Below, piece by piece: positions 1 to 64,000 of a DNA stretch of 64,000 nt. The notes under the pieces were generated by a model that did no database searches, was not told the DNA's origin, and saw only the letters and a list, made by a program, of their open reading frames with translations. The stretch is from Vulcanimicrobiia bacterium (GTDB lineage Bacteria; Vulcanimicrobiota; Vulcanimicrobiia; Vulcanimicrobiales; Vulcanimicrobiaceae): positions 1-64,000 of the forward strand of contig JAICWY010000004.1 in the NCBI GenBank assembly GCA_025934645.1, written 5' to 3'. Each line of letters begins with the position of its first letter. Positions within the stretch are counted from its first letter, which is position 1. The translations under genes were made by a program, and so were the position numbers.

Positions 1-2
1 CG

Positions 3-374
3 AACGCGCGCGTATGCGCCGTCTTTTACTGGCCGCAGCTCGAACGGCAAGTGCGCGTCGAGGGCCGCGCGGAGCAGCTTTCCGACGAAGAATCCGATGC
101 ATACTTCGCCTCGCGTCCGCGCGGGCATCAGATCGGCGCGTGGGCCTCGGAGCAAAGCGAACCCATCGACAACCGCGATCTGCTCGAGCAGCGGGTGCGA
201 GACTACACGGATCGCTTCGAGGGCGAAGACGTTCCGCGGCCGCACTCTTGGGGCGGCTACGCGATCCGGCCCGAACGCATGGAGTTTTGGCAAGGGCGCG
301 CGAACCGGCTCCACGACCGCTTGGAGTACGAGCGCCGTGGCGGCGAGTGGGCGATGCGACGGCTCCAGCCGTGA
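3..374 (+). CDS. pdxH: Pyridoxamine 5'-phosphate oxidase, C-terminal part (cut by window start)
   Basis: PdxH oxidises pyridoxamine or pyridoxine 5'-phosphate to pyridoxal 5'-phosphate with FMN, the last step of vitamin B6 coenzyme synthesis and salvage. The reading frame is open from base 3, so the start lies outside the window and about 123 residues remain. Family signatures are in the expected order: FYWPQLERQVRVEG, a serine/aspartate-rich stretch, GAWAS, VPRPHSWGGYAI, EFWQGR, RLHDR and a terminal RRLQP. The last three belong to the substrate and FMN binding region at the C-terminus. A 73 bp gap separates it from the downstream epimerase gene. Identification is secure; completeness cannot be judged. 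Confidence 0.93.
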   Translation, partial: NARVCAVFYWPQLERQVRVEGRAEQLSDEESDAYFASRPRGHQIGAWASEQSEPIDNRDLLEQRVRDYTDRFEGEDVPRPHSWGGYAIRPERMEFWQGRANRLHDRLEYERRGGEWAMRRLQP

Positions 375-447
375 CCTCGGGCCCCGCGCCGCAGGCCCAC
401 CTGGCACTTTAGGCCCCTAGCCGCCGCCCGGTACAATCCGCCTAGAG

Positions 448-1416
448 ATGAGGACGTATCTTGTCACGGGGGCGGCCGGCTTCATCGGCTCCGCACTCGT
501 CCGGGCCCTGCTCGAGCGCGGCGATCGCGTGCGCGCCTTAGATAATTTCAAGACCGGCAAACGGGAGAACCTGGACGGTTTTTGGGATGCCATCGAGTTC
601 GAGGAGCTCGACCTGAACGATTTCGACCGTCTGGCGGCGTTCTGCCGCGGCGTCGATTGCATTCTGCACCAAGCCGCGATTCCGTCGGTGCCCAAGTCCG
701 TCGCCGATCCGCTCACCAGCCACCGCGCGAATATCGACGGGACCGTGAGCGTGCTGCTTGCCGCGAAGAGCGCGCAGGTGCCGCGCGTCGTGTATGCCGC
801 GTCGTCCTCGGCGTACGGCAATACCCCGACGCTGCCCAAGCGCGAAGACATGAAGGCGAATCCGATCTCACCCTATGCGGTGCAGAAGCTCACGGGTGAG
901 CTGTACGCCGCTTCATTCCATCGCGTGTACGGGATGGAAACGGTCTCCCTGCGCTATTTCAACGTGTTCGGCCCGCGCCAGGATGCGACCAGCCAATACT
1001 CCGGCGTGCTGGCGAAATTTATCACGCTCATGCTGCGCGGCGAAGCGCCGACGATCTTCGGCGACGGCGATCAAAGCCGCGATTACACGTACGTGGACAA
1101 TGTCGTGCAGGCGAACTTGCGCGCCGCGGGCGCGCCGGCTGAGCGCGTCGTAGGCCGCACGTTCAACGTGGCCACCGGCGTGCGCCACACGCTCAAAGAC
1201 GTGTTCGAACTCCTCAAATCCATCACCGGATTCGACGGAGAACCGAACTACGATGCCGATCGGATCGGCGACGTCAAGCATTCGCTTGCGGATATTAGCG
1301 CGGCGCGCGAGGCGTTCGCATACGATCCGCAGGTGGATTTCCGCGAAGGACTCGTGCGTACGGTGGATTGGTACCGCGGCGCGGTCGAAGCCACAAAAGT
1401 CGTCCAGGGAGTATAG
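448..1416 (+). CDS. NAD-dependent sugar-nucleotide epimerase (GalE/WbpP-like extended SDR)
   Basis: A 322-residue extended short-chain dehydrogenase likely to interconvert UDP-hexoses or UDP-N-acetylhexosamines at C4 for surface polysaccharide synthesis. The N-terminal NAD site TGAAGFIG is at about residues 7-14. SSSAYGN follows, with the catalytic Tyr143 and Lys147 in YAVQK. RYFNVFGPRQ and the later GDGDQSRDYTYVDN segment are typical of UDP-GlcNAc/UDP-GalNAc 4-epimerases such as WbpP and TviC, but UDP-glucose 4-epimerase or another UDP-sugar enzyme cannot be excluded. The next gene, carB, starts 29 bp downstream and may be co-transcribed, with no obvious functional link. Confidence 0.85.
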   Translation: MRTYLVTGAAGFIGSALVRALLERGDRVRALDNFKTGKRENLDGFWDAIEFEELDLNDFDRLAAFCRGVDCILHQAAIPSVPKSVADPLTSHRANIDGTVSVLLAAKSAQVPRVVYAASSSAYGNTPTLPKREDMKANPISPYAVQKLTGELYAASFHRVYGMETVSLRYFNVFGPRQDATSQYSGVLAKFITLMLRGEAPTIFGDGDQSRDYTYVDNVVQANLRAAGAPAERVVGRTFNVATGVRHTLKDVFELLKSITGFDGEPNYDADRIGDVKHSLADISAAREAFAYDPQVDFREGLVRTVDWYRGAVEATKVVQGV

Positions 1417-1445
1417 ACGCCGCCGCCTAACGTTGGTCGCTCAGA

Positions 1446-4400
1446 ATGCCGCAGCGCAGCGTCCTCGTTATCGGCTCCGGGCCTATCGTCATCGGCCAGG
1501 CCGCCGAATTTGATTATGCCGGCGTGCAAGCATGCCGCGCACTCCGTGAGGAAGGCCATCGCGTCATCCTCGTCAATTCCAATCCCGCGACGATCATGAC
1601 CGATCCCGAAGTGGCGGATGCGGTGTATTTAGAGCCGCTCACCGTTCCTTCGGTCGAACGGATCATCGAACGCGAGCGCCCGGATGCGCTGCTGCCGACA
1701 CTCGGGGGTCAAACCGGTCTCAACCTCGCCGTCGAACTCTTCGAAGCCGGCGTCTTGGAACGCAACGGCGTCGAACTGCTCGGCACTCCGGTAGACACGA
1801 TCAAACTCGCCGAAGACCGCGAGCGCTTCAAACACAAGATGATCGAGATCGGCGAGCCGGTTGCCTCGAGCGCCATCGTCACGAAGATCGACGAAGGTCT
1901 CGCGTTTGCAGCCGAGCACGGCTATCCGCTGGTCGTGCGCCCGGCGTACACGCTGGGCGGCACGGGCGGCGGCATCGTCTATGACGAGCACGAGCTGAGC
2001 GAAACGCTCGAATCCGGACTCGCGGCCAGCCTGATCCACCAAGTTCTGCTCGAGATCTCACTGCTCGGCTGGAAAGAGATCGAGTACGAAGTGCTGCGCG
2101 ACGGTGCGAACAACTGCATCATCGTGTGCAACATGGAAAACATCGATCCGGTCGGCGTGCACACCGGCGACTCCATCGTCGTAGCGCCGTCTCAAACGCT
2201 CTCCGATCTGGAATACCAGATGCTGCGCACGTCGAGTCTGAACGTGATCCGCGCGCTGAACGTGCAAGGCGGATGCAACATCCAGTTTGCGCTCCATCCC
2301 GAGCGCAGCGAATACTGCATCATCGAGGTCAATCCGCGCGTGTCGCGCAGTTCGGCGCTGGCGAGTAAAGCGACGGGATATCCGATCGCCAAGATTAGCA
2401 CGCGCATCGCGCTCGGACAGACGCTGGACGAGATCCCGAACCCCGTTACCGGCGTGACGAAAGCCGCGTACGAGCCGACCCTCGACTACGTCGTCGTGAA
2501 GATTCCGCGGTGGCCGTTCGACAAATTTCCACTCGCCGATACGACTCTTGGCACCCAGATGAAGTCCACCGGCGAGGCTATGGGCATCGGCCGCACATTC
2601 CAAGCCGCGCTGATGAAGGCGATCCGCGGTTTGGATCTCAAACGCGAAACGCTGACCGGCAGCGCACTTGCCGAATGGACCGGCGATCAGCTCGACGCGG
2701 TGATCGCCAAACCGAACCACGAGCGTCTCTTCGCGGTCGCAGAAGCGCTTCGCCGCGGCATCGCCGCGCATCGCGAGACGGAGGCGATCGCGCGCATCAT
2801 CGAGCTCTCCGCGATCGACAAATTCTGGCTGTACGAACTTCTCGAGCTCGTGCGCATGGAAGAGCGTCTGCGCGAGCAGCCCGGCGGGGAATGGGGCGAA
2901 CGCGCGCTCGAGGCGGGATACTCGACGCATTCCGCCGGCGTGCGCAATGCCGTCTCGTTCCGCATGGTCGATACCGCGGCCGCCGAGTTTCCGGCGAAAT
3001 CGCCGTACTATTACATCGCGCACGGCGAGAGCGACGAGATGCGTGCGCCGGCGAAAGAAGCGGTGGTGGTCGTCGGCAGCGGGCCGATCCGGATCGGCCA
3101 AGGCATCGAATTCGACTATTCGTGCGTGCACGCAGCGTGGGCGCTGCGGGAAGCGGGCTGCGCGCCCGTCGTCGTCAACAACAATCCGGAGACCGTTTCT
3201 ACCGATTTCGACGTCTCCGACGTGCTGATCTTCGAACCGCCGGGGGCAGATGAAGTCGAGGCCGCATATCGCGCGACCAACGCGCGCGGCGTCATGCTCG
3301 CGTTCGGCGGGCAAACCGCAATCAATCTTGCCGACGAACTGGCGCGCCGCGGCGTGACCATCGTCGGGAGCGATCGCCGCAGCTTGGACATGGCGGAAGA
3401 CCGCGAGAAGTTCGACGCGGCGCTGCACCGACTGGGCGTCGCCCGGCCGGAGGGTAAAGCCGCGCGCTCATTCCGCGAAGCGCGCGCGATCGCACGCGAA
3501 CTGGGCTTTCCCGTACTCGTACGTCCGTCGTACGTGCTCGGCGGCCGCGGTATGGAAGTGGTCTACAACGAGGGGCAACTCGCCTCGTACGCCGAGTCGG
3601 CGCCGCCGATTCTGCCCGATGCGCCGCTGCTGGTCGACAAGTATCTGCGCGGATTGGAAGTCGAAGTCGACGCCGCGTTCGACGGCGAGGATATTCTTAT
3701 TCCCGGCGTCTTCGAGCACATCGAACGCGCCGGCATTCATTCGGGCGATTCGATCAGCGTCTATCCCACGCAGACAGTGGCGCCCGAGATGGAGCAGCGC
3801 ATCGTCGATGTGACGACGGCGATCGCGCGAGAATTGAACATCCGCGGACTGATCAATATTCAGTTCGTCATCCACGAAGGCAAACTGTACATCATCGAGG
3901 CGAATCCGCGCGCAAGCCGCACGGTGCCCATCATTCAAAAAGCCACGGGCGTAAATCTCGTCGCTGCGGCCACGCGCATCGCGCTCGGCGAGATGCTGCG
4001 GGACATGCCGTATGGCACCGGTCTGACTCCCCGGGCACCGTTCGTCGTAGTCAAGATTCCGGTTTTTTCGTTCGCGAAGATGCGCGGAGTCGAAACCATC
4101 CTCGGACCCGAGATGAAATCCACCGGCGAAGTGCTGGGGATCGACGAACGTTTTGCGGGCGCGCTCCGTAAAGGCTTCATTGGCGCCGGCGTGCGCATGC
4201 CGGCCGAGGGCGCGCGCGTCTTGGTTTCGATCGCGGACGAAGAAAAAGAGGCTTCGATTCCCATCCTGCAGCGATACGCGTCGCTCGGGCACCGGCTCAT
4301 CGCGACGCCCGGCACGCGAGAGTATCTGCAAGCCGCCGGCATCACGTGCGAACGCGTGAACAAGATCAGCGACGGATCGCCCCACGTCCTCGATCTCATT

Positions 4401-4619
4401 CACGATCGCGGGGTAGATTTGGTTATTAACGACGCGCTCGGAGCGCGGGAACTCACCGACAATTACCGGATCCGCCGTGCGGCTGTGGAGGCGAACATCG
4501 CATGTTTGACCAGTCTCGACACGGCCCGCGCGCTGGCGGAAGCTCTGGAAAACACCGCGGGTCCGCCCCGGACTCTGCAAGAGTATCGATGCGCGCAGAC
4601 GACAAAAAGCTCTCCGTAG
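1446..4619 (+). CDS. carB: Carbamoyl-phosphate synthase large subunit
   Basis: CarB makes carbamoyl phosphate from bicarbonate, glutamine-derived ammonia and two ATP, feeding pyrimidine and arginine synthesis in the cytoplasm. At 1057 residues it has the normal length. It starts with [22 protein letters not shown], and the second synthetase half repeats this as [19 protein letters not shown] near residue 540. The paired ATP-grasp halves, an oligomerisation region between them and a C-terminal MGS-like regulatory domain from about residue 925 are all present. carA, for the glutaminase subunit, is not in this window, so the pair is split here. The end of the gene overlaps the next start by 31 bp. 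Confidence 0.98.
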
Positions 4620-5326
4620 GCGATCCGCGCGCGTTCGTGCTCGGCGGAAACGCCAGCACGCTCGCGTTCGTAACGAACCTGCGCGTCGACGGCGGCCTGG
4701 TCACCGCGCATCTCGTGCCGCTGGCGCAGACGCCGCTCGGAACGGTTGCGGGATCGGCGTGGCAGAATGCGGGCATCGCCTTCGACAATCTGCTTGACTG
4801 GCTCGATTCCACGTTTCCGGCCGAGGACGAGCGCGCGTTCGTCGCGCCGCTGCGCGACATTGAATTGCTGGCGCGAATTAACTGGCAAGTGGAACCGCCC
4901 GAGCAACTCGACGACGCAAACGTGCTCAATATCGAAGATCTGCCGGAAGAGATTGCCGACGCCCTCGCGCACCCCGCCGAGGCGCTGCTGCAGTGCGGCG
5001 CGTGCCGCCGTCTGTGCGTACGCGGCCACTTCATTTGGAAAGAGCGCGAGCTCTGCGCGTGGGATTATCACCGGCAAGTCTTCGGCAAACGCGGCCCGTG
5101 GCGCACCGGAGCATACGAAGAGCGCCATTTCGAAACGGTTCCGCATGCGGCGTACATCGCGCCGCCGCTGCTCGAAGAACCGGGCGCGGATGTCGTCATG
5201 GGGCTTTCCAACGTCGATGAGGCGGTCGCGCACGAAGCGATCAATCTGCTGCTGCGCACCGATGCATCGCGCTCGTACATGGCGGTCCGGACCCCGGACG
5301 GATACTCGGTTCTGCGCGAGCGGTGA
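4589..5326 (+). CDS. Unknown protein with a four-cysteine motif, between carB and a PBP gene
   Basis: I do not recognise this 245-residue protein. The ATG at 4589 is chosen because an earlier in-frame ATG would put most of the N-terminus inside carB and give a low-complexity stretch. The N-terminal half ([23 protein letters not shown]) looks like a small beta-rich fold. C136, C139 and C143 (CGACRRLC) followed by C156 (CAWDYH) suggest a metal site, perhaps zinc. The chain lacks a signal peptide or membrane segment and is probably cytoplasmic. It overlaps carB by 31 bp and its TGA overlaps the GTG start of the penicillin-binding protein, so translation is probably coupled on both sides. Probably lineage-specific. 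Confidence 0.75.
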
Positions 5327-6726
5327 ACGGGAGAATCGTCTCAAGGCTGAGCGCGCTTTTTACGGTGCTCTTCGCCGTTCTGGCCATGCGGCAGATCTAC
5401 GTGCAAGTGATCAACGGCCCGTCGATCGCGGCGAATCCGTACAATCCGCGCCATGCGCTCCTTGCCTCGCACCGCGGACGCATCCTCGCGAGCGACGGCA
5501 CCGTGCTTGCCGAGACCGCCGGCGAAAAGCGCGTCTATCCGCTGGGCGCGTCGCTCGCGCAAACGGTCGGCTACGTTTCCGAGCGTTACGGCACGAGTGG
5601 GCTCGAAGATGCCTACGATCGCGCGCTGACGCCGCCGGACACGACCGGCGATCCGGGCGCGCAATTCGCGCAGATCGCGGAAGCAGTGCGCGGCAAGACG
5701 TCCGTCTCGCACGGCGCCGACATCGTCACCACCATCGTGCCGGCGATTCAGAAAGAGCTTTATTCGCAGCTCTCGCAGTACAATCGGGCCGCGGGGATCG
5801 TTTTGGATCCGCGAAGCGGCGCGGTTCTTGCAATTGCCAGCGTGCCCAGCTTCGATCCGAACGATCTCGCCGCAGTCTTTCCGGCGCTCGCGCACGATTC
5901 GGCAAGTCCGCTGCTCAACCGCGCGGTCAACGGTCTCTATCCGCCGGGTTCGACGTTCAAGATCTTCACCGCCGCGGCCGCGCTCGATTCGGGCGCGGTG
6001 ACGATGGACTCGACGTTTTACGATCCGGGCTACTACACCATCGGAAATTTCACCCTGCACGACGACGAGGGGGAAGCGACCGGCACGCAAGATCTCACGG
6101 GCGCGTTCGCGCTCTCCAGTAATGTGGACTTCGGCAAGATCGCGCTCAAGATGGGCACGGATGCGTTCTATCAGTACATGAGCCGGTGGGGCCTCGGGCA
6201 GTCGCTGGACTTTCAATTGCCGGCCTCGCGTGCGCGGATTCCGGCGCAAAGCGGCATCGTCCCCGGCGAGCTCGCGCAAATGGGCTTCGGACAGGGCGCG
6301 CTCCTCCTAACGCCGCTGCAAGTGGTGCTCCTCGGCGCGACCATCGCAGACGGGGGCAGCGAACCGCGTCCATTTCTGGTCCGCTCAGTCGTGCGTTCGG
6401 GCGTAACCGGAAGCTCGTATGGGGCCGCGGAGCTGGCAAGCCCCATATCGGCGGATACTGCGGCGAATGTGAAGAAGATGATGGTAGCAGTGGTGGAGCG
6501 CGGCACGGGAACGCCGGCGCGTCTGCCGGGCGTAACGGTGGCCGGGAAGACCGGAACGGCGACCAATCCGCTCGGGGCGCCGCATTCCTGGTTCGTCAGC
6601 TTCGCGCCGGCCGAAAATCCACGCGTAGCCGTGGCGGTCGTCGTGGAAAACGCGGGGTACGGCGCAGCCGTGGCCGCTCCGATCGCTCGCAATGTGTTGC
6701 AAACGGCTTTGGGTGAAACGAAGTAG
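5323..6726 (+). CDS. Class B penicillin-binding protein (peptidoglycan transpeptidase, PbpA/FtsI-like)
   Basis: A 467-residue D,D-transpeptidase that cross-links peptidoglycan stem peptides outside the inner membrane. One membrane anchor lies at about residues 8-28. The three transpeptidase motifs are intact: S210-T-F-K213 with the nucleophilic serine, S265-S-N267, and K409-T-G-T412. The chain is short and lacks a PASTA tail; the N-terminal pedestal is reduced, as in actinobacterial PbpA. It starts with GTG, overlapping the preceding stop by 3 nt. Its partner in the run is the PASTA kinase just downstream, an arrangement recalling the pbpA-pknB clusters of Actinobacteria, where the kinase controls wall growth. 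No rodA/ftsW gene is beside it. Confidence 0.93.
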   Translation: MNGRIVSRLSALFTVLFAVLAMRQIYVQVINGPSIAANPYNPRHALLASHRGRILASDGTVLAETAGEKRVYPLGASLAQTVGYVSERYGTSGLEDAYDRALTPPDTTGDPGAQFAQIAEAVRGKTSVSHGADIVTTIVPAIQKELYSQLSQYNRAAGIVLDPRSGAVLAIASVPSFDPNDLAAVFPALAHDSASPLLNRAVNGLYPPGSTFKIFTAAAALDSGAVTMDSTFYDPGYYTIGNFTLHDDEGEATGTQDLTGAFALSSNVDFGKIALKMGTDAFYQYMSRWGLGQSLDFQLPASRARIPAQSGIVPGELAQMGFGQGALLLTPLQVVLLGATIADGGSEPRPFLVRSVVRSGVTGSSYGAAELASPISADTAANVKKMMVAVVERGTGTPARLPGVTVAGKTGTATNPLGAPHSWFVSFAPAENPRVAVAVVVENAGYGAAVAAPIARNVLQTALGETK

Positions 6727-6731
6727 CGCTA

Positions 6732-8804
6732 GTGCTCGACGAGCAGCATATCTTTAACAACCGGTACCGCCTCGATACAAAACTCGGCGAGGGCGGCATG
6801 GCGACGGTATACTGCGGCACCGACACGCTGCTGCGGCGTCATGTCGCGATTAAGGTGCTGCGCGCGCAGTACGCCTCGGACGACGAATTCGTGCGCCGTT
6901 TCTATCAGGAAGCCGAATCGGCTGCGAAACTTTCGCATCCGAATATCGTCAACACGTACGACGTGGGACGCGAAGGCGACACTTATTTCATCGTAATGGA
7001 ACTTGTCGACGGACCCTCGCTCGCCGAAGTGATCGCGGGCGACGGACGTCTGCCCGAACCCGTCGCAATCGACTACGCCGCGCAGATCTGCAACGGGCTC
7101 GCGTATGCGCACCGCCAAGGGCTGCTGCATCGCGACATCAAGCCGGCGAACATTTTGCTCACCAAAGACGACGTCGTCAAACTCTCGGACTTCGGCATCG
7201 CGCGCGCCATGTCGCAGCAGACGATGGCTATGACGCGGCCCGGCCTCATCATGGGCAGCGTGTACTATCTCTCACCGGAGCAGGCGCAAGGGCTGGAATT
7301 GCACGAGACCTCGGACTTGTATAGCGTCGGCGTCGTGCTCTACCAGATGCTTACCGGCAAACTGCCGTATACGGGCGAATCGCCGGTCACCGTCGCGCTC
7401 AAACACGTCTCGGATCCCGTGCCGGCGATCGACACCGCGGAAACCGGCGTAAGCCCCGCGCTCGCGGCGATCGTCAACAAACTCCTGCAGAAGCAGCCGC
7501 AGAACCGTTTTCAATCCGCGAGCGAGGTCGCATCGGCGCTGCGCGAAGCGCGCGAACGTCCCAGCGTCGCCGCATTCGCGCAGCAGGACGACTCCGCCAC
7601 GCAGCACGCGGGCGCCGCACCGCAACCGCCGCCGCGTCCCTCCCGTCTTCCGGATCGCCGCACGATGGTTGAAGAGGAAGAAACGCGCCCGCGCTCCGTC
7701 GGCCCGTTCATTCTTTTCGGGATCATCGCGCTGGTGATCGCGGCGGCCGCCGGATATTTCGCAACGCGGCCGTCAGGCGGCGCGCGGGTCACGCTCGACA
7801 ATTATGCCGGCCTGACCGATGCGCAGGCGCAGCAAGCAATCGTGAACGCGGGCCTGCATTTCAAAGTGACGCGCGCGCCGAGCGATACCGTTGCGGCGAA
7901 TCACGTCGTGAGCCAGGATCCGGCTGCCAACTCCGCCGTGCCGCAAAACACGATCGTGCAACTCGTGATCAGCAGCGGCAAACCGGCCGTGGGGCTGCGC
8001 GACGTCACGGGCTACACGCTCGCGGACGCGCAAAAAGATCTGCAATACGAAAAATTCCAAGTGAAGATCGCGCGCCGCTTCGATCCCGCGCAAAAAGACA
8101 CCGTGATCGACGAAAAGCCGAAACCCGGAACCAAAGTACGCCAGGGAACGCCCGTGACGCTGGTCGTCTCCGATGGGCCCGCACCGATCAAGATGCCGCG
8201 CCTGCAAGGCCTCACTCTGGACAAGGCCCGCGCGATCGCCGCGCGCGACGGCTTCACGATCAACGTGAGCGAAACGTCGGTTATCAACAATATTCCGCCC
8301 AACGTCATCGCGTATCAGGACATTCCGCAAGGCACCACGATCCCGTCGGATCACTCCCAAACCGTGAACGTCGTTGTCAGCTCGGGCGGCGGCCTGGCGA
8401 ACGTTCCAAATATCGTCGGCAAAGATTACTTAACGGCGATGCAGACATTGCAGCAGGCAGGCTACGCGGTGAACACCGTCTACGCGCGCCGTCCCGCATC
8501 GGCCGATAACGGACAGATCGTCGACGAAAGTCCGCAACCGGGAGCGCCCGCCGAAAAAGGCACGAGCGTGACGATCACGCTCTCGATTCCCGGCGAGGTT
8601 CCGGACACGAACGGGATGACGCTGGACGACGCGAAGAAAGTTTTGACCGATGCCGGCTACACTCTCGGCAACGTGACGCCGACGAGCGAAGGCGCCGACG
8701 GCAAAGTCGTGCGAACGGAACCCGAAGTGGGGACCGACGCAAAACCCGGAACGCCGGTCAACATCTACGTCAACAGCGCGAGCGCGCAGCCGCCGGCCCG
8801 ATGA
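6732..8804 (+). CDS. PASTA-domain serine/threonine protein kinase (PknB-like)
   Basis: A 690-residue membrane kinase that senses peptidoglycan or lipid II fragments through outer PASTA repeats and phosphorylates cytoplasmic proteins. The kinase domain spans about residues 10-275: glycine loop GEGGMATVY, ATP lysine K41, catalytic HRD 133-135, and DFG 153-155. A proline-rich charged linker precedes one membrane helix at about 325-343. The outer part holds about five PASTA units, each with a P-x-G/L and DA-x2-L pattern, up to the C-terminus. GTG start at 6732, 5 bp after the PBP stop. Its TGA overlaps ruvC by 4 nt. A PASTA kinase with a transpeptidase is common in Gram-positives and less so in diderms. 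No phosphatase gene is adjacent. Confidence 0.95.
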   Translation: MLDEQHIFNNRYRLDTKLGEGGMATVYCGTDTLLRRHVAIKVLRAQYASDDEFVRRFYQEAESAAKLSHPNIVNTYDVGREGDTYFIVMELVDGPSLAEVIAGDGRLPEPVAIDYAAQICNGLAYAHRQGLLHRDIKPANILLTKDDVVKLSDFGIARAMSQQTMAMTRPGLIMGSVYYLSPEQAQGLELHETSDLYSVGVVLYQMLTGKLPYTGESPVTVALKHVSDPVPAIDTAETGVSPALAAIVNKLLQKQPQNRFQSASEVASALREARERPSVAAFAQQDDSATQHAGAAPQPPPRPSRLPDRRTMVEEEETRPRSVGPFILFGIIALVIAAAAGYFATRPSGGARVTLDNYAGLTDAQAQQAIVNAGLHFKVTRAPSDTVAANHVVSQDPAANSAVPQNTIVQLVISSGKPAVGLRDVTGYTLADAQKDLQYEKFQVKIARRFDPAQKDTVIDEKPKPGTKVRQGTPVTLVVSDGPAPIKMPRLQGLTLDKARAIAARDGFTINVSETSVINNIPPNVIAYQDIPQGTTIPSDHSQTVNVVVSSGGGLANVPNIVGKDYLTAMQTLQQAGYAVNTVYARRPASADNGQIVDESPQPGAPAEKGTSVTITLSIPGEVPDTNGMTLDDAKKVLTDAGYTLGNVTPTSEGADGKVVRTEPEVGTDAKPGTPVNIYVNSASAQPPAR

Positions 8805-9310
8805 CGCACCGGATTCTCGGCGTCGATCCGGGCCTGCGAATTACGGGCTACGGCGTCATCGACGTGGTCTCGGGCCGCGCGCGTTTGGTAGAGGCGGGCG
8901 TGGTGACACCGAAGATCGGCGGAACGCTCGAGCAGCGGTTGCACGAACTGCACGAGGGCATGAGCGCCGTTGTCGCGGCGACGCGTCCCGATGCGATGGT
9001 CGTGGAAGAAGTCTACACGACGTACAAAAATCCGCGAACGGCGGTGATGATGGGTCACGCGCGCGGCGTGCTCTATCTCGCCGGCGCGCAGGGCGGCGTG
9101 CCGGTGCACACGCTGGGCCATTCGCTCGTCAAGCGCGCGCTGATCGGCAGCGGCGCCGCGCGCAAGGACCAGGTCAATCAAATGGTCACGCATCTTTTGG
9201 GGTTGCGCTCGCGGCCGCATCCCAACGATGTTTCCGATGCGCTGGCATTGGCTCTGGCTTTCGCGAACATGCGCGACCACCGCAGCATCCTCGTGAGCCG
9301 CCCCGCATAA
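8801..9310 (+). CDS. ruvC: Holliday junction endonuclease RuvC
   Basis: RuvC cuts Holliday junctions symmetrically to finish homologous recombination. The 169-residue length is normal. Metal-binding acids fit the family: D9 in GVDPG, E69 in VVEEVY, and D143 and D146 in NDVSDALALAL. The ATG overlaps the kinase stop by 4 nt, and its TAA overlaps the ruvA ATG by 1 nt. This opens a complete ruvC-ruvA-ruvB run, which suggests all three are made together for junction processing. Confidence 0.97.
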   Translation: MTHRILGVDPGLRITGYGVIDVVSGRARLVEAGVVTPKIGGTLEQRLHELHEGMSAVVAATRPDAMVVEEVYTTYKNPRTAVMMGHARGVLYLAGAQGGVPVHTLGHSLVKRALIGSGAARKDQVNQMVTHLLGLRSRPHPNDVSDALALALAFANMRDHRSILVSRPA

Positions 9311-9951
9311 TGTTCTCGCGGATCCGCGGCAAACTCGCCGAACGCAATGAATCCGGCGTCGTACTCGACGTGAACGGCCTGTGTTACGATATTTTTCTTC
9401 CGCCGTGCGTGGCCGAAAAAGTGACGGCGCGCGAAGGCGACGAGATTGCACTGGAAGTGTATTCCGTGCTGAACATCGACGGGAACACCGCGCATTATAC
9501 GTTCTACGGCTTCGGCAATGCGATCGAACGCGAATTCTTCGAAGCGCTGATCAGCGTGGCAAGCATCGGTCCGCGGTCCGCCGCGCGCGCGTTCTCGCAG
9601 CCGATGTCGCGCATCGCCGGCGCCATCGACCGCGGCGACCACGGCTTTTTGAAGACGCTGCCGGGCATAGGCCAGCAGAAGGCGCGCGACATCGTCGCGA
9701 AGCTGCAGGGCAAGGTGGCCAAGTTCCTGTTGATCCGCGAAGCCGATGCATCCAACGGCGCGGTGCATCCGCAAGTGCTCGAGGGTCCCGCATTTGCGGA
9801 AGAAGCGCTCGCCGTGCTCCTGCAATTGGAATACAAACGCCCCGAAGCCGAAGAGATGATCCGCTCCACGCTCGATACGGCGCCAAGCATTAAAGACGCC
9901 GAAACGCTGCTGGCCGAGATCTACCGCCGGAAAGCGGCGGCCACCCGATGA
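9310..9951 (+). CDS. ruvA: Holliday junction DNA helicase subunit RuvA
   Basis: RuvA tetramers bind the four-way junction and load RuvB motors. The 213-residue protein begins with the OB-fold domain ([11 protein letters not shown]) and contains the helix-hairpin-helix DNA-binding regions, including [13 protein letters not shown] near residue 117. A C-terminal RuvB-contact domain follows after a linker. It is slightly longer than the usual ~200 residues. The start follows ruvC in a TAATG overlap and the end overlaps ruvB by 4 nt. Confidence 0.96.
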
Positions 9952-11024
9952 GCGACGATGCGCGCAAGCGGCTCTACGGTCCGGAAGATGCCGCGGAACT
10001 CGCCGATGAACGGCTCTTGACTCCGGAAGATACGCTCGAAGATGAAGTCTACGGCGCGAGCCTACGCCCGCGCTCGTTCGACGAGTACGTCGGCCAAACG
10101 AACGTCGTCGAGAATCTCAAGATCGCGATCGACGCGGCGCGCAAGCGCGGCGAACCGCTGGAACACGTGTTGTTCTACGGACCGCCCGGCCTTGGTAAAA
10201 CGACCCTCGCGGCGCTAATCGCGCGGGACATGGGACGCTCGCTGCGGCCGACCAGCGGCCCGACCCTGGAAAAACCCAAAGATCTCGTCGGGATCCTGAC
10301 CTCGCTCGAGGAAGGCGACATCCTTTTCATCGACGAGATCCACCGCCTTGGCCGCGTGGTCGAAGAGTTTCTCTATCCCGCGATGGAGGACTACCAAATC
10401 GATTTCGTGGTCGACCGCGGCGCGTACGCGAAAACGATCAAACTCCCGCTCAAGCGTTTTACGCTCGTCGGCGCCACCACGCGCGCCGGCATGCTCTCGG
10501 CGCCGCTGCGCGAGCGCTTCGGCATCATGCACCACCTCGATTACTACAGCGTGAGCGAACTCGAAGCGATCGTTTTACGTTCATCGTCCGTGTTGGGAGT
10601 GCCGATCGAGCCCGAGGGCGCGAAAACGATCGCCGCGCGCAGCCGCGGAACGCCGCGCATTGCAAACCGCTTGCTGCGGCGCGTGCGCGACTACGCCGAA
10701 GTGCGCGCCGAGGGCCACATCACGCGCGAAGTCGCCGACGAGGCGCTGCGCCGCGAAGGCGTGGACGCGCTCGGATTGGACCGCTTGGATCGCGCGTTCC
10801 TACGCACCATCGTCGAGCAGTACGGCGGCGGGCCGGTGGGGATCGCCGCGATTGCGGCGACGCTGACCGAAGACGCGGAGACGCTGGAAGACGTCGTCGA
10901 ACCGTATCTGCTCAAGCGCGGTTTCGTGATGCGCACCGCGAGCGGAAGAAAAGCGACGGCGGAAGCCTACGCGCATCTAGGCGCAAAAGGCGCGCCATCG
11001 CCCGCGCAGGAGCGTTTGCTCTAG
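9948..11024 (+). CDS. ruvB: Holliday junction DNA helicase motor RuvB
   Basis: RuvB is the hexameric AAA+ motor that drives branch migration with RuvA. In this 358-residue chain, the Walker [10 protein letters not shown] is at 78-86, Walker B plus sensor residues in LFIDEIHRL, followed by the [18 protein letters not shown] arginine-finger region. The C-terminal winged helix ([20 protein letters not shown]) binds DNA. The ATG overlaps the ruvA stop by 4 nt, and the spoIID-like gene begins on the next base after the TAG. Confidence 0.98.
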
Positions 11025-12029
11025 ATGAACCGCGCGGAATTTGTCGGCGGAATCGCAGCCGCGGCGTTCGCGCGCTTCTCCGGGACAGGCGACGATATCG
11101 GCGATCCGGCGAGCAATGCGCAGGCGCAAGCGCTGCGCGTGCTGCTCGGACGCGGCGACGCGCAGGCGCTTGACGCGCAGACGTTTCTTTTTCAGGGCCG
11201 GCGCTACCGCGGAACGTTCTCTCGCACTGAAGACGGACAGATTGTCAGCGTCGTTGCGCTCGAGCAGTACTTGTATAGCGTCGTGTCGCGCGAGATGCCG
11301 CACTCATGGCCTGGGGCGGCATTGCAGGCGCAAGCGATCGTCGCGCGCACGTACGTCCTGCAGCGCAGCAATCCCACGCGCCAATACGACCTCGTTCCTT
11401 CCGAAGCGGATCAAGTCTACACCGGTATGGATGCGGAGAATTTGCAGAGCACCGCCGCGGTGGACGCGACCGCCGGGAACGTTTTACGATACGGCGACGG
11501 TTTTGCGCAAGTGTTGTACTCCTCGTGCTGCGGCGGCCATACCGAATCCAATGCCGACGCGTGGGGCGGAGCGCCGCTGGCGTACTTGCGCGGCGTGCCC
11601 TGCACCTATTGCACCGATTCGCATTGGTACGCGTGGTCGCAGAAGCTGCCGCTCGACCAAGTGCAGCGTTCGCTGACGTCATCCCTGAACGGCCTCGGCG
11701 ATCTTACCGGCATTGCGCTGGACGCGCCCGATGCGAGCGGACGCGCCCGCTTCTGGACGTTTACCGGAACGGCGGGATCGCAGCGCGTGAAGGCGTCCGC
11801 CGTGCGCTCGCAACTCGGTACGCGCACGCTGCCGAGCTTGTTGGTACACCGCGTGCAGTTCGATCCGCCGCAGCCGCAGGCCGGCCGTATGGTGACCATC
11901 GAAGGTGGCGGCTTAGGACACGGCGTGGGATTGTGTCAATGGGGTGCGCGCGGAATGGCGCTCTCCGGCGCCGGCGCCCGTGCTATTCTCTCGTACTATT
12001 ATCCCGGCACGGAAATCGGAAATGCCTGA
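11025..12029 (+). CDS. SpoIID/LytB-domain protein (peptidoglycan lytic enzyme family)
   Basis: SpoIID proteins are lytic transglycosylases that cleave glycan strands stripped of stem peptides; outside sporulators they are linked to amidase activation and cell separation. This 334-residue protein has the typical core: a VVALEQYLYSVVSREMP segment with the acidic residue, SWPGAALQAQAIVARTY, YSSCCGGHTESN and a C-terminal GHGVGLCQWGARGMA. A weak hydrophobic stretch near residues 6-17 may export it. It sits directly between ruvB and a PilZ gene and overlaps the latter by 8 bp. A sporulation role is not implied: I see no other spore gene here. Confidence 0.9.
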   Translation: MNRAEFVGGIAAAAFARFSGTGDDIGDPASNAQAQALRVLLGRGDAQALDAQTFLFQGRRYRGTFSRTEDGQIVSVVALEQYLYSVVSREMPHSWPGAALQAQAIVARTYVLQRSNPTRQYDLVPSEADQVYTGMDAENLQSTAAVDATAGNVLRYGDGFAQVLYSSCCGGHTESNADAWGGAPLAYLRGVPCTYCTDSHWYAWSQKLPLDQVQRSLTSSLNGLGDLTGIALDAPDASGRARFWTFTGTAGSQRVKASAVRSQLGTRTLPSLLVHRVQFDPPQPQAGRMVTIEGGGLGHGVGLCQWGARGMALSGAGARAILSYYYPGTEIGNA

Positions 12030-12366
12030 AGAGAAGCGACAGCAAGGCGTACGCCTGCGAAAATACATCGACGTGGTCGTTGAAGACCGGCTCTCGTCCA
12101 TGCTGTTTCGCGGCGCGATCGCCGACATTTCCGAAACCGGCATGCGCCTTATCGCCGATCAGTACTTGCCTAAGGGTACGAAGTACACGTTCACGATGAA
12201 AAGCCCGCCGAACTTGAGTCTGCGGGGCGAGGTGCGCTGGCTCAAAGATTTCGAGCGCGACACCTATCAAGTCGGCGTGCTGTTCGTCGACGTCTCCGAA
12301 GAGGATCAAAAACGGCTCGCGAACTTTCTGGACATGGAACGCCGCCGGCTGACGACGCCGGGCTGA
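12022..12366 (+). CDS. PilZ-domain protein (probable cyclic-di-GMP receptor)
   Basis: A single-domain 114-residue protein. PilZ domains bind cyclic-di-GMP through an N-terminal arginine-rich motif and a later D/N-x-S-x2-G motif. Here RLRKY near residue 11 and ADISETGMRLI near residue 34 fill these roles, followed by the beta-barrel strand LRGEVRWLKDF. The first motif is not a perfect RxxxR, so ligand binding is probable rather than certain. The ATG at 12022 overlaps the SpoIID-like gene by 8 bp. Its TGA overlaps the likely CTG start of queA. No diguanylate cyclase lies nearby. Confidence 0.85.
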   Translation: MPEEKRQQGVRLRKYIDVVVEDRLSSMLFRGAIADISETGMRLIADQYLPKGTKYTFTMKSPPNLSLRGEVRWLKDFERDTYQVGVLFVDVSEEDQKRLANFLDMERRRLTTPG

Positions 12367-13400
12367 CCGCAGCCTACTCTTTCGACCTTCCCGAACGCCT
12401 GATCGCGCAGCAGCCCGCAACGCCGCGCGACGCTTCGCGTTTGCTGGTGCTGCGGCAGGGCCGGATCGAGCACGCCGTGTTTCGCGATCTCCCGCGCTAC
12501 GTGCGCGAAGGCGACGTGCTGGTGCTCAACGAGACGCGCGTCATTGCGGCGCGGCTATTCGGCACGCGTCCCACAGGCGGACGCGCGGAAGTGCTGCTTC
12601 TGAGGCCGACGCATCACGGCCGGTACGATCCCCACGCCGCGCGCTGGCAGGCTTTGGTGAAGCCCGGACGGCGGTTACGCGTGGGCGACCGTGTGCTCTT
12701 CGGCGATCTCGGCGAAGCGGCGATCGTACACGTGCACGACGACGGCGTGCGCGATGTGGAATTTTCACTGCGCGTATCGTTCGAAGCGTTTCTCGAACGC
12801 GCCGGCACGTTGCCCTTGCCGCCGTACATCCACAACGATTCGCAAGAGGCGCAGGAGCGCTATCAAACGATCTTCGCGCGCGAACCGGGAAGCGTCGCCG
12901 CGCCCACCGCATCGCTGCACTTCACGCAGGGCGTGTTCGACGCGCTCGAGCGCAAGGGCGTCGAAATGGTGAAGCTCGTGCTCGACGTCGGACTGGGTAC
13001 GTTCCGTCCCATGCAAGGCGAACGCTTGGACGAACACACGATGCACTCGGAATCGTTCAGCATTCCGCAACGCACGATCGATGCGATCGCAAGCGCCAAA
13101 CGCGAAGGGCGGCGTGTCATCGCTGCCGGTACGACCGTGATGCGCGCGCTCGAGGGAAGCGCGCAAAAGCATGACGGCCTGCGCGCCGGTGAAGATGAAA
13201 CGGAGATCTTCATAACTCCCGGCTTCCGGTTTCGAGTCGTGGACGCCATGGTGACCAACTTTCATCTGCCGCAGTCGACCCTGCTCGTACTGGTCAGCGC
13301 CTTCGCAGGACGCGACACGATCATGCGCGCGTACCGCGAAGCGGTCGAACGGGAGTACCGGTTCTTCTCGTTCGGCGACGCCATGTTCATCGAACCGTAG
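12363..13400 (+). CDS. queA: tRNA preQ1(34) S-adenosylmethionine ribosyltransferase-isomerase
   Basis: QueA transfers the ribosyl part of SAM onto preQ1 in tRNA anticodons to give epoxyqueuosine. The conserved N-terminal block (YSFDLPERLIAQQPATPRDASRLLVL) is encoded upstream of the first TTG at 12441, so a start there would cut off required sequence. No ATG, GTG or TTG exists in this frame from 12303 up to 12441. The best candidate is CTG at 12363, overlapping the PilZ stop as CTGA and giving 345 residues, the normal length. Further motifs: VLNETRVIAARLFGTR, GTVAAPTASLHFT, VGLGTFRPM and TNFHLPQSTLL. Confidence 0.93.
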   Translation: MTAAYSFDLPERLIAQQPATPRDASRLLVLRQGRIEHAVFRDLPRYVREGDVLVLNETRVIAARLFGTRPTGGRAEVLLLRPTHHGRYDPHAARWQALVKPGRRLRVGDRVLFGDLGEAAIVHVHDDGVRDVEFSLRVSFEAFLERAGTLPLPPYIHNDSQEAQERYQTIFAREPGSVAAPTASLHFTQGVFDALERKGVEMVKLVLDVGLGTFRPMQGERLDEHTMHSESFSIPQRTIDAIASAKREGRRVIAAGTTVMRALEGSAQKHDGLRAGEDETEIFITPGFRFRVVDAMVTNFHLPQSTLLVLVSAFAGRDTIMRAYREAVEREYRFFSFGDAMFIEP

Positions 13401-13412
13401 GAAGGAGCGTTT

Positions 13413-14387
13413 ATGCGCGCGATCGAGATTTCGCATCCGGGCGGACCGGAGGTTTTACAGCTCGTCGACCGGCCCGTTCCGCAATCCGGAAAAGACGAAG
13501 TGCTCATCCGCGTGCACGCGGCCGGCGTATGCCGCGCGGACGCGCAGCAGCGAGCGGGAAACTATCCGCCGCCGCCGGGCGAGCCCGATATTCCCGGACT
13601 CGAAGTTGCGGGCGTCATCGAGGAAACCGGCGAGCCGGTCTGCGCGCTTCTAGCCGGCGGAGGATATGCCGAGTACGCCGTTGCACCGCGCGCTCTTGCG
13701 CTGCCGATCCCCGCGAACTGGACGTTTGCCGAGGCGGCGTCACTGCCGGAAAACATGTTTACGGTGTACGACAACGTCTTCACGCGCGCGCGGTTTGCGC
13801 GAGGCGAAAGCATTCTGATTCACGGCGGCAGCAGCGGCATCGGCACGACGGCGATCATGCTGGCGAGGGCGTTCGGGGCGTCGTTTATAGCCGTAACCGC
13901 AGGAAGCGAAGAGAAATGCAGCGCCTGCCGCGAACTCGGCGCCGATCTCGCCATAAACTATAAAACCGAGGATTTTGTATCCAAGATCCGCGAGGCGACG
14001 AACGGCAGGGGAGTGGATGTCGTGCTGGACATCGTCGGCGGCGAGTATGTCGCGCGGGATCTGGATGCGCTGGCGCCGGACGGCAGAATCGTCTGCATCG
14101 CGACGCCGGGCGGCCGCACGGTACAGATCGACATCGGCAAACTCATGCAGCGCCGCGGCGCGGTCATGGGATCTGCGCTGCGGGCGCGGAGCATCGAGCA
14201 GAAGGCCGCGATCGGCCGCGAATTGCGGGAACGCGTGTGGCCGCTGCTTGCTGCGAAAAACCCTGTGCGTCCCATCGTAGATTCGACGTTTTCGCTGGCG
14301 CAAGCAGGCGAGGCGCACCGCCGTTTGGAGGAATCCGCGCACGTAGGGAAGATTGTGTTGATCTGCGATACAAACGGGAGGACTTAG
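13413..14387 (+). CDS. Zinc-independent quinone oxidoreductase (MDR family)
   Basis: A 324-residue medium-chain reductase of the quinone oxidoreductase group, which reduces quinones or enals with NADPH. The N-terminal GroES-like domain holds VLIRVHAAGVCRADAQQR and lacks the zinc cysteine set. The Rossmann domain has IHGGSSGIGTTAIMLARAFG, the usual NADPH site of this group. A ribosome binding site, GAAGGAG, sits 6-7 nt before the ATG. The gene lies 9 bp upstream of sodB, and both may defend against oxidative stress, though this is inference from position. The substrate is unknown. Confidence 0.85.
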   Translation: MRAIEISHPGGPEVLQLVDRPVPQSGKDEVLIRVHAAGVCRADAQQRAGNYPPPPGEPDIPGLEVAGVIEETGEPVCALLAGGGYAEYAVAPRALALPIPANWTFAEAASLPENMFTVYDNVFTRARFARGESILIHGGSSGIGTTAIMLARAFGASFIAVTAGSEEKCSACRELGADLAINYKTEDFVSKIREATNGRGVDVVLDIVGGEYVARDLDALAPDGRIVCIATPGGRTVQIDIGKLMQRRGAVMGSALRARSIEQKAAIGRELRERVWPLLAAKNPVRPIVDSTFSLAQAGEAHRRLEESAHVGKIVLICDTNGRT

Positions 14388-14396
14388 GTTTTAATT

Positions 14397-14984
14397 ATGA
14401 AGACGTACACGCCGAAGAAGTGGGATCTCGCGGGTCTGCAAGGCATTTCCGATGCCACGCTCGAGATGCATTTCGGCCTCTACGAAGGCTACGTCAAAAA
14501 CACGAACACGCTGATCGAACTCACGTCCGAGGCGCGTAAAGCCGGCGAAGCCGCCGGTTCGAATCCGAAGTTCGCGGAACTGGTGCGCCGCATGGGTTGG
14601 GAATTCAACGGCATGCGATTGCACGAGTATTACTTCGACAATCTCACCAAGAATGCGAACGAGCTCAAGTCCGGCAAACTCTACGAAATGCTGGGCACCT
14701 CCTACGGCGATTTCGAATCGTGGAAGAAAGACTTCTTCGCGGTGGGCGGCATGCGCGGCGTCGGCTGGGCGATCGCGTTCTACGATCCGGCCGCGAAGCA
14801 GATCAGCAACCACTGGGTGGAGCAGCATCAAAACGGCAATCTTGCCGGCTTCATTCCGATCGTCGTGATGGACTGCTGGGAGCACGCGTTCATCAAGGAC
14901 TACAAGCCCTCGGAACGCGGGAAGTACATCGAGTCGTTCTACGCAAACCTCAACTGGCAAGCCTGCGAATCGCGGCTGCCGTAG
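14397..14984 (+). CDS. sodB: Fe/Mn superoxide dismutase
   Basis: Converts superoxide to oxygen and hydrogen peroxide. The metal ligands are in place: H25, H76, and D159 with H163 in MDCWEHAF. The 195-residue length is normal. Iron or manganese preference cannot be called safely. The first ligand region reads MHFGLYEGYVKNTN rather than the usual HHxxYxxN, so the second-shell residues are unusual. No signal peptide, so cytoplasmic. Followed by a strong bidirectional terminator. Confidence 0.93.
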   Translation: MKTYTPKKWDLAGLQGISDATLEMHFGLYEGYVKNTNTLIELTSEARKAGEAAGSNPKFAELVRRMGWEFNGMRLHEYYFDNLTKNANELKSGKLYEMLGTSYGDFESWKKDFFAVGGMRGVGWAIAFYDPAAKQISNHWVEQHQNGNLAGFIPIVVMDCWEHAFIKDYKPSERGKYIESFYANLNWQACESRLP

Positions 14985-15003
14985 GCCGTTCGCGCACGTA
15001 CGT

Positions 15004-15032
15004 AAAAAGCGCCGCTTCACGCGGCGCTTTTT
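15004..15032. terminator. Bidirectional intrinsic terminator between sodB and rqcH
   Basis: A perfect 12-bp inverted repeat: arms 15004-15015 (AAAAAGCGCCGC) and 15021-15032, with a 5-nt loop. T runs on one side and A runs on the other let it work for both converging genes. The right arm touches the rqcH stop codon. Confidence 0.9.
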
Positions 15033-16525
15033 CATTGCCCGTCGAGGGCCGGCTCCCCGGGCGCCACATGAACCGAACTCGGGTGCGTATAAAACACGAG
15101 CCCGGGCGCCGCGGACGGCCGTTTGCGCACGTGTTTGCGCTGCGTGTAATCCACGGTCACTTTCGGGCTCTGCTTGGCCTTCGAGTGCAGCGCGGCCAGC
15201 GATGCGGCGGTCAGCACATCTTCCGGAGGCGGCTCTTCGCGATCGTCCCGTTGCAGAATTACGTGCGCGCCCGGTTGATTTTGCACGTGAAACCATAAAT
15301 CGTCCGGGCGCGCCACCCGGAACGTTAATTCCGCATTCTCGATCGGCGTACGGCCGACGAAGATGCGCGATCCTTGCGCGGTAAGGTATTGTAGCGGCTT
15401 GCGCTTGCGTGAGGGCTTTGCGGCGGCGCGCTGCGGCGTCTCGTTTCCGCTGACCGCTTGCGCAACGTCGTCGAGTTCCGTATCGGCGGCGCGCTCCAAT
15501 TCCCAGCGTAACTGCGCCGCCTCGTCCAGCGCGCTCTGCAGTTCGGCGGCGCGGCGCTCCAAATGCTCCACGGAACTCTGCGCTTTCTTGTATTGCGCGA
15601 ACAGTTTGGCGGCGTGCTCCTTGGCCGTGTCGCGTTCGTGCGCGGGCAGCTCGTGCAGCGTCGCGTAAACCGCTTCACCTTCCGAGCGCAGGCGTTCGCG
15701 GCCGGCGACGTCGTTCAACTTCCCCCGCACTTGCGAGAGCTCGGCGCGGGCCTTGCGCTCGCGTTCGGATAGCGTGCGCTCCAGCGCGCGGCGCCGCTTG
15801 GCGATACGATCGCTTTCCTGCGCGTGCGCACTGCCGAGCCGCGTCTCTTGCAGCAGCGGAAGAATCGAGGGCGCGCGTTCGTGCTCTTCATCCGCGTATT
15901 GGGAAAGCGGCACCAGGTGCGCTTGAACGAGTTTGCCGGCGCGCCGGTACACGTGCAGATCGCCTTCCGGAAGCTGCTCGGAAAGACTCGCAATCGTTTG
16001 CTCGTCGAGCAGCGGCGAAGACTTTCCGGGCCGCAGCGGCGGCGCCTCGTACGGATCGCCGGCCTGAACGGAACGCACCGCATTTTCGGAGGGCGCGAAT
16101 TCTTTGGCAGCCGCAACGACGGTCTCACCTTTCACCAGCACGATGTTGCCGAAGCGCGGCACCAGCTCGCAGATCAGCGAGTATCCGTCCTCGACGCCGA
16201 ACCGCGAGCGCGTGCCGAAGTCGAAGCGCAGGATGCGGTCGCCTTTACGCGATCGCACGCCGGTGATCGTGGAGCCGCGCAATGCCGCGCCGGCGGCACG
16301 GACAAAGCCCGGCTCGACCGCAATGGGCAGTTCCCCGTCCTCGAGCGTGACCACCGGCGTAGCCGCAAAGACGTCCACGCATGCCAGAACGGTCTTGCCG
16401 CGCGTCCATATTGCAAGCGCGAAGCGCCCGTCGTCGAGTTGGCCCACGTCGCGGACCTTGCCGCCTTTGAGGCGCTGAGCGAGTTCGAGGGCCAAACGGC
16501 GGACGAGCAGCCAGTCGGTGTACAC
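15032..16525 (-). CDS. rqcH: NFACT-family protein RqcH (Rqc2/fibronectin-binding-like)
   Basis: RqcH binds stalled 50S subunits and recruits alanyl-tRNA to add C-terminal alanine tails that mark stuck peptides for degradation. The family start pattern (DWLLVRRLALELAQRLKGGKV) comes just after a GTG at 16525, giving 497 residues; an ATG at 16567 or further upstream is possible but adds unconserved sequence. Domains in order: NFACT-N to about residue 220, a long coiled-coil region at about 235-370, and NFACT-R with VGRTPIENAELTFRVARPDDLWFHVQNQPGAHVIL. It is divergent from gmk, with starts only about 90 bp apart. Confidence 0.9.
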   Translation of the reverse strand: MYTDWLLVRRLALELAQRLKGGKVRDVGQLDDGRFALAIWTRGKTVLACVDVFAATPVVTLEDGELPIAVEPGFVRAAGAALRGSTITGVRSRKGDRILRFDFGTRSRFGVEDGYSLICELVPRFGNIVLVKGETVVAAAKEFAPSENAVRSVQAGDPYEAPPLRPGKSSPLLDEQTIASLSEQLPEGDLHVYRRAGKLVQAHLVPLSQYADEEHERAPSILPLLQETRLGSAHAQESDRIAKRRRALERTLSERERKARAELSQVRGKLNDVAGRERLRSEGEAVYATLHELPAHERDTAKEHAAKLFAQYKKAQSSVEHLERRAAELQSALDEAAQLRWELERAADTELDDVAQAVSGNETPQRAAAKPSRKRKPLQYLTAQGSRIFVGRTPIENAELTFRVARPDDLWFHVQNQPGAHVILQRDDREEPPPEDVLTAASLAALHSKAKQSPKVTVDYTQRKHVRKRPSAAPGLVFYTHPSSVHVAPGEPALDGQ

Positions 16526-16616
16526 GCCTTCAGCTTCTCGGTGGGAGAGGGCCCTGCCCCTGCGCATCCGAATACCAGACCCTTTGCCCGTTACGGGCAG
16601 CCGTTGTAAGGGGGAT

Positions 16617-17234
16617 ATGCTCGGACCGGGTCTACTCTTCGTCGTGTCGGGCCCTTCGGGAGCCGGTAAAGACACGCTTGTAGACGCGCTTCGCGCGCGT
16701 TTGCCGCGGCTGCGCTACTCGGTCAGCGCCACCACCCGCGAACCACGGCCTGGCGAGTTGGAAGGGGAGCACTACTTCTTTCTGGCCCGGGAAGAATTCG
16801 AACGGCGCCGCAGCGCCGGCGGATTTTTGGAATGGCGCGAATACAACGACAATTTGTACGGTACGCCGCGCGACTTCGTCGAACGGACGCTGACGGAAGG
16901 CTACGATCTCATCATGAAGCCGGAAGTCAACGGTGCGCTGGCGGTCAAAAAAGCGTTCCAGGACGCAGTGCTCATCTTCTTGGCGCCCGACAAATTTTCG
17001 CACCTTCGCGCGCGTCTGCTCGCCAGGCGCACGGAAACCAATGAAGAGATCGCGCGGCGTCTGGAGATCGCGCACCAAGAATTCCGGTTCGTTCGGAACT
17101 TCGACTATATCGTCATCAACGAAGAGTCGCGCTCCGACGAGGCGGTACGGGATCTGCAGGCCATCTTACAGGCCGAACGGTTCCGGATTCACAGATATGA
17201 CGACGATTCGATAAGGAAGTTGGAAGACTCATAA
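16617..17234 (+). CDS. gmk: Guanylate kinase
   Basis: Phosphorylates GMP to GDP. The ATG at 16617 is supported by the Shine-Dalgarno run AAGGGGG ending about 4 nt upstream, and gives 205 residues, the usual size. An upstream in-frame ATG at 16518 would add a long unconserved N-terminus. P-loop SGPSGAGKDT lies near the start, then SATTREPRPGE and EFLEWREY-type GMP-binding residues. Its TAA overlaps the rpoZ ATG by 1 nt, the common gmk-rpoZ order. Confidence 0.97.
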   Translation: MLGPGLLFVVSGPSGAGKDTLVDALRARLPRLRYSVSATTREPRPGELEGEHYFFLAREEFERRRSAGGFLEWREYNDNLYGTPRDFVERTLTEGYDLIMKPEVNGALAVKKAFQDAVLIFLAPDKFSHLRARLLARRTETNEEIARRLEIAHQEFRFVRNFDYIVINEESRSDEAVRDLQAILQAERFRIHRYDDDSIRKLEDS

Positions 17235-17452
17235 TGAGCGATTCGGTATTCGGCGACCTCGACAACCTGCTGGACAAAGTGGACTCGAAGTTCAGTTTGG
17301 TCAACGTGGTGACCAAGCGCGCCAAGCAACTCAACAACGGCGCCCCGGCCCTGACGGACCGCGTCAACCCCAATAAGCCGGTCTCAACGGCCTTCAACGA
17401 AGTGGCGGTCGGGAAGATTCACTACCACCGCACGCGGGAAGGTATCAAGTAG
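17234..17452 (+). CDS. rpoZ: RNA polymerase omega subunit
   Basis: A 72-residue omega subunit that helps assemble RNA polymerase by binding beta prime. The core pattern SKFSLVNVVTKRAKQLNNGA matches the family helix that contacts beta prime. In many bacteria omega sits right after gmk, as here, with stop and start overlapping by 1 nt. Confidence 0.93.
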   Translation: MSDSVFGDLDNLLDKVDSKFSLVNVVTKRAKQLNNGAPALTDRVNPNKPVSTAFNEVAVGKIHYHRTREGIK

Positions 17453-17482
17453 CAGCTCGCTCCTGGGGGAGGACCTAGATCC

Positions 17483-19321
17483 ATGTGCGGCATCGTCGGC
17501 TATATCGGTGAGCGCGATAGCGTACCCATCATCCTGGATTCATTGGCGCGCCTAGAGTACCGTGGCTACGACAGCGCGGGCATCGCGGTTATCGACGGCG
17601 CCGGCGCGCTGACGGGGTCGAAGGCCGAGGGCAAGCTGCAGCGCCTCGCGGACCGGCTGCGCAACGGCGGCCGGATCTCGGGTAGCGTCGGAGTCGGTCA
17701 TACGCGCTGGGCGACGCACGGTCGTCCCTCCGATGCAAACGCGCACCCGCACATGGATTGCACCGGCAAGATCGCCGTCGTGCACAACGGGATCATCGAA
17801 AATTATGCGTCGCTCCGCGCGCGCCTGATCGAGGGCGGTCACGTCTTTCACAGCGAGACCGACACCGAAGTGCTCGCGCACTTGATCGAGACCCATTATG
17901 ACGGCGACTTGGAAGCGGCGATCCGCCGCACCCTGCGCGAAGTTACGGGCGCGTACGCGCTGGGCGTGATCAGTTCCGACGATCCGGAACACCTGATTTT
18001 CGCGCGCAACGGCGCGAGCCCACTGGTCGTCGGCATCGGCGACGGCGAGATGTTCGTGGCCTCGGATACGCCGGCAATTCTGCAGTACACGCGCAAAGAG
18101 ATCATTCTGCAAGAAGGCGAGATGGTCGTCGTCGGCCGTGACGGTTACAAGCTCACGAGTTACGACGGCAAACCGATCGAGCGCGACGTCATGCAGATCA
18201 CGTGGGATGCAACGTCCGCCGAGAAGAGCGGCTTCAAGCACTTCATGATCAAGGAAATCTTCGAGCAGCCCAACGTCATCAAAGAGACGCTGGCCGGGCG
18301 CGTGGACGAGAGCAACGACGTGCACCTCGGCGCCGAGATCGGCATCGACGAAGAGAAGCTCCGCAACATTTCCAAGATCGCGATAACCGGCTGCGGCACT
18401 GCCTATCACGCGGGCATGGTCGGCATGTATCTGCTGCGATCGCTGGTCCGTCTGCCCGTGGAGATGGAACTTGCCAGCGAGTTCCGCTACGGCGATCCGG
18501 TCATCGATCCCACGGCGCTCACGATTGCCATGTCGCAATCCGGCGAAACGGCGGACACGATCGAGGCCGTTCGCATCGCAAAGCAAGCCGGCTCGACGGT
18601 GCTCGGCATCTGCAACGTGCTCGGCTCGCATCTCACCCGCATCGACGACGGCACGCTCTTCACGCGTGGCGGTCCCGAGATCGGCGTCGCGGCGACCAAA
18701 ACCTACGTCTCGCAAGCGACGGCGATGACGCTTTTCGCGCTCTATCTCGCGCGTCTGCGCAAGAGCGCGCCGATCGAGCGTTTGCGCGAGATTGCCGACA
18801 ACACGAAATTGCTTCCCGCTGCGGTGGACGTGGTGCTCAACACGTCAGACGAGATCAAAAAAGTCGCGAAGAAGATCCGTAAGTCGAAGTCGGTGCTCTT
18901 CCTTGGCCGATACGTGAACTTCCCGACGGCTCTGGAAGGCGCGCTCAAACTTAAAGAGATCTCGTACATTCACGCCGAGGGCTATGCGGCGGGCGAGATG
19001 AAGCACGGCCCGATCGCGCTGCTCGATTCAAACGTGCCGGTCGTCGGTGTCATGACCGACGGACGCGTGCGCGACAAGATTCTCTCGAATCTCGCGGAGT
19101 CCAAGGCTCGCGAAGCTCCGGTCATCGTGGTCGCGAACCACGGGGATGAAGAAGCCAAGGCGATCGCCGACCACGTCTTCTGGGTGCCGAAGGTCGACGA
19201 GTTGCTCTCGCCGATCGTCAACATCATCCCGCTTCAACTGCTCGCGTACCACATCGCGGACATCGAGGGCAAAGACGTGGACCAGCCCCGCAACCTGGCG
19301 AAAACCGTTACGGTCGAATAA
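17483..19321 (+). CDS. glmS: Glutamine-fructose-6-phosphate aminotransferase (isomerizing)
   Basis: GlmS makes glucosamine-6-phosphate from fructose-6-phosphate and glutamine, the entry to UDP-GlcNAc for peptidoglycan and surface sugars. The 612-residue chain has the N-terminal glutaminase domain with Cys2 (MCGIVGYIG), HTRWATHG and HNGIIENY. Two SIS sugar-isomerase domains follow (TGCGTAYHAG, SQSGETADT, ATKTYVSQ, and LGRYVNFPTALEGALKLKE). It ends with the family's NLAKTVTVE. A strong ribosome site, GGGGGAGGA, precedes the ATG. I see no glmS ribozyme in the 30 bp upstream. The glmM step of the same pathway is at 37.5-38.9 kb. Confidence 0.98.
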   Translation: MCGIVGYIGERDSVPIILDSLARLEYRGYDSAGIAVIDGAGALTGSKAEGKLQRLADRLRNGGRISGSVGVGHTRWATHGRPSDANAHPHMDCTGKIAVVHNGIIENYASLRARLIEGGHVFHSETDTEVLAHLIETHYDGDLEAAIRRTLREVTGAYALGVISSDDPEHLIFARNGASPLVVGIGDGEMFVASDTPAILQYTRKEIILQEGEMVVVGRDGYKLTSYDGKPIERDVMQITWDATSAEKSGFKHFMIKEIFEQPNVIKETLAGRVDESNDVHLGAEIGIDEEKLRNISKIAITGCGTAYHAGMVGMYLLRSLVRLPVEMELASEFRYGDPVIDPTALTIAMSQSGETADTIEAVRIAKQAGSTVLGICNVLGSHLTRIDDGTLFTRGGPEIGVAATKTYVSQATAMTLFALYLARLRKSAPIERLREIADNTKLLPAAVDVVLNTSDEIKKVAKKIRKSKSVLFLGRYVNFPTALEGALKLKEISYIHAEGYAAGEMKHGPIALLDSNVPVVGVMTDGRVRDKILSNLAESKAREAPVIVVANHGDEEAKAIADHVFWVPKVDELLSPIVNIIPLQLLAYHIADIEGKDVDQPRNLAKTVTVE

Positions 19322-20332
19322 TTATCGCGGCCGCCGGCGTGCGCGCAGCAGCAACAACTGCCAGCGGCAGACCGCGGCGGCTGGATCGGCGGCGATCCGG
19401 CTTTGCACGCCTGCGTAAAACTCGTCCGCGACCGGGCCGCCGGCTTCCCCGAAGAGACACGGTTCGCTGAATGCACGGAAGAACGCGGTATACGATGCGG
19501 CAAACGCTTGCGCGTCGTGCGTGCGCTCGTACTCCGGCCAATAGGGGTCGTCCAGCACCTGAGGGATCGATTCCAGCAATTCCAACGATGACGACGCAGT
19601 AAACGGCGCTTCGAATTCCGCTCGCGTGCGGTAATACGTCGGAATCGCCATTGCGTCGTATCGATCGGCGCCGATACGGCGGCGGCGCACCATCGCGAGC
19701 AATTCCTCGTTCGCCACATTCATCAAGCCTTCGGCGCCCGCGAATCCCTTGTCATCGGCGCTGCTCGCCACGACGACCAATTCTGCCGCATTGCGCAATT
19801 CTGCGCTCCGCGCTTCCAGAAAAGTATTCCAATCCTGCGCAGCGCGCGCCCGGAACGCATCGCGGACTTCGCCTTGCGCGTAGGGCGACCAAATATGATT
19901 GGGAATCGCACACGGCACCGCGCTTAGCCAGTGCACGGCGATGGAATTCCAACCTAAGTGCAGCGTATCCGCCGGAAAAAGGCGGCCATAAAATGAACTG
20001 CCGGCGGCGTATGCATAGACATTCGTAGCGCCGCTCAGGTAGCTTAGCGGCGATGACTGGAGCAACTCGAAGAGCGCCGTAAAATCGTTGGAAGCGAGAT
20101 CGGTGTGGGTTATCGCAATCGTGAGATCGGCGCTGCGCGCGCGGACCGCGGCGATTGCGGCGCGCATCGGCAGCATAGAGTTCTTGCCTTGCGAGGATCC
20201 GAGATCCGCGATCTGCAGCGCCGGACCGTCCAACGGCACTTCGCGCGCGGCGCGCTCGAGCAGCGGAATACCGAGTTCGCTTGCGGATCCTTGAGGACGA
20301 GAATGGGCGTTATAGTAGCCGCCGCTCTCCAT
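19322..20332 (-). CDS. SABATH-family SAM-dependent carboxyl methyltransferase
   Basis: SABATH enzymes methylate carboxyl groups of small acids; the plant members make methyl salicylate, methyl jasmonate and related signals. The hallmarks are intact: the N-terminal GGYYNAHSRPQGSA acceptor region, the SAM loop IADLGSSQGKNS, THTDLASNDFTALF, and SFYGRLFPADTLHLGWNS followed by AVHWLS. The start chosen is the ATG at 20332 (336 residues), just ahead of the conserved N-terminus. Two earlier ATGs (20359, 20362) are possible. The gene overlaps the upstream membrane-protein gene. It is convergent with glmS, adjacent base to base. The substrate is unknown. Confidence 0.88.
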   Translation of the reverse strand: MESGGYYNAHSRPQGSASELGIPLLERAAREVPLDGPALQIADLGSSQGKNSMLPMRAAIAAVRARSADLTIAITHTDLASNDFTALFELLQSSPLSYLSGATNVYAYAAGSSFYGRLFPADTLHLGWNSIAVHWLSAVPCAIPNHIWSPYAQGEVRDAFRARAAQDWNTFLEARSAELRNAAELVVVASSADDKGFAGAEGLMNVANEELLAMVRRRRIGADRYDAMAIPTYYRTRAEFEAPFTASSSLELLESIPQVLDDPYWPEYERTHDAQAFAASYTAFFRAFSEPCLFGEAGGPVADEFYAGVQSRIAADPAAAVCRWQLLLLRARRRPR

Positions 20333-20726
20333 CTCGCTGTGGCGTGCGTCCGTCGTCATCATCGCTGCGTTCGCTGCCCCATTCGGATGCCATGCACGCC
20401 ATCAATGCGAGCTCGACCGCCGCATCGCACAGGTAGACCTTCGAGATACGCCCGCGTAGCGAATGAACCGTATCGATCGCCGTAAACGAAGCCGCTGAAA
20501 GCGCCGCCAGTGTAAGCGTTTCAGGCGATATCTTCCGCGTCCGCAGACCGGCTGCGATCGCCCCGCCGGAAGTCATCGCGAGCAGTCCCACCATCTGCAC
20601 GAGCCACCAGTCGGTTTTGGGGCCGGTTACCGCCTCGAACAGACGACGGCTCACGAACGGCGCCGCGCCCGTCGCGAGATAGTAGAGCGCTTGGAAGCAG
20701 AGGGCGGAGCGCCGTATGCCGGGCAT
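20310..20726 (-). CDS. Small integral membrane protein of unknown function
   Basis: A 138-residue protein with about three to four hydrophobic segments (for example FQALYYLATGAAPFVS, WLVQMVGLLAMTSGGAIAAGL and LTLAALSAASFTAI), ending in an acidic and basic tail. I do not recognise the family. The ATG at 20726 is preferred over a TTG at 20747. It overlaps the start of the SABATH methyltransferase by about 23 bp, so the two are probably translated together, which suggests a membrane partner or transporter for the methylated acid. That role is inference only. Confidence 0.65.
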   Translation of the reverse strand: MPGIRRSALCFQALYYLATGAAPFVSRRLFEAVTGPKTDWWLVQMVGLLAMTSGGAIAAGLRTRKISPETLTLAALSAASFTAIDTVHSLRGRISKVYLCDAAVELALMACMASEWGSERSDDDDGRTPQRDGERRLL

Positions 20727-20740
20727 ATTGTGTAGTACCC

Positions 20741-21043
20741 ATGGCAAGCAAGAAGCAAGTCGAAGAGGCGATCCGGGAACGCGAAGGCTTCCGCGTCGAG
20801 TTGGAGCTCCTCGAAGGGAAGAAGGCCGCGCTTCCGGCGTACGAGTGGAGCGTGATGGCGCCGCAGCGCTGGCACATCTCCGAATGGAAGAACGAGCGCC
20901 TGGAGCCGTACCGCATGCTCGTAAAAAGCGCGACGGTGTTTCGCGGCGACGGCAAACCGGTCGCGCGCGATATGCAGTTGGGCAATCTGCGCGACACGTA
21001 TTACGAGGCAGAGTGCGGGCCCGTTCGTACCGATCGAGATTGA
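20741..21043 (+). CDS. Conserved-looking small protein, unknown function
   Basis: A 100-residue soluble protein (MASKKQVEEAIREREG...) with a charged N-terminal helix and a beta-rich middle (WSVMAPQRWHISEWKNERL). It has no signal peptide or membrane helix. It is divergent from the small membrane protein with starts 15 bp apart and lies 44 bp upstream of rph. I do not recognise the family. The coding call rests on its codon pattern and clean fit between neighbours. Confidence 0.6.
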   Translation: MASKKQVEEAIREREGFRVELELLEGKKAALPAYEWSVMAPQRWHISEWKNERLEPYRMLVKSATVFRGDGKPVARDMQLGNLRDTYYEAECGPVRTDRD

Positions 21044-21087
21044 CGGTGGCGGGTGTCTTTGCGCGGCATGGCTAACCCTGGGCGGCG

Positions 21088-21840
21088 ATGACACGAAGCG
21101 ACGGACGGCGTCCCGACGAGCTGCGGCCCGTACACCTTGAACCCAACTATCTCAAATACGCTGAAGGCAGCGTGCTGATCAGCGTTGGCCATACGCGCGT
21201 GCTCTGTGCCGCGACCCTCGAAGAACGCGTTCCGCAATGGATGAAGGGGCGCGGGACGGGCTGGGTCACGGCGGAATACGCGATGCTGCCGCGCGCAACA
21301 CAAGAGCGCACGCAGCGGGAAGCCTCGAAGGGGCGTTTGGGCGGACGCACGCACGAAATTCAGCGCATCATCGGCCGCGCGCTGCGCGCCGTCACCGATA
21401 TGGCGAAGCTCGGCGAGCGAACCGTCTGGCTCGACTGCGACGTGCTGCAGGCCGACGGCGGAACGCGCACCGCCGCGGTAACCGGCGCATGGGTCGCGTT
21501 GGCCCTCGCGCTCATGCGGTCATTCGATCCGAAGGACGCGCGCAAGTGGCCTTTGACGGGCCAGATAGCCGCGACAAGCGTCGGCATCGTCGCCGGCATG
21601 CCGCTGCTGGATCTGGCCTACGACGAGGATAGTCGTGCCGAAGTGGATATGAACGTCTTTATGACCGATGCGGGAAAGTTCACCGAGCTGCAGGGCACGG
21701 CCGAAGCCACGCCGTTCAGCCGCTCGGAACTGGATTCGCTCCTGGGCCTGGCCGAGGGCGGAATCCGCACGCTGCTGGCCGCGCAGCGCTCCTTGCTCGA
21801 GCCGTTGGGGCTGCCGGCTGCAACATATGCCCGCCGCTGA
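21088..21840 (+). CDS. rph: Ribonuclease PH
   Basis: A phosphorolytic 3'-exonuclease that trims tRNA 3' ends, working as a hexamer. The 250-residue protein starts with [12 protein letters not shown] and carries [28 protein letters not shown] and [16 protein letters not shown]; the catalytic region is [21 protein letters not shown]. The ATG is 44 bp after the small upstream gene. The next gene overlaps its end by 14 bp. Confidence 0.97.
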
Positions 21841-22171
21841 CGACGCGCTGCGCGCGCTCGTCGCCAAAGTCGGGGCGTTTTATATCACCGATAAAGCAAT
21901 GAAGCAGGCGCAGCAGCAGATCGAAACGGCGCTGGCTGCGGGCGAACCGGACGAACGGGCGCGCGATACGTATTTGCAAGCCGTGCGCCGGTATTTTAGC
22001 GGCTTCGAGCGCGAAGCACGCGGACATTTACGCGACGTGGACAAGTGTTTGGAAAACGCCAACCAAGTCGTGTTCAATCTTACGGCCGAACGCGGCGTCG
22101 CGGTGAGACGCATCGAAGCGACGCAATCGGTGCTCGAGGATTTGGATCGTGTCGGTTCGCAGCGAATCTGA
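21827..22171 (+). CDS. Unknown helical protein between rph and mlaE
   Basis: A 114-residue, strongly helical, charged protein with no membrane segment. The ATG at 21827 gives [16 protein letters not shown] and overlaps rph by 14 bp; its end overlaps mlaE by 23 bp. This tight packing suggests co-translation with the Mla genes. The sequence resembles no family I can name. Confidence 0.6.
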
Positions 22172-22985
22172 AGGCCCGAATATTGAGGCCGCGGTCGAGC
22201 GCGCGAGCGTGGGCGCCCTAGAGGGCGTCGGCCGCAAAGTTAATTCATTCTTCGAGTACATCGGCGGCGTCACGGCGCTGGGCGGCGAGGCCGCGCTGAC
22301 GATTTTCCGGCTGCGCATCCGGTTCTCCGAAACGGTGAACCAGTGCTTCTTGCTGGGCTATCAGTCGCTCATCATCGTCTTGCTCACCTCGCTGTTCACC
22401 GGCATGGTCTTCTCGCTGGAATCCGCCGTCCAAGCGGTGCAGTACGGTTTCGGCAGTTTCGTCGGCGGCATCGTTTCGTACACGAACGTGCGCGAACTTG
22501 GCCCTATGCTCACGGCCGTCGTCGTCGCGGGGCGCGTCTGCGCCGCGATTGCCGCGGAACTGGGATCGATGGTCGTCACCGAGCAGATCGAGGCGCTGCA
22601 GTCGCTCGGCCTTGCACCCGTGCGTTTTCTAGTCGTGCCGCGCATGCTCTCATTAATGATCATGCTGCCGCTGCTCACCGTCTTCGCCGATGTGATCGGC
22701 GTCATGGGCGGCCAGTGGATCGCGCATGCGCAAGCGCACATCAGCTACGACGACTTCATGTCGTCCGCGCGCCAAACCATCGGCTTTGAAGACGTGGTGA
22801 AGGGCCTCTTCAAATCGGTGATCTTCGGCATCATCATCGCGCTCGTCGGATCCTACCAAGGACTCACGACGCGCGGCGGCGCCGCCGGTGTCGGCAAATC
22901 TACCACCAGCGCGGTCGTGATCTGCATCATCATGATCTTCATCCTGAACTTCATCATGTCTTACTTCCTGTACGGAGGCGGTTGA
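22149..22985 (+). CDS. mlaE: MlaE-type ABC transporter permease (MCE lipid transport)
   Basis: The inner-membrane permease of the Mla phospholipid transporter. 278 residues with about five to six membrane helices and the family core: GMVFSLESAVQAVQYG, ELGPMLTAVVVAGRVCAAIAAELGSM, VTEQIEALQSLG and LVGSYQGLTTRGGAAGVG. GTG start at 22149. Its TGA overlaps the mlaF ATG by 1 nt. The order mlaE-mlaF-mlaD without mlaB, mlaC or mlaA in the window suggests a reduced transporter. Confidence 0.95.
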   Translation: MSVRSESEGPNIEAAVERASVGALEGVGRKVNSFFEYIGGVTALGGEAALTIFRLRIRFSETVNQCFLLGYQSLIIVLLTSLFTGMVFSLESAVQAVQYGFGSFVGGIVSYTNVRELGPMLTAVVVAGRVCAAIAAELGSMVVTEQIEALQSLGLAPVRFLVVPRMLSLMIMLPLLTVFADVIGVMGGQWIAHAQAHISYDDFMSSARQTIGFEDVVKGLFKSVIFGIIIALVGSYQGLTTRGGAAGVGKSTTSAVVICIIMIFILNFIMSYFLYGGG

Positions 22986-23740
22986 TGGCCAATGTCATCG
23001 CGCGCCTCGACGACGTCACGCTCAGTTACGGCGATCGCGTCGTGCTCAAGAAGTGCAGCTTGGATGTGGTGGAGGGAGCGATCACCTGCATCATCGGTAT
23101 GTCCGGCGCGGGTAAATCGACGATTCTGCGCCTGCTCGACGGCTTACGCAAACCGGATGTCGGTCACGTGTACGTGCGCGGCCACGACATCTGCCACATG
23201 CGCGAGAGCGAGCTCATCGAGATGCGCACGAAGATCGGCTTCGCATTCCAGTTCGCGGCGCTCTTCGACAGCATGACGGTGGGCGACAACATCTCCCTCC
23301 CGCTGCGCGAGCACACTTCGCTGAGCGAAGACGAGATTCGAGAGATCGTGGTGCATACGCTGGACTCAGTCGGGCTCGCGCACACGTACGACAATATGCC
23401 CAGCGAGCTCTCGGGCGGCATGCTCAAACGAGCCGGCTTCGCGCGCGCCGTGGTCACGAACCCGGACCTGGTGCTTTACGATGAACCGACGACGGGCCTT
23501 GATCCGATCGTCACGCATCTGCTTACCGACACGATCAAGCGGCTGCGCCAGCAGCTCAGTGCGACCGCCGTCGTGATCTCGCACGACCTGCAATCGATTT
23601 ATATGATGGCGGACTATGTCGCCATGCTTTTCGAGGGCGCCGTCATCGAATACGGAACGGTAGAAGAGGTGCAGCGTTCGATGAATCCGATCGTGCAGCA
23701 GTTCTTGCAGGGTTCCGAGGTGGGGCCGATCCCCCTGTGA
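22985..23740 (+). CDS. mlaF: MlaF-type ABC transporter ATPase
   Basis: The ATPase that powers MlaE. The 251-residue chain has Walker A MSGAGKST, a Q-loop in GFAFQFAALFDSMTV (the GxxFQ...ALFDS form typical of MlaF), signature LSGGMLKRAGFARA, Walker B LVLYDEPTTGLDPI and the switch histidine in VISHDL. The ATG at 22985 overlaps the mlaE stop. A 36 bp gap leads to mlaD. Confidence 0.96.
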   Translation: MANVIARLDDVTLSYGDRVVLKKCSLDVVEGAITCIIGMSGAGKSTILRLLDGLRKPDVGHVYVRGHDICHMRESELIEMRTKIGFAFQFAALFDSMTVGDNISLPLREHTSLSEDEIREIVVHTLDSVGLAHTYDNMPSELSGGMLKRAGFARAVVTNPDLVLYDEPTTGLDPIVTHLLTDTIKRLRQQLSATAVVISHDLQSIYMMADYVAMLFEGAVIEYGTVEEVQRSMNPIVQQFLQGSEVGPIPL

Positions 23741-23776
23741 GCGGGCAAACGAGCGGGATAAGGGAATAAGGAGGCG

Positions 23777-25327
23777 ATGTCCAGACAAGCGCAGCTGGGT
23801 CTGTTTGCCGTAGTGGCCTTAGTGCTGCTCTTCGGCATTTTCTACGTGATCACGGATTTCGGAACGCGCCACAGCGGTTACCGCATCGGCGTGCATTTCG
23901 CCTCGGCAGCCGGCTTGCCCACGGGCGCGCAAGTCTTTTTCAGCGGCGTCACCGTCGGCACCGTCGACCAGGTGCAGCTGCTGCCGGACAACAGCGTAGA
24001 TGTTATTCTCGCGATCCAAAACAACATCGGCATTCCGAAGAATTCCAAGTTCCTGATTCAAGCGCCGCTAACCGGAACGCCGAACATGGTTGTGGTGCCG
24101 CCGGTGCCAAGACCGCTGCCGGTCGGCTATACGGCAACGCCGTTGCCCGAGGAAGCGCTGCTGCCGAAAAAGGTGATGCCAATCGATCAGCAGCCGATCG
24201 GCGCTGCCAGTCCGTCGATTGCGGACCTGCTGCAGCAAGGTCAAGGTGAAGTCCGGCGTCTGGATTCGATGCTGGCCACGCTCGAAGATCGCGAGCCCAA
24301 GCTGCTCAACACGCTGCAAACCGCGCTCGAGAACGTCGATACCATGACGACGCAGCTCAGAGGAACGGTCGCGGATCTATCAGGCACGCTCGACACCACG
24401 ATGCAGAGCGCGGGCAACAACATCGTGAGCATGACCTCGACCCTGAACAACACGCTCAGCCGCAACCAGTATAAGATCGACAGCATGCTCACGTCGCTCG
24501 ATCGGACGGCGGTCGCGCTCAACAAGTCGATGGATTCGCTGCAGAGCCTTGCCGGCGATCCGCGCCTGAAGAACAACCTGATCGCGACGACATCAAACGT
24601 GCGCGATCTCACGCAGAACGTCGCCGGCCTGACCGGCGATCTGCGCTCGATTACCGGCAATCCGCAAACGCAAGTGCAGCTGCGTGACACCGTTGCCAAT
24701 TTGGATGCGACGATGCAGAAGGCCGACTCGCTTTTAGGCACGCTGGGCGGAAAGAGCCGCGTTTACGGCGTCGACGCCGGCGCCACACCTTATCCCGTGC
24801 CGGCAGCCGCGGCGCCCACGCTGGCACCGGGCACGCAAACGCCGTCGCCGGGCGGCGCGAGTCAGCTCAAAGGCGGCCTCGCCCATCTGGCGAGCAATCT
24901 GGTGCAAGTACAAGCACGTATCGGCTACTTGAGCGCGCAGACCGTTGCGGGACCCAATCCGTTGCTCACGCAAGACCGCGGACCGCAAGCCGATATCAAT
25001 GCGCTGGTTTTGCCGCACGGCAGCTTCAGCGCCATGGTCGGCATCAACGACATCGGCGCCAAGAGCACGTACAACGCCATGGGCTTCAAAAACTTCGGAA
25101 GCGTCGCGCGGGTGGGCGGCGGCGTGCTGTACTCGCAGATCGGCGTGCTGGGTTCGTACAATCCGGGCCTTCTTGGAGCCGAAGCGCGTATCTATAATCT
25201 ACGGCGTCCTACGTTCGATCTGTACGGCAACGTCAACATCGCGCAGTGGGCCAAGCTGTTCTTCGGTGAGCGCGATGCGACGAGATCGGACCGCCGCTCG
25301 GTTTTTGGATTGCAGTTGCAGTTCTAA
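23777..25327 (+). CDS. mlaD: MlaD-type MCE protein with a C-terminal barrel-like extension
   Basis: MCE proteins form hexameric rings that carry lipids across the periplasm. This 516-residue protein is about three times the length of E. coli MlaD. In order: one membrane anchor at about residues 7-27; one MCE domain at about 33-115 (FSGVTVGTVDQVQL, LTGTPNMVVVPP); a long Thr/Ser/Leu-rich helical stretch at about 150-330; a Pro/Ala linker at about 340-365; then about 150 residues of alternating strands rich in Gly and aromatics. The chain ends in GLQLQF, a terminal phenylalanine like an outer-membrane barrel signal. Veillonella MlaD is reported to have such a barrel and to bridge the envelope. 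SD GGAGG precedes the ATG. Confidence 0.9.
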   Translation: MSRQAQLGLFAVVALVLLFGIFYVITDFGTRHSGYRIGVHFASAAGLPTGAQVFFSGVTVGTVDQVQLLPDNSVDVILAIQNNIGIPKNSKFLIQAPLTGTPNMVVVPPVPRPLPVGYTATPLPEEALLPKKVMPIDQQPIGAASPSIADLLQQGQGEVRRLDSMLATLEDREPKLLNTLQTALENVDTMTTQLRGTVADLSGTLDTTMQSAGNNIVSMTSTLNNTLSRNQYKIDSMLTSLDRTAVALNKSMDSLQSLAGDPRLKNNLIATTSNVRDLTQNVAGLTGDLRSITGNPQTQVQLRDTVANLDATMQKADSLLGTLGGKSRVYGVDAGATPYPVPAAAAPTLAPGTQTPSPGGASQLKGGLAHLASNLVQVQARIGYLSAQTVAGPNPLLTQDRGPQADINALVLPHGSFSAMVGINDIGAKSTYNAMGFKNFGSVARVGGGVLYSQIGVLGSYNPGLLGAEARIYNLRRPTFDLYGNVNIAQWAKLFFGERDATRSDRRSVFGLQLQF

Positions 25328-26256
25328 TGGATCAGAGCAAGATGCGGGTGGGCATTATCGGCTCCGGCGCCATGGGCACGCTGTTCGGCTATCATTTGGC
25401 CGGCCAGTGCGAAGTAACCATGCTGGACCGCAATCCGGACGTGCTGCAGGGCATCGAACGTGCCGGGGGGCTCTCGGTGAACGATGCCCCGCCCCGGCCC
25501 GTGCGCATGGGCTCGCGATCGCGCGATCTCTTCGGATCGAACATCGTCTTTCTGTTTGTGAAGGCCGTCGATACGCTGCGCGCGCTCCGGCCCTTCGCGG
25601 GTGAGCTGAGTCCCTCGACGCCCATCGTTTCACTGCAGAACGGCGTCGGCAACGAGGACGCAATTAAAACGGCGCTCGGGGGCGCGGTTCCCGTCGTGCT
25701 CGGCATCACGACTGAGTCCTCGCTCACCGTATCCGCCGGCCGGGTTCGCAGTTCGGAAGAAGGCAACACGATCATCGGGTCGGGAGGTGCATCGCCTGCC
25801 ACCTCGCGCAGCGTCGCCGAACTCCTTACGCAAAGCGGCATGCGCGCGGCGGTCGTGTACGATATCCGTCCGCACCTGTGGGGCAAGCTGGTCGCCAACG
25901 CCGCGATTAATGCGGTGAGCGCGATTTTGGACTGCAACGCCGGAGATATTTTGACCGATCCGAACGCGGCGCGCCTGGCCGAAGCGCTGGCTGAAGAAGC
26001 GGCAGAAGTGGCCTCGTCACTCAAGATCAATCTTCCGTTCGCCAATCCTTGGCAATACGTGACGGAAGTGATCGCGCTCGGCGCGGACAGCAAAAGCTCG
26101 ATGGCTTTCGATCTGGAATCCGGACATCCGAGCGAGATCGATCACATCAACGGCGCGGTCTGCGCCGCCGGCCGGCGCGCGGGCGTACCGACGCCCTACA
26201 ACGACTCGATGGTGCGCATCATCAAAGCCAAGGAATCGCTGCGCCAGCGGCGCTAA
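25327..26256 (+). CDS. panE: 2-dehydropantoate 2-reductase (ApbA/PanE family)
   Basis: Reduces ketopantoate to pantoate with NADPH in vitamin B5 synthesis. The 309-residue chain has the N-terminal NADPH loop IIGSGAMGTLFG, then VKAVDT and SLQNGVGNE. The C-terminal catalytic half carries LWGKLVANAAINAVSAI (lysine and asparagine of the active site) and ending SEIDHINGAVCAAGRRAGVPTPYN. Some members reduce other keto acids, so the symbol is likely but not certain. Its ATG overlaps the mlaD stop by 1 nt; its end overlaps the next, convergent gene by 4 nt. Confidence 0.88.
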   Translation: MDQSKMRVGIIGSGAMGTLFGYHLAGQCEVTMLDRNPDVLQGIERAGGLSVNDAPPRPVRMGSRSRDLFGSNIVFLFVKAVDTLRALRPFAGELSPSTPIVSLQNGVGNEDAIKTALGGAVPVVLGITTESSLTVSAGRVRSSEEGNTIIGSGGASPATSRSVAELLTQSGMRAAVVYDIRPHLWGKLVANAAINAVSAILDCNAGDILTDPNAARLAEALAEEAAEVASSLKINLPFANPWQYVTEVIALGADSKSSMAFDLESGHPSEIDHINGAVCAAGRRAGVPTPYNDSMVRIIKAKESLRQRR

Positions 26257-27014
26257 TCACGCACGCCGTCGCGCGGCCAAAACCCATAGATCGCGCGGCC
26301 CGGCTCCAAATCCCAGAACCGCGTAAGATTATCGCCCACGCCATACACGACGGCAAAGGGCACGTCGCGCGAAAGAATCGCGCGCACCAGGCGCTCGAAA
26401 TCGCGCTGCGACATCCACGTCGCCGCGTAGCGTTTGAACTTCTGCTCGTCGGTCAATCCGAGCCAGCCGCTGGACTCGCGCACGCTGGGATCTTTCGGAT
26501 CGTCGGCTTCCGTAATGGACCCGATGCGCACGCACGCGACCTGCATGCCGTACTTATCGCTGTAATAGCGCCCGAGTGTTTCGCCGAACGCCTTCCACAC
26601 ACCGTATAGGCCGTCGGGCCGGTACGGCTGCTGCGTGTCGATCACCACGCCGGCCCCCACTTCGTAGATGCCGGGCGCGGCCATGACTTCGTGCATTCCG
26701 ATGCAGTGATTGGAGCTCGCGAACACGATCCGTTTTACGCCGCAGCGGCGCGCGGCTTCGAAAGCGTTATACGTTCCGCCGATATTCGTGCCGTACGTGC
26801 TCTCCCAATCCGCGTCTACTGCTACGACGCCCGCGAGATGAATGACCGTTTCGCATCCTTCAAAGGCGCGCGTAAGCGCGTCGATATCGCGCACGTCGGC
26901 GTTCACGTCCGCATCGCGCAAATCGATTTTTACAACCTGGTGGTCCCGGGCGAGTCCAGCGCACAGGAGCGAGCCGATCGTGCCGTTCGAACCGGTTACC
27001 GCAATTTTTGACAT
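26253..27014 (-). CDS. NAD-dependent SDR, uronate-dehydrogenase-like
   Basis: A 253-residue extended SDR. TGSNGTIG binds NAD near the start. FASSNHCIGMHE and the catalytic YGVWK motif followed by AFGETLGRYYSDKYG and RIGS closely follow bacterial uronate dehydrogenases, which oxidise glucuronate or galacturonate to lactones. The call is by motif resemblance; substrate unproven. It is convergent with panE and divergent from the AIM24 gene, with starts about 28 bp apart. Confidence 0.78.
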   Translation of the reverse strand: MSKIAVTGSNGTIGSLLCAGLARDHQVVKIDLRDADVNADVRDIDALTRAFEGCETVIHLAGVVAVDADWESTYGTNIGGTYNAFEAARRCGVKRIVFASSNHCIGMHEVMAAPGIYEVGAGVVIDTQQPYRPDGLYGVWKAFGETLGRYYSDKYGMQVACVRIGSITEADDPKDPSVRESSGWLGLTDEQKFKRYAATWMSQRDFERLVRAILSRDVPFAVVYGVGDNLTRFWDLEPGRAIYGFWPRDGVRD

Positions 27015-27042
27015 GAAGCGGGTCTTCGACTACGCTACGGGC

Positions 27043-27933
27043 ATGAACTGTCCGTCTTGCCAAGCCGCTCTGCCGGACCGGGCGCGGTTCTGTCCGAATT
27101 GCGGCGCGGCCGCCGGCCAACAAACCACTGTGGGCAGCTACACCGAGCCGCAGCCCGAGATCGACAATCCTAAGGAACCCATCACGCTGGGCGACATGAC
27201 GATCCGCGTCGAGGGCGAGCTCGTCCCGGTTGTAGACGTGGAGCTCGGGCGCCAGCTGAACGTCTATTTCGAGCACCACATTCTGCTTTGGAAGCAACCC
27301 GATGTGACGCTCGGGTTCATGAGCATTCAGAACGCGGCAAAACGTTTCTTCGCAGGCTTGCAAATCTTTATTTCGACGGCGCGAGGTCCCGGCAACGTGT
27401 CGTTTTCGCGCGAAGCGCCCGGACAGATCGTCGCGCTGCGATTGCAGCCTGGACAAGCGGTGGACGTGCGCGAGCATCAATTTCTGCTCGCAACCGCAAA
27501 CGTGGATTATAATTTTTACTGGCAGCAAGGTTTGGCAAACGTTCTTTTCGCGCGCACAGGCCTGTTCATCGACCGTTTCACCGGAACGAATTCCGAAGGA
27601 CTCGTGCTGCTGCACGGCTACGGAAACGTCTTCGAGAAAACGCTCGGACCGGGCGAGATGCTCGACGTCGAGCCGGGCGGGTGGCTTTGGAAAGACGCGA
27701 ACGTGCGCATGGACACGGTTTCCGTGTTGCAGTCGGGCGGCGGCGGCTTGATGGGCGCACTCGGCGCATTCGTCGGCGGCGCGGCGCTCACGCTCAACCG
27801 GTTCTACGGCCCCGGACGTGTCGGCATTCAATCCATGACATACCACGAGCCGCAACTCGAAGGCGCCGCGCAAGCGGGCGGTTCGAGCAACATCGGGAAC
27901 GTGATCAATTCATTTTTCAACCCGCGGCAGTAA
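27043..27933 (+). CDS. AIM24-family protein with N-terminal zinc ribbon
   Basis: A 296-residue protein that begins with a zinc ribbon (CPSCQAALPDRARFCPNCG: two CxxC pairs) and a short linker. The rest is an AIM24/DUF124 beta-sandwich domain with GPGNVSFSREAPGQIVALRLQPG and LFIDRFTGTNSEGLVLLHGYGNVF. AIM24 proteins are linked to membrane or mitochondrial inner-membrane organisation, but their bacterial role is poorly known. It has glycine-rich hydrophobic sequence near the C-terminus (GGGLMGALGAFVGGAAL). Start choice: ATG 27043 immediately before the ribbon; 27013 is an alternative. Confidence 0.82.
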   Translation: MNCPSCQAALPDRARFCPNCGAAAGQQTTVGSYTEPQPEIDNPKEPITLGDMTIRVEGELVPVVDVELGRQLNVYFEHHILLWKQPDVTLGFMSIQNAAKRFFAGLQIFISTARGPGNVSFSREAPGQIVALRLQPGQAVDVREHQFLLATANVDYNFYWQQGLANVLFARTGLFIDRFTGTNSEGLVLLHGYGNVFEKTLGPGEMLDVEPGGWLWKDANVRMDTVSVLQSGGGGLMGALGAFVGGAALTLNRFYGPGRVGIQSMTYHEPQLEGAAQAGGSSNIGNVINSFFNPRQ

Positions 27934-27947
27934 CCGCCGGGCACAGC

Positions 27948-28658
27948 TTAGATCTGCGGCTTGAGCTGCATCAAGCGTACCGAGCCGGTTTTGACTTCGA
28001 CGTCGATCGAGCGCGACGCGCCGCCGTTGATGACGCTATCGATCGTCTCGGCGTTGCCTTTCGACGTTCCCTTGAGCGGAAAATCGCTGTACACCGTGCC
28101 GTCATCGGTGTGCAAGTGCACGTGCGCCTTCGCGTTCTCGTTGACGTACAGCTCGACGTTGCCGTTCTCCGCCGTGAAGTGCAGCGTGCCCGGCCAATCG
28201 GTACTTGCAAAAATAACGCTGATGTTTCCCGTTCCTATCGACGCGCTGCCGTATTCCGGAATGAGCATTTTGATGTCGCCCCGGCCCACGCGCGCGTTGA
28301 CGACGCCTTCGAAATCCGCGACCATGATGGAGCCGCGCTGCGTGTCGAGCGTCATCGCGCCGCCTTTGGGCCCGCGCACCAAATACCGCACGCCGGGCAC
28401 CACCGAACGCGCATTCACCAGCAAGCCGGTTCTGGAAATCTGTGCCGGCGGGGGACTTGCGCTTGCTGCGTACGCTTCAACGGTGTAGGTGTCTTTGGGT
28501 TGCCCGCGCTCGGGCGCGTAGGCGTTGATGTCGCCCTGGATGTTTCGCACGACGATCGTGCCGCCCGGCGGCATGACGCCGGTTTGACGCATGACCGGCG
28601 CGGGGCCGGCGCATGCCGCAAGCGCAAAACAAAACAGAAGAAGAATAGACCGCTTCAC
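27948..28658 (-). CDS. DUF4097-type lipoprotein
   Basis: A 236-residue putative lipoprotein. The N-terminus has a signal with the lipobox-like FALAAC, so Cys16 would be lipid-modified. The body consists of repeated beta strands (TLDTQRGSIMVADFEG, GRGDIKMLIPEYGS, TAENGNVELYVNENAKA), the pattern of DUF4097 right-handed beta-helix proteins. The start is GTG, overlapping the HD-protein stop as GTGA. It is the third gene of the xerC-HD-lipoprotein operon. Function unknown. Confidence 0.78.
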   Translation of the reverse strand: MKRSILLLFCFALAACAGPAPVMRQTGVMPPGGTIVVRNIQGDINAYAPERGQPKDTYTVEAYAASASPPPAQISRTGLLVNARSVVPGVRYLVRGPKGGAMTLDTQRGSIMVADFEGVVNARVGRGDIKMLIPEYGSASIGTGNISVIFASTDWPGTLHFTAENGNVELYVNENAKAHVHLHTDDGTVYSDFPLKGTSKGNAETIDSVINGGASRSIDVEVKTGSVRLMQLKPQI

Positions 28659-29284
28659 CGTGCTGCCGTTCGAAGCGCCGTTTCGATCTCCTCGACGCGC
28701 GATTCCAGTTGCTCGCGCAGCGACTTCTCTCGCAGCAGCGGAAGAACGTCGCGTTTCGTTTTCTGCACGTAACGCCGCCAGCGATCTACGGATTCGCCGC
28801 GCTTGACGTCTTTGATGACGTCCTCAAGGTTTGCGCAGCGGTCCGCGCATTTCACGATCGTCGTCTCCCGATCCGTGCCGATCGAACGGTAGTACTCGGG
28901 TGCATCTGGGTCCCCGGGCGGTTCCGTCATGCGCTCGACGAGCGCCAACAATTGTTTGTCGTCCGGGAACTGCGCGCGAAGCTCCGAGCGCGGCAATTTG
29001 GTATCTTCGAGCACGTCGTGCAATAGCGCGCCCGCGGTGCAGCGCTCGAGTGCCTCCGCGTCGAGATCGATGATGCCGGCTTCGTTCCATTGCACGATCA
29101 GCGTTGCGGCCCGCCGGGGATGATCGATGTAGGGTGTGATGTGATCCGCGCGCCGCTGCCCTATGGCGCCATGCGCGATCGCCGCTACCGTATCCGCCAG
29201 ACGCACCGTTTCGGACTGCTCCATCGCGCGCTGCAATTCCGGCGATGCGGGCGCCGGGGGCTTGGCGTGCTCGCGGCTAGCCAT
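28655..29284 (-). CDS. HD-domain protein resembling the (p)ppGpp hydrolase domain of SpoT
   Basis: A 210-residue stand-alone HD protein. The metal motif fits RelA/SpoT hydrolase domains: H55 in DHPRRAA, H89-D90 in GALLHDVLEDT and D148 in KCADRCANLEDV. There is no synthetase, TGS or ACT domain, so it may be a small alarmone hydrolase (MESH1-like) or act on another nucleotide. The start at 29284 overlaps the xerC stop as TAATG. Acts in the cytoplasm. Confidence 0.78.
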   Translation of the reverse strand: MASREHAKPPAPASPELQRAMEQSETVRLADTVAAIAHGAIGQRRADHITPYIDHPRRAATLIVQWNEAGIIDLDAEALERCTAGALLHDVLEDTKLPRSELRAQFPDDKQLLALVERMTEPPGDPDAPEYYRSIGTDRETTIVKCADRCANLEDVIKDVKRGESVDRWRRYVQKTKRDVLPLLREKSLREQLESRVEEIETALRTAAR

Positions 29285-30213
29285 TAGCGCTCCTGGTCGC
29301 GATCGCGCGGGTGCGCCTCTTCGTAACTGCGCCGCATGTGTTCGAGCGAGACGTTCGTGTAAATCTGCGTCGTCGATAGCGATTCGTGGCCGAGCAGCTC
29401 TTTGATCGTCACGATGTCCGCGCCGTTCTCGAGCAAATGCGTCGCGAATGAGTGTCGCATGACGTGCGGCGTCACGTGTTTGGTGAGCCCGCTGAGCTCG
29501 GCGAACTCCCGGAACACGACCCACGCCTGCCGGTGTGAGAGCCGCGTTTTGCGCTTACTTAGAAACAGCGCCTCGTCGGGCGTACGCGGCCGCAATCCCA
29601 AATAGGCGCGAATCGCATCCGCCGCCGCCTGGTTCAAAAACACCGTCCGCTGCTTATTGCCTTTGCCGATGACTCGCATGACCCGCCGCTCCAGATCGAT
29701 GTCGCTCAAATTCAGCCCGACGAGCTCCGCGCGGCGGATTCCGCTGGCATACAGCAGCTCCATCATGGCGATATCGCGCAGCCGCTGCACCTCGGTCTTG
29801 CCGCTACGCCGCGTTTTGAGCAGACGCGCCACCTCGGGCTCGGACATGACCTGGGGCAGCCGCTTGGGCGCCTTCGGCGGCGGCACGTCCGCAGCCGGAT
29901 TGTCGGCCCGGCGCCCTTCGCGTTTCTGGAGCGCGTAATAGGACCGCAGCGCCGCAATTTTCCGGCGCACCGACGTAGCCGTATATTTGCGCGGGCCCAT
30001 GAGCTCCATAATGAACCGCCGGACATCCGAAGCGGTCACGTCCTTGAGTTTCAGAAACGCCGCGGTCTTGGGATGCCCCGGCTCCAAAAATCCGCCAAAC
30101 AACTCGACGTCGCGCGCGTATTCCTCGCTGGTCCGCGCCGATTGCCCGCGCTCCAATCTCAGGTACGCCGCAAACTCCGCAATCGTCGGATCCGCCGGTA
30201 TGTAACTGCTCAT
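29284..30213 (-). CDS. xerC: Tyrosine recombinase of the XerC/XerD family
   Basis: Xer recombinases resolve chromosome dimers at dif. The 309-residue chain has the SAM-like N-terminal domain (residues 8-100) and a catalytic domain with R160 (ASGIRRAELVGL), K184 (GKGNKQR), H250 and R253 (TPHVMRHSFATHLL), H276 (LLGHESLS) and Tyr285. The set is complete, so it should be active. XerC versus XerD cannot be decided from one copy. It opens an operon with the HD protein and lipoprotein. The region upstream holds an unusual inverted repeat, noted separately. Confidence 0.92.
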   Translation of the reverse strand: MSSYIPADPTIAEFAAYLRLERGQSARTSEEYARDVELFGGFLEPGHPKTAAFLKLKDVTASDVRRFIMELMGPRKYTATSVRRKIAALRSYYALQKREGRRADNPAADVPPPKAPKRLPQVMSEPEVARLLKTRRSGKTEVQRLRDIAMMELLYASGIRRAELVGLNLSDIDLERRVMRVIGKGNKQRTVFLNQAAADAIRAYLGLRPRTPDEALFLSKRKTRLSHRQAWVVFREFAELSGLTKHVTPHVMRHSFATHLLENGADIVTIKELLGHESLSTTQIYTNVSLEHMRRSYEEAHPRDRDQER

Positions 30214-30299
30214 CCCACCGCCTCATTAACCCCAGCGCCGAGCATTCCCCGGCGTGCACACCGACGCGCACGGCACCGGCTCTATTTTCGGGAGTGGTT

Positions 30300-30374
30300 G
30301 TAATTTGGTGCGGTGGGCGGCGTCCAAGGCGCTCCGCCGCTTTTCCACATTTCCCGCCCACCGCACCAAATTAC
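30300..30374. repeat. Perfect 21-bp inverted repeat with DnaA-box-like sites nearby
   Basis: Arms lie at 30300-30320 and 30354-30374, each containing TTTGGTGCGGTGGGCGG or its complement; a 33-nt spacer separates them. Sequences near the DnaA box TTATCCACA lie in the spacer (TTTTCCACA, 30341-30349) and just after it (TGTGGATGT at 30379-30387; TGTGGAAAC at 30407-30415). A partial copy of the arm (ATTTGGTGAGGGA) sits from 30391. This occupies the 220 bp between xerC and the permease gene. The role is unknown: an operator, a structured RNA or a remnant element. Confidence 0.75.
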
Positions 30375-30433
30375 TGTTTGTGGATGTTAGATTTGGTGAG
30401 GGAGGCTGTGGAAACCTTGGTGTACTAGCCCTC

Positions 30434-31678
30434 GTGCCCCCGGCAAGTCAGTTTGCGATCTGGGCGATCGGCGCAGCGACGATCGCCGCTATCCTCGTGC
30501 GTCCGCGCGGTTTGCCGGAATGGTGCTCCGCAGCGATTGGTGCTGCGTTGCTCGTCGTCGCGCGCTTAGTGCCGCTTAGCGCGGCAGGCGCGGCGGCTTG
30601 GGACGGCCTGGACGTGTACCTGTTTTTGGCCGGCATGCTGGCGCTCTCGGAGCTGGCGCGTTTCGAGGGCGTATTCGACTGGCTCGCCGGCCGGATCGTG
30701 CCCGCGGCTCGAGGCTCGACGGGGCTGCTGTTTGCCGGCGTCTATGCGTCCGGCATCGCCGTTACGGCGCTGCTCTCGAACGACGGTACAATCTTGCTGC
30801 TCACGCCGGCCGTGCTCGCCGCCGTGCAGCGCACGAAGATCGCGCCGCTGCCGTTCCTGGTGGCCTGCGCACTGGTAGCCAACGCCGCGAGCTACGTCCT
30901 ACCAATCGCCAATCCGGCGAATTTGGTGCTCTTCCGGGTCCTGCCCACGCTCGGCCCCTGGTTCGTGGCCTTCGGACTCTCCGCCCTGGCCGCGATCGCG
31001 GTAACGTACGTGCTGCTCTTCGGACTCTTCCGGCGCGACCTTCGGCGCCCGCACGAAGCGGGAAATCCCCCACTGCCGCTTTCTGGCCGAGGGCGCTTAG
31101 CCGGGTTACTGGTTGCGATTTCCGCCGCACTTCTCGTAACCGCCGCGGCGTTCGGCTGGCCCGTCGGGCGGACGGCCTTTCTCACCGGCGGCGTCTCGCT
31201 GCTCTTGATGGCGCTTGCCGATTGGGACTGCGCGCGCGCCGTGTTGCGCGAAGGCCCGTGGAGCATCATTCCGCTAGTGGCCGCGCTGTTCGTCATTGTG
31301 GCCGCGCTGGACCGCAGCGGCATCCTCAATCTCGCGCGCGACTTCTTCCGCTATGCCTCGCAGTTGGCATCGATGCCCGGCAAGCTCCTGGCCGGCGGCG
31401 CGGTCGCGCTCGCGGATAATCTTTTGAATAACTTGCCCGTCGGCGTTATTGCGCGCTACTCGATCGCTGCCCCAAACGTCGCGCCGCACGTAGCGCACGC
31501 AGCCTTGGTTGCCGTCGATCTCGGCCCAAATTTCTCCGTCACCGGCTCGCTTGCGACGCTGTTATGGCTCCTGACAATCAGGCGAGCGGGTGTCGAGATA
31601 ACGCCGCTTCGGTTCTTCTGCATCGGCGCCGTCGTGACGGTTCCGGCGCTGATCGCGGCGCTGCTGTTCGTTTCCTAG
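30434..31678 (+). CDS. ArsB/SLC13-like anion permease (ion transporter superfamily)
   Basis: A hydrophobic protein of about 414 residues with around eleven membrane segments. Features of the ArsB/NhaD-type group: LSNDGTILLLTPAVL, an interior ANAASYVLPIANPANLV, and a symmetrical second half with LADNLLNNLPVGVIA and DLGPNFSVTGSLATLLW, the GxN-T pattern of ArsB pumps. It may export arsenite or another anion, or be a Na+/H+ antiporter; no arsR or arsC lies nearby, so the substrate is open. The GTG at 30434 is the tentative start; a GTG at 30378 in the repeat region is an alternative. Confidence 0.82.
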   Translation: MPPASQFAIWAIGAATIAAILVRPRGLPEWCSAAIGAALLVVARLVPLSAAGAAAWDGLDVYLFLAGMLALSELARFEGVFDWLAGRIVPAARGSTGLLFAGVYASGIAVTALLSNDGTILLLTPAVLAAVQRTKIAPLPFLVACALVANAASYVLPIANPANLVLFRVLPTLGPWFVAFGLSALAAIAVTYVLLFGLFRRDLRRPHEAGNPPLPLSGRGRLAGLLVAISAALLVTAAAFGWPVGRTAFLTGGVSLLLMALADWDCARAVLREGPWSIIPLVAALFVIVAALDRSGILNLARDFFRYASQLASMPGKLLAGGAVALADNLLNNLPVGVIARYSIAAPNVAPHVAHAALVAVDLGPNFSVTGSLATLLWLLTIRRAGVEITPLRFFCIGAVVTVPALIAALLFVS

Positions 31679-31769
31679 AGAGCCCAATGCACTAGGCGTT
31701 ATTCTCCTCACGGCGTGGACTGCGAAAGCCGTATACTGATGGACGCAGCACACCGCTGCAATTCCGGCC

Positions 31770-31867
31770 GGCGCGCGTCCGAAATTACCCCTAGTTTCGA
31801 ACGCGCGCCGCGGAATGCGAAGGTTCCGGGAAGAGCTGAATTTCTTAAGATTTGCGGAGCGCAAATC
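31770..31867. promoter_or_regulatory. Two inverted repeats in the 284-bp leader before the NarL-type regulator
   Basis: The interval 31679-31962 has no convincing gene. It has a 15-bp inverted repeat with one mismatch (31770-31784 and 31795-31809, core GGCGCGCGT) and a perfect 8-3-8 repeat, GATTTGCG and CGCAAATC, at 31849-31867. The first could be the permease terminator without a T-tract, the second a protein-binding site. Both are structural observations only. Confidence 0.5.
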
Positions 31868-31962
31868 GTACAGTTTCGCATTGTCTCGCACCCCGCCGCC
31901 TGTGGATACTGAGTGTGCGCCTCTCTTACCAGACGGCGCGATACTTCGATAGGGGCTGCTAC

Positions 31963-32595
31963 ATGGCGATATCCATTGACACTTTACGGTTGTACATCGT
32001 CGAGCATCATCTTCTGTTTGCAAAAGCGATCGCACAGGCGCTTTCCGCATCCCCAGGGATCGCCGTCGCGGGCTGCGCCACGCTGTACGAGGAAGACGCG
32101 CTCGCGGCCGCCGCGCCCGATGTGATTCTCATCGACGTAGACGTCGACGATTGCGAGGCGCTTTTGCAGAGCGTGCGCGCAGTACAGCCGGACGCGAAGA
32201 TCTGCGTCCTTTCGATGCAGGCACGGCCGGAATTGATGAACCGCTTCCTGTTATCCGGAGCGGACGGGTACATCTTAAAAGATTGCTCGCCTTCGGAATT
32301 GCTCTCCGCGATCCGCACGATCGCGGCGGGATCGACATACGTAGACCCGCGCGTAGCCGGCATGCTTCTCCGCCGGCGCCTACCGGCGCAATTGCCGTAT
32401 GCAAATCAGCTTTCACCGCGCGAAACCGACATCATTCGCTTGATCGCGCAGGGACTTTCCAACCGCGATATCGGCCAACGCTTGGTTCTTTCCGAGAAAA
32501 CCGTCAAGAACCACGTAAGCCGCATTTTCTCGAAACTGCATTTCACCGCGCGCTCGCAAGCTGCGGTGCACGCGATACGGAACGGGCTGGCCTAG
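31963..32595 (+). CDS. NarL/FixJ-type response regulator
   Basis: A 210-residue DNA-binding response regulator. The receiver domain spans residues 1-120 with the likely phospho-acceptor D58 (VILIDVDVDD) and the conserved lysine in YILKDCSP. The acidic pocket is partly replaced: EHH at 14-16 instead of the usual DDH/EDH pair. The LuxR helix-turn-helix (LSPRETDIIRLIAQGLSNRDIGQRL then LSEKTVKNHVSRIFSKL) is complete. AGGGG lies near the ATG as a ribosome site. No sensor kinase is adjacent, so it is an orphan here. Confidence 0.9.
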   Translation: MAISIDTLRLYIVEHHLLFAKAIAQALSASPGIAVAGCATLYEEDALAAAAPDVILIDVDVDDCEALLQSVRAVQPDAKICVLSMQARPELMNRFLLSGADGYILKDCSPSELLSAIRTIAAGSTYVDPRVAGMLLRRRLPAQLPYANQLSPRETDIIRLIAQGLSNRDIGQRLVLSEKTVKNHVSRIFSKLHFTARSQAAVHAIRNGLA

Positions 32596-32716
32596 TCACC
32601 GGACGAGCGGGGGCGTGCAACGTGTGTCTGCGCGCTCCGTGGGCATAAATGCTCTACGGACAGAACGCGCACACATGGAAGGGCGCACTCCCGAATCCTT
32701 GGACAGCGAGCAAGAC

Positions 32717-32745
32717 GAAAGACCGGCCGTAACGGCCGGTCTTTC
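32717..32745. terminator. Bidirectional intrinsic terminator
   Basis: A 13-bp perfect stem (GAAAGACCGGCCG and its complement) with a 3-nt loop TAA, followed by ATTTTAT. It lies between the NarL-type regulator and the convergent unknown gene, so it can serve both. The 120 bp between the regulator and this hairpin holds only a very small possible ORF. Confidence 0.85.
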
Positions 32746-32754
32746 ATTTTATGC

Positions 32755-33207
32755 TTAAAGCACGTATGAAATGTTGACGGGCACGCCGGCGTCTTCCGCG
32801 CGCTGCAGAACGTGGAACACCTCGTCGAGTTCGCTTTCGATGGCGACGATTTCGCGGGCGCTCACGCCCACGGGCGAAGCATTTTCCCACAATATGCGGC
32901 GCGCCGTTTCGAAAGCCGCGCGCACGCGCTGCGGCGTCGATTCGAGCACGGGCCAATCGTCGAGCGACGCAGGCGGAATGATGCGCCAGCCGCGGCCCCA
33001 GGCCGGATCCTCGTCGTCAAAAAATGCATGCGGAATAGCGGCCAGCATTTCAAGCGCTTCACGATCGTCGGCTTGCACCGGCAGACCGGCTTCGGCGAGG
33101 CGCACGATAAACCGGAAGAACGACGCGTTGCCGACCGTATACGCGCCGGCCGGCGAGGCGACGCTGATGTGCACCATCGGGGAGGAGTCCCCACGCATGA
33201 AATTCAT
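32755..33207 (-). CDS. Unknown acidic cytoplasmic protein
   Basis: A 150-residue acidic protein with no signal or membrane segment. It has a beta-like start (HISVASPAGAYTVGN) then helical sequence rich in acidic residues. Start candidates: ATG 33207, 33198 or 33177. It lies in the opposite direction to glcF, with about 80 bp between starts. I recognise no family. Confidence 0.6.
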   Translation of the reverse strand: MNFMRGDSSPMVHISVASPAGAYTVGNASFFRFIVRLAEAGLPVQADDREALEMLAAIPHAFFDDEDPAWGRGWRIIPPASLDDWPVLESTPQRVRAAFETARRILWENASPVGVSAREIVAIESELDEVFHVLQRAEDAGVPVNISYVL

Positions 33208-33288
33208 TCGACGCTTCCACTCTTCTCAAAGCGGCCGCGGTTCACCCGCAAAATGCGAAGCGCGCACGCGTGTCGAACGACTGTTTGC

Positions 33289-34602
33289 ATGTTCGAGGCC
33301 TCAGTTTATAACAAATGCGTGCGTTGCGGCCTCTGCTTGCCCACTTGCCCGACCTACCTGGAAACGATGACCGAGACGTCCGGACCGCGCGGACGCATCA
33401 GCCTCATCAAGGCGGTGGCGGAAGAGCGCCTGGATCTACTCTCGCCCGGGTTTGTGCATCAAATGTCCGAGTGTCTCGATTGCCGCGCGTGCGCTGCGGT
33501 GTGTCCGAGCGGGGTGAAATACGGCGAGCTCGTCGAGGAAGCGCGCGCGCAGATCGAAACGGCGCGGGAGCCGCAGCGCAGCCCGCTCGCACGTTTCTCA
33601 CGGTGGTTCGTACTTCGCGTCCTATTCGGCAATCTGGGTCTCATGCGCGGCGCCGCGAGCTTCATGCGCCTCTACCAGCGCAGCGGACTGCAGCGCGCGG
33701 TGCGCGCGTCCGGGGTCTTGCGTATGTTGAATCTCGAGCATGCCGAGTCACTCGCGCCGCGCATCTCGCAACGGTTTTTTGTGCCGCTCGATCAGCGCCT
33801 CGAAACCCCGGACGCGACGCATACCGTCCTGCTCCACGCGGGTTGCGTTATGCATGTGGCGTTCGCGCACGTCAACGAAGCCACCGTGCGCGTTTTGCAA
33901 AAAAACGGCTGTACGGTTCTTCTTCCATCGGCGCAAGGCTGCTGCGGCGCGATCGCCGTGCACGCGGGCGATATGGAGTTCGGCCGGGAGCTCGCAAAGC
34001 GCAATATCGCAGCATTCGAAGATTCGGGCGCGGATTTCTATTTGATCAACGCGGCGGGATGCGGCGCGGCACTCAAAGAGTACGGGCATTTGCTCAAAGA
34101 CGATCCCGCGTGGAGCGATCGCGCTTCCGCCTTTTCGGCGCGCGTGCGCGACGTGCTCGAATTCTTGGATGACATTGGATTGAACCGCGCGATCGGCGCG
34201 GTAGACGCGACCGTAACCTATCAGGATCCGTGTCATCTCGCGCACGCGCAGCGCATCACCGAAGCGCCCCGCCGCCTGCTGCGCAGCATCCCCGGCCTAA
34301 CCTTGCGCGAAATGGACGAGAGCTCCGTCTGCTGCGGCAGTGCCGGAATTTACAATCTCACGCAGCCGGAGATGTCACGCCGGCTCGGGACGCGCAAAGC
34401 GGAAAATGCCGCAGCAACGCAAGCAGAGATCGTCGCGACGGCCAATCCCGGCTGCGCGATGCAGGTCGCTGCTTACCTAAAGGAACGCGAAAGCCCGATG
34501 CGCGTCATGCACGTCATCGAGCTTATAGACGAGGCGTACGAAAATTACAGCGAGGCGATGAGCCGGTCGCGATCGCTCAGCGCCGCGTCCAGCGTACTAT
34601 AA
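33289..34602 (+). CDS. glcF: Glycolate oxidase iron-sulfur subunit (GlcF-like)
   Basis: GlcF passes electrons from the glycolate or lactate oxidising flavoprotein to the quinone pool. The 437-residue chain has two 4Fe-4S ferredoxin motifs (CVRCGLCLPTCP near residue 10 and CLDCRACAAVCPSG near residue 65), then two CCG domains with GCCGAIAVHAGD and SVCCGSAGIYNL. glcD and glcE are not nearby, so its partner lies elsewhere. A relative acting with a D-lactate dehydrogenase cannot be excluded. The ATG at 33289 is the first ATG next to the ferredoxin domain. Its 3' end overlaps the convergent STAS gene by 58 bp. Confidence 0.85.
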   Translation: MFEASVYNKCVRCGLCLPTCPTYLETMTETSGPRGRISLIKAVAEERLDLLSPGFVHQMSECLDCRACAAVCPSGVKYGELVEEARAQIETAREPQRSPLARFSRWFVLRVLFGNLGLMRGAASFMRLYQRSGLQRAVRASGVLRMLNLEHAESLAPRISQRFFVPLDQRLETPDATHTVLLHAGCVMHVAFAHVNEATVRVLQKNGCTVLLPSAQGCCGAIAVHAGDMEFGRELAKRNIAAFEDSGADFYLINAAGCGAALKEYGHLLKDDPAWSDRASAFSARVRDVLEFLDDIGLNRAIGAVDATVTYQDPCHLAHAQRITEAPRRLLRSIPGLTLREMDESSVCCGSAGIYNLTQPEMSRRLGTRKAENAAATQAEIVATANPGCAMQVAAYLKERESPMRVMHVIELIDEAYENYSEAMSRSRSLSAASSVL

Positions 34603-34919
34603 ACCGCGAAGATTCGCATGAGTCCCGTGATCGTCAAGAGGCGCTGAATGGCGCCTTCGTTTACGATCAGCCGCACGCGGCCGCCGTTTTCCAAAGCGCG
34701 GCGATGCGCGCCAATCAGCGCGCCAAGGCCCGTTGAATCGAGAAATTCGAGCTGCGAGAGATCCACGATGATCTCGTGTTTTCCTTCGTTCGCCGCTTCG
34801 ATCAGCGCCGCGCGAAGCGAGGGCGCCGTCGCGAGATCCAGACTTCCGCGCAAGCGATAGACGATTGCGTCTCCATCGTGCTCGGATTTAATGTCTACTG
34901 TCAAAGCATCGTGCGACAT
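34545..34919 (-). CDS. STAS-domain anti-sigma factor antagonist (SpoIIAA/RsbV-like)
   Basis: A 124-residue single STAS domain. FLDSTGLGALIG holds the serine (S62) that an anti-sigma kinase would phosphorylate in partner-switch systems. The ATG at 34919 is chosen: earlier sequence is arginine-rich and unconserved. No anti-sigma kinase or sigma gene is adjacent. A SigB/SigF-like sigma factor sits at 59.2 kb, but a link is only speculative. Divergent organisation is absent: the DUF1835 gene lies just upstream on the same strand, 10 bp away. Confidence 0.85.
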   Translation of the reverse strand: MSHDALTVDIKSEHDGDAIVYRLRGSLDLATAPSLRAALIEAANEGKHEIIVDLSQLEFLDSTGLGALIGAHRRALENGGRVRLIVNEGAIQRLLTITGLMRIFAVYSTLDAALSDRDRLIASL

Positions 34920-34929
34920 GCGCGGGGAA

Positions 34930-35892
34930 TTAGCGTTCCGCTCCGGCCCCACCTTGTGCTTTTGTCGCAAATGCTCGCGTCTGCTCGTCCCATCGCCACT
35001 CCTGCTGCGAGGTGATATGCACGCCGCCCACCCAGCGATCCGGCGGCGCGTGCTCCAGCCAATCGGCATCGCCTGCGAGGACGCGGCGTCCCAGGACCGT
35101 TAATTCGTACCCTTGGTCGAGCGCAGAGAGAAGCGGCGCCGGTTCCGCGCTCAGATCGTCGACGATCGCCGCGCAGGGCGCATCGCCCAGAAACGAGGCT
35201 TCTTCTCGCGCTTGCGACTTGCGGAACAGATCTTCTTTGCGTCGCGCGCCTTGCGCGCACGCTTCCACGATCTGTTTTTCGGTTCGTGAGAGTCCGCTAT
35301 CCGCTGCCGGATACTCCTCGCACAACCGCTGCAGCGCATCGCGCATGAACGGCAATCCGGTATACTGTTCGCGCGCCGCTTGCGCGAGCGCATCGGGCGA
35401 ATGCGCGACAAACGCATCCCAAGCTTGTTTCGCCCCGCGCGCGCAGGCCGCAGTGACGAACTTGCGCTTGGGATACAACGCCATCAGTTCATCGGGACTC
35501 AACATTCCGAGATACTGATCCGACTGCACGATCTGCACGCTGCCGGGGCCCAATTCCATCTCGTCGAACGCCGCTAAAATCTGCAGCACTTGCAACTGAT
35601 CGTACAGATCGTGTTCGAACCACAGCACGATCTCTTCAAACTCCCGCGCCCGCCGGACAAGCGCGTCGCGCTTCTCAAAATCCCGATTGATTTTGATGGG
35701 GTTGCCGTAGCCGCGGGCGGCCAAATACGCCGCCCTCACTCTACTCGTTTCTTCAAGACTCCCCGCCGGCACCGGCCCTTCGTGCAGCACATCTTTCCAC
35801 GCGACATGCGTCCCCGCAAGCCCGCCCTTACGCCACGAATAGAGCACCGAATCCCCATTGGTAACATGCAACACATTAGCACTCACGCTCAT
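34930..35892 (-). CDS. DUF1835-domain protein
   Basis: A 320-residue soluble protein starting NVLHVTNGDSVLYSWRKGG, which is the DUF1835 pattern, with VLWFEHDLYDQLQVLQIL in the same domain and a C-terminal DUF3658-like region. Function is unknown; the domain often occurs near stress genes. The start at 35892 lies 76 bp before the tRNA-Gln end. Likely one transcript with the STAS gene. Confidence 0.75.
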   Translation of the reverse strand: MSVSANVLHVTNGDSVLYSWRKGGLAGTHVAWKDVLHEGPVPAGSLEETSRVRAAYLAARGYGNPIKINRDFEKRDALVRRAREFEEIVLWFEHDLYDQLQVLQILAAFDEMELGPGSVQIVQSDQYLGMLSPDELMALYPKRKFVTAACARGAKQAWDAFVAHSPDALAQAAREQYTGLPFMRDALQRLCEEYPAADSGLSRTEKQIVEACAQGARRKEDLFRKSQAREEASFLGDAPCAAIVDDLSAEPAPLLSALDQGYELTVLGRRVLAGDADWLEHAPPDRWVGGVHITSQQEWRWDEQTRAFATKAQGGAGAER

Positions 35893-35931
35893 AGCTTATC
35901 TCTATTCGGGTCAAATCTCTGCCATCACGAG

Positions 35932-35967
35932 CGCAAACGGCCCGCGCGAATCGCGCAGGCCGTTTCG
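35932..35967 (-). terminator. Probable terminator after tRNA-Gln
   Basis: An inverted repeat (AAACGGCC at 35935-35942, GGCCGTTT at 35958-35965) with an inner GCGCG/CGCGC pair and one mismatch. Read on the minus strand it ends in U-rich sequence immediately after the tRNA CCA, as a terminator should. Confidence 0.65.
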
Positions 35968-35968
35968 A

Positions 35969-36043
35969 TGGCTGGGGTGGCTGGATTCGAACCAACGCAT
36001 GGCGGAGTCAAAGTCCGCTGCCTTACCGCTTGGCTACACCCCA
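35969..36043 (-). tRNA. tRNA-Gln (anticodon TTG)
   Basis: On the minus strand the gene starts TGGGGTGTAGCCAAGCGG and ends in CCA encoded in the DNA. The acceptor arm pairs TGGGGTG with CACCCCA. The anticodon loop CTTTGAC has TTG at its centre, and the T-loop GGTTCGAATCC is normal. Length 75 nt. The 5' 30 nt are duplicated 117 bp away. Confidence 0.96.
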
Positions 36044-36130
36044 CTGTTCTTCGTCGCGGACTTTTCCACGTCAAAGGCCCGCGCTACCGCACATCCTGTG
36101 CGCGCGGGCATGCTCCCGTCCTGGTCGCTA

Positions 36131-36160
36131 TCCGCTGCCTTACCGCTTGGCTACACCCCA
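36131..36160 (-). repeat. Exact copy of the first 30 nt of tRNA-Gln
   Basis: Bases 36131-36160 match 36014-36043 perfectly: acceptor strand, D arm and the 5' side of the anticodon stem. No matching 3' half follows, so it cannot fold as a tRNA. It lies upstream of the intact gene on the same strand, and the 87 nt between the copies contain a strong GC hairpin (GCCCGCGC at 36077-36084 with GCGCGGGC at 36102-36109). Confidence 0.8.
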
Positions 36161-36191
36161 TCGTTGCGTTGCCGCAGGCGGCGAACGATGA

Positions 36192-36581
36192 TTAGTGCTT
36201 GGCCGCAACACTCCTTGTGCGGGGCAGCCGCAGTGGTTCCAATGCGAACGTCTCGCCGCGCGCCGCACGCTTACTATAGCGCAGCGCGCGCCGCAGCCAT
36301 ACAACGAAAAGCGCACAATCGAGGACGAAGGCGATCGAGTAAATCGCAAGCGTCGCCGTAAGATTCGCGGCGATCAACGAAAAAATCAGCGGCCACGCGA
36401 GCGCCGCAAAACCGAGCACCGAGAACACCGCGCCGAAGCGCGCCGCCTGACGGATTTGCTGGCGGTACCAAGACGAAGCCGGCTCGCGCTCTACGTACCG
36501 TTCGTAGAGTGCGGCCGGCCAAATGATGTATCCGAGGGCGGCGCGGCGCTGTTCGTCAGCCGCGCGGTCGTTCTGAGTAAT
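36192..36581 (-). CDS. Unknown small membrane protein after the NlpC/P60 gene
   Basis: About 129 residues with two membrane helices (FGAVFSVLGFAALAWPLIFSLI and ATLAIYSIAFVLDCALFVVWL) and a basic tail. The reading frame shows protein-like composition, with a leading WPAALYERYVERE. It is odd that no ATG, GTG or TTG is present after the NlpC stop at 36587; an ATT at 36581 or a CTG inside the NlpC/P60 gene are the only close starts. Either translation starts by coupling from a rare codon or the gene is broken at its 5' end. Confidence 0.55.
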   Translation of the reverse strand: MTQNDRAADEQRRAALGYIIWPAALYERYVEREPASSWYRQQIRQAARFGAVFSVLGFAALAWPLIFSLIAANLTATLAIYSIAFVLDCALFVVWLRRALRYSKRAARGETFALEPLRLPRTRSVAAKH

Positions 36582-36586
36582 GGCGG

Positions 36587-37249
36587 CTAACGCGAAGCGA
36601 GGACGCGTTTCGCGCCGATGTAGCGCGCCTGCCAGTAAGAATCGGAAAGGCTGCTCACCATTACGCCGTGGGAGCTGGCATGGACGAATCTGCCCTTGCC
36701 CAAGTAGATGCCGACGTGCGACGGCCCCGGTTCGTAGGTTTGGAAGAACACCAAGTCGCCCGTCTTCATGCCGCCTTTGATGCGGCTGCCGGCGTAGTAC
36801 TGCGCGTCGGCCGTGCGCGGAATGCTCACACCCAACATCGCGAAAACGTGTTGCACGTAGCCCGAGCAATCGAAGCCCGTGGTGCTGGTGCCGCCGAAGA
36901 CGTACGGCGTTCCGAGGAAGCGCAGCGCGTCGCGGGTGAGGTTCTTGGCGATGGTCGTGGTGCGCGAGAGAATCCGGCTCGCGAATCTGCCCAATCCATG
37001 CGTTTCGTGCGCGGCAACGGCCTTGTGCGGCGCGTTCTCCTCACGAATCAGTTGGGCAGTCCACTCCGCCACGTCGGGGCTCTCAACCGTCGAAGCGGCG
37101 TCGGCCCGGGTCGCAGCCGGAGCCGTCACGGTGACGGGCGTGGACTGCGCGGCGGTCTGCGGGGAATTGGCGGCAGGGTCGGCCAGCGCAAAAGCACTCG
37201 ACCCCGCTAGCAAAAACGCTAACGCCCCAGTGGCTAAAAGATAACGCAA
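36587..37249 (-). CDS. NlpC/P60 cell-wall endopeptidase, under a c-di-AMP riboswitch
   Basis: A secreted peptidoglycan endopeptidase. The 220-residue chain has an N-terminal signal (YLLATGALAFLLAGSSAFALA), a linker of Ala/Thr/Pro, and a C-terminal NlpC/P60 domain with C128 (TTGFDCSGYVQHVF), H178 (SHVGIYLG) and H190. The start is TTG at 37249: a GAGGAG ribosome site lies 5 nt before it, inside the longer reading frame that begins at 37267. The ydaO-type riboswitch just upstream means its expression falls or rises with c-di-AMP. Confidence 0.9.
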   Translation of the reverse strand: MRYLLATGALAFLLAGSSAFALADPAANSPQTAAQSTPVTVTAPAATRADAASTVESPDVAEWTAQLIREENAPHKAVAAHETHGLGRFASRILSRTTTIAKNLTRDALRFLGTPYVFGGTSTTGFDCSGYVQHVFAMLGVSIPRTADAQYYAGSRIKGGMKTGDLVFFQTYEPGPSHVGIYLGKGRFVHASSHGVMVSSLSDSYWQARYIGAKRVLASR

Positions 37250-37269
37250 AAACTGCTCCTCTTTCAAAA

Positions 37270-37392
37270 CACTTGCGGGGTTAGTTGACGGGTTCGGACG
37301 TGAAAGATCGCCCTAGGGCCGGACCGGCCCATTCACCCCTACCGGTATATCCCCCGCTCCCGGTTTTTCCGGGACTCAGTGATCTTTGGCAG
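37270..37392 (-). promoter_or_regulatory. ydaO-yuaA class c-di-AMP riboswitch
   Basis: Read on the minus strand the element has the family's conserved blocks in order: AAAGATCACTGAGTC, a short GC hairpin, GAGCGGGGGA, a GGGGTGAAT block, a variable hairpin, AGGGCGATCTTTCACGTC, then CCGAACCCGTCAACTAACC and GCAAG. It ends about 21 nt before the TTG start of the NlpC/P60 gene. The family turns off wall hydrolase and osmolyte transport genes when c-di-AMP is high. No obvious terminator hairpin is seen, so the mechanism may be translational or use the 3' end of the element. Confidence 0.92.
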
Positions 37393-37515
37393 GTTAGGTA
37401 GCGCCCGGCTGATAGCCCGCGGCGCTTGCCCCCTTGGATTACTCCCCAGGCCAAATATCCCTTCCGGGATCCCGGGTCGCCCAAGACGGCGGTCTAAACC
37501 GTTATCGGCGGGCTT

Positions 37516-38880
37516 CTACGAAACTGTAGCTGCCTGCCGGATCCGTTCAGCAAGGTCGTTGGCCAGTGCCTCGATCCGCTGCTGATTGTCGCCTTCGACC
37601 ATAACACGGATGAGCGGCTCGGTACCCGACGGACGTATCAGCAATCGTCCATTTCCGGTTAAGTTCCGTTCGGCTTCCTCGACGGCGGAACGGATCTCCG
37701 GCGATTGCAGAACGTCTTTGCGCGGCGTGCGCACGTTGACGAGCACTTGCGGATACACCGTGAGATCGGCCGCCAGCTCGTGCAGCGTCTTGCCGCTGCG
37801 CACCATCGTACTGAACAGCGCGACCGCCGTCATCGGCCCGTCGCCCGTCGTATTATTGAGCAGGTTGATGATGTGGCCCGATTGCTCGCCGCCGAGCACG
37901 TAGCCGCCTTCCCGCATCTGCTCGAGCACGTAGCGATCGCCGACCGGCGCGCGCAACAGCGCGATGCCGCTCGAGGCGAGCGCTTTCTCTAATCCGATAT
38001 TGCTCATCACCGTCGCGACAAGCGCGTTGCCCCGCAGCTCGCCGCGCGCGTGCAAGTCCCGCGCGAGCACCAGCATCACATGATCGCCGCTGAGCGCATG
38101 ACCTTCTTCATCGACGAAGAGCGCGCGATCCGCATCGCCGTCGAACGCGACGCCCACCACGCGCTTCTCGCCGGCGGCGATCAATTCACGCACGCGGGCC
38201 TGCAACGGACGCAAATCGGTTGCGCCGCACTGCACGTTGATGCGCGAGCCGTCGGCTTCGCAATGCAATTCGTGCACGGTTGCGCCGAGCTTGCGCAGCG
38301 CGTACGGCGCGTAGGCGTATGCAGCGCCGAACGCCCCGTCCACGACCACGGTCACTCCCGTGAGATCGGCGGCGCCCGCATAGAGTTCCTCGTAGTAATG
38401 TTTGCCGAGATTTTGTGCGAGGCTTGCAACGCCGATCTCCGAGCCCGTCGGCCGTGGAAGATCTGCATGTCCGATCGACGCTTCGATCTCGTCTTCGATC
38501 GCGTCCGACAGTTTGAAACCGTCGGGCCCGAAGAACTTGATGCCGTTGTCGGCAATCGGGTTGTGCGACGCGCTAATCATGACGCCCGCAGCCGCGCCGG
38601 TGCGCACGACGATCGTTGCGACCGCCGGTGTCGGCACGATTCCGACGCTTACCGCATCGCGCCCGACCGATGTGATGCCCGCCACAATGGCGCCTTCCAG
38701 CATGGTTCCGGAAAGGCGCGTGTCGCGGCCGACGACGATCGGCCTGTGCCGGTCGCTGCTTTTCGACAAGACGCTCGCGCCGGCGCGTCCGATCGCGAAC
38801 GCGAGTTCCGGCGTAAGCTGTTCGTTCGCGACGCCGCGTACGCCGTCGGTTCCGAAGATGCGCGTTGGAGTGGATGACAT
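37516..38880 (-). CDS. glmM: Phosphoglucosamine mutase
   Basis: Converts glucosamine-6-phosphate to glucosamine-1-phosphate for UDP-GlcNAc. The 454 residues have the GTDGVRG start, active serine S105 in ISASHNP, the metal loop DGDADR, the sugar loop GGEQSGH and the phosphate loop RPSGTEPLIRV. It is the last gene of the cdaA-ybbR-glmM set. In Gram-positives GlmM binds and inhibits CdaA, so wall precursor supply and c-di-AMP level may be tied here as well. Confidence 0.97.
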   Translation of the reverse strand: MSSTPTRIFGTDGVRGVANEQLTPELAFAIGRAGASVLSKSSDRHRPIVVGRDTRLSGTMLEGAIVAGITSVGRDAVSVGIVPTPAVATIVVRTGAAAGVMISASHNPIADNGIKFFGPDGFKLSDAIEDEIEASIGHADLPRPTGSEIGVASLAQNLGKHYYEELYAGAADLTGVTVVVDGAFGAAYAYAPYALRKLGATVHELHCEADGSRINVQCGATDLRPLQARVRELIAAGEKRVVGVAFDGDADRALFVDEEGHALSGDHVMLVLARDLHARGELRGNALVATVMSNIGLEKALASSGIALLRAPVGDRYVLEQMREGGYVLGGEQSGHIINLLNNTTGDGPMTAVALFSTMVRSGKTLHELAADLTVYPQVLVNVRTPRKDVLQSPEIRSAVEEAERNLTGNGRLLIRPSGTEPLIRVMVEGDNQQRIEALANDLAERIRQAATVS

Positions 38881-38905
38881 GACTGCTCCCGGGATGGCGG
38901 CGGAG

Positions 38906-39595
38906 TTACGGCGAGTGCGTTGCGGCCGGCGCGGCGCCCGTAGCCGGCAAGAATTGCGCCTGTACGCGCACGAGGTTGGGCACCACCTGCACGTCCGGAA
39001 TTTCTTCGCCGGCCGAGTTCACCGCCAGCGGACGGATCATCGCGTCCAGCGAGTTCTGGGAACCGCCTAGCGGCATGTCGATGCGCACCGTCGCCACTTG
39101 CGCGAGCTCGTCGGTCGGACCTCGGACCGTCACGCCGGACGGCGTGATTGTGGAGTGCGCGACCACGACGTTGGCTTGGCCGCCGTAATACATCGCCACG
39201 GGGAACGTCCGTTGATCGATTTTCTCAACCGTCAGCGTCACCGTAGCGGGCGTCAGCTTCTGCACGACGACGCTCGGGGCCACGAGCTGCACGGGCACGT
39301 TGTAAATACCGGGACCGAATTTTCCGAGATCCAGCACGGCTTTGACTTCGTCCGGCCGAACGGCAGGCTCGCCGCGCTTGGGTTCGATCGTTATGGCGGC
39401 GGTCTTCTCGGTGAAACGCGCGATGTAACCCGGCTGCAAATTCGCAGCCGTAATGGGAACGCTCAGCTGCTGATCGAAGCGCGCCGTGATAATCGGGTCG
39501 TTGGCGAAGCGGAAATAGGCCCAGCCGACGATCGCCAGAAAAACAGAAAGCGCTTTCACCGGGAAATTACGGCGGATCGATATCTGCAGCATCAC
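38906..39595 (-). CDS. YbbR-domain protein (CdaR-like)
   Basis: A 229-residue protein with one membrane helix near the start (LSVFLAIVGWAYFRFA) and an outer part made of two YbbR-type beta domains (FDQQLSVPITAANL, VPVQLVAPSVVVQKLTPATVTLTVE). CdaR regulates the membrane diadenylate cyclase CdaA in Firmicutes. The order cdaA-ybbR-glmM supports that role. It overlaps cdaA by 4 nt and leaves 25 bp to glmM. Confidence 0.88.
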   Translation of the reverse strand: MMLQISIRRNFPVKALSVFLAIVGWAYFRFANDPIITARFDQQLSVPITAANLQPGYIARFTEKTAAITIEPKRGEPAVRPDEVKAVLDLGKFGPGIYNVPVQLVAPSVVVQKLTPATVTLTVEKIDQRTFPVAMYYGGQANVVVAHSTITPSGVTVRGPTDELAQVATVRIDMPLGGSQNSLDAMIRPLAVNSAGEEIPDVQVVPNLVRVQAQFLPATGAAPAATHSP

Positions 39596-40473
39596 AGCTG
39601 CTCGGCTTTCGGGGGTTCGGGACGCTGCCGGTTCGGCGGCGAGAGCCGCGCGCGCAGATGCGTGACCAGGTCGTTGCGGATCGCGCGCGGATCGCGGCGC
39701 ATGCGCGTCGAGGCGAGCAAGAAGCGGAACAAGCGCGTCTCTTCCTCGATCGGGCGCGTGAGTTTCCCTTCGCGCGCCACGGAGATCGCGCCGGTTTCTT
39801 CCGAAACGACGATCACCACCGCATCGGTTTGTTCCGAAACGCCGAGCGCCGCCCGATGGCGCGTGCCGACGCGCCGTTCCGCAAGCGACTGCTCCGCGAG
39901 CGGCAAGAAGCAGCCCGCGGCTTCGATCTGATTCTCGCGCACGATCGCCGCGCCGTCGTGCAGCGGCGATCGCGGCACGAAGATCGAGAGCAGCAACTCG
40001 GCGGAGAGCACTGCGTCCAACCGCGTTCCGCTCTCGGCGAACTCTTTGAGGCCGGTTTGCTGCTCGATGACGATCAGTCCGCCGTATTTGTTACGCGAGA
40101 GCAGAAATGCCGCTTTCGCCAGCGTCGCCATTACTTTGTCGTCGCCGCGCGCCGCCGCGAGTACGTCGCCGTCGTGCGAGCGGAAAAAGCCGCCGCGGCC
40201 CAATTGCTCGAGCGCGCGCCGCAGCTCCGGCTGAAAGACGATCGGCAGCGAGACGGCCGCGCCCAGCACGATCAGTTGCAGGATGGTGCCGAGCAGCAAC
40301 AAGTGCAGCAAGTTTGCGATGCCGAGAAACCCGACGAGCACGAGCACGCCGGTCAAGATCTGCACGGCCCGCGTGCCGCGGATGAGCAGCAGCAAATAGT
40401 AAATCAATACGCTGGTCGCGCCGATGTCGATGAGGTCCGTGATGCCGAGGTACTGGTGAACGCTATTCCACAC
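39592..40473 (-). CDS. cdaA: Membrane diadenylate cyclase CdaA
   Basis: Makes cyclic-di-AMP from two ATP. The 293-residue chain starts at GTG 40473, overlapping the end of the upstream gene by 11 bp. Three membrane helices span about 12-80, then the DAC domain with the catalytic DGA motif (173-175 in LHDGAAIV) and the RHR motif (GTRHRAALG, about 203-211). Both motifs are intact. It precedes ybbR, glmM and the c-di-AMP riboswitch. Confidence 0.96.
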   Translation of the reverse strand: MWNSVHQYLGITDLIDIGATSVLIYYLLLLIRGTRAVQILTGVLVLVGFLGIANLLHLLLLGTILQLIVLGAAVSLPIVFQPELRRALEQLGRGGFFRSHDGDVLAAARGDDKVMATLAKAAFLLSRNKYGGLIVIEQQTGLKEFAESGTRLDAVLSAELLLSIFVPRSPLHDGAAIVRENQIEAAGCFLPLAEQSLAERRVGTRHRAALGVSEQTDAVVIVVSEETGAISVAREGKLTRPIEEETRLFRFLLASTRMRRDPRAIRNDLVTHLRARLSPPNRQRPEPPKAEQL

Positions 40474-41005
40474 GGTCGAGCTCCAGCAACGGCTCCAAAA
40501 TGCGATCCGGCGCCATTTCGGCGCACTGCAATCCGCCGGCAGCGACGGCCGCAGCGACCGCAGCCGAAAGCGGCGCGAGCAGTTCGGTCCGGCGCGAACC
40601 GTGAAAACGCCGCAATTCCACGTCGGCAAGCTGCAGCACCAACGCCGGGGACGTGACGGAGGGTTCGACCTCTACGATCGCGCGGGAACCGCGAATCTCG
40701 AAGCGCACGCCTGCGGGCGCGCCGGGACCACCGAGCGCGTCCGCGAGCGGTTGCAAGGCATCCGGCGGCTCAGGTTCAATTGCAAGAGCGATGATCGCTT
40801 CGCCGTACCACACGGCCTCGGGAAGGCGCGCCTGCAGTTCCAGGGGATTGACTCCCTGCGGCCCTTCGACGAGCGCATACGCCGGCGCGCCGGGCGTTTG
40901 CGTGCAGCGCACGCGTACCCCGTCGTGCGCCAACGCCGCGGTTAACCGTGTCGCTAACGACTCGCCGGACGGTGCGTCGATTCGCAATGTGCGGGCCCAT
41001 TCCAC
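40463..41005 (-). CDS. Unknown protein upstream of cdaA
   Basis: About 180 residues from a GTG at 41005. The first part (VEWARTLRIDAPSGESLATRL) looks soluble; the middle is rich in beta strands and the C-terminus is alanine-rich (LSAAVAAAVAAGGLQCAE). It has no family I recognise. It ends 11 bp inside cdaA and is divergent from rsgA, starts 22 bp apart. Linkage to c-di-AMP synthesis is by position only. Confidence 0.6.
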   Translation of the reverse strand: MEWARTLRIDAPSGESLATRLTAALAHDGVRVRCTQTPGAPAYALVEGPQGVNPLELQARLPEAVWYGEAIIALAIEPEPPDALQPLADALGGPGAPAGVRFEIRGSRAIVEVEPSVTSPALVLQLADVELRRFHGSRRTELLAPLSAAVAAAVAAGGLQCAEMAPDRILEPLLELDRVE

Positions 41006-41026
41006 GATGAGTGCATCGTTAGCCGC

Positions 41027-41914
41027 GTGAGTGAGACGTTCCCGGCGCGCGTGGTTTCCGTCGGTAAAAACGCCGCATGGATCGTCCTCGATTCCGAAGA
41101 GCAGCCGCGGGTTGCGGATCTGAAGCGCGCGGGGCGCGGCGTCAAACGCGAGATGCTCGCTCCGGGTGACCGCGTGCACGTGCGCGTTTTGGAAGACGGC
41201 CGCGCGTTGGTGGATGCGATCGATCCGCGCTCTTTCACACTGCAGCGCCGCACGTTCGAAGGGCGATCGAAAACGATGGCCGCCAATGTGGACACCATGG
41301 TCACCGTTACGGCACTCGCAGATCCGTCGCCTCGGCTCCTCACGCTCGACCAATTATTGGCCTTTGCCGAACTCGAAGGCATTTCGGCGATGACCGTGTT
41401 CACGAAACCGGATCTCGCGCGCGAAGCCGACCGCGACACCGTACCCGCGCTCTACCGCGCGCTGGGGTACGAAACGCTCGTCGTGAACCCCAAGGCCGGC
41501 GAATGCATCGGTGACCTGCGCGAGGCGCTGGTCCGGCGGCACGCGCTCCTGTGCGGCGTCTCGGGCGTCGGCAAGAGTTCTCTCTTCCGGGCACTCGGGG
41601 GCGAGGCCGTCGTGGGCGACGTTTCCCGCCACGGCCGGGGGCGGCAGACGACAACCTCGGCGCGGTTGTACCGCATGGACGACGGCTTCCTTATAGATAG
41701 CCCGGGGGTCGCCGAATTTGGCCTCGGCGCCATCGAACCGCAGGAGCTGGTGCACGGGTTCCGGGAGATGCCGGAGGCCGCGGCGAGCTGCCGGTTCAAC
41801 GACTGCTCGCACCTGAACGAGCCCGACTGCGGCGTTCAGGCCGCGGTCGCCGAGGGCCGGATCGCCCCGAGCCGCTACGGGAGCTACCGCCGGATCCTGG
41901 AATCCCCCACCTAG
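41027..41914 (+). CDS. rsgA: Ribosome small-subunit GTPase RsgA
   Basis: A circularly permuted GTPase that matures the 30S subunit. 295 residues: an OB fold, then G4 TKPD (126-129) before G1 GVSGVGKSS (177-185) and G3 DSPG, the permuted order. The zinc site is CRFNDCSHLNEPDCG near the end. GTG start. rpsT follows 65 bp later on the same strand, and its product is also a 30S protein. Confidence 0.95.
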   Translation: MSETFPARVVSVGKNAAWIVLDSEEQPRVADLKRAGRGVKREMLAPGDRVHVRVLEDGRALVDAIDPRSFTLQRRTFEGRSKTMAANVDTMVTVTALADPSPRLLTLDQLLAFAELEGISAMTVFTKPDLAREADRDTVPALYRALGYETLVVNPKAGECIGDLREALVRRHALLCGVSGVGKSSLFRALGGEAVVGDVSRHGRGRQTTTSARLYRMDDGFLIDSPGVAEFGLGAIEPQELVHGFREMPEAAASCRFNDCSHLNEPDCGVQAAVAEGRIAPSRYGSYRRILESPT

Positions 41915-41979
41915 AGGCTAGACCGCGGCTGGCCCCTGTGGTACTATGTGCCTCGTGCCTTTCCAAGGAGTGATATTTC

Positions 41980-42276
41980 GTGCCTAACATCAAGGCCGCA
42001 GAAAAGTGGGTGCGGCAGAGCGAGAAACGGACCCAGCGGAATCTGGATACCAAGACGCGATTGAAGACGCTGTTCAAAAAAGCAGTGTCTGCGCAAGACG
42101 TGCAGGTGAGCCAGTCCGTCGAGGCTCAGTTCGACAAAGCCGCGCAGAAGGGCATCATTCATCCCAACAAGGCGGCGCGCAAAAAATCGCGCCTCGCCAA
42201 AGCGGTTGCAAGAGCCGCGGTCGCCGCGGCGGCCCCCGCAGCACCGAAAAAGAGCACGAAGAAAGCCGCCAAGTAA
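41980..42276 (+). CDS. rpsT: Ribosomal protein S20
   Basis: A 98-residue basic helical protein that binds 16S rRNA early in 30S assembly. The start is GTG, with AAGGAG 8 nt before it. The start MPNIKAAEKWVRQSEKRTQR fits S20. The alanine/lysine-rich C-terminus is common. The TAA stop lies in the loop of the terminator hairpin. Confidence 0.94.
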   Translation: MPNIKAAEKWVRQSEKRTQRNLDTKTRLKTLFKKAVSAQDVQVSQSVEAQFDKAAQKGIIHPNKAARKKSRLAKAVARAAVAAAAPAAPKKSTKKAAK

Positions 42277-42293
42277 GGCGGCTTCTTCTTTTT
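42261..42293 (+). terminator. Intrinsic terminator overlapping the end of rpsT
   Basis: AAGCCGCC (42263-42270) pairs with GGCGGCTT (42277-42284), followed by CTTCTTTTT. The loop contains the rpsT stop codon. Confidence 0.75.
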
Positions 42294-42315
42294 CCGTAGC
42301 GAATCGGCGCGCAGC

Positions 42316-43569
42316 ATGGAGAGCAAGCGCGCGGTTTCGGCGATTCAAGACGACCCGAAGGCCGTCTTCATTACGCAGCTGGCCCGCGAGCTGCATCGCG
42401 CAGGCATCGCATCCGACCAACTCGAGCGCACAATCACCACAACGGCAGACGTGCTCGGTCTGCAAGTCGAAATTTTTGCGCTCCCCACGAACGTCACGCT
42501 AGCCGTCGGCCCGCGCTACGCGCAGCAAATCGTGATGCTCCGCATGGATCCCGGACGCGTGAATCTGCGCAAACTGGCGTTCCTCAACGATATCTACGAC
42601 GATCTGCAATCCGGCCGCATCGGCATGGACGATGCGATCCTGCATCTGCGCGACATCGACTTGCGCTGCCCTGCGCCGCCGGCCTTGCGCTCGATCTTCG
42701 GGCTCACATGCGTGGCGATCGGCGTCGCAGTGCTCCTAGGCGGCGGCACGAACGAACTTACCGTAGCGGCGCTGATCGGCGGCGCGACGGGCATCTTGGC
42801 ATTCTTCACCAACCGCAACGCGATCATGGAGCGCTTGTTCGAAGTAATCGCCGCTTTCGTCGCGACATTGATCGTCGCCGCGTACACGCATTACATCGCG
42901 CCGGCGAACCTGTACATTTCCATCGTGGCGGGCGTCGTCGTGTTATTGCCCGGCTACTCGCTCACGCTCGCGCTCAACGAACTGGCGAATCAAGATCTTA
43001 TCGCCGGAACCGCGCGGCTTGGGCGCGTCTTCGCAATTCTTCTTTCGCTCGGCTGCGGCGCGTTTCTGGGCTTCGCGCTCGCGGGTCCGGCCTTCATCAA
43101 CACCGCGGATATCGTGCCGCATCCGGTCGGCGTGCCGTACCGGCTTGCCGCGGTGCTGCTGCTCTCGATCGGGTTATCCGTGGATTTGGACGCGCGCATG
43201 CGCGATTTCACCTGGGTGCTGCTCTCCAGCATCGTCGCGCTCGCGACGTCGTACGCGTTCGGCACACTCGCAGGTGTGCACCAGGTGACGCCGTTCATCG
43301 CGGCGCTCGTTTGCGGATTGGTGGCCAACGGGGGCGCGCGGTATCTGCGCGTTCCGCAACCCGTGCTGCTGGTTCCCGCGCTGCACGTGCTGGTTCCAGG
43401 TTCGCTCAGTTATCAGAGCGTGCTCTGGGTCGTCTCCACGAAAAACTACACCGACGCGGCGACGCTCGCCGTAAATGCGGTCGTCGCGGCGATTCTGATC
43501 GTTGCGGGTCTGCTTCTTTCGCAGCTGCTGGTTCCCGGCGCGCCGCTGCGGGTACGCAACGCGCCCTAA
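42316..43569 (+). CDS. ThrE-like threonine/serine exporter family protein
   Basis: A 417-residue protein joining the two parts of the ThrE family: an N-terminal cytoplasmic domain (LARELHRAGIASDQLERTI and GPRYAQQIVMLRMDPG) and then two sets of membrane helices, with a GGATGILAFFTNRN segment in the first. The family exports threonine and serine or small dicarboxylates. It begins 39 bp after rpsT and its TAA overlaps the end of the convergent MscS gene by 4 nt. Confidence 0.85.
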   Translation: MESKRAVSAIQDDPKAVFITQLARELHRAGIASDQLERTITTTADVLGLQVEIFALPTNVTLAVGPRYAQQIVMLRMDPGRVNLRKLAFLNDIYDDLQSGRIGMDDAILHLRDIDLRCPAPPALRSIFGLTCVAIGVAVLLGGGTNELTVAALIGGATGILAFFTNRNAIMERLFEVIAAFVATLIVAAYTHYIAPANLYISIVAGVVVLLPGYSLTLALNELANQDLIAGTARLGRVFAILLSLGCGAFLGFALAGPAFINTADIVPHPVGVPYRLAAVLLLSIGLSVDLDARMRDFTWVLLSSIVALATSYAFGTLAGVHQVTPFIAALVCGLVANGGARYLRVPQPVLLVPALHVLVPGSLSYQSVLWVVSTKNYTDAATLAVNAVVAAILIVAGLLLSQLLVPGAPLRVRNAP

Positions 43570-45254
43570 CCCGTCGTCTGCATCGGATCGGTAATCGGCG
43601 CGCCCAACCCGATGCCGGCCTCTTTGAACAGCGCCTCGACGCGCTCGTTGATCGCGCGCCGCAGATCGAATTGGCGCAGCGGCGCCGTTTTCATGGATGC
43701 GCGGATCACCACGCCGTCCCGGCTGAGCGCGTCCACGCCGATCCATTCGACCGGCTCGAGCGCGACGCCGCGCCATTGGTCTTCTTGCGCCACCTCGTGG
43801 ATCGCCCGGCGCACGGTGGCGACGGCCTTTTGCATATCCGCTCCCGGGTCCACGGAGACGCGGTAATCGACGCGCGACCAGTTCCTGGAATGATTCACGA
43901 CGCTCGTCACGGTGCTGTGCGGAATCGTCACCAAGTTGCCCGCCATGTCGCGGAGCTGCGCGATCCGCAACGTGAGGTTTTCGACGATTCCGCTCTGAGC
44001 GTTGATCGTGATGTAATCGCCGACGACGTATTGATCTTCGAAGAGCACCAAGAAGCCGTTGACGAAATCGCGCACGAAATTCTGGGCGGCCAGCGTGATA
44101 CCAATCGCCGTCAATCCACCGAACGTCACCACAGACCACACCGGGATACCGACTTCGCCGAGCGTGACGAGCACCGCGACGAAAAGAAGCAAGAACGTTT
44201 TGAATCCGGAAAGCGCGAACGTCACGGTCGGAATGCGCAAAAGTTCTCGCGCGCGTTCTTCGGAGCTGCGATATTCCCGCGTGCGCCACGCGTCGCCCAA
44301 GCGGTTTATCGCGATGTCGAGCAGACGATTCACCAAACCGGTGGCAATCCACGTTGCGGCTACGGCCAGAAGCGTTTGCACGACGCGGTGGGCGAGCGGC
44401 GTCGTCTGCGGAAAGAGGAACAGCGCCCACACGATCGCCCCGAACCACGCCAGAACGAGCACCCAAATCAATGCAGCGACGGTGGCACGCAGCGCTTTGG
44501 CTTGGCGGCGCGGATCGCTCACGCGCAGCGCCAGCGCGACGAAATGCCGTCGCCCTTCGTGCGTGTTCGCAGTACTTTCCGGCTCCTGCACGCGATCGCG
44601 TTCCATCTGCATGCTGCGCATCTTGGAACGTTCCTCGATTCCGCCGATGCGGCGGCGCAACGGCAGAATGACGGCGAAAAACAGCAAGAGCGTGAACGCG
44701 ACGAGTGCGGCGGCCGCGATGCCGGTGTCCTTCGCGTTGCGCTTCTCTACCGCAGGCTGCCTTTTGATCAGCGCGCCGCGCAGCGCTTCGCTCAGGATCG
44801 GTTTCCACCACGCGGCGAGCGACGCGGCAGTCGTGCCGTGAAACTTCGCATCGGCCGGCGTCACAGTCAGCAGCGCCATGGGCGCTGAGTGACGGGCATC
44901 GGTCAGTTGGATCGCGGGCTGCCCATCTTGCCGAGCGATGCGCACGTCCAGCGTGTACGGATCGTAGACTGTCGCTCTTGCGCCTGTCCCGCCGACGACC
45001 GCAACCGCTTGCGCGAGCGCGTTCTCAATCGCGGCTTGCCGCTGCGCGATCGGAATGCCGCCGCTCTGCGGCGCCGCCGGATCGGCGATAGTGAGCAGAA
45101 AATCGCCGTCGAGCGTAATCGGCGCCGTTACGTAGAGGCCTTGTTGGCGGATGCCGCTCTGCGGCGCGGAACTCGCCGGCGCAATCAGTGATTGTGCCGG
45201 CGCCGCGGAGGCGCCCGCAAAAAAGACCAACAGGGCGAACAGAACGGCTCTCAT
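43566..45254 (-). CDS. MscS-type mechanosensitive channel
   Basis: A 562-residue protein with an N-terminal signal peptide (LFALLVFFAGASAAPAQ), a periplasmic domain of about 150 residues, several membrane helices and the MscS core: AIGITLAAQNFVRDFVNGFLVLFEDQYVVGDYITI followed by the cytoplasmic cage. It releases solutes on osmotic downshock. The gene overlaps priA by 4 nt on the same strand, so it may be made with it. Confidence 0.9.
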   Translation of the reverse strand: MRAVLFALLVFFAGASAAPAQSLIAPASSAPQSGIRQQGLYVTAPITLDGDFLLTIADPAAPQSGGIPIAQRQAAIENALAQAVAVVGGTGARATVYDPYTLDVRIARQDGQPAIQLTDARHSAPMALLTVTPADAKFHGTTAASLAAWWKPILSEALRGALIKRQPAVEKRNAKDTGIAAAALVAFTLLLFFAVILPLRRRIGGIEERSKMRSMQMERDRVQEPESTANTHEGRRHFVALALRVSDPRRQAKALRATVAALIWVLVLAWFGAIVWALFLFPQTTPLAHRVVQTLLAVAATWIATGLVNRLLDIAINRLGDAWRTREYRSSEERARELLRIPTVTFALSGFKTFLLLFVAVLVTLGEVGIPVWSVVTFGGLTAIGITLAAQNFVRDFVNGFLVLFEDQYVVGDYITINAQSGIVENLTLRIAQLRDMAGNLVTIPHSTVTSVVNHSRNWSRVDYRVSVDPGADMQKAVATVRRAIHEVAQEDQWRGVALEPVEWIGVDALSRDGVVIRASMKTAPLRQFDLRRAINERVEALFKEAGIGLGAPITDPMQTTG

Positions 45255-47611
45255 GGATCCACGTTTACTATCAACCTAGTGCTGCGCTCCCCCTTGGCGA
45301 GCGGAAGAACGCGCTCGCGGATTGCCGCGCGAGCTCTCTGCGCATCATTTGTCTTGAGCGCGATGCGAAACCGCCACTCCTCGTGAAGGCGTGCAATCGG
45401 ATACGGCGCCGGCCCCAAAATCTGCGCCGCGCCGCTCTCTTCCAGCGTCTGCGCGTAGCGCTTCGCCTGCGCCAGCGCGGCCGGCCGGCTGCGACCTGCA
45501 ACGCCCAAATAGATGAACGTCATCCACGGCGGATACCCGAGCGCGCGCCGCTCCTCCAGCTCGTGCCGCGCAAATCCGTCGTAATCGTGCCGGGCGGCGA
45601 ACGTGACGGCAGGATGCGTGGGCGAATAGGTTTGCACGATCGCTTCACCCGGACGGGCGCGCCCGCTTCGACCGCAGACCTGCGTGATCAGATCGAAGCT
45701 GCGTTCCGCGGCGCGAAATTCAGGCGCATGTAAGCCGATATCCGCGGCGATTACGCCTACCAAGGTGACCGTGGGAAAATCCAACCCCTTCGCGACCATC
45801 TGCGTTCCCACGAGCACGTCGCCTTCTTCGGCGAAGCGGTCCAGCAGGCGCGCATGATCGCCGACGCGCGTGGTCGTGTCGCCGTCCATGCGCACGATAC
45901 GCGCCGAGGGATACAACCGTTCAACTTCTTCTGCCACGCGCTGCGTGCCGGCGCCGAACTCTTTCACCGCCTCGCTGCCGCACGATTCGCATGCGCGCGG
46001 AACCGGACGTTGCGCATCGCAATAATGACAGCGCAACAGTCCTTCCGACCGGTGCAGCGTCAATGACACGCTGCAACGCGAGCATTCGGGCACGTTTCCG
46101 CATTCGCGGCACAGCAAGAAACCGGCGCTGCCGCGGCGGTTTACGAAAAGGACGGTTTTTTCGCCGCGCGCGAGGCGATCGTCCAACGCCTGTGCGAGCG
46201 GCGTGCTAAAAATCCGCCGGTTTCCGGCCTCGAACTCTTTGGCCATGTCCACCACGCGCACCGCGGGAAGCGGCTGAAGCGTGGCCCGTCCGCCGAGCCG
46301 CAGCAGCTCGATTTCACCGTCGAGCGCGCGGCTGTAGCTTTCCAGCGCGGGCGTCGCGCTGCCCAGCAGCAGCACGCCGTTCTCCAAACGCATGCGCTCG
46401 CGCGCGACCGTTACGGCGTTGTACCGGGGAACGGTATCTTGTTTGTACGAGGTTTCGTGCGCTTCGTCCACGACCAGCAGACGCACGTCGCGCAGCGGCG
46501 CAAACACGGCGCTGCGCGCGCCCACGACGACGTCGACATCGCCGCTCGCGCAGGCTTGCCATGCATCGTACCGCTCTCGATCCGAAAGCGCCGAATGCAA
46601 CACGGCGACGCGTTCGCCGAACGCTTCTTCGAAACGCCGCGCAGTCTGCGGCGTGAGCGAGATCTCGGGCACGAGCACGATCGCGCGCCCGCCGTCATTC
46701 AGCGCGTGCTTGATGGCCTCGATGTAGACGTAAGTTTTTCCGCTGCCGGTGATGCCGAAGAGCAAGGCTTCGGCGAAGGCGCGCGCATCGACCCGCCGGC
46801 ACAGCGCCTCGATCGCCTCGCGCTGTTCCGCCGTCGGCGGAAACGGTGCGGGCGTATCGCGGCGCGCGCGCGTTTTTGCAGGCGCGATCTCTTCTTCACG
46901 CAGTGCGCCCGCCTTTACGGCGCGCGCAAGAATCGCCGCGGAGAATCCGGCGAGCAGCGCGTCGGCACGCGGTACGCCGGGCTGTGCGCGCACGAACTCG
47001 AGCAGCGCCGACGCTTTCGGGCCGCGCACCGTGCCGTCTCCGGGATATAACGCCTTAAACCGGTATTCGTGCGTGCGCGGATCGACGAAGCGCCGTTCGC
47101 GGCGCAGATCGCCGCTGCGGACGAGCGCGTTTACGTGGCGCAGCAACGTACCGCGATCGCCGGCGCGCCGCGCTTCGGCATGGCGCAGCAATTGCTCGAG
47201 CGAGAAGCCGCCGCCAAAATCTTCACGGATAAGGCGCAACAAGCGCTCGGGAACGGCGCTCCGGCGCGCGTTCCCGCGCGCAACCGGAACGAAACTATCA
47301 ACCGTGCGTGGAACGGCGCCGCCGAGCACGATCGCGCCGAGCGCCTCACCAAGCGTGCAGATATAGCGATCGGCGACGAAGCGCGCGAGTGCGAGGCCCG
47401 TTTCATCGAAAGCTCGAGGAACGCCCGGATACGCCTCAACGCGCCGCAGCGGGCGATCCCATTCGCGCTCGGCGGGCGCTTCGACGACGAAGCCGACGTG
47501 TTCGCGCGTACCTATCGGGATGCGCACGACATCGCCAACCCGCAGCCGCAAATCGCCTGCGTCGTACGAGAGCGGCAGATCGAATCGCGACGAACGGATC
47601 GCCGCCAGCAC
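45251..47611 (-). CDS. priA: Primosomal replication restart helicase PriA
   Basis: PriA restarts stalled forks. 786 residues: a 3' DNA-binding domain, a winged helix, then helicase lobes with LFGITGSGKT and VVDEAHETSY, and a zinc-binding insert with four CxxC pairs (CRECGNVPECSRC and CHYCDAQRPVPRACESCG). All eight cysteines are present. The aroB gene ends 14 bp upstream. Confidence 0.97.
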   Translation of the reverse strand: MLAAIRSSRFDLPLSYDAGDLRLRVGDVVRIPIGTREHVGFVVEAPAEREWDRPLRRVEAYPGVPRAFDETGLALARFVADRYICTLGEALGAIVLGGAVPRTVDSFVPVARGNARRSAVPERLLRLIREDFGGGFSLEQLLRHAEARRAGDRGTLLRHVNALVRSGDLRRERRFVDPRTHEYRFKALYPGDGTVRGPKASALLEFVRAQPGVPRADALLAGFSAAILARAVKAGALREEEIAPAKTRARRDTPAPFPPTAEQREAIEALCRRVDARAFAEALLFGITGSGKTYVYIEAIKHALNDGGRAIVLVPEISLTPQTARRFEEAFGERVAVLHSALSDRERYDAWQACASGDVDVVVGARSAVFAPLRDVRLLVVDEAHETSYKQDTVPRYNAVTVARERMRLENGVLLLGSATPALESYSRALDGEIELLRLGGRATLQPLPAVRVVDMAKEFEAGNRRIFSTPLAQALDDRLARGEKTVLFVNRRGSAGFLLCRECGNVPECSRCSVSLTLHRSEGLLRCHYCDAQRPVPRACESCGSEAVKEFGAGTQRVAEEVERLYPSARIVRMDGDTTTRVGDHARLLDRFAEEGDVLVGTQMVAKGLDFPTVTLVGVIAADIGLHAPEFRAAERSFDLITQVCGRSGRARPGEAIVQTYSPTHPAVTFAARHDYDGFARHELEERRALGYPPWMTFIYLGVAGRSRPAALAQAKRYAQTLEESGAAQILGPAPYPIARLHEEWRFRIALKTNDAQRARAAIRERVLPLAKGERSTRLIVNVDP

Positions 47612-47625
47612 TTCCGCGCTGCGAA

Positions 47626-48687
47626 TCAGCGGAATTCGCCGGCTCCCGGCGGCGCGTTCAAGCGCGAAAGCACCGCGCGCACTTGGCCGTCGCGGGCGAC
47701 GACGCCGTACTCCACGTCGCCGATGGCTCGGGGCAGGACGAATCGCAACACGCCGCCGCGCTTCTTTTTGTCCGACTGCATGGCCGGGAACACGCCGGCC
47801 GGAGACTCACTGGTCGCCATCGGCAATTTCAACAATGCAAGCAGCGCGAGCACGCGCAAATGTTCGTCGCGCGAAAAACGCCCCGTGCGCAGCGCGAGCA
47901 AACCCGCGGCGCGAAGGCCGATCGACACGCCGGCGCCGTGCGAAACGCGGTACCCCGACGCGCGTTCGATGGCGTGCCCGAACGTATGTCCCAGATTGAG
48001 CACTTCGCGCAAACCGTGCTCCATGCGGTCGTCGTTAACCACCGCGACCTTTACGGCCAGCGCATCCTGCACGATCGTTTCCCACGGCCAGCGCCAAAAC
48101 GGATGCGGCGCGAGCGTTTCGAGCGCATCGAAAAGATCGTGCCCTTCGATGATGCCGTGTTTGACGATCTCCGCGAGGCCTTCGCGCATATGGCGGTACG
48201 GCAGAGTCTGCAAGGCATCCACGTGAGCGAAGACGGCGATAGGGTCGCGGAACGTCCCTGCGAGATTTTTTCCGGCCGGCAGATCGACGCCGTTTTTTCC
48301 GCCGATCGCCGCATCCACCATCGCTACCAAACTGGTAGCTACGTGCACGTACGGAACGCCGCGCATGTATGCCGCTGCGGCGAATCCGAACAGGTCGGAT
48401 GCGACGCCGCCGCCGACGCCTACGATCGTGGTCGCGCGATCCGCCCCCACGCGCACGAGCGTTTCCAAAACCGTTTGCAGCGTCGAGAGCGTTTTGCGCC
48501 GCTCGCCCAGCGCGAACGCCTCGATGCCGAGCCGTCCCCGTATGCCGTTGGTGAGCGCGCGGGCTTCGGTCAGTACGTTAACATCGCACAGCACCACGAA
48601 CCGTTCGATACCGCGATCGCGCATGAACGCCCGCAGGGGCGCGCGGGCAGAACCTTCCACCGCAATCGGATAGCCGATCGCGTTCAC
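47626..48687 (-). CDS. aroB: 3-Dehydroquinate synthase
   Basis: Second step of the shikimate pathway; uses NAD and a divalent metal. The 353 residues have GVGGGVASDLFGFAAAAYMRG, VHVATSLVAMVDAAIGGKNGVDLPAGKN (the lysine/asparagine loop) and LNLGHTFGHAIER with metal histidines. It overlaps aroK by 4 nt. Confidence 0.97.
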   Translation of the reverse strand: MNAIGYPIAVEGSARAPLRAFMRDRGIERFVVLCDVNVLTEARALTNGIRGRLGIEAFALGERRKTLSTLQTVLETLVRVGADRATTIVGVGGGVASDLFGFAAAAYMRGVPYVHVATSLVAMVDAAIGGKNGVDLPAGKNLAGTFRDPIAVFAHVDALQTLPYRHMREGLAEIVKHGIIEGHDLFDALETLAPHPFWRWPWETIVQDALAVKVAVVNDDRMEHGLREVLNLGHTFGHAIERASGYRVSHGAGVSIGLRAAGLLALRTGRFSRDEHLRVLALLALLKLPMATSESPAGVFPAMQSDKKKRGGVLRFVLPRAIGDVEYGVVARDGQVRAVLSRLNAPPGAGEFR

Positions 48688-49205
48688 AGTTCGATGTTCT
48701 TTTTGTTCAGCCAGCCGACGATGTCGTCGACGATCTGCGCGGTGCTCATGTCGGCGGCTTCGGCAACATAATCGGCATGCGAATAGCGGGGCATGCGCTG
48801 CTTGTAGAGATCCTTGATCTTCAGGAGCGAAGGCGTGGGACCGATGAGCGGGCGCACGCGTTTGCTGCGTCGCAGACGCCCCAGGATTTGCTCCGGCGGC
48901 ACTTTGATGAACACGCGGTACGTGCGTTTCTTGAGCAACTTTAACGTCTCGTCGTAGGTCACTGCGCCGCCGCCGAGGGCGATAACGCCCGGCTCTTCCT
49001 CGAGCACGTGCGCGATGGCGTCGTGCTCGTAGATGCGGAACTGCTTCTCGCCCTGCGCGTAAAAAATATCGCTGATCGGTCCGTGCGCTTCGACGACGAG
49101 ATCGTCGATGTCGTAAAATCGCACGCCGAGTTTGCGCGCCAGCTTCTTACCGATGGTCGATTTCCCGGCCGCCATAAATCCGGTTAACGCTAAATGCCGC
49201 TTCAT
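48684..49205 (-). CDS. aroK: Shikimate kinase
   Basis: Phosphorylates shikimate at position 3 with ATP. 173 residues; P-loop GFMAAGKST at 9-17, followed by YDIDDLVVEAHG and GGGAVTYDET, which bind shikimate. Overlaps both aroC and aroB by 4 nt, so three aromatic genes are tightly coupled. Confidence 0.96.
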   Translation of the reverse strand: MKRHLALTGFMAAGKSTIGKKLARKLGVRFYDIDDLVVEAHGPISDIFYAQGEKQFRIYEHDAIAHVLEEEPGVIALGGGAVTYDETLKLLKKRTYRVFIKVPPEQILGRLRRSKRVRPLIGPTPSLLKIKDLYKQRMPRYSHADYVAEAADMSTAQIVDDIVGWLNKKNIEL

Positions 49206-50356
49206 GGCACTGTGTCGAACAGGCGCGACGCCGCTTCGTTGCTGCGGCGCAGGTTATCCAGCGTCTCTTCGAGCGAATCGCCGCCGTATTTCTCGAGCAC
49301 CGGCGCAACGAGCGCAAGGCGCACCATAGCCTCGCCGACCACCGCCGCTGCCGGGACGACGCACACGTCGCTGCGCACGATCGATGCCGGCGCGTCGGTG
49401 CCTTCGTGCAAGTTCACCGACGGGAGCGCTTTCATCAGCGTAGGAATCGGTTTGACGCTCACGCGCAGCGTAATGGCTTGACCGTTGCTCATGCCGCCCT
49501 CGATGCCGCCTGCGCGGTTACTCGGCCGCACGACGTTGCCTTCTTCCAACGCGAACACATCGTGGGCCGACGAACCGGGGCGCGATGCGACATCTGCTCC
49601 CAAGCCGACCTCGACCGCTTTTACGGTCTGCATCGCCATGAGGGCGCCGGCGAGCACGCCGTCCAGCCGCGTATCGGGTTGACGGTTGCTGCCGATGCCG
49701 GCCGGAACGCCGTCGACCCGGACTATGTACTGTCCACCGAGCGTATCGCCCGCGGCTTTGGCCGCATCGATTGCGGCGATCATCTGCTGCGCGGTTTCGG
49801 GATGCGGGCAGCGCACGTCGCTCTGCTCGACGTCGTGTTGCGAGAATTCGTCGAGCTCGGGCGCCTCCACGCTTCCGATGCGGTGCACGTACGATCGGGT
49901 GGAGATGCCGAGCGCTTCCAGCAACTGCTCGCAGATCGCGCCCAGTGCGACGCGCATCGCCGTCTCACGCGCGCTCGCGCGTTCGAGCACGTTGCGAAGA
50001 TCGCGGTGCCGGTATTTTAGCGCGCCGGCGTAATCGGCGTGTCCGGGCCGGGGATTGGTGAGCGGCTTTCCACTGCCTGCGATCGGGTCCATCAGCGCGC
50101 GTACGTTTTCGAAATCGCGGTTGCGGATGAGAATCGAAATGGGCGAGCCGAGCGTGTAGGAGCCGCGCACGCCGGCTAAAAATTCGATCTCGTCGCGTTC
50201 GATTTTCATGCGGCCGCCGCGGCCGTGTCCGCCTTGGCGCTTGCGCAGCTCGCCGTTAATTTTTTCCGCGTCCAAGCGCAGACCGGCCGGAATGCCGTCG
50301 AGAATGCCTACCAATGCGGGTCCGTGCGATTCGCCCGCCGTCAAATACCGGAACAT
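49202..50356 (-). CDS. aroC: Chorismate synthase
   Basis: Makes chorismate from EPSP with reduced FMN. The ATG at 50356 starts MFRYLTAGESHGPALVGILDG, the family start, giving 384 residues. Also GRGGRMKIERDEIEFLAG, GHADYAGALKYRHRDLRNVLERASARETAMRVALG and GGIEGGMSNGQ. First of aroC-aroK-aroB-priA-mscS. Confidence 0.97.
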   Translation of the reverse strand: MFRYLTAGESHGPALVGILDGIPAGLRLDAEKINGELRKRQGGHGRGGRMKIERDEIEFLAGVRGSYTLGSPISILIRNRDFENVRALMDPIAGSGKPLTNPRPGHADYAGALKYRHRDLRNVLERASARETAMRVALGAICEQLLEALGISTRSYVHRIGSVEAPELDEFSQHDVEQSDVRCPHPETAQQMIAAIDAAKAAGDTLGGQYIVRVDGVPAGIGSNRQPDTRLDGVLAGALMAMQTVKAVEVGLGADVASRPGSSAHDVFALEEGNVVRPSNRAGGIEGGMSNGQAITLRVSVKPIPTLMKALPSVNLHEGTDAPASIVRSDVCVVPAAAVVGEAMVRLALVAPVLEKYGGDSLEETLDNLRRSNEAASRLFDTVP

Positions 50357-50399
50357 CCGCCTCTTCTTAGGCCCGGGCGGGAGCCGCGCCTGTAACGCG

Positions 50400-51182
50400 T
50401 CAGCGCATGTCGATCGAAAGCATCGAAATCGAACCGCCGTCGATACCTTCAACCGGGAAGGTGACGGTGTCTTCGGGCCGGCGCACGCCCAAAACATAGA
50501 CGAGCGGCAGATAATGGTCGGGCGTCGGCGCCGAGAGCAACGCATCGCGGCCCAGCGCTTCATACTCGACCAGCGGCATGTCGTCGCCGGCAAGGACGAG
50601 TTCGCGGACGCGCGCATCGAATCGCGCCGCCCAATCGAACGCACCGGCGGGGTGGCGTCCCCAGGCGTACGCGTGCAGATTGTGCACGATGTTACCGCTG
50701 CCCAGGATGAGTACGCCCTCTTCACGCAGCGGCGCAAGCCGTTTGGCGAGATCGTAATGGAACCGGGGAGGCTTGGTTTCGTCGATGCTCAGCTGCACGA
50801 CCGGAACGTCGGCTTCGGGAAACACGTGACAAAGAACCGACCACGTGCCGTGATCGAAGCCCCACGAGTCGTCGAGCGCGACGGGTGTCGCGGGCTCGAT
50901 CAGATCGCGAATGCGGCGCGCCAGCGCGGGATCGCCCGGCGCGGGATAGCGCACCTCGAACAACTCGCGCGGAAAGCCGCCGAAATCGTGAATTGTGCGC
51001 GGACTTTCCGACGCCGTGACGCCGGTGTACTCGACGTACCAGTGCGCGGAGATCGCTAAAACGGCCTTCGGCCGCGGCATACCGCGGCCGATAGCGTTCC
51101 ATTTACGCGCGTACGGATTCTCCGTAATCGCGTTCATCGGATTGCCGTGACCGAAAAAGATCGCCGGCATCGCGGCGTTCAT
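50400..51182 (-). CDS. LigB-type extradiol dioxygenase (YgiD-like)
   Basis: A 260-residue member of the class III extradiol family related to 4,5-DOPA dioxygenase YgiD. Key regions: FFGHGNPMNAI, ISAHWYVE, DDSWGFDHGTWSVL and ILGSGNIVHNLHA, which supply the metal histidines. ATG 51182 overlaps the yceI end as ATGA. Substrate unknown. Confidence 0.88.
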   Translation of the reverse strand: MNAAMPAIFFGHGNPMNAITENPYARKWNAIGRGMPRPKAVLAISAHWYVEYTGVTASESPRTIHDFGGFPRELFEVRYPAPGDPALARRIRDLIEPATPVALDDSWGFDHGTWSVLCHVFPEADVPVVQLSIDETKPPRFHYDLAKRLAPLREEGVLILGSGNIVHNLHAYAWGRHPAGAFDWAARFDARVRELVLAGDDMPLVEYEALGRDALLSAPTPDHYLPLVYVLGVRRPEDTVTFPVEGIDGGSISMLSIDMR

Positions 51183-51727
51183 TGCTGCAGAACCGCCTGC
51201 ACATTCAATTCGATCCGCACCTCTTCGCTCACGAGCATACCGCCCGTTTCGAGCGCCTGATTCCAGCTCAAACCGAAATCTTTGCGGTTGATTTTCGTTT
51301 GCGCGCTGAAGGAAACGCGCTGACCGCCCCACGGATCCGATCCGCGGCCTTCGAATTCGCCGTCCAGCACGACTTCGCGGGTGACGCCGTGCAGCGTCAG
51401 GTCGCCGTAGACGCGGAAACTCTCGCCGTCACCCTCGATGCGCGTGCTCTTATACGTAAGTTGCGGAAAGCGTTCGACGTCGAAGAAGTCGGCGGAGCGC
51501 AGATGGCCGTCGCGCTGTGCCTCGCGGGTGTCGACGGACGAGGCGTCAATGACGGCCGCGATGGCGGTGGGGACGCTGCTGCCGGGCGCCAGGGCAATCG
51601 AGCCGGACACGGCGCCGAAGCGGCCGCGCACTTTGGTGATCATCATGTGGCGGACGACGAATTCCACGCTGGAGTGCGTCGCGTCGATCGCGTAGGTCTG
51701 CTGTAGTTGCGTAACGGTGCTGCTCAT
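51179..51727 (-). CDS. YceI-family protein
   Basis: A 182-residue lipocalin-like protein that binds isoprenoid lipids. YAIDATHSSVEFVVRHMMITKVRGRF is the family start; FSAQTKINRKDFGLSWN the later signature. It lacks a signal peptide, so it is probably cytoplasmic. It is first of a two-gene operon with the dioxygenase and divergent from an HxlR regulator. Confidence 0.92.
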   Translation of the reverse strand: MSSTVTQLQQTYAIDATHSSVEFVVRHMMITKVRGRFGAVSGSIALAPGSSVPTAIAAVIDASSVDTREAQRDGHLRSADFFDVERFPQLTYKSTRIEGDGESFRVYGDLTLHGVTREVVLDGEFEGRGSDPWGGQRVSFSAQTKINRKDFGLSWNQALETGGMLVSEEVRIELNVQAVLQQ

Positions 51728-51749
51728 AGTTCTTATCCTCTGCTGTCTA

Positions 51750-51772
51750 CTTGGTTGCCGTTCGCAGCCAAG
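51750..51772. promoter_or_regulatory. Candidate HxlR operator between yceI and hxlR-like genes
   Basis: A 9-5-9 inverted repeat, CTTGGTTGC-CGTTC-GCAGCCAAG, with one mismatch, in the 125-bp divergent spacer. Its size and place suit a dimeric winged-helix regulator that controls both directions. Confidence 0.5.
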
Positions 51773-51852
51773 TGTGATATCGTTGTGTCAGTAACTATTT
51801 CATACCAGCCTACTCTTTACAAGAACGCACCTTTCCGTAGCCGAGTAACCAA

Positions 51853-52230
51853 ATGGAAACCACCCTTACCGATGCCGAGGTTTACCAAGGCAACTGCCCC
51901 ACCCGCGAGATCCTCAACCGCATCGCCGACAAATGGACGACGCTCCTTATCGGCTTGCTCGCTCAGACGGAGAGCCGGCGCTTTAACGAGCTTCGCCGCG
52001 CGATCGGGGGCATTTCCCAAAAGATGCTTACCCAGACATTGCGCGACATGGAACGCGACGGTCTCGTGCGCCGGAAGATGTACGCAGAGATTCCGCCGCG
52101 GGTCGAATACTCGCTTACGCCGCTCGGAAAAACGCTGTGCGAGCCGCTCGACGCGCTTCGCAAGTGGGCGCAAGATCATTTACAGGAAGTACGCGAATCG
52201 CAAGAAGCATTCGACAAACGCGCGCCTTAA
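51853..52230 (+). CDS. HxlR-family transcription regulator
   Basis: A 125-residue winged-helix regulator. The early Cys in YQGNCPTREILNRIADKWTTLLI is where HxlR proteins often sense electrophiles. RFNELRRAIGGISQKMLTQTLRDMERDGLV is the DNA-binding part. Its gene is divergent from yceI-ygiD, which are the likely targets. Confidence 0.92.
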   Translation: METTLTDAEVYQGNCPTREILNRIADKWTTLLIGLLAQTESRRFNELRRAIGGISQKMLTQTLRDMERDGLVRRKMYAEIPPRVEYSLTPLGKTLCEPLDALRKWAQDHLQEVRESQEAFDKRAP

Positions 52231-52297
52231 TGTGATTGCGCCTGCGCTTGCGGGTAGATTACCGTCCGGATTTTTGAACGCGGTAAGGATGAACGCA

Positions 52298-52447
52298 ATG
52301 CAGGACGACTGGGCCCTCCTCGGATTATACGAACAGATAGTCGGCGCGACGGCGCTATCGATTTCACGCGCCGGGCGCGTCGTGGAGCTGCACGTTCGCA
52401 CGCAGCATTGCGACCTGCGCTACCGCACCGAATTGTACTGGCGGTAG
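52298..52447 (+). CDS. Possible small protein of 49 residues
   Basis: ATG at 52298 with AAGGA about 8 nt before it (a second ATG at 52289 is too near it). MQDDWALLGLYEQIVGATALSI is the start; the end is basic with aromatic residues. Unknown, perhaps real; the 70 bp before and 80 bp after show nothing else. Confidence 0.4.
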   Translation: MQDDWALLGLYEQIVGATALSISRAGRVVELHVRTQHCDLRYRTELYWR

Positions 52448-52526
52448 CGCGCAGCGGCCAAGCCGCAGCATAACACCCGCGCAAGCAACGCCGTTTACCG
52501 CGCACGGCGCCGGGTATCCCGATTCC

Positions 52527-53111
52527 ATGGCAATGACAAACCGGCTCGAAGGCATGAAGGTCGCGATCCTGCTCGAAAGCATGTTCGAGCAAGTCGAAAT
52601 GACCGAGCCTCGCAAAGCACTGGACGACGCGGGCGCGAAAACTGTATTGATTTCACCGCAGCCCGACAAAGTGCAAGGCGTGCATCACGACGACAAAGGC
52701 GACGCGTTTCCCGTCGATCTGCAATTGGATAAAGCAGACCCGGAGCAATACGACGCCCTTCTTCTCCCGGGCGGGGTGGCGAACCCCGATCGCTTACGCA
52801 TGAACCGCAAGGCGATGCAATTCGTAAAAAGTTTCGTAGACGCAGGCAAACCGATTGCGGCAATCTGCCACGGACCATGGTCGCTGGTGGAAACCGACGC
52901 CGTGCGCGGGTTGCGCATGACGTCCTGGCCGTCGGTGCAGACCGACATCCGCAACGCGGGCGGCAACTGGGTCGACGAACCCAGCGTAACGGATCGCAAC
53001 ATCACGACCAGCCGCAAACCCGACGACATTCCCAAATTCAACGAAGCGATGCTGCACCTGTTCGAGGAATCGCGAACGCGCGGCGAACTGCGGCAGCACG
53101 CCAACGCCTAA
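52527..53111 (+). CDS. PfpI/DJ-1 family protein
   Basis: A 194-residue class I glutamine-amidotransferase-like protein. The nucleophile is C114 followed by H115 in AAICHGPWSL; E17 (LLESMFEQVE) is the partner. Members deglycate or act as proteases and chaperones under stress. Ends 5 bp from the convergent pilQ end. Confidence 0.9.
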   Translation: MAMTNRLEGMKVAILLESMFEQVEMTEPRKALDDAGAKTVLISPQPDKVQGVHHDDKGDAFPVDLQLDKADPEQYDALLLPGGVANPDRLRMNRKAMQFVKSFVDAGKPIAAICHGPWSLVETDAVRGLRMTSWPSVQTDIRNAGGNWVDEPSVTDRNITTSRKPDDIPKFNEAMLHLFEESRTRGELRQHANA

Positions 53112-53116
53112 CGGAC

Positions 53117-54496
53117 TTAGCGCGAGGGCGGTACGGTATTCGGATAAATCACGTGCGGCGTGATGAGGAACACCACCTCGTCACGCTCGTGCGTGCGCTC
53201 GCGGTTCCGGAAAATCTTTCCAATCACCGGAATATCGGAGAGCCCGGGCAGTTTTGAAACCGTCTGCGTGTCGACCTCGCGCAAGAGCCCGCCGAGCACG
53301 ATAGTTTGGTTATCGCCGACACGCAGTGTCGAGTCTATTTTCCTGTTCGCGATAACCGGATATCCGCCGACGAACCCTTGAATCGCGCTATACTCGGGAT
53401 GCATGTCCGCCGTCACGCTTCCATCGGAGCCGATCGTGGGAGTAAGGCGCAGCTTCACGCCGATGTCGACGAACTGCACTTGCTGGCTGCCCAGACGCGC
53501 GTCGTAATAGATGACCGGGTACGTTTGACCGATGAGCAGATCCGCTTCTTTGTTATTCAGCGTGACCAGCTTTGGCGTCGCCAAGATCTCCGCGCGTCCT
53601 TCGCTGACCAACGCGTTGAGCCGCGCATTAATCGCGATCGAATTGCGGGCGAACGCATACGTACCCGCACCGGATATCGGCTGTCCTGACAGATCGTAGC
53701 CGCCGAACTGGACGCCGACGTCGCTCTGCTCGTTGACGGGCTGCAGATCCGCCACGCGCACCTCGAAGAGCACTTGCGGGCTGGGCATGTCCATGCTTTT
53801 GACGAACTGCGAGGCGGCGCGTTGAACTTCGTCGTTCCCCGTCACGACGATTGCGTTCTGCCGGTCATCCGCCGCATAGGTGCCGTCGGGAAGAACGCCT
53901 TTGAGATTTGGCACCAGATCCGACGGCTTGATATACCGCAGCGCGTACACGTGCGCGAGGTTCCGGGTACCGTCGCCGTACGCCGGCGCGTCCAGCGCTG
54001 CGGTCAGCCGGCGCGCGCGATCGACCGTCTGCGCGTTGCCGGTCACGATGACGCTTGCGGTGCGCTTGTCCGGCACGATTACCGTGCCGTCCGGCAATCC
54101 GAGCGCGAGCGCTTTCGCAACGTCATCCGGGACAGCGTGCACGAGCGGAAACACGGCTGTTAGCGAACCGCGCGGATCGTCCATATCGGCATACCGCCGG
54201 TTCATCAGCGCGCCGGATCCGACGATCAGCACGCTGCCTTCTCTGCGGACTTGCAGATCGTGGGCGCGAGCAAGCACGGTGAGTGCCTCGTCGAGCGTTA
54301 CACCGTGCAGGTGCAACGTCACGCGTTCGGGTTTCAGTGAGTCGTCCGCAATGACGTTCGAACCCGATTCGGCCGCGAGCAGTGCGATCACGTCGGGTAA
54401 CGCGGCGTCGTGCACGTCGAGTGACATCCGTGGGGTCTCCGCAGCGGCGGGCACCGCAAGCAGCAACGCCAAGACCAATGCGATGCAGATTTTCAT
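53117..54496 (-). CDS. pilQ: Type IV pilus secretin PilQ-like
   Basis: Outer-membrane secretin through which the pilus exits. 459 residues: a signal peptide (LVLALLLAVPAAA), one STN-type and two secretin N domains (AVPDDVAKALALGLPDG; VYALRYIKPSDLVPNLKGVLPDG), then the secretin core with VTLNNKEADLLIGQTYPV and the final LPGLSDIPVIGKIFRNRE and VFLITPHVI. Smaller than E. coli-type PilQ and without AMIN domains. Last gene of the pilus operon; overlaps pilP by 4 nt. Confidence 0.93.
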   Translation of the reverse strand: MKICIALVLALLLAVPAAAETPRMSLDVHDAALPDVIALLAAESGSNVIADDSLKPERVTLHLHGVTLDEALTVLARAHDLQVRREGSVLIVGSGALMNRRYADMDDPRGSLTAVFPLVHAVPDDVAKALALGLPDGTVIVPDKRTASVIVTGNAQTVDRARRLTAALDAPAYGDGTRNLAHVYALRYIKPSDLVPNLKGVLPDGTYAADDRQNAIVVTGNDEVQRAASQFVKSMDMPSPQVLFEVRVADLQPVNEQSDVGVQFGGYDLSGQPISGAGTYAFARNSIAINARLNALVSEGRAEILATPKLVTLNNKEADLLIGQTYPVIYYDARLGSQQVQFVDIGVKLRLTPTIGSDGSVTADMHPEYSAIQGFVGGYPVIANRKIDSTLRVGDNQTIVLGGLLREVDTQTVSKLPGLSDIPVIGKIFRNRERTHERDEVVFLITPHVIYPNTVPPSR

Positions 54497-54975
54497 TTCT
54501 GCGCGTTTCCGATCCCGATGAAGGCGCCGTTGCGCAGCATTATGCCGCTGGGAAGCACCGCGCGTACGACGGAGCCTCCCAAAGCATCGCCGGCGTGGAT
54601 GACGCGAACGCCGCCGTTTTCTTCAACCAGCGCACGCGCATCTGCGCCTTGAACGATCGCCGTTACTCGCACCGTTGCGGCCGGAATCGGGATACCGGTT
54701 GACGCGCCTTGCACCACGCGCATGCCGGTCACGTCACGACTTGCTGCGCGTTGCGGCAAGGCAAACGGATCGCGGACAGGCCCGAGGCGCGGATAGGGTT
54801 GAAGGGCGCCCACGCGTGCCGCTTCCGAGCCGAACCGCCGATCGAATTGAACGCGCTGTGCCCTTGCTTCGAAAGACGAGCGGCCCGCGAGCGGCATCAA
54901 AACGGCGGGGATCGCGAGAAATATCGCCGAGGCGCATAACAATGCGCGCCGCGCCATATCACCGATCGGACGCAT
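54493..54975 (-). CDS. pilP: PilP-like pilus protein
   Basis: 160 residues from ATG 54975, with AAGGGA 8 nt ahead. One membrane segment (ALLCASAIFLAIPAVLMPLAG) is followed by a periplasmic RDPFALPQ motif and a beta domain near the end (VTAIVQGADARALVEENGG, VRAVLPSGIMLRNG), as in PilP or GspC homology regions. It differs from proteobacterial PilP by having a helix rather than a lipobox. Links PilO to the secretin. Confidence 0.75.
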   Translation of the reverse strand: MRPIGDMARRALLCASAIFLAIPAVLMPLAGRSSFEARAQRVQFDRRFGSEAARVGALQPYPRLGPVRDPFALPQRAASRDVTGMRVVQGASTGIPIPAATVRVTAIVQGADARALVEENGGVRVIHAGDALGGSVVRAVLPSGIMLRNGAFIGIGNAQK

Positions 54976-55546
54976 CGCTTTTCCCTTCATGAGCACGCGG
55001 TGTGAAACGGTACATCATCGCATCGATCACGGCGTCCAACATGGGCTCGACGCGCGTGCGGCGTTTTCCCGACGGAGCGAGCTGCGTGCGCCGGATCTCG
55101 AGCAGAGGCGTACGTTCCGACACGTCGATCAGGAATGCGAGCAGATCGCGGAACTGTCCCCGTACGCGGAGCGTTACCGGCACGGCTAAAAGCCCTGGTG
55201 TCCGGATGGATGTCGTCACTGCGGCCGGCGCCACCGCGGCCACCGTGGCGCGATGCGCGCGGGCCTGCCGCTCCAACGCTTCGAGCACTGCGGCCGTTGC
55301 CGACGGCAGCGACGCTCCTGCGCCGAAACGCTTTAAATCCGCCTCGGCGGCATCGCGCGCGGCGCGCAAACGGCCTGCTTCGCGTACGGTTCGTTCGTTG
55401 GCGGAGGTCATCGCGTAGAGCGATTCAACCGAGGTTTGCGCGCGGGCGATGCGCCGCTCGAAGTGATGCTGCACGTACCAGCACGCCCCGATCGCTAAAA
55501 GCGCGGACGCCGTCCACAGCGCGCGCATCGTATTGCAACGCTTCAC
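54959..55546 (-). CDS. pilO: PilO-like pilus assembly protein
   Basis: 195 residues: one membrane helix (LWTASALLAIGACWYVQHH), a coiled coil, and a ferredoxin-like domain (VTLRVRGQFRDLLAFLIDVSERTPLLEIRRTQL), the typical PilO pattern. Its GTG overlaps the pilN stop as GTGA. Confidence 0.85.
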   Translation of the reverse strand: MKRCNTMRALWTASALLAIGACWYVQHHFERRIARAQTSVESLYAMTSANERTVREAGRLRAARDAAEADLKRFGAGASLPSATAAVLEALERQARAHRATVAAVAPAAVTTSIRTPGLLAVPVTLRVRGQFRDLLAFLIDVSERTPLLEIRRTQLAPSGKRRTRVEPMLDAVIDAMMYRFTPRAHEGKSDASDR

Positions 55547-56103
55547 CGGCCGGCTCGACGCAGCCGTACCGTGTAGAGCATCTTCTCCACGCTGTTCGCG
55601 CCGTCGTCCAGTGTAGTGCTTTCCAAGGCCGGTTCGCCTAACCCGCGGCTGCGCTCGATGCCGCGTAGCACGGCGCCGACCGCCGGCAGCCCGGACGCGC
55701 GGCCTTCGAGCACGATATCCTCACCGTCGTACGCTATCGAGGTAAGCCATGCGTGCGACGGCAGCGCGTTTGCAATGCCGGCAAGGCGTTCGGCGTTGCG
55801 GTATCCGGATACCGTCATACGCCGCACGCGATCGTCCAATTCAATGATCTCGCGAATGCGCCGCAATTCGATCCCGGCGGATTGCAACTGCGTGCGGCTC
55901 TGCTCGTACCGCGCGCGGTACGCCGACTCCATCGCCAGGGACGAGTGCAACCGGCTCTCTTCGATCCCGCACGCACCCGCCGTGGCGAGCAGTACGCCGC
56001 ACAGTGCAGCCGCCGGCGCGTAAAACTCCGGCGGCATGCGCCATTGGGCGACTTTGCGAATAAGCGCCGGTTGCGCGGCATGCAGAAAATCAAACGAAAT
56101 CAC
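55543..56103 (-). CDS. pilN: PilN-like pilus assembly protein
   Basis: 186 residues from GTG 56103, overlapping the pilM stop as GTGA. The short cytoplasmic N-terminus (ISFDFLHA) takes the place of the INLLP peptide that binds PilM. One helix follows (YAPAAALCGVLLATAGAC), then a coiled coil and WLTSIAYDGEDIVLEGRASG. Fits between pilM and pilO. Confidence 0.85.
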   Translation of the reverse strand: MISFDFLHAAQPALIRKVAQWRMPPEFYAPAAALCGVLLATAGACGIEESRLHSSLAMESAYRARYEQSRTQLQSAGIELRRIREIIELDDRVRRMTVSGYRNAERLAGIANALPSHAWLTSIAYDGEDIVLEGRASGLPAVGAVLRGIERSRGLGEPALESTTLDDGANSVEKMLYTVRLRRAGR

Positions 56104-57038
56104 GGTCTGCTCCAGAGCGAGAGTCCGGCGGCGAGCGTCCAATCGGGTGCGCCGGATCGCATCACGTCCTCGGGATAGCTATCGCCGCGCAACACCTCGC
56201 ACACGGGTATCTCGAAAAACGCGCCCGTTGACGACTCCAGATCCGATGCCAGGCCCGGAAGGCGCGCGCCGTTCCCCGTCAGCGCAATGCGGGCGATGTC
56301 GTGTGTCCGGCGCGCTTGCGAAACCAGCGCCGTAATATCGGCAGCCAAAGCCGCGCGAGCGCGTTCGCCCGCGCCCGCCGTTCCTAGAATCCGTTTGCGC
56401 TTTTCGGCGGTGCGCTCGTCGATAGACAACTCACGCTCGATAGCGCGCGTCACGTCGGCACCGCCGTTGAAGGCCTGAAGCGTCACAGGCGCATGCGTTG
56501 TCCGCACGTGTAAGCTACTTCGTTGGTGCCCCACGTCGAGAATGGCGTCGTACGCGGGTAACGCGCGCAACAGCGCGCAGGCTTCATGATCGATCGCGAG
56601 CGGTCGAAGGCGAGCGCCGCGCAACACGTGCACTCTCGTGAAGACCGCATTTTGCCGCGCAACGCCCACGGCCCACAGATTGGCGGGCCGTTCCACTGCG
56701 TGCACGCGCACGACGGCCTCTTCTACGGGAAAATCCACGAATCGCTGCGCTTCGAAACGGGCAGATCGCTCGCGCTCGGCCGCCGGCATCTTGGGAAACG
56801 GCACCGGACGCATAACGGCATCCGGCTCGCCTAGCGCGCACACGCACCGGCGTTCCTTCGTGCCGAGTTCACGCACTGCATCGTCGATGAGCGCACACAA
56901 ATAACTCGCTTCCAAGGACGCGATATCGCGGACCGCAACCGCTCGAACGCGCGGACCGGCCGGCGTCATCTCCGCTTCTGCTACGCGGATGCGCGTCGTT
57001 CCGATATCCACCCCGAGCGGCAACCGTGCGCGCTTCAT
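56100..57038 (-). CDS. pilM: PilM-like cytoplasmic pilus ATPase fold
   Basis: 312 residues with an actin-like start LPLGVDIGTTRIRVAEAE. FPKMPAAERERSARFEAQRF and LTGNGARLPGLASDLES match PilM. The ATG at 57038 overlaps the pilD stop. Forms the ring under PilN-PilO. Confidence 0.88.
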   Translation of the reverse strand: MKRARLPLGVDIGTTRIRVAEAEMTPAGPRVRAVAVRDIASLEASYLCALIDDAVRELGTKERRCVCALGEPDAVMRPVPFPKMPAAERERSARFEAQRFVDFPVEEAVVRVHAVERPANLWAVGVARQNAVFTRVHVLRGARLRPLAIDHEACALLRALPAYDAILDVGHQRSSLHVRTTHAPVTLQAFNGGADVTRAIERELSIDERTAEKRKRILGTAGAGERARAALAADITALVSQARRTHDIARIALTGNGARLPGLASDLESSTGAFFEIPVCEVLRGDSYPEDVMRSGAPDWTLAAGLSLWSRP

Positions 57039-57646
57039 GCAGCCTGCCATGCAACGGCGGCAATCGTACCGGCGGCCAAGTACGGTGCGAAGCGCATCTC
57101 GGAGCCGCGCTGCATGCGCTGCAGCATAAGGCACGCAATGCCGGCCAGCGCTCCGGCTACGAACGCGATGCCCAGTGCGTACAGCGAACCGCGAACGCCC
57201 AGGCCGGCGCCGATGCACGCAGCAAGTTTTGCGTCTCCCAGGCCGATGCCGCGGCCTTGCGTCGCCGCATAAATTGCGAGTATTGCCCCGGCGGCGCACA
57301 ACGCACCAAGAATGGACGGCGCGAAATGGCCGTAAAGCCAACTTGCCGGGAGCAGCAAGCCGAGCGCCGGCAGCGTCACCGCATCGAAGACGAACCCATT
57401 CGCCGCATCCGTCGCGGCGCAAACGGCTACAGCCGCTGCAACGATTGCAAAGGTTGCCGCATCAGCAAGAAACGGATGCGTTACGAAGACTGCGCCGCCG
57501 GCGCTGATGCCTGCGAGTAAGAGCAGCGCGGGCGTTCGTTCGTGCAGATGTAACCGTATTCCGCAACGCCGCGCCCCGAGCGTCGCGCAGACGGCAAATG
57601 CGCAAACGGCTCCCGCTTCCACAACGCAAAACACCGGTGCGGTCAT
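57035..57646 (-). CDS. pilD: Prepilin peptidase (type IV leader peptidase), short form
   Basis: An aspartate protease of the inner membrane that trims prepilin. The two aspartates are D80 (AATDAANG) and D138 (GLGDAKL). 203 residues with about six helices. The N-terminal methyltransferase domain with four cysteines found in most PilD is absent, so methylation of pilin may not occur. ATG 57646 overlaps the TPR gene end. Confidence 0.88.
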   Translation of the reverse strand: MTAPVFCVVEAGAVCAFAVCATLGARRCGIRLHLHERTPALLLLAGISAGGAVFVTHPFLADAATFAIVAAAVAVCAATDAANGFVFDAVTLPALGLLLPASWLYGHFAPSILGALCAAGAILAIYAATQGRGIGLGDAKLAACIGAGLGVRGSLYALGIAFVAGALAGIACLMLQRMQRGSEMRFAPYLAAGTIAAVAWQAA

Positions 57647-58080
57647 CGGTTTCCTCGCGCGATCGCCGCAAATGCGGATGTCTGCGCATCGTGCGATACG
57701 CCGGCGGCGCGTTCCAGGTCTCGAGCCGCGAGCACGCGCCGCCCAAGCATGAGTTCGCACAACGCGCGATCCTGCAATACCGCAACGTCGCGGGGATGCT
57801 GCGACAAATAGCCGTTCGCGCGCTGCAGCACGCTGTAGAGCGTACCTGCGCTCCTGTGTTGCAGCGCCGTAAAAAGCACGCGATCGAGGGCCGCGCCATT
57901 CGAAGGATCGAGGGAAAGCGCGTGCCGGTACTTCACGAGCGCACCCGCCATATCGCCGCGAGAAAGCAGATCGTCGCCGCGCAGCATGATGCCCGTCGAG
58001 ATTTGCGTCCGGAAGAGCATTGCAGAGACGCCTATCGCCAACAGCACGATAGTCAATTCACGCGCACGCGATTTTTTCAC
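57643..58080 (-). CDS. Membrane-anchored TPR protein in the pilus operon
   Basis: 145 residues from GTG 58080, overlapping the CcdA-like gene as GTGA. One helix (LTIVLLAIGVSAMLFR) and then about three tetratricopeptide units (GDDLLSRGDMAGALVKYRHALSLDPSNGAAL; LQDRALCELMLGRRVLAARDLERAAG). It could fill the role of PilF/PilW or be a lineage-specific scaffold. Confidence 0.75.
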   Translation of the reverse strand: MKKSRARELTIVLLAIGVSAMLFRTQISTGIMLRGDDLLSRGDMAGALVKYRHALSLDPSNGAALDRVLFTALQHRSAGTLYSVLQRANGYLSQHPRDVAVLQDRALCELMLGRRVLAARDLERAAGVSHDAQTSAFAAIARGNR

Positions 58081-58685
58081 GCGAGCACCGCATAATAGCC
58101 GGCAAGCGCGAGCATGACGCCGGAGGTCACGAGCGCGGTGGCCCGCGCCGTCGCGAGCGCGGTAAATGCTGCAGCGCATTTTTGCGCCGCACCCGCAAGT
58201 CCGAGGAGAGGCAACGCATGGCCCGCCGCGTAGCACCCGAGCAACAGCGCCGCATGCGCAACCGTGCCGTTCGCGGCGGCGTAGGCGGTTAGCGCGAAAA
58301 TCACCGGCGTGCAGCACGGCGAGACGACGAGCGCCAAGGAAACGCCGAGCAGCAGTGCGGCGCCCGCGCTTGCTGCCGGACGGGTCGAGCACCGATCGCG
58401 GCATGTGCGCCGCACAAACGGCTCGAGCGCAGATGCCGCAAACGCGCAAGCGATTCCGGCATAAAGCAAATGCGAATACTGCAAGGCGCTTTGAAAGATC
58501 CAGGCCGTTGCGGCAAACGATGCGTAGCCAAGCACTAAACCGCCGCTGAACGCCGCAGCGAGCTTCATCGCTTCGGCCGGGGTTTTTCCGGAAGTGAGCC
58601 CCGCGACAGCGGCGAACCGCGGCGCCACGCATGGGCCTGCTGCGGTCAATACACCCGCGGTAAATGCGCCTACAGCATCGAACAT
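58077..58685 (-). CDS. CcdA/DsbD-like thiol-disulfide membrane transporter
   Basis: 202 residues, about six helices. Cysteines in the first and fourth helix, C19 (AAGPCVAPR) and C124 (VSPCCTPV), match the pair that carries reductant in CcdA. There are extra C95 and C99 in a loop. It sits between the pilin and TPR genes, within 2 bp of the pilin stop. The pilin has two Cys, so a role in its disulfide is likely but unproven. Confidence 0.85.
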   Translation of the reverse strand: MFDAVGAFTAGVLTAAGPCVAPRFAAVAGLTSGKTPAEAMKLAAAFSGGLVLGYASFAATAWIFQSALQYSHLLYAGIACAFAASALEPFVRRTCRDRCSTRPAASAGAALLLGVSLALVVSPCCTPVIFALTAYAAANGTVAHAALLLGCYAAGHALPLLGLAGAAQKCAAAFTALATARATALVTSGVMLALAGYYAVLA

Positions 58686-58687
58686 CG

Positions 58688-59167
58688 TTATTGGTTCTGC
58701 GCGGATACGGTCGTGAAGCCGGCTTGGTTATCGAACTTGATGTGCGTGTTCGCGGTCGTGCCGCCCGCGATTTTGGCGAGCGTTCCCGGATCGTGCGTAC
58801 CGGGACACCAAATTTGATATCCGGCGACGCCGCCGTTGCCGGCGTTGCTTTGCGTCTTCACCGTGTACGATCCGGGGCCCGCGGGGTCGGCCGGCGTTTG
58901 ATTGAGATAGCCCGTCAATCCAAGCGTTTCCACGTTGGTAGGCGTCGACGCCGCCGGATAGCTTCCGGTATCGGTGTAATACAGCTCGAGCGCCGTCGCA
59001 ATCATTTTGATGTTTCCCATGCACGCCGCCGTTTGCGTTTGTGCGCGGGCCCGCGTGAAGTTCGGTACCAGAATTGCGGCTAGGATGGCGATGATGGCTA
59101 CGACGACCATCATTTCGAGCAGCGTAAACCCGCGCTGACTCTCGTTCTTCGGCTTCGATCCGTTCAT
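58688..59167 (-). CDS. pilA: Type IV major pilin, PilA-like
   Basis: 159-residue prepilin. Cleavage at G13-F14 (QRGFTLLEMMVVVAIIAILAAI) leaves Phe at +1 and Glu18 at +5. C49 and C121 could form a disulfide. The C-terminal part is rich in Gly, Thr and Asn, as in other pilins. The single pilin gene in the operon: no minor pilin genes are near. Confidence 0.93.
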   Translation of the reverse strand: MNGSKPKNESQRGFTLLEMMVVVAIIAILAAILVPNFTRARAQTQTAACMGNIKMIATALELYYTDTGSYPAASTPTNVETLGLTGYLNQTPADPAGPGSYTVKTQSNAGNGGVAGYQIWCPGTHDPGTLAKIAGGTTANTHIKFDNQAGFTTVSAQNQ

Positions 59168-59186
59168 CAGATCGGATAGTGCCCGG

Positions 59187-59831
59187 TCACGCGCTTTTGA
59201 CGACCCGCTGCAACTGCATTTTTTTCAACGCGGTCCGATGCAAACGTGAAATATGTCTGCGCGAATACCCCAGACGCTGTGCGAGCTCCATTTGACTGTA
59301 CCCGCTGTATACAGCGAGCACGATCTTGCGCTCCACTTCCGAAAGCCGGCGCAGCGCGTCGTCGATGAATATGCGATCGTCGCGGTCGTCGAGCGTATAG
59401 CTGCACGGACGCAATTGATGCGGTTGCAGCGTTTCGATCGACTCCGGCACGGCGCCCTCGCGATAGCGCACGACTTCGTCGATTTCGGCGAGCGTCGCGC
59501 CCGTCGCGTCCGCGAGTTCCGCGCGCGAGGGCTCGCGCCCCAATTCGGCTATCAACCGGTCCGCCGCGTTTTGACAGCGACGTTCGAGCGCCCGAAGCCG
59601 GCGCGGTGCACGCACGAGCCGCTCGTGATCGCGCACGTAATGCATTAATTCGCCAACGACGAATAGCCATGCAAAGGCTTCGAACGGCGTCTGCAATTCC
59701 GGATCATAGCGATCGCAGGCCTTCAGCAATCCGATGGCCGCAATCTGCTCGATATCGGCGCGCTCGAATCCGGGGCGGCGGAACTTTCTTCCGGCACGCG
59801 CGCAAAGGTAATGATATTCTTCGAAAAGCAT
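59187..59831 (-). CDS. RNA polymerase sigma-70-family factor inside the pilus operon
   Basis: 214 residues. Region 2: ADIEQIAAIGLLKACDRYDP with FEAFAWLFVVGELMHYVRDH; region 3: ELGREPSRAELADATGATLAEID; region 4: LSEVERKIVLAVYSGYSQMELAQRLGYSRRHISRLH. No region 1, so group 3, close to SigB/SigF. Its ATG overlaps the pilC stop as TGATG and pilA starts 20 bp after it, so it is made with the pilus. It may feed back on pilA or drive other genes. No anti-sigma gene is next to it. Confidence 0.9.
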   Translation of the reverse strand: MLFEEYHYLCARAGRKFRRPGFERADIEQIAAIGLLKACDRYDPELQTPFEAFAWLFVVGELMHYVRDHERLVRAPRRLRALERRCQNAADRLIAELGREPSRAELADATGATLAEIDEVVRYREGAVPESIETLQPHQLRPCSYTLDDRDDRIFIDDALRRLSEVERKIVLAVYSGYSQMELAQRLGYSRRHISRLHRTALKKMQLQRVVKSA

Positions 59832-61048
59832 CACTTCATATTCCCGATCAGCGTGTAGAGCGGAATGAAAATGGACGAAACGATAAACGCTACGGCTCCG
59901 CCGAGCAACAGAATCATCGCGGGCTCCAGCATCGAACCCAGCGCGGAAAGCGCGGCCTCGAGGTCGGCCTCGTAATACTCGGCTACGCGCAGCAACATCG
60001 CATCGATGCAACCCGTCTCTTCACCGACGCGAACCATCTGAACGAACAAAGGATCGAAGAGCCGCGATGCGGACAGCGGCGAATGCAGCGATGAGCCGCC
60101 CGAAAGCGCCTCCTGTACTTGCGCAATGCAACCCCTGAGCGGCCCGCCGGCAACGCGCGACACACTCTCCAGAGCGCTGGTCATCGCTACGCCCGACTGC
60201 AAGAGCGAGCCGAGCGTGCGAGCGAACCTCGCGCCATGGGCTTTACGCACGATCGCGCCGGTAACCGGCAGTTTCCATGAAACCGCTTCAAGCAATGCCG
60301 CGCCCTGGGGCGTCGCGCGTACGGCATAAGCGGCGAGCGCAAACGCTGCTGCTGCAGCCGCCGCGAAAAGCATTGCGAGGGGCGAGCGCAGCGCAGTTCC
60401 GATGGAGACCAAGATGACCGTCGCTGCTGGGAGCGGCACGCGCATTTGCGCGTAAAGCGATTCGAACATCGGCACGATCGAGACGAGCAGAAACGTAATT
60501 AAGGCCAGGGCTGCTACGGCCACGACGGCCGGATAAGCCAGCGAGGCCGCGACCCGCTTTCGAACTGCGCTTTCGCGCTCCAAAAGCGTTGCAAGCCGTT
60601 CCAACACCTGCTCGAGCGTGCCGCCCGCCTCGCCCGCCGCGATCATTGCAGCGTACAGCGGCGGAAATTCTTTAGGATGCTGGCCGAACGCTTCGCTCAG
60701 CGAGTGACCGCTTTCGATGGCGGTTTCGACCGACGTCAATGCTTCGCCCAAACGCCTGTTACCGCACTGATCGCGAAGCACCGCGATTGCGCTTCGCAGG
60801 GGAACGCCTGCGGCGGCGAGCGTTGCAAGGGCGCGAAACTGCGGCGCGAGGCGCGCGCGTGAAAGCGTGCCGCCTTGCAACGCCGCCGCCACCGTTGCCG
60901 CCGGCGTTCCCGCGCACGATAGCGAAGTTACGAAAACCGCGCGCGTACGCAGCATGGCCAGGGCGCCGCTGTGAGACTTTGCTTCTATCGATCCGCGCAA
61001 AAGCTCACCTTGCGCGCTGCGCGCGGTGTAGTAGTAGAGGCTGCTCAT
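59831..61048 (-). CDS. pilC: Pilus platform protein PilC
   Basis: 405 residues, type II secretion F-family: two repeated domains with LATLLERESAVRKRVAASLAYPAVV and MVRVGEETGCIDAMLLRVAEYYE, and three membrane helices. The inner-membrane base that PilB and PilT act upon. Follows pilT by one base. Confidence 0.95.
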   Translation of the reverse strand: MSSLYYYTARSAQGELLRGSIEAKSHSGALAMLRTRAVFVTSLSCAGTPAATVAAALQGGTLSRARLAPQFRALATLAAAGVPLRSAIAVLRDQCGNRRLGEALTSVETAIESGHSLSEAFGQHPKEFPPLYAAMIAAGEAGGTLEQVLERLATLLERESAVRKRVAASLAYPAVVAVAALALITFLLVSIVPMFESLYAQMRVPLPAATVILVSIGTALRSPLAMLFAAAAAAAFALAAYAVRATPQGAALLEAVSWKLPVTGAIVRKAHGARFARTLGSLLQSGVAMTSALESVSRVAGGPLRGCIAQVQEALSGGSSLHSPLSASRLFDPLFVQMVRVGEETGCIDAMLLRVAEYYEADLEAALSALGSMLEPAMILLLGGAVAFIVSSIFIPLYTLIGNMK

Positions 61049-62128
61049 CTATGCGTGGTTCGCGGGGCCTTCGACTTCGTGCGGGCGAGCCGTAGCCGCG
61101 CGCGCATCGGCAAGGCAGACTTCACCCCGCATGACGAGTTCTGAAAGCGCCGATTCCAGCGTCTGCATGCCGGCGGACCGCGACGTGCTCAAGATATTAC
61201 GCAAGTGATGTATTTTTCCGTCGCGGATGACATTACGTACGGCATCGCTGGCGACCAAAACTTCGGCAGCGCTTCGCCGCCCGCTTCCGCACGCGCGCGG
61301 TATCAGGCGGACTCCGGCGATTCCAACCAACGTTTGCGCGATTTGGGCACGCACGCGATCCTGCGCCGAGGCGGGGAACGCCGAGGCAATGCGATCCACC
61401 GCCTGTGCGGTATCGCCGGTGTGGAGGGTCGCGAAGACCAAATGCCCGGTCTCCGCAGCGGTAAGCGCGGCGTGCATCGTCTCCGTGTCGCGCATCTCAC
61501 CGAGAAGAATGACATCCGGATCGCTTCGCAGCGCGCCGTAGATCGCGTCGGCGAAGGACGGCACATCGCGTCCCACTTCACGCTGCGTTACGATGCAGCG
61601 CCGCTGGGCGTGCACGAATTCGATCGGGTCCTCAATCGTGAGGATGTGCGCTGCCCGCGAGCGGTTAATCCGATCCGTCATCGCGGCAAGCGCCGTGGAT
61701 TTTCCGCTACCCGTCGGTCCGGTAACGATTACCAGTCCCTGCGGGTGCTCCGTAAAGGCGCTCACGGCAGGCGGCAGATGCAGCGTTTCAAGCGCGGGAA
61801 TGTCGACCGGAAGCAGACGCAGCGCGAGCGAGACGCCGTTTGCCGTGCGGTATGCATGAACGCGAAGATTGCACGAACCGCCCGGATTTCGGCTCTCCGT
61901 TGCATCGCCGGCACGCGTAAGCCGTTCTTGCGCTGCAGGGTCCAGTAGCGATTGCGCAAGCGTCTGCGTTTCATCCGCGTCGAGAGGCGAAGCGTCCACC
62001 ACGTGCAGTTCGCCATCGACGCGGAACGCGGGCGGCGCGCCGGGGCGTACGTGAATATCCGACGCGTTGCGCGCGTGCGCGACGCGCAGTAATTCTTCGA
62101 AACGCGCCGCCGCGAGGACGGAACTCAA
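61049..62128 (-). CDS. pilT: Pilus retraction ATPase PilT
   Basis: 359 residues; Walker A GPTGSGKST, Asp box RSDPDVILLGEMRD, His box ATLHTGDTAQAVDR, and near the end AVRNVIRDGKIHHL, the PilT mark that tells it from PilB. Overlaps pilB by 4 nt. Confidence 0.95.
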   Translation of the reverse strand: MSSVLAAARFEELLRVAHARNASDIHVRPGAPPAFRVDGELHVVDASPLDADETQTLAQSLLDPAAQERLTRAGDATESRNPGGSCNLRVHAYRTANGVSLALRLLPVDIPALETLHLPPAVSAFTEHPQGLVIVTGPTGSGKSTALAAMTDRINRSRAAHILTIEDPIEFVHAQRRCIVTQREVGRDVPSFADAIYGALRSDPDVILLGEMRDTETMHAALTAAETGHLVFATLHTGDTAQAVDRIASAFPASAQDRVRAQIAQTLVGIAGVRLIPRACGSGRRSAAEVLVASDAVRNVIRDGKIHHLRNILSTSRSAGMQTLESALSELVMRGEVCLADARAATARPHEVEGPANHA

Positions 62129-63534
62129 ACCGCCTCCTCCACCGGCAGAACGCGGCGTAATTCGTCCAGCGACGTGTCACCCAACCGAACCAGGCGTAGA
62201 CCTTCCGCGGGCATCGGCACGTACCCGCGCTCGAGCGCCATTTCGCACAACTGCACGCTCGAGGCGCCGCCCGCGATCGCGGTACGCATTTTATCGTCCA
62301 AGAACATCGCCTCGAAGAGCGCGGAGCGGCCGGAAAAGCCCGTCATGCCGCAAGCCTCGCACCCTTGCGCTGAGCGCGCGGCGCAGCGCCGGCACAACCG
62401 GCGCACCAAGCGCTGCGCGATTACCGCCGTTAGTCCGGCGGCCAACGTGTGACGCGCGACGCCAAGTTCGAGCAGTCGCTCCACACAGCGCGGTGCGTCG
62501 TTGCTGTGCAGCGTCGTCAGGACGAGTTGGCCGCTGAGTGAGGCCGAGGCTGCAACAGCGGCCGTTTCTTCGTCGCGCATTTCGCCGACCATAATTGCGT
62601 TCGGATCTTGGCGCATGAACGCCCGCAACGCCGAGGCGAACGTGACGCCCGCGCGGACGTTTACTTGTACCTGCGCGACACCCGGAATCGCGATCTCAAC
62701 CGGATCTTCGACGCTGCACAGATTCTGGCCCGGAGTATTGCGCGCCGCGAGAGCGGCGTATAGGGTCGTCGTTTTGCCGCTGCCCGTCGGACCGCAAACG
62801 ACGATGAAGCCATGCGGCGCGTGCACGGCCGCCGTAAATCGCGCAGCCAGCTCCGGCGGCATTCCAAGTGAATGCAAGTCGGGAATTCGCGTATGATTAT
62901 CGAGCAGGCGGATCACGAGTTTTTCGCCCGCAATCGTCGGCATCGAACTTACGCGGGCATCGATCGATCGACCCGACGTTTCGATCGGATACCGCCCGTC
63001 CTGCGGCTGACGGCGATCGGCTATATCCATTCCCGCCAGCAGTTTAATCCGGGAAACGACTTGCGCGTAGAGTTCGGCCGGCAGAGCGCGCACCTCGTGG
63101 AGGACACCGTCGACGCGTTGCCGCACCCGGCCGCCGCCTGCGCACGGTTCCACGTGCACGTCCGATGCGCGCGCGTTTGCGGCTCTGCTGTGCAGCGCAT
63201 CGAGTTCGCGGATCGCGGGCGCTTCGTCACCCTTACCGTACGCCGCACCGGCGTGCGGCGCATTCGCATACGCATCGCTCAAACGGGCGCGAATCGCTTC
63301 GCGAGACGCCTGTACCGTTCGGACGTGCATCCCCGTCGCAAAACGCACGCGGTCGATGGTTTCGCGGTCGGCCGCATCGGGCAAAGCGACCGTGATGGAA
63401 TTTCCGTCGCTGAAAAGCGAGAGGACGTCGTGGCGCAGCGCCAGCGAACGCGGTATACGGCGCAGCGCGTCGGCTTCTAAAGCGACGGCGGCAACGTCGA
63501 TAGATTCAAACGATCCCGTCTCGATTGCAGTCAC
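62125..63534 (-). CDS. pilB: Pilus extension ATPase PilB
   Basis: 469 residues from GTG 63534, about 100 shorter than usual, mostly at the N-terminus. Walker A GPTGSGKTTTLY, Asp box RQDPNAIMVGEMRDEETA, His box TTLHSNDAPRCVER and the zinc site CRRCAARSAQGCEACG. First gene of the operon. Confidence 0.95.
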   Translation of the reverse strand: MTAIETGSFESIDVAAVALEADALRRIPRSLALRHDVLSLFSDGNSITVALPDAADRETIDRVRFATGMHVRTVQASREAIRARLSDAYANAPHAGAAYGKGDEAPAIRELDALHSRAANARASDVHVEPCAGGGRVRQRVDGVLHEVRALPAELYAQVVSRIKLLAGMDIADRRQPQDGRYPIETSGRSIDARVSSMPTIAGEKLVIRLLDNHTRIPDLHSLGMPPELAARFTAAVHAPHGFIVVCGPTGSGKTTTLYAALAARNTPGQNLCSVEDPVEIAIPGVAQVQVNVRAGVTFASALRAFMRQDPNAIMVGEMRDEETAAVAASASLSGQLVLTTLHSNDAPRCVERLLELGVARHTLAAGLTAVIAQRLVRRLCRRCAARSAQGCEACGMTGFSGRSALFEAMFLDDKMRTAIAGGASSVQLCEMALERGYVPMPAEGLRLVRLGDTSLDELRRVLPVEEAV

Positions 63535-63581
63535 ACCCGTTTCCCCTGCGGACCCTGCGTTAGGCCGGATTTCTCAATCCT

Positions 63582-63609
63582 GTAGTACACATTTACCACA
63601 CCGTGTCAA
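63582..63609 (-). promoter_or_regulatory. Candidate promoter of the pilus operon
   Basis: On the minus strand TTGACA (63604-63609) is followed after 16 nt by TACTAC (63582-63587), 48 bp before the pilB start, in AT-rich DNA. The -35 is a perfect sigma-70 match; the -10 is weak. The rest of 63610-63741 shows no gene; it has an imperfect ATATGTGCG/CGCATAT repeat around 63700-63718. Confidence 0.5.
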
Positions 63610-63741
63610 TGGTTTGGACATATTTCGCGCGCAAATCGCCTTAATGTCCGCAATTACACTGCTGCGGGCACATGCAACAGATCGCAAAATGGCAGTCTCA
63701 TATGTGCGAAACGCATATAAGTGCGGGAATACCGCGTGCAC

Positions 63742-64000
63742 ATGAAAAGTGTGACTATCGTCTGCCGCTTGAGCTCGCGCCACGGACTGGCCTACTACCG
63801 GCGGCTTCAAGAGGAATTGCCGAAGCGCGGGGTGTCCATTGCGGCGGCGCACATGGTGCGGCGCAGAAAAGAACTCAAAAAGCGCATACGCCAAGCCGTG
63901 CAATCCGGGGCCGGAACGATCGTCGTGATCGGGGGCGACGGAACGCAGACGGCCGCAGTGGCGGAGCTCGCGCACAAGCCTGCCGTCATGGCGGTTATCC
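63742..64000 (+). CDS. Diacylglycerol/lipid kinase family protein, N-terminal part
   Basis: Open from ATG 63742 to the window end, 86 residues. MKSVTIVCRLSSRHGLAYYR then TIVVIGGDGTQTAAVAEL has the GGDGT nucleotide motif of DAGK-type kinases (YegS/BmrU/DgkB), which phosphorylate lipids at the membrane. Divergent from the pilus operon. Confidence 0.8.
   Translation, partial: MKSVTIVCRLSSRHGLAYYRRLQEELPKRGVSIAAAHMVRRRKELKKRIRQAVQSGAGTIVVIGGDGTQTAAVAELAHKPAVMAVI

Follow-up and report, generated by a model that had tools for sequence, protein, structure and literature searches.

A sigma factor gene conserved in a type IV pilus operon and its predicted role in pilin gene transcription

The type IV pilus operon studied here carries, between pilC and pilA, a gene for a sigma factor (hereafter SIG), the kind of subunit that directs RNA polymerase to its start sites. 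We consider it highly probable, from sequence comparisons, that SIG is the pilin sigma factor of this pilus system, and that it reads the promoter GTCC-N16-GGGCAC; pilus components are likely made in a machine-first order. In this role SIG very probably activates the genes encoding the subunits of the pilus fibre, in a manner comparable to the activation of flagellin by the flagellar sigma factor. Confidence in this reading is held back by genomes that have the motif and no SIG, genomes that have SIG and no pili, a clade in which pilA lacks the motif, and the presence of other sigma factors. Control of type IV pili is usually attributed to sigma-54 with PilR, to two-component systems or to second messengers. 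To our knowledge, pilin-specific sigma factors are known only from cyanobacteria and have not been described as part of a pil operon.

The sigma factor gene

The window, meaning the whole 64,000-nucleotide stretch of DNA that was analyzed, belongs to one contig of a 2.64-Mb draft genome whose close named relatives are Candidatus Eremiobacterota. Coordinates of all features are collected in Table 1. The initial annotation had described a complete sigma factor gene with regions 2, 3 and 4 between pilC and pilA, joined to pilC by a TGATG overlap, and both statements were confirmed. The open reading frame is complete, and its product exceeds the Pfam cut-offs for sigma-70 region 2 (PF04542, 35.1 bits), region 3 (PF04539, 28.4 bits, a partial match) and region 4 (PF04545, 32.0 bits). 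Region 1.1 is absent, as in group 3 factors. At the overlap, the pilC stop codon (TGA, 59833-59831) runs into the SIG start codon (ATG, 59831-59829).

The best NCBIfam model for SIG is TIGR02980 (SigBFG; E 1.6e-39), against which it scores 135.9 bits versus a cut-off of 234. Relatives score 122-148 bits and the SigB-like paralog scores 281. Values were also below the cut-off for the FliA/WhiG model TIGR02479 (77.2 bits; cut-off 189.6) and the cyanobacterial SigF model NF005644 (93.5 bits; cut-off 261). The SigB/SigF/SigG model far outscores those for FliA or RpoD, and structural relatives in the PDB are SigB/SigF-like. Because it falls under every subfamily cut-off, SIG is best named a divergent SigB/F/G-like factor. 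Its putative -10 box, GGGCAC, is similar but not identical to the GGGTAT of SigB/F/G-type factors, and that SIG uses this box we infer from the co-variation described below. The comparison made here covers two of the 17 sigma region-2 matches in the own genome.

Table 1. Features of the pil operon and its surroundings in the window
Feature	Position	Strand	Basis or remark
Diacylglycerol-kinase-type lipid kinase gene, runs beyond window	63721..64000	+	PF00781 33.9 bits
Perfect GTCC-N16-GGGCAC, within CTTAATGTCC..., directed away from pilB	63646..63671	+	50 nt before divergent lipid kinase gene
pilB	62125..63534	-	TIGR02533/TIGR02538, E 1e-130
pilT	61049..62128	-	TIGR01420 403 bits, above cut-off
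pilC	59831..61048	-	GspF/PilC models, E 1e-87 to 1e-97
TGATG overlap of pilC stop and SIG start	59829..59833	-	Direct sequence reading
SIG, sigma factor gene, 214 aa	59187..59831	-	Divergent SigB/F/G-type group 3 sigma factor
Putative SIG-dependent pilA promoter	59179..59204	-	-35 GTCG 59204-59201, 16-nt spacer, -10 GGGCAC 59184-59179
pilA, prepilin with N-terminal methylation motif	58688..59167	-	PF07963 37.7 bits, TIGR02532
CcdA/DsbD-like membrane protein, operon-conserved	58077..58685	-	PF02683 34.6 bits
TPR protein, one membrane anchor, operon-conserved	57643..58101	-	TPR matches
pilD-like prepilin peptidase, start uncertain	57035..57700	-	PF01478 43.8 bits
pilM, pilN, pilO, pilP, pilQ	53117..57050	-	PF11104, PF05137, PF04350 (weak), PF00263
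STAS-domain protein	34545..34919	-	Real, 24 kb from pil operon

The pil operon and its conservation

From pilB (63534) to pilQ (53117), all genes lie on the minus strand in the order pilB, pilT, pilC, SIG, pilA, CcdA-like, TPR, pilD, pilM-N-O-P-Q. The operon is type IVa-like, with pilB, pilT, pilC, a prepilin gene, a prepilin peptidase gene and pilM-N-O-P-Q all together. A sigma homolog of some kind was present in 99 of 99 family genomes, with a close homolog in most. Gene order in relatives was compared, as the initial annotation had proposed, using 58 family loci read with their context. In 38 of these pilC lies directly upstream of SIG, in 8 more SIG stands ahead of pilB, and the remaining 12, one second copy among them, have no intact pil operon around SIG. 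The pilC/SIG junction of most relatives is a short overlap, mostly of 4 nt and of the ATGA type. The shared ancestral order is ftsQ-ftsA-ftsZ-thyX, pilB-T-C-sigma-pilA-ccdA-tpr-pilD-pilM-N-O-P-Q, aroC-aroK-aroB-priA, where ftsQ, thyX, aroK, aroB and priA were named by eye from sequence. Since 38 of 58 loci share it, the adjacency of SIG and the pil genes is not due to chance, and SIG is a conserved member of the pil operon.

In loci of the clade with SIG before pilB (L033, L035, L060, L066 and L073), a lytic transglycosylase gene separates SIG from pilB. A pair of genes for a response regulator and a histidine kinase runs divergently from SIG there. At one further locus (L067, genome G027), a second sigma paralog, 42% identical to the SIG of the window, lies beside the same regulator pair in surroundings without pil genes.

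A putative promoter at pilin genes

The motif GTCC-N16-GGGCAC was first seen by eye in SIG-pilA gaps of relatives placed side by side, and was then tested on other sets. In the window the putative promoter ends 11 nt before the pilA ATG, and its -35 box lies within the last codons of SIG. Of the SIG-pilA gaps from 28 genomes, 68% reach a score of 11.5 or more out of 13 for the motif pair, compared with 0.6% of shuffles; where a gene other than pilA comes after SIG, 7% reach this score. When pilA is located apart from SIG or several kilobases downstream of it, GGGCAC is found upstream of pilA in 12 of 12 genomes. One genome with SIG after pilC (G086) has GGGCAC 33 nt before pilA and 10 nt before two other prepilin genes. 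In the clade with SIG before pilB, pilA itself is without the motif (G061, G097).

In the own genome, GTCN17GGGCAC occurs 32 times and a reversed control 8 times. Intergenic matches are those at pilA, at the site upstream of the lipid kinase gene and at two unlinked prepilin genes (10-11 nt before the start); the others are in coding sequence. At a fourth prepilin gene, GGGCAC lies 10 nt ahead of the start and the -35 box is a near-match. The -10 box GGGCAC is thus located 10-11 nt before the start of all four own-genome prepilin genes, three of which are unlinked to SIG. Among 28 genomes, GGG[CA]A[CT] is present 8-13 nt before a start at 49 of 78 prepilin genes (counted from table rows). For 971 other genes of the fetched loci, the box occurs at that distance from the called start in 1.4% and from any nearby start in 3%. 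Due to this short distance between box and start codon, pilin messages would be nearly leaderless. Genome-wide counts of the exact motif gave no clean contrast between sigma-plus and sigma-minus genomes. Because most matches fall in coding DNA, the motif was judged instead by its position relative to start codons.

A shared promoter motif, which the initial annotation had suggested seeking near genes for competence or adhesion, is present at pilA and at unlinked prepilin genes. Together with the conserved adjacency, it strongly supports the earlier proposal of a dedicated, pilus-linked sigma factor placed ahead of the major pilin. Random placement of SIG in relatives and targets without pil genes, either of which would have spoken against that proposal, were not seen: linkage to the operon is conserved, and putative promoters were found at prepilin genes.

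SIG without pili and other candidate targets

SIG is not exclusively a pilus factor. The 18 genomes of genus g5 gave no pilT or pilM match, and two members tested had no prepilin gene. SIG is kept in place there between the ftsZ-thyX block and aroC, from which it appears that pil genes were removed from both sides and that SIG stayed. The median dN/dS for ten g5 SIG genes is ∼0.18, which indicates that SIG is still under purifying selection. Two other genomes (G075 and G047) likewise retain SIG after pil gene loss. Of the initial annotation's term “dedicated”, the tie to the pilus stands and exclusiveness does not. Eight g5 loci (L052, L054, L062, L064, L065, L068, L069 and L099) carry a gene for a GT87-type membrane protein divergent to SIG, accompanied in three loci by a perfect motif.

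Elsewhere the whole operon and SIG are gone together (G064, G050, G067, G068 and G069). Assembly gaps were rejected as the cause, since the region from ftsZ to aroC is contiguous in all of these genomes; G060 and G049, where contigs end, were left out of the loss inference. A pilQ fragment (83% identical) persists in G064 and a pilB/pilT-family fragment (90%) in G067, which suggests that loss of the operon was recent.

Several genes besides those for pilins are candidate targets. One likely target is the gene for an OmpR-type response regulator, which is paired with a histidine kinase; it begins 11 nt after the motif in four genomes (G025, G054, G064 and G050) and is divergent to SIG in the clade with SIG before pilB. 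The lytic transglycosylase gene and, in the three g5 loci, the divergent GT87 membrane protein gene are also likely targets. In genome G066, two loci (L224 and L228, 1365-1490, minus strand) encode two copies of a 41-aa protein, METFDIELYALICESLE... and MEAFDVELYILVCESLE..., 11 nt after a perfect motif. The one copy tested had no Pfam match; the protein could be a small regulator. A gene after pilQ with a GGDEF-like start, recognized by eye (cluster c95, MADKAP...DIDRLTGALTREAL), is found in G058 (L085, 15645-16340) and G059 (L086, 16699-17397) with a -10 box 8-13 nt before the start, making a link to c-di-GMP possible.

Such putative targets (response regulator, lytic transglycosylase, lipid kinase and g5 GT87 protein), as well as the retention of SIG under selection in g5 and its persistence in G075 and G047, would fit a general or envelope-stress sigma factor that counts pilins among many targets and owes its place in the operon to history. 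We regard this as unlikely, since prepilin genes account for nearly all intergenic matches in the own genome, few perfect intergenic matches per genome occur elsewhere, and SIG is missing from the five genomes in which the entire operon is gone.

No RsbW/SpoIIAB-type anti-sigma partner was recognized in the loci read around SIG, in agreement with the earlier remark that no anti-sigma factor is present. The CcdA-like and TPR proteins were considered for this role, but nothing supported it, and both resemble proteins of the envelope or of assembly. The STAS-domain protein had been suggested as an antagonist belonging to the same switch. Nothing was found that links it to the pil operon or SIG, and no histidine-kinase-like anti-sigma gene was recognized beside its gene.

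Co-variation of SIG and the promoter

Which sigma factor reads the motif was judged from two clades in which specificity appears to have changed. In clade g37+ (g37 together with its allies), the region 4.2 helix of SIG reads GLSQSHVSKLL in place of GYSRRHISRLH, and region 2.4 is unchanged. At pilA and unlinked minor pilin genes of this clade, the -35 box is GCATAG-like in 12 of 15 sites and GTC in 1 of 15, and the -10 box stays GGGCAC. In the main clade, the -35 box is GTC at 33 of 46 sites and takes the GCATAG-like form at 0 of 46. In clade g12, region 2.4 of SIG reads GEVRHAFRD in place of GELMHYVRD; here the -10 box is GGGAAC in 8 of 8 sites, and the -35 box is still GTC in 7 of 8. Note that each of the two co-variations counts as a single evolutionary event, although several promoters display it. 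A single shift that appears at several unlinked promoters at once is what a change in a trans-acting reader would produce. To the extent that sequence can answer, these two independent shifts of the boxes with the DNA-reading segments of SIG make SIG very likely the reader of GTCC-N16-GGGCAC before pilA and the scattered minor pilin genes.

The motif could instead be read by another SigB/F-like sigma factor, such as the canonical family-wide paralog, leaving SIG to do something else. Four genomes without SIG (G064, G050, G067 and G069) do retain the motif at prepilin or regulator genes, and the paralog is of the type that reads GGGTAT-like -10 boxes (PMC2758279). However, its two recognition segments stay constant from the main clade to g37+ (identity 1.00 and 0.94), and yet the -35 box changes along with region 4.2 of SIG (identity down to 0.36). 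In addition, the motif is located where the SIG gene ends. These observations leave the alternative improbable. The g12 case is the weaker of the two, because the SigB-like paralog also diverges in that clade. That SIG is a mere passenger, inserted in the operon by chance and playing no part in pilus control, can be dismissed almost entirely: neighbor order does differ in a minority of loci, but most genera of the family conserve SIG, together with overlapping frames, a linked motif and co-variation.

Control of the machine operon

Upstream of the operon, a SIG-type promoter directed toward pilB was found in 1 of 39 genomes (0.81 expected), and GGGCAC in that orientation was not enriched (3 versus 5.3 expected). 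Activation of its own operon by SIG was rejected for lack of this enrichment. The sequence upstream of pilB contains housekeeping-like boxes, TTGnnA and GATAAA, identified by eye. With no SIG-type promoter of its own for the machine operon, SIG likely runs a second stage, with the machine made first and the pilins after. The “positive or timing loop” of the initial annotation therefore fares unevenly: the simplest positive loop is not borne out, and a hierarchy of machine and sigma factor followed by pilins is the better reading.

On the other strand, 16 of 39 genomes (0.7 expected) carry a SIG-type promoter that is directed away from pilB and lies about 75-170 bp upstream of it. It takes the form [C]TTAAT-GTCC-N16-GGG[CT]AC, often with CTTAAT ahead of GTCC. 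The lipid kinase that follows this promoter in the window is a 303-aa protein in one locus (L155). The promoter also occurs in about ten genomes in which the neighboring gene is co-directional with pilB, where the divergent transcript would be non-coding. Production of a conserved small protein was rejected, as no conserved open reading frame comes after the promoter. The divergent SIG-type promoter supports a link back to the operon, and one might guess that it adds feedback by interference or supercoiling.

Proposed mechanism

In the proposed scheme, the machine operon, SIG included, would be transcribed first from a housekeeping-type promoter (TTGnnA and a -10-like box) by another form of the polymerase. 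SIG, made with the machine, would then turn on pilA and the minor pilin genes. The resulting order would be machine first and subunit second, as with FliA and flagellin. SIG would probably also read the promoters of the OmpR-type response regulator and of a few envelope genes, and the divergent promoter by pilB may feed back on the operon. A fuller version is offered tentatively and is rather doubtful as a whole: FliA-like stage control in which SIG, produced alongside the machine, drives every pilin gene from a near-leaderless promoter, the conserved divergent promoter (16 of 39 genomes), likewise fired by SIG and back to back with that of the machine operon, acts as feedback that may tell the operon of pilin making, and SIG is redirected to new targets where pili have been lost.

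Significance

These results place SIG, with a defined candidate promoter, in the machine operon of a whole family of the little-studied phylum Eremiobacterota. The natural swaps of specificity make promoter recognition by group 3 sigma factors testable residue by residue. The results also raise the question of whether pilin-specific SigB-type sigma factors arose once, before the split of Cyanobacteria and Eremiobacterota, or twice. Vulcanimicrobium alpinus, a cultivated species, moves towards light with type IV pili (PMC9758169). Being cultivated, it would permit a direct test of the role of SIG.

Comparison with known systems

A limited literature search turned up no account of a pil operon that includes a sigma gene. 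Bacillus subtilis SigB is a general stress factor that works with RsbW/RsbV. By sequence it represents the family closest to SIG, and its -10 box GGGTAT resembles GGGCAC (PMC2758279). For SIG, no RsbW/RsbV partner was recognized in the loci read around it.

FliA (sigma-28) is expressed with the flagellar machine and used for late subunit genes such as that for flagellin. By analogy, SIG is encoded with its machine and would serve late subunit genes. SIG differs from FliA in being of the SigB/F/G type (77 bits for the FliA model versus 136), in its machine and promoter boxes, and in that no FlgM-like anti-sigma factor was found near it. In Bdellovibrio, FliA is an alternative sigma factor that transcribes the type IVb flp1 pilin operon (PMC5430801). 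There a flagellar sigma factor took on Tad pilins, whereas SIG has its own gene within a type IVa-like pilus operon. In Synechococcus elongatus, competence, there linked to type IV pili, requires the SigF paralog SigF2 (PMC7125226). Its main target shown is dprA, and the portion of that source consulted describes no placement with pil genes (PMC7125226), in contrast to the position of SIG inside the operon.

The nearest known relative in function is the cyanobacterial SigF-pilA1 pair. SigF of Synechocystis PCC 6803 belongs to the SigB-like group 3 factors; both the major pilin and pili require it, and it recognizes the pilA1 promoter directly (PMC2758279, PMC8546353). The cyanobacterial SigF core promoter consists of TAGGC (-32) and GGTAA (-12), and sigF is autoregulated (PMC2758279). 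In the SigJ-SigC-SigF cascade of Nostoc, pilA depends strictly on sigF, whose very small regulon yielded no consensus (PMC6495340). SIG is likewise a SigB-like group 3 factor, and it is predicted to transcribe the major pilin gene. It differs in its putative boxes, GTCC-N16-GGGCAC rather than TAGGC/GGTAA, and in the near absence of SIG-type promoters on the pilB strand upstream of its operon. It differs further in that its gene lies inside the pil operon and that the minor pilins share the promoter of pilA.
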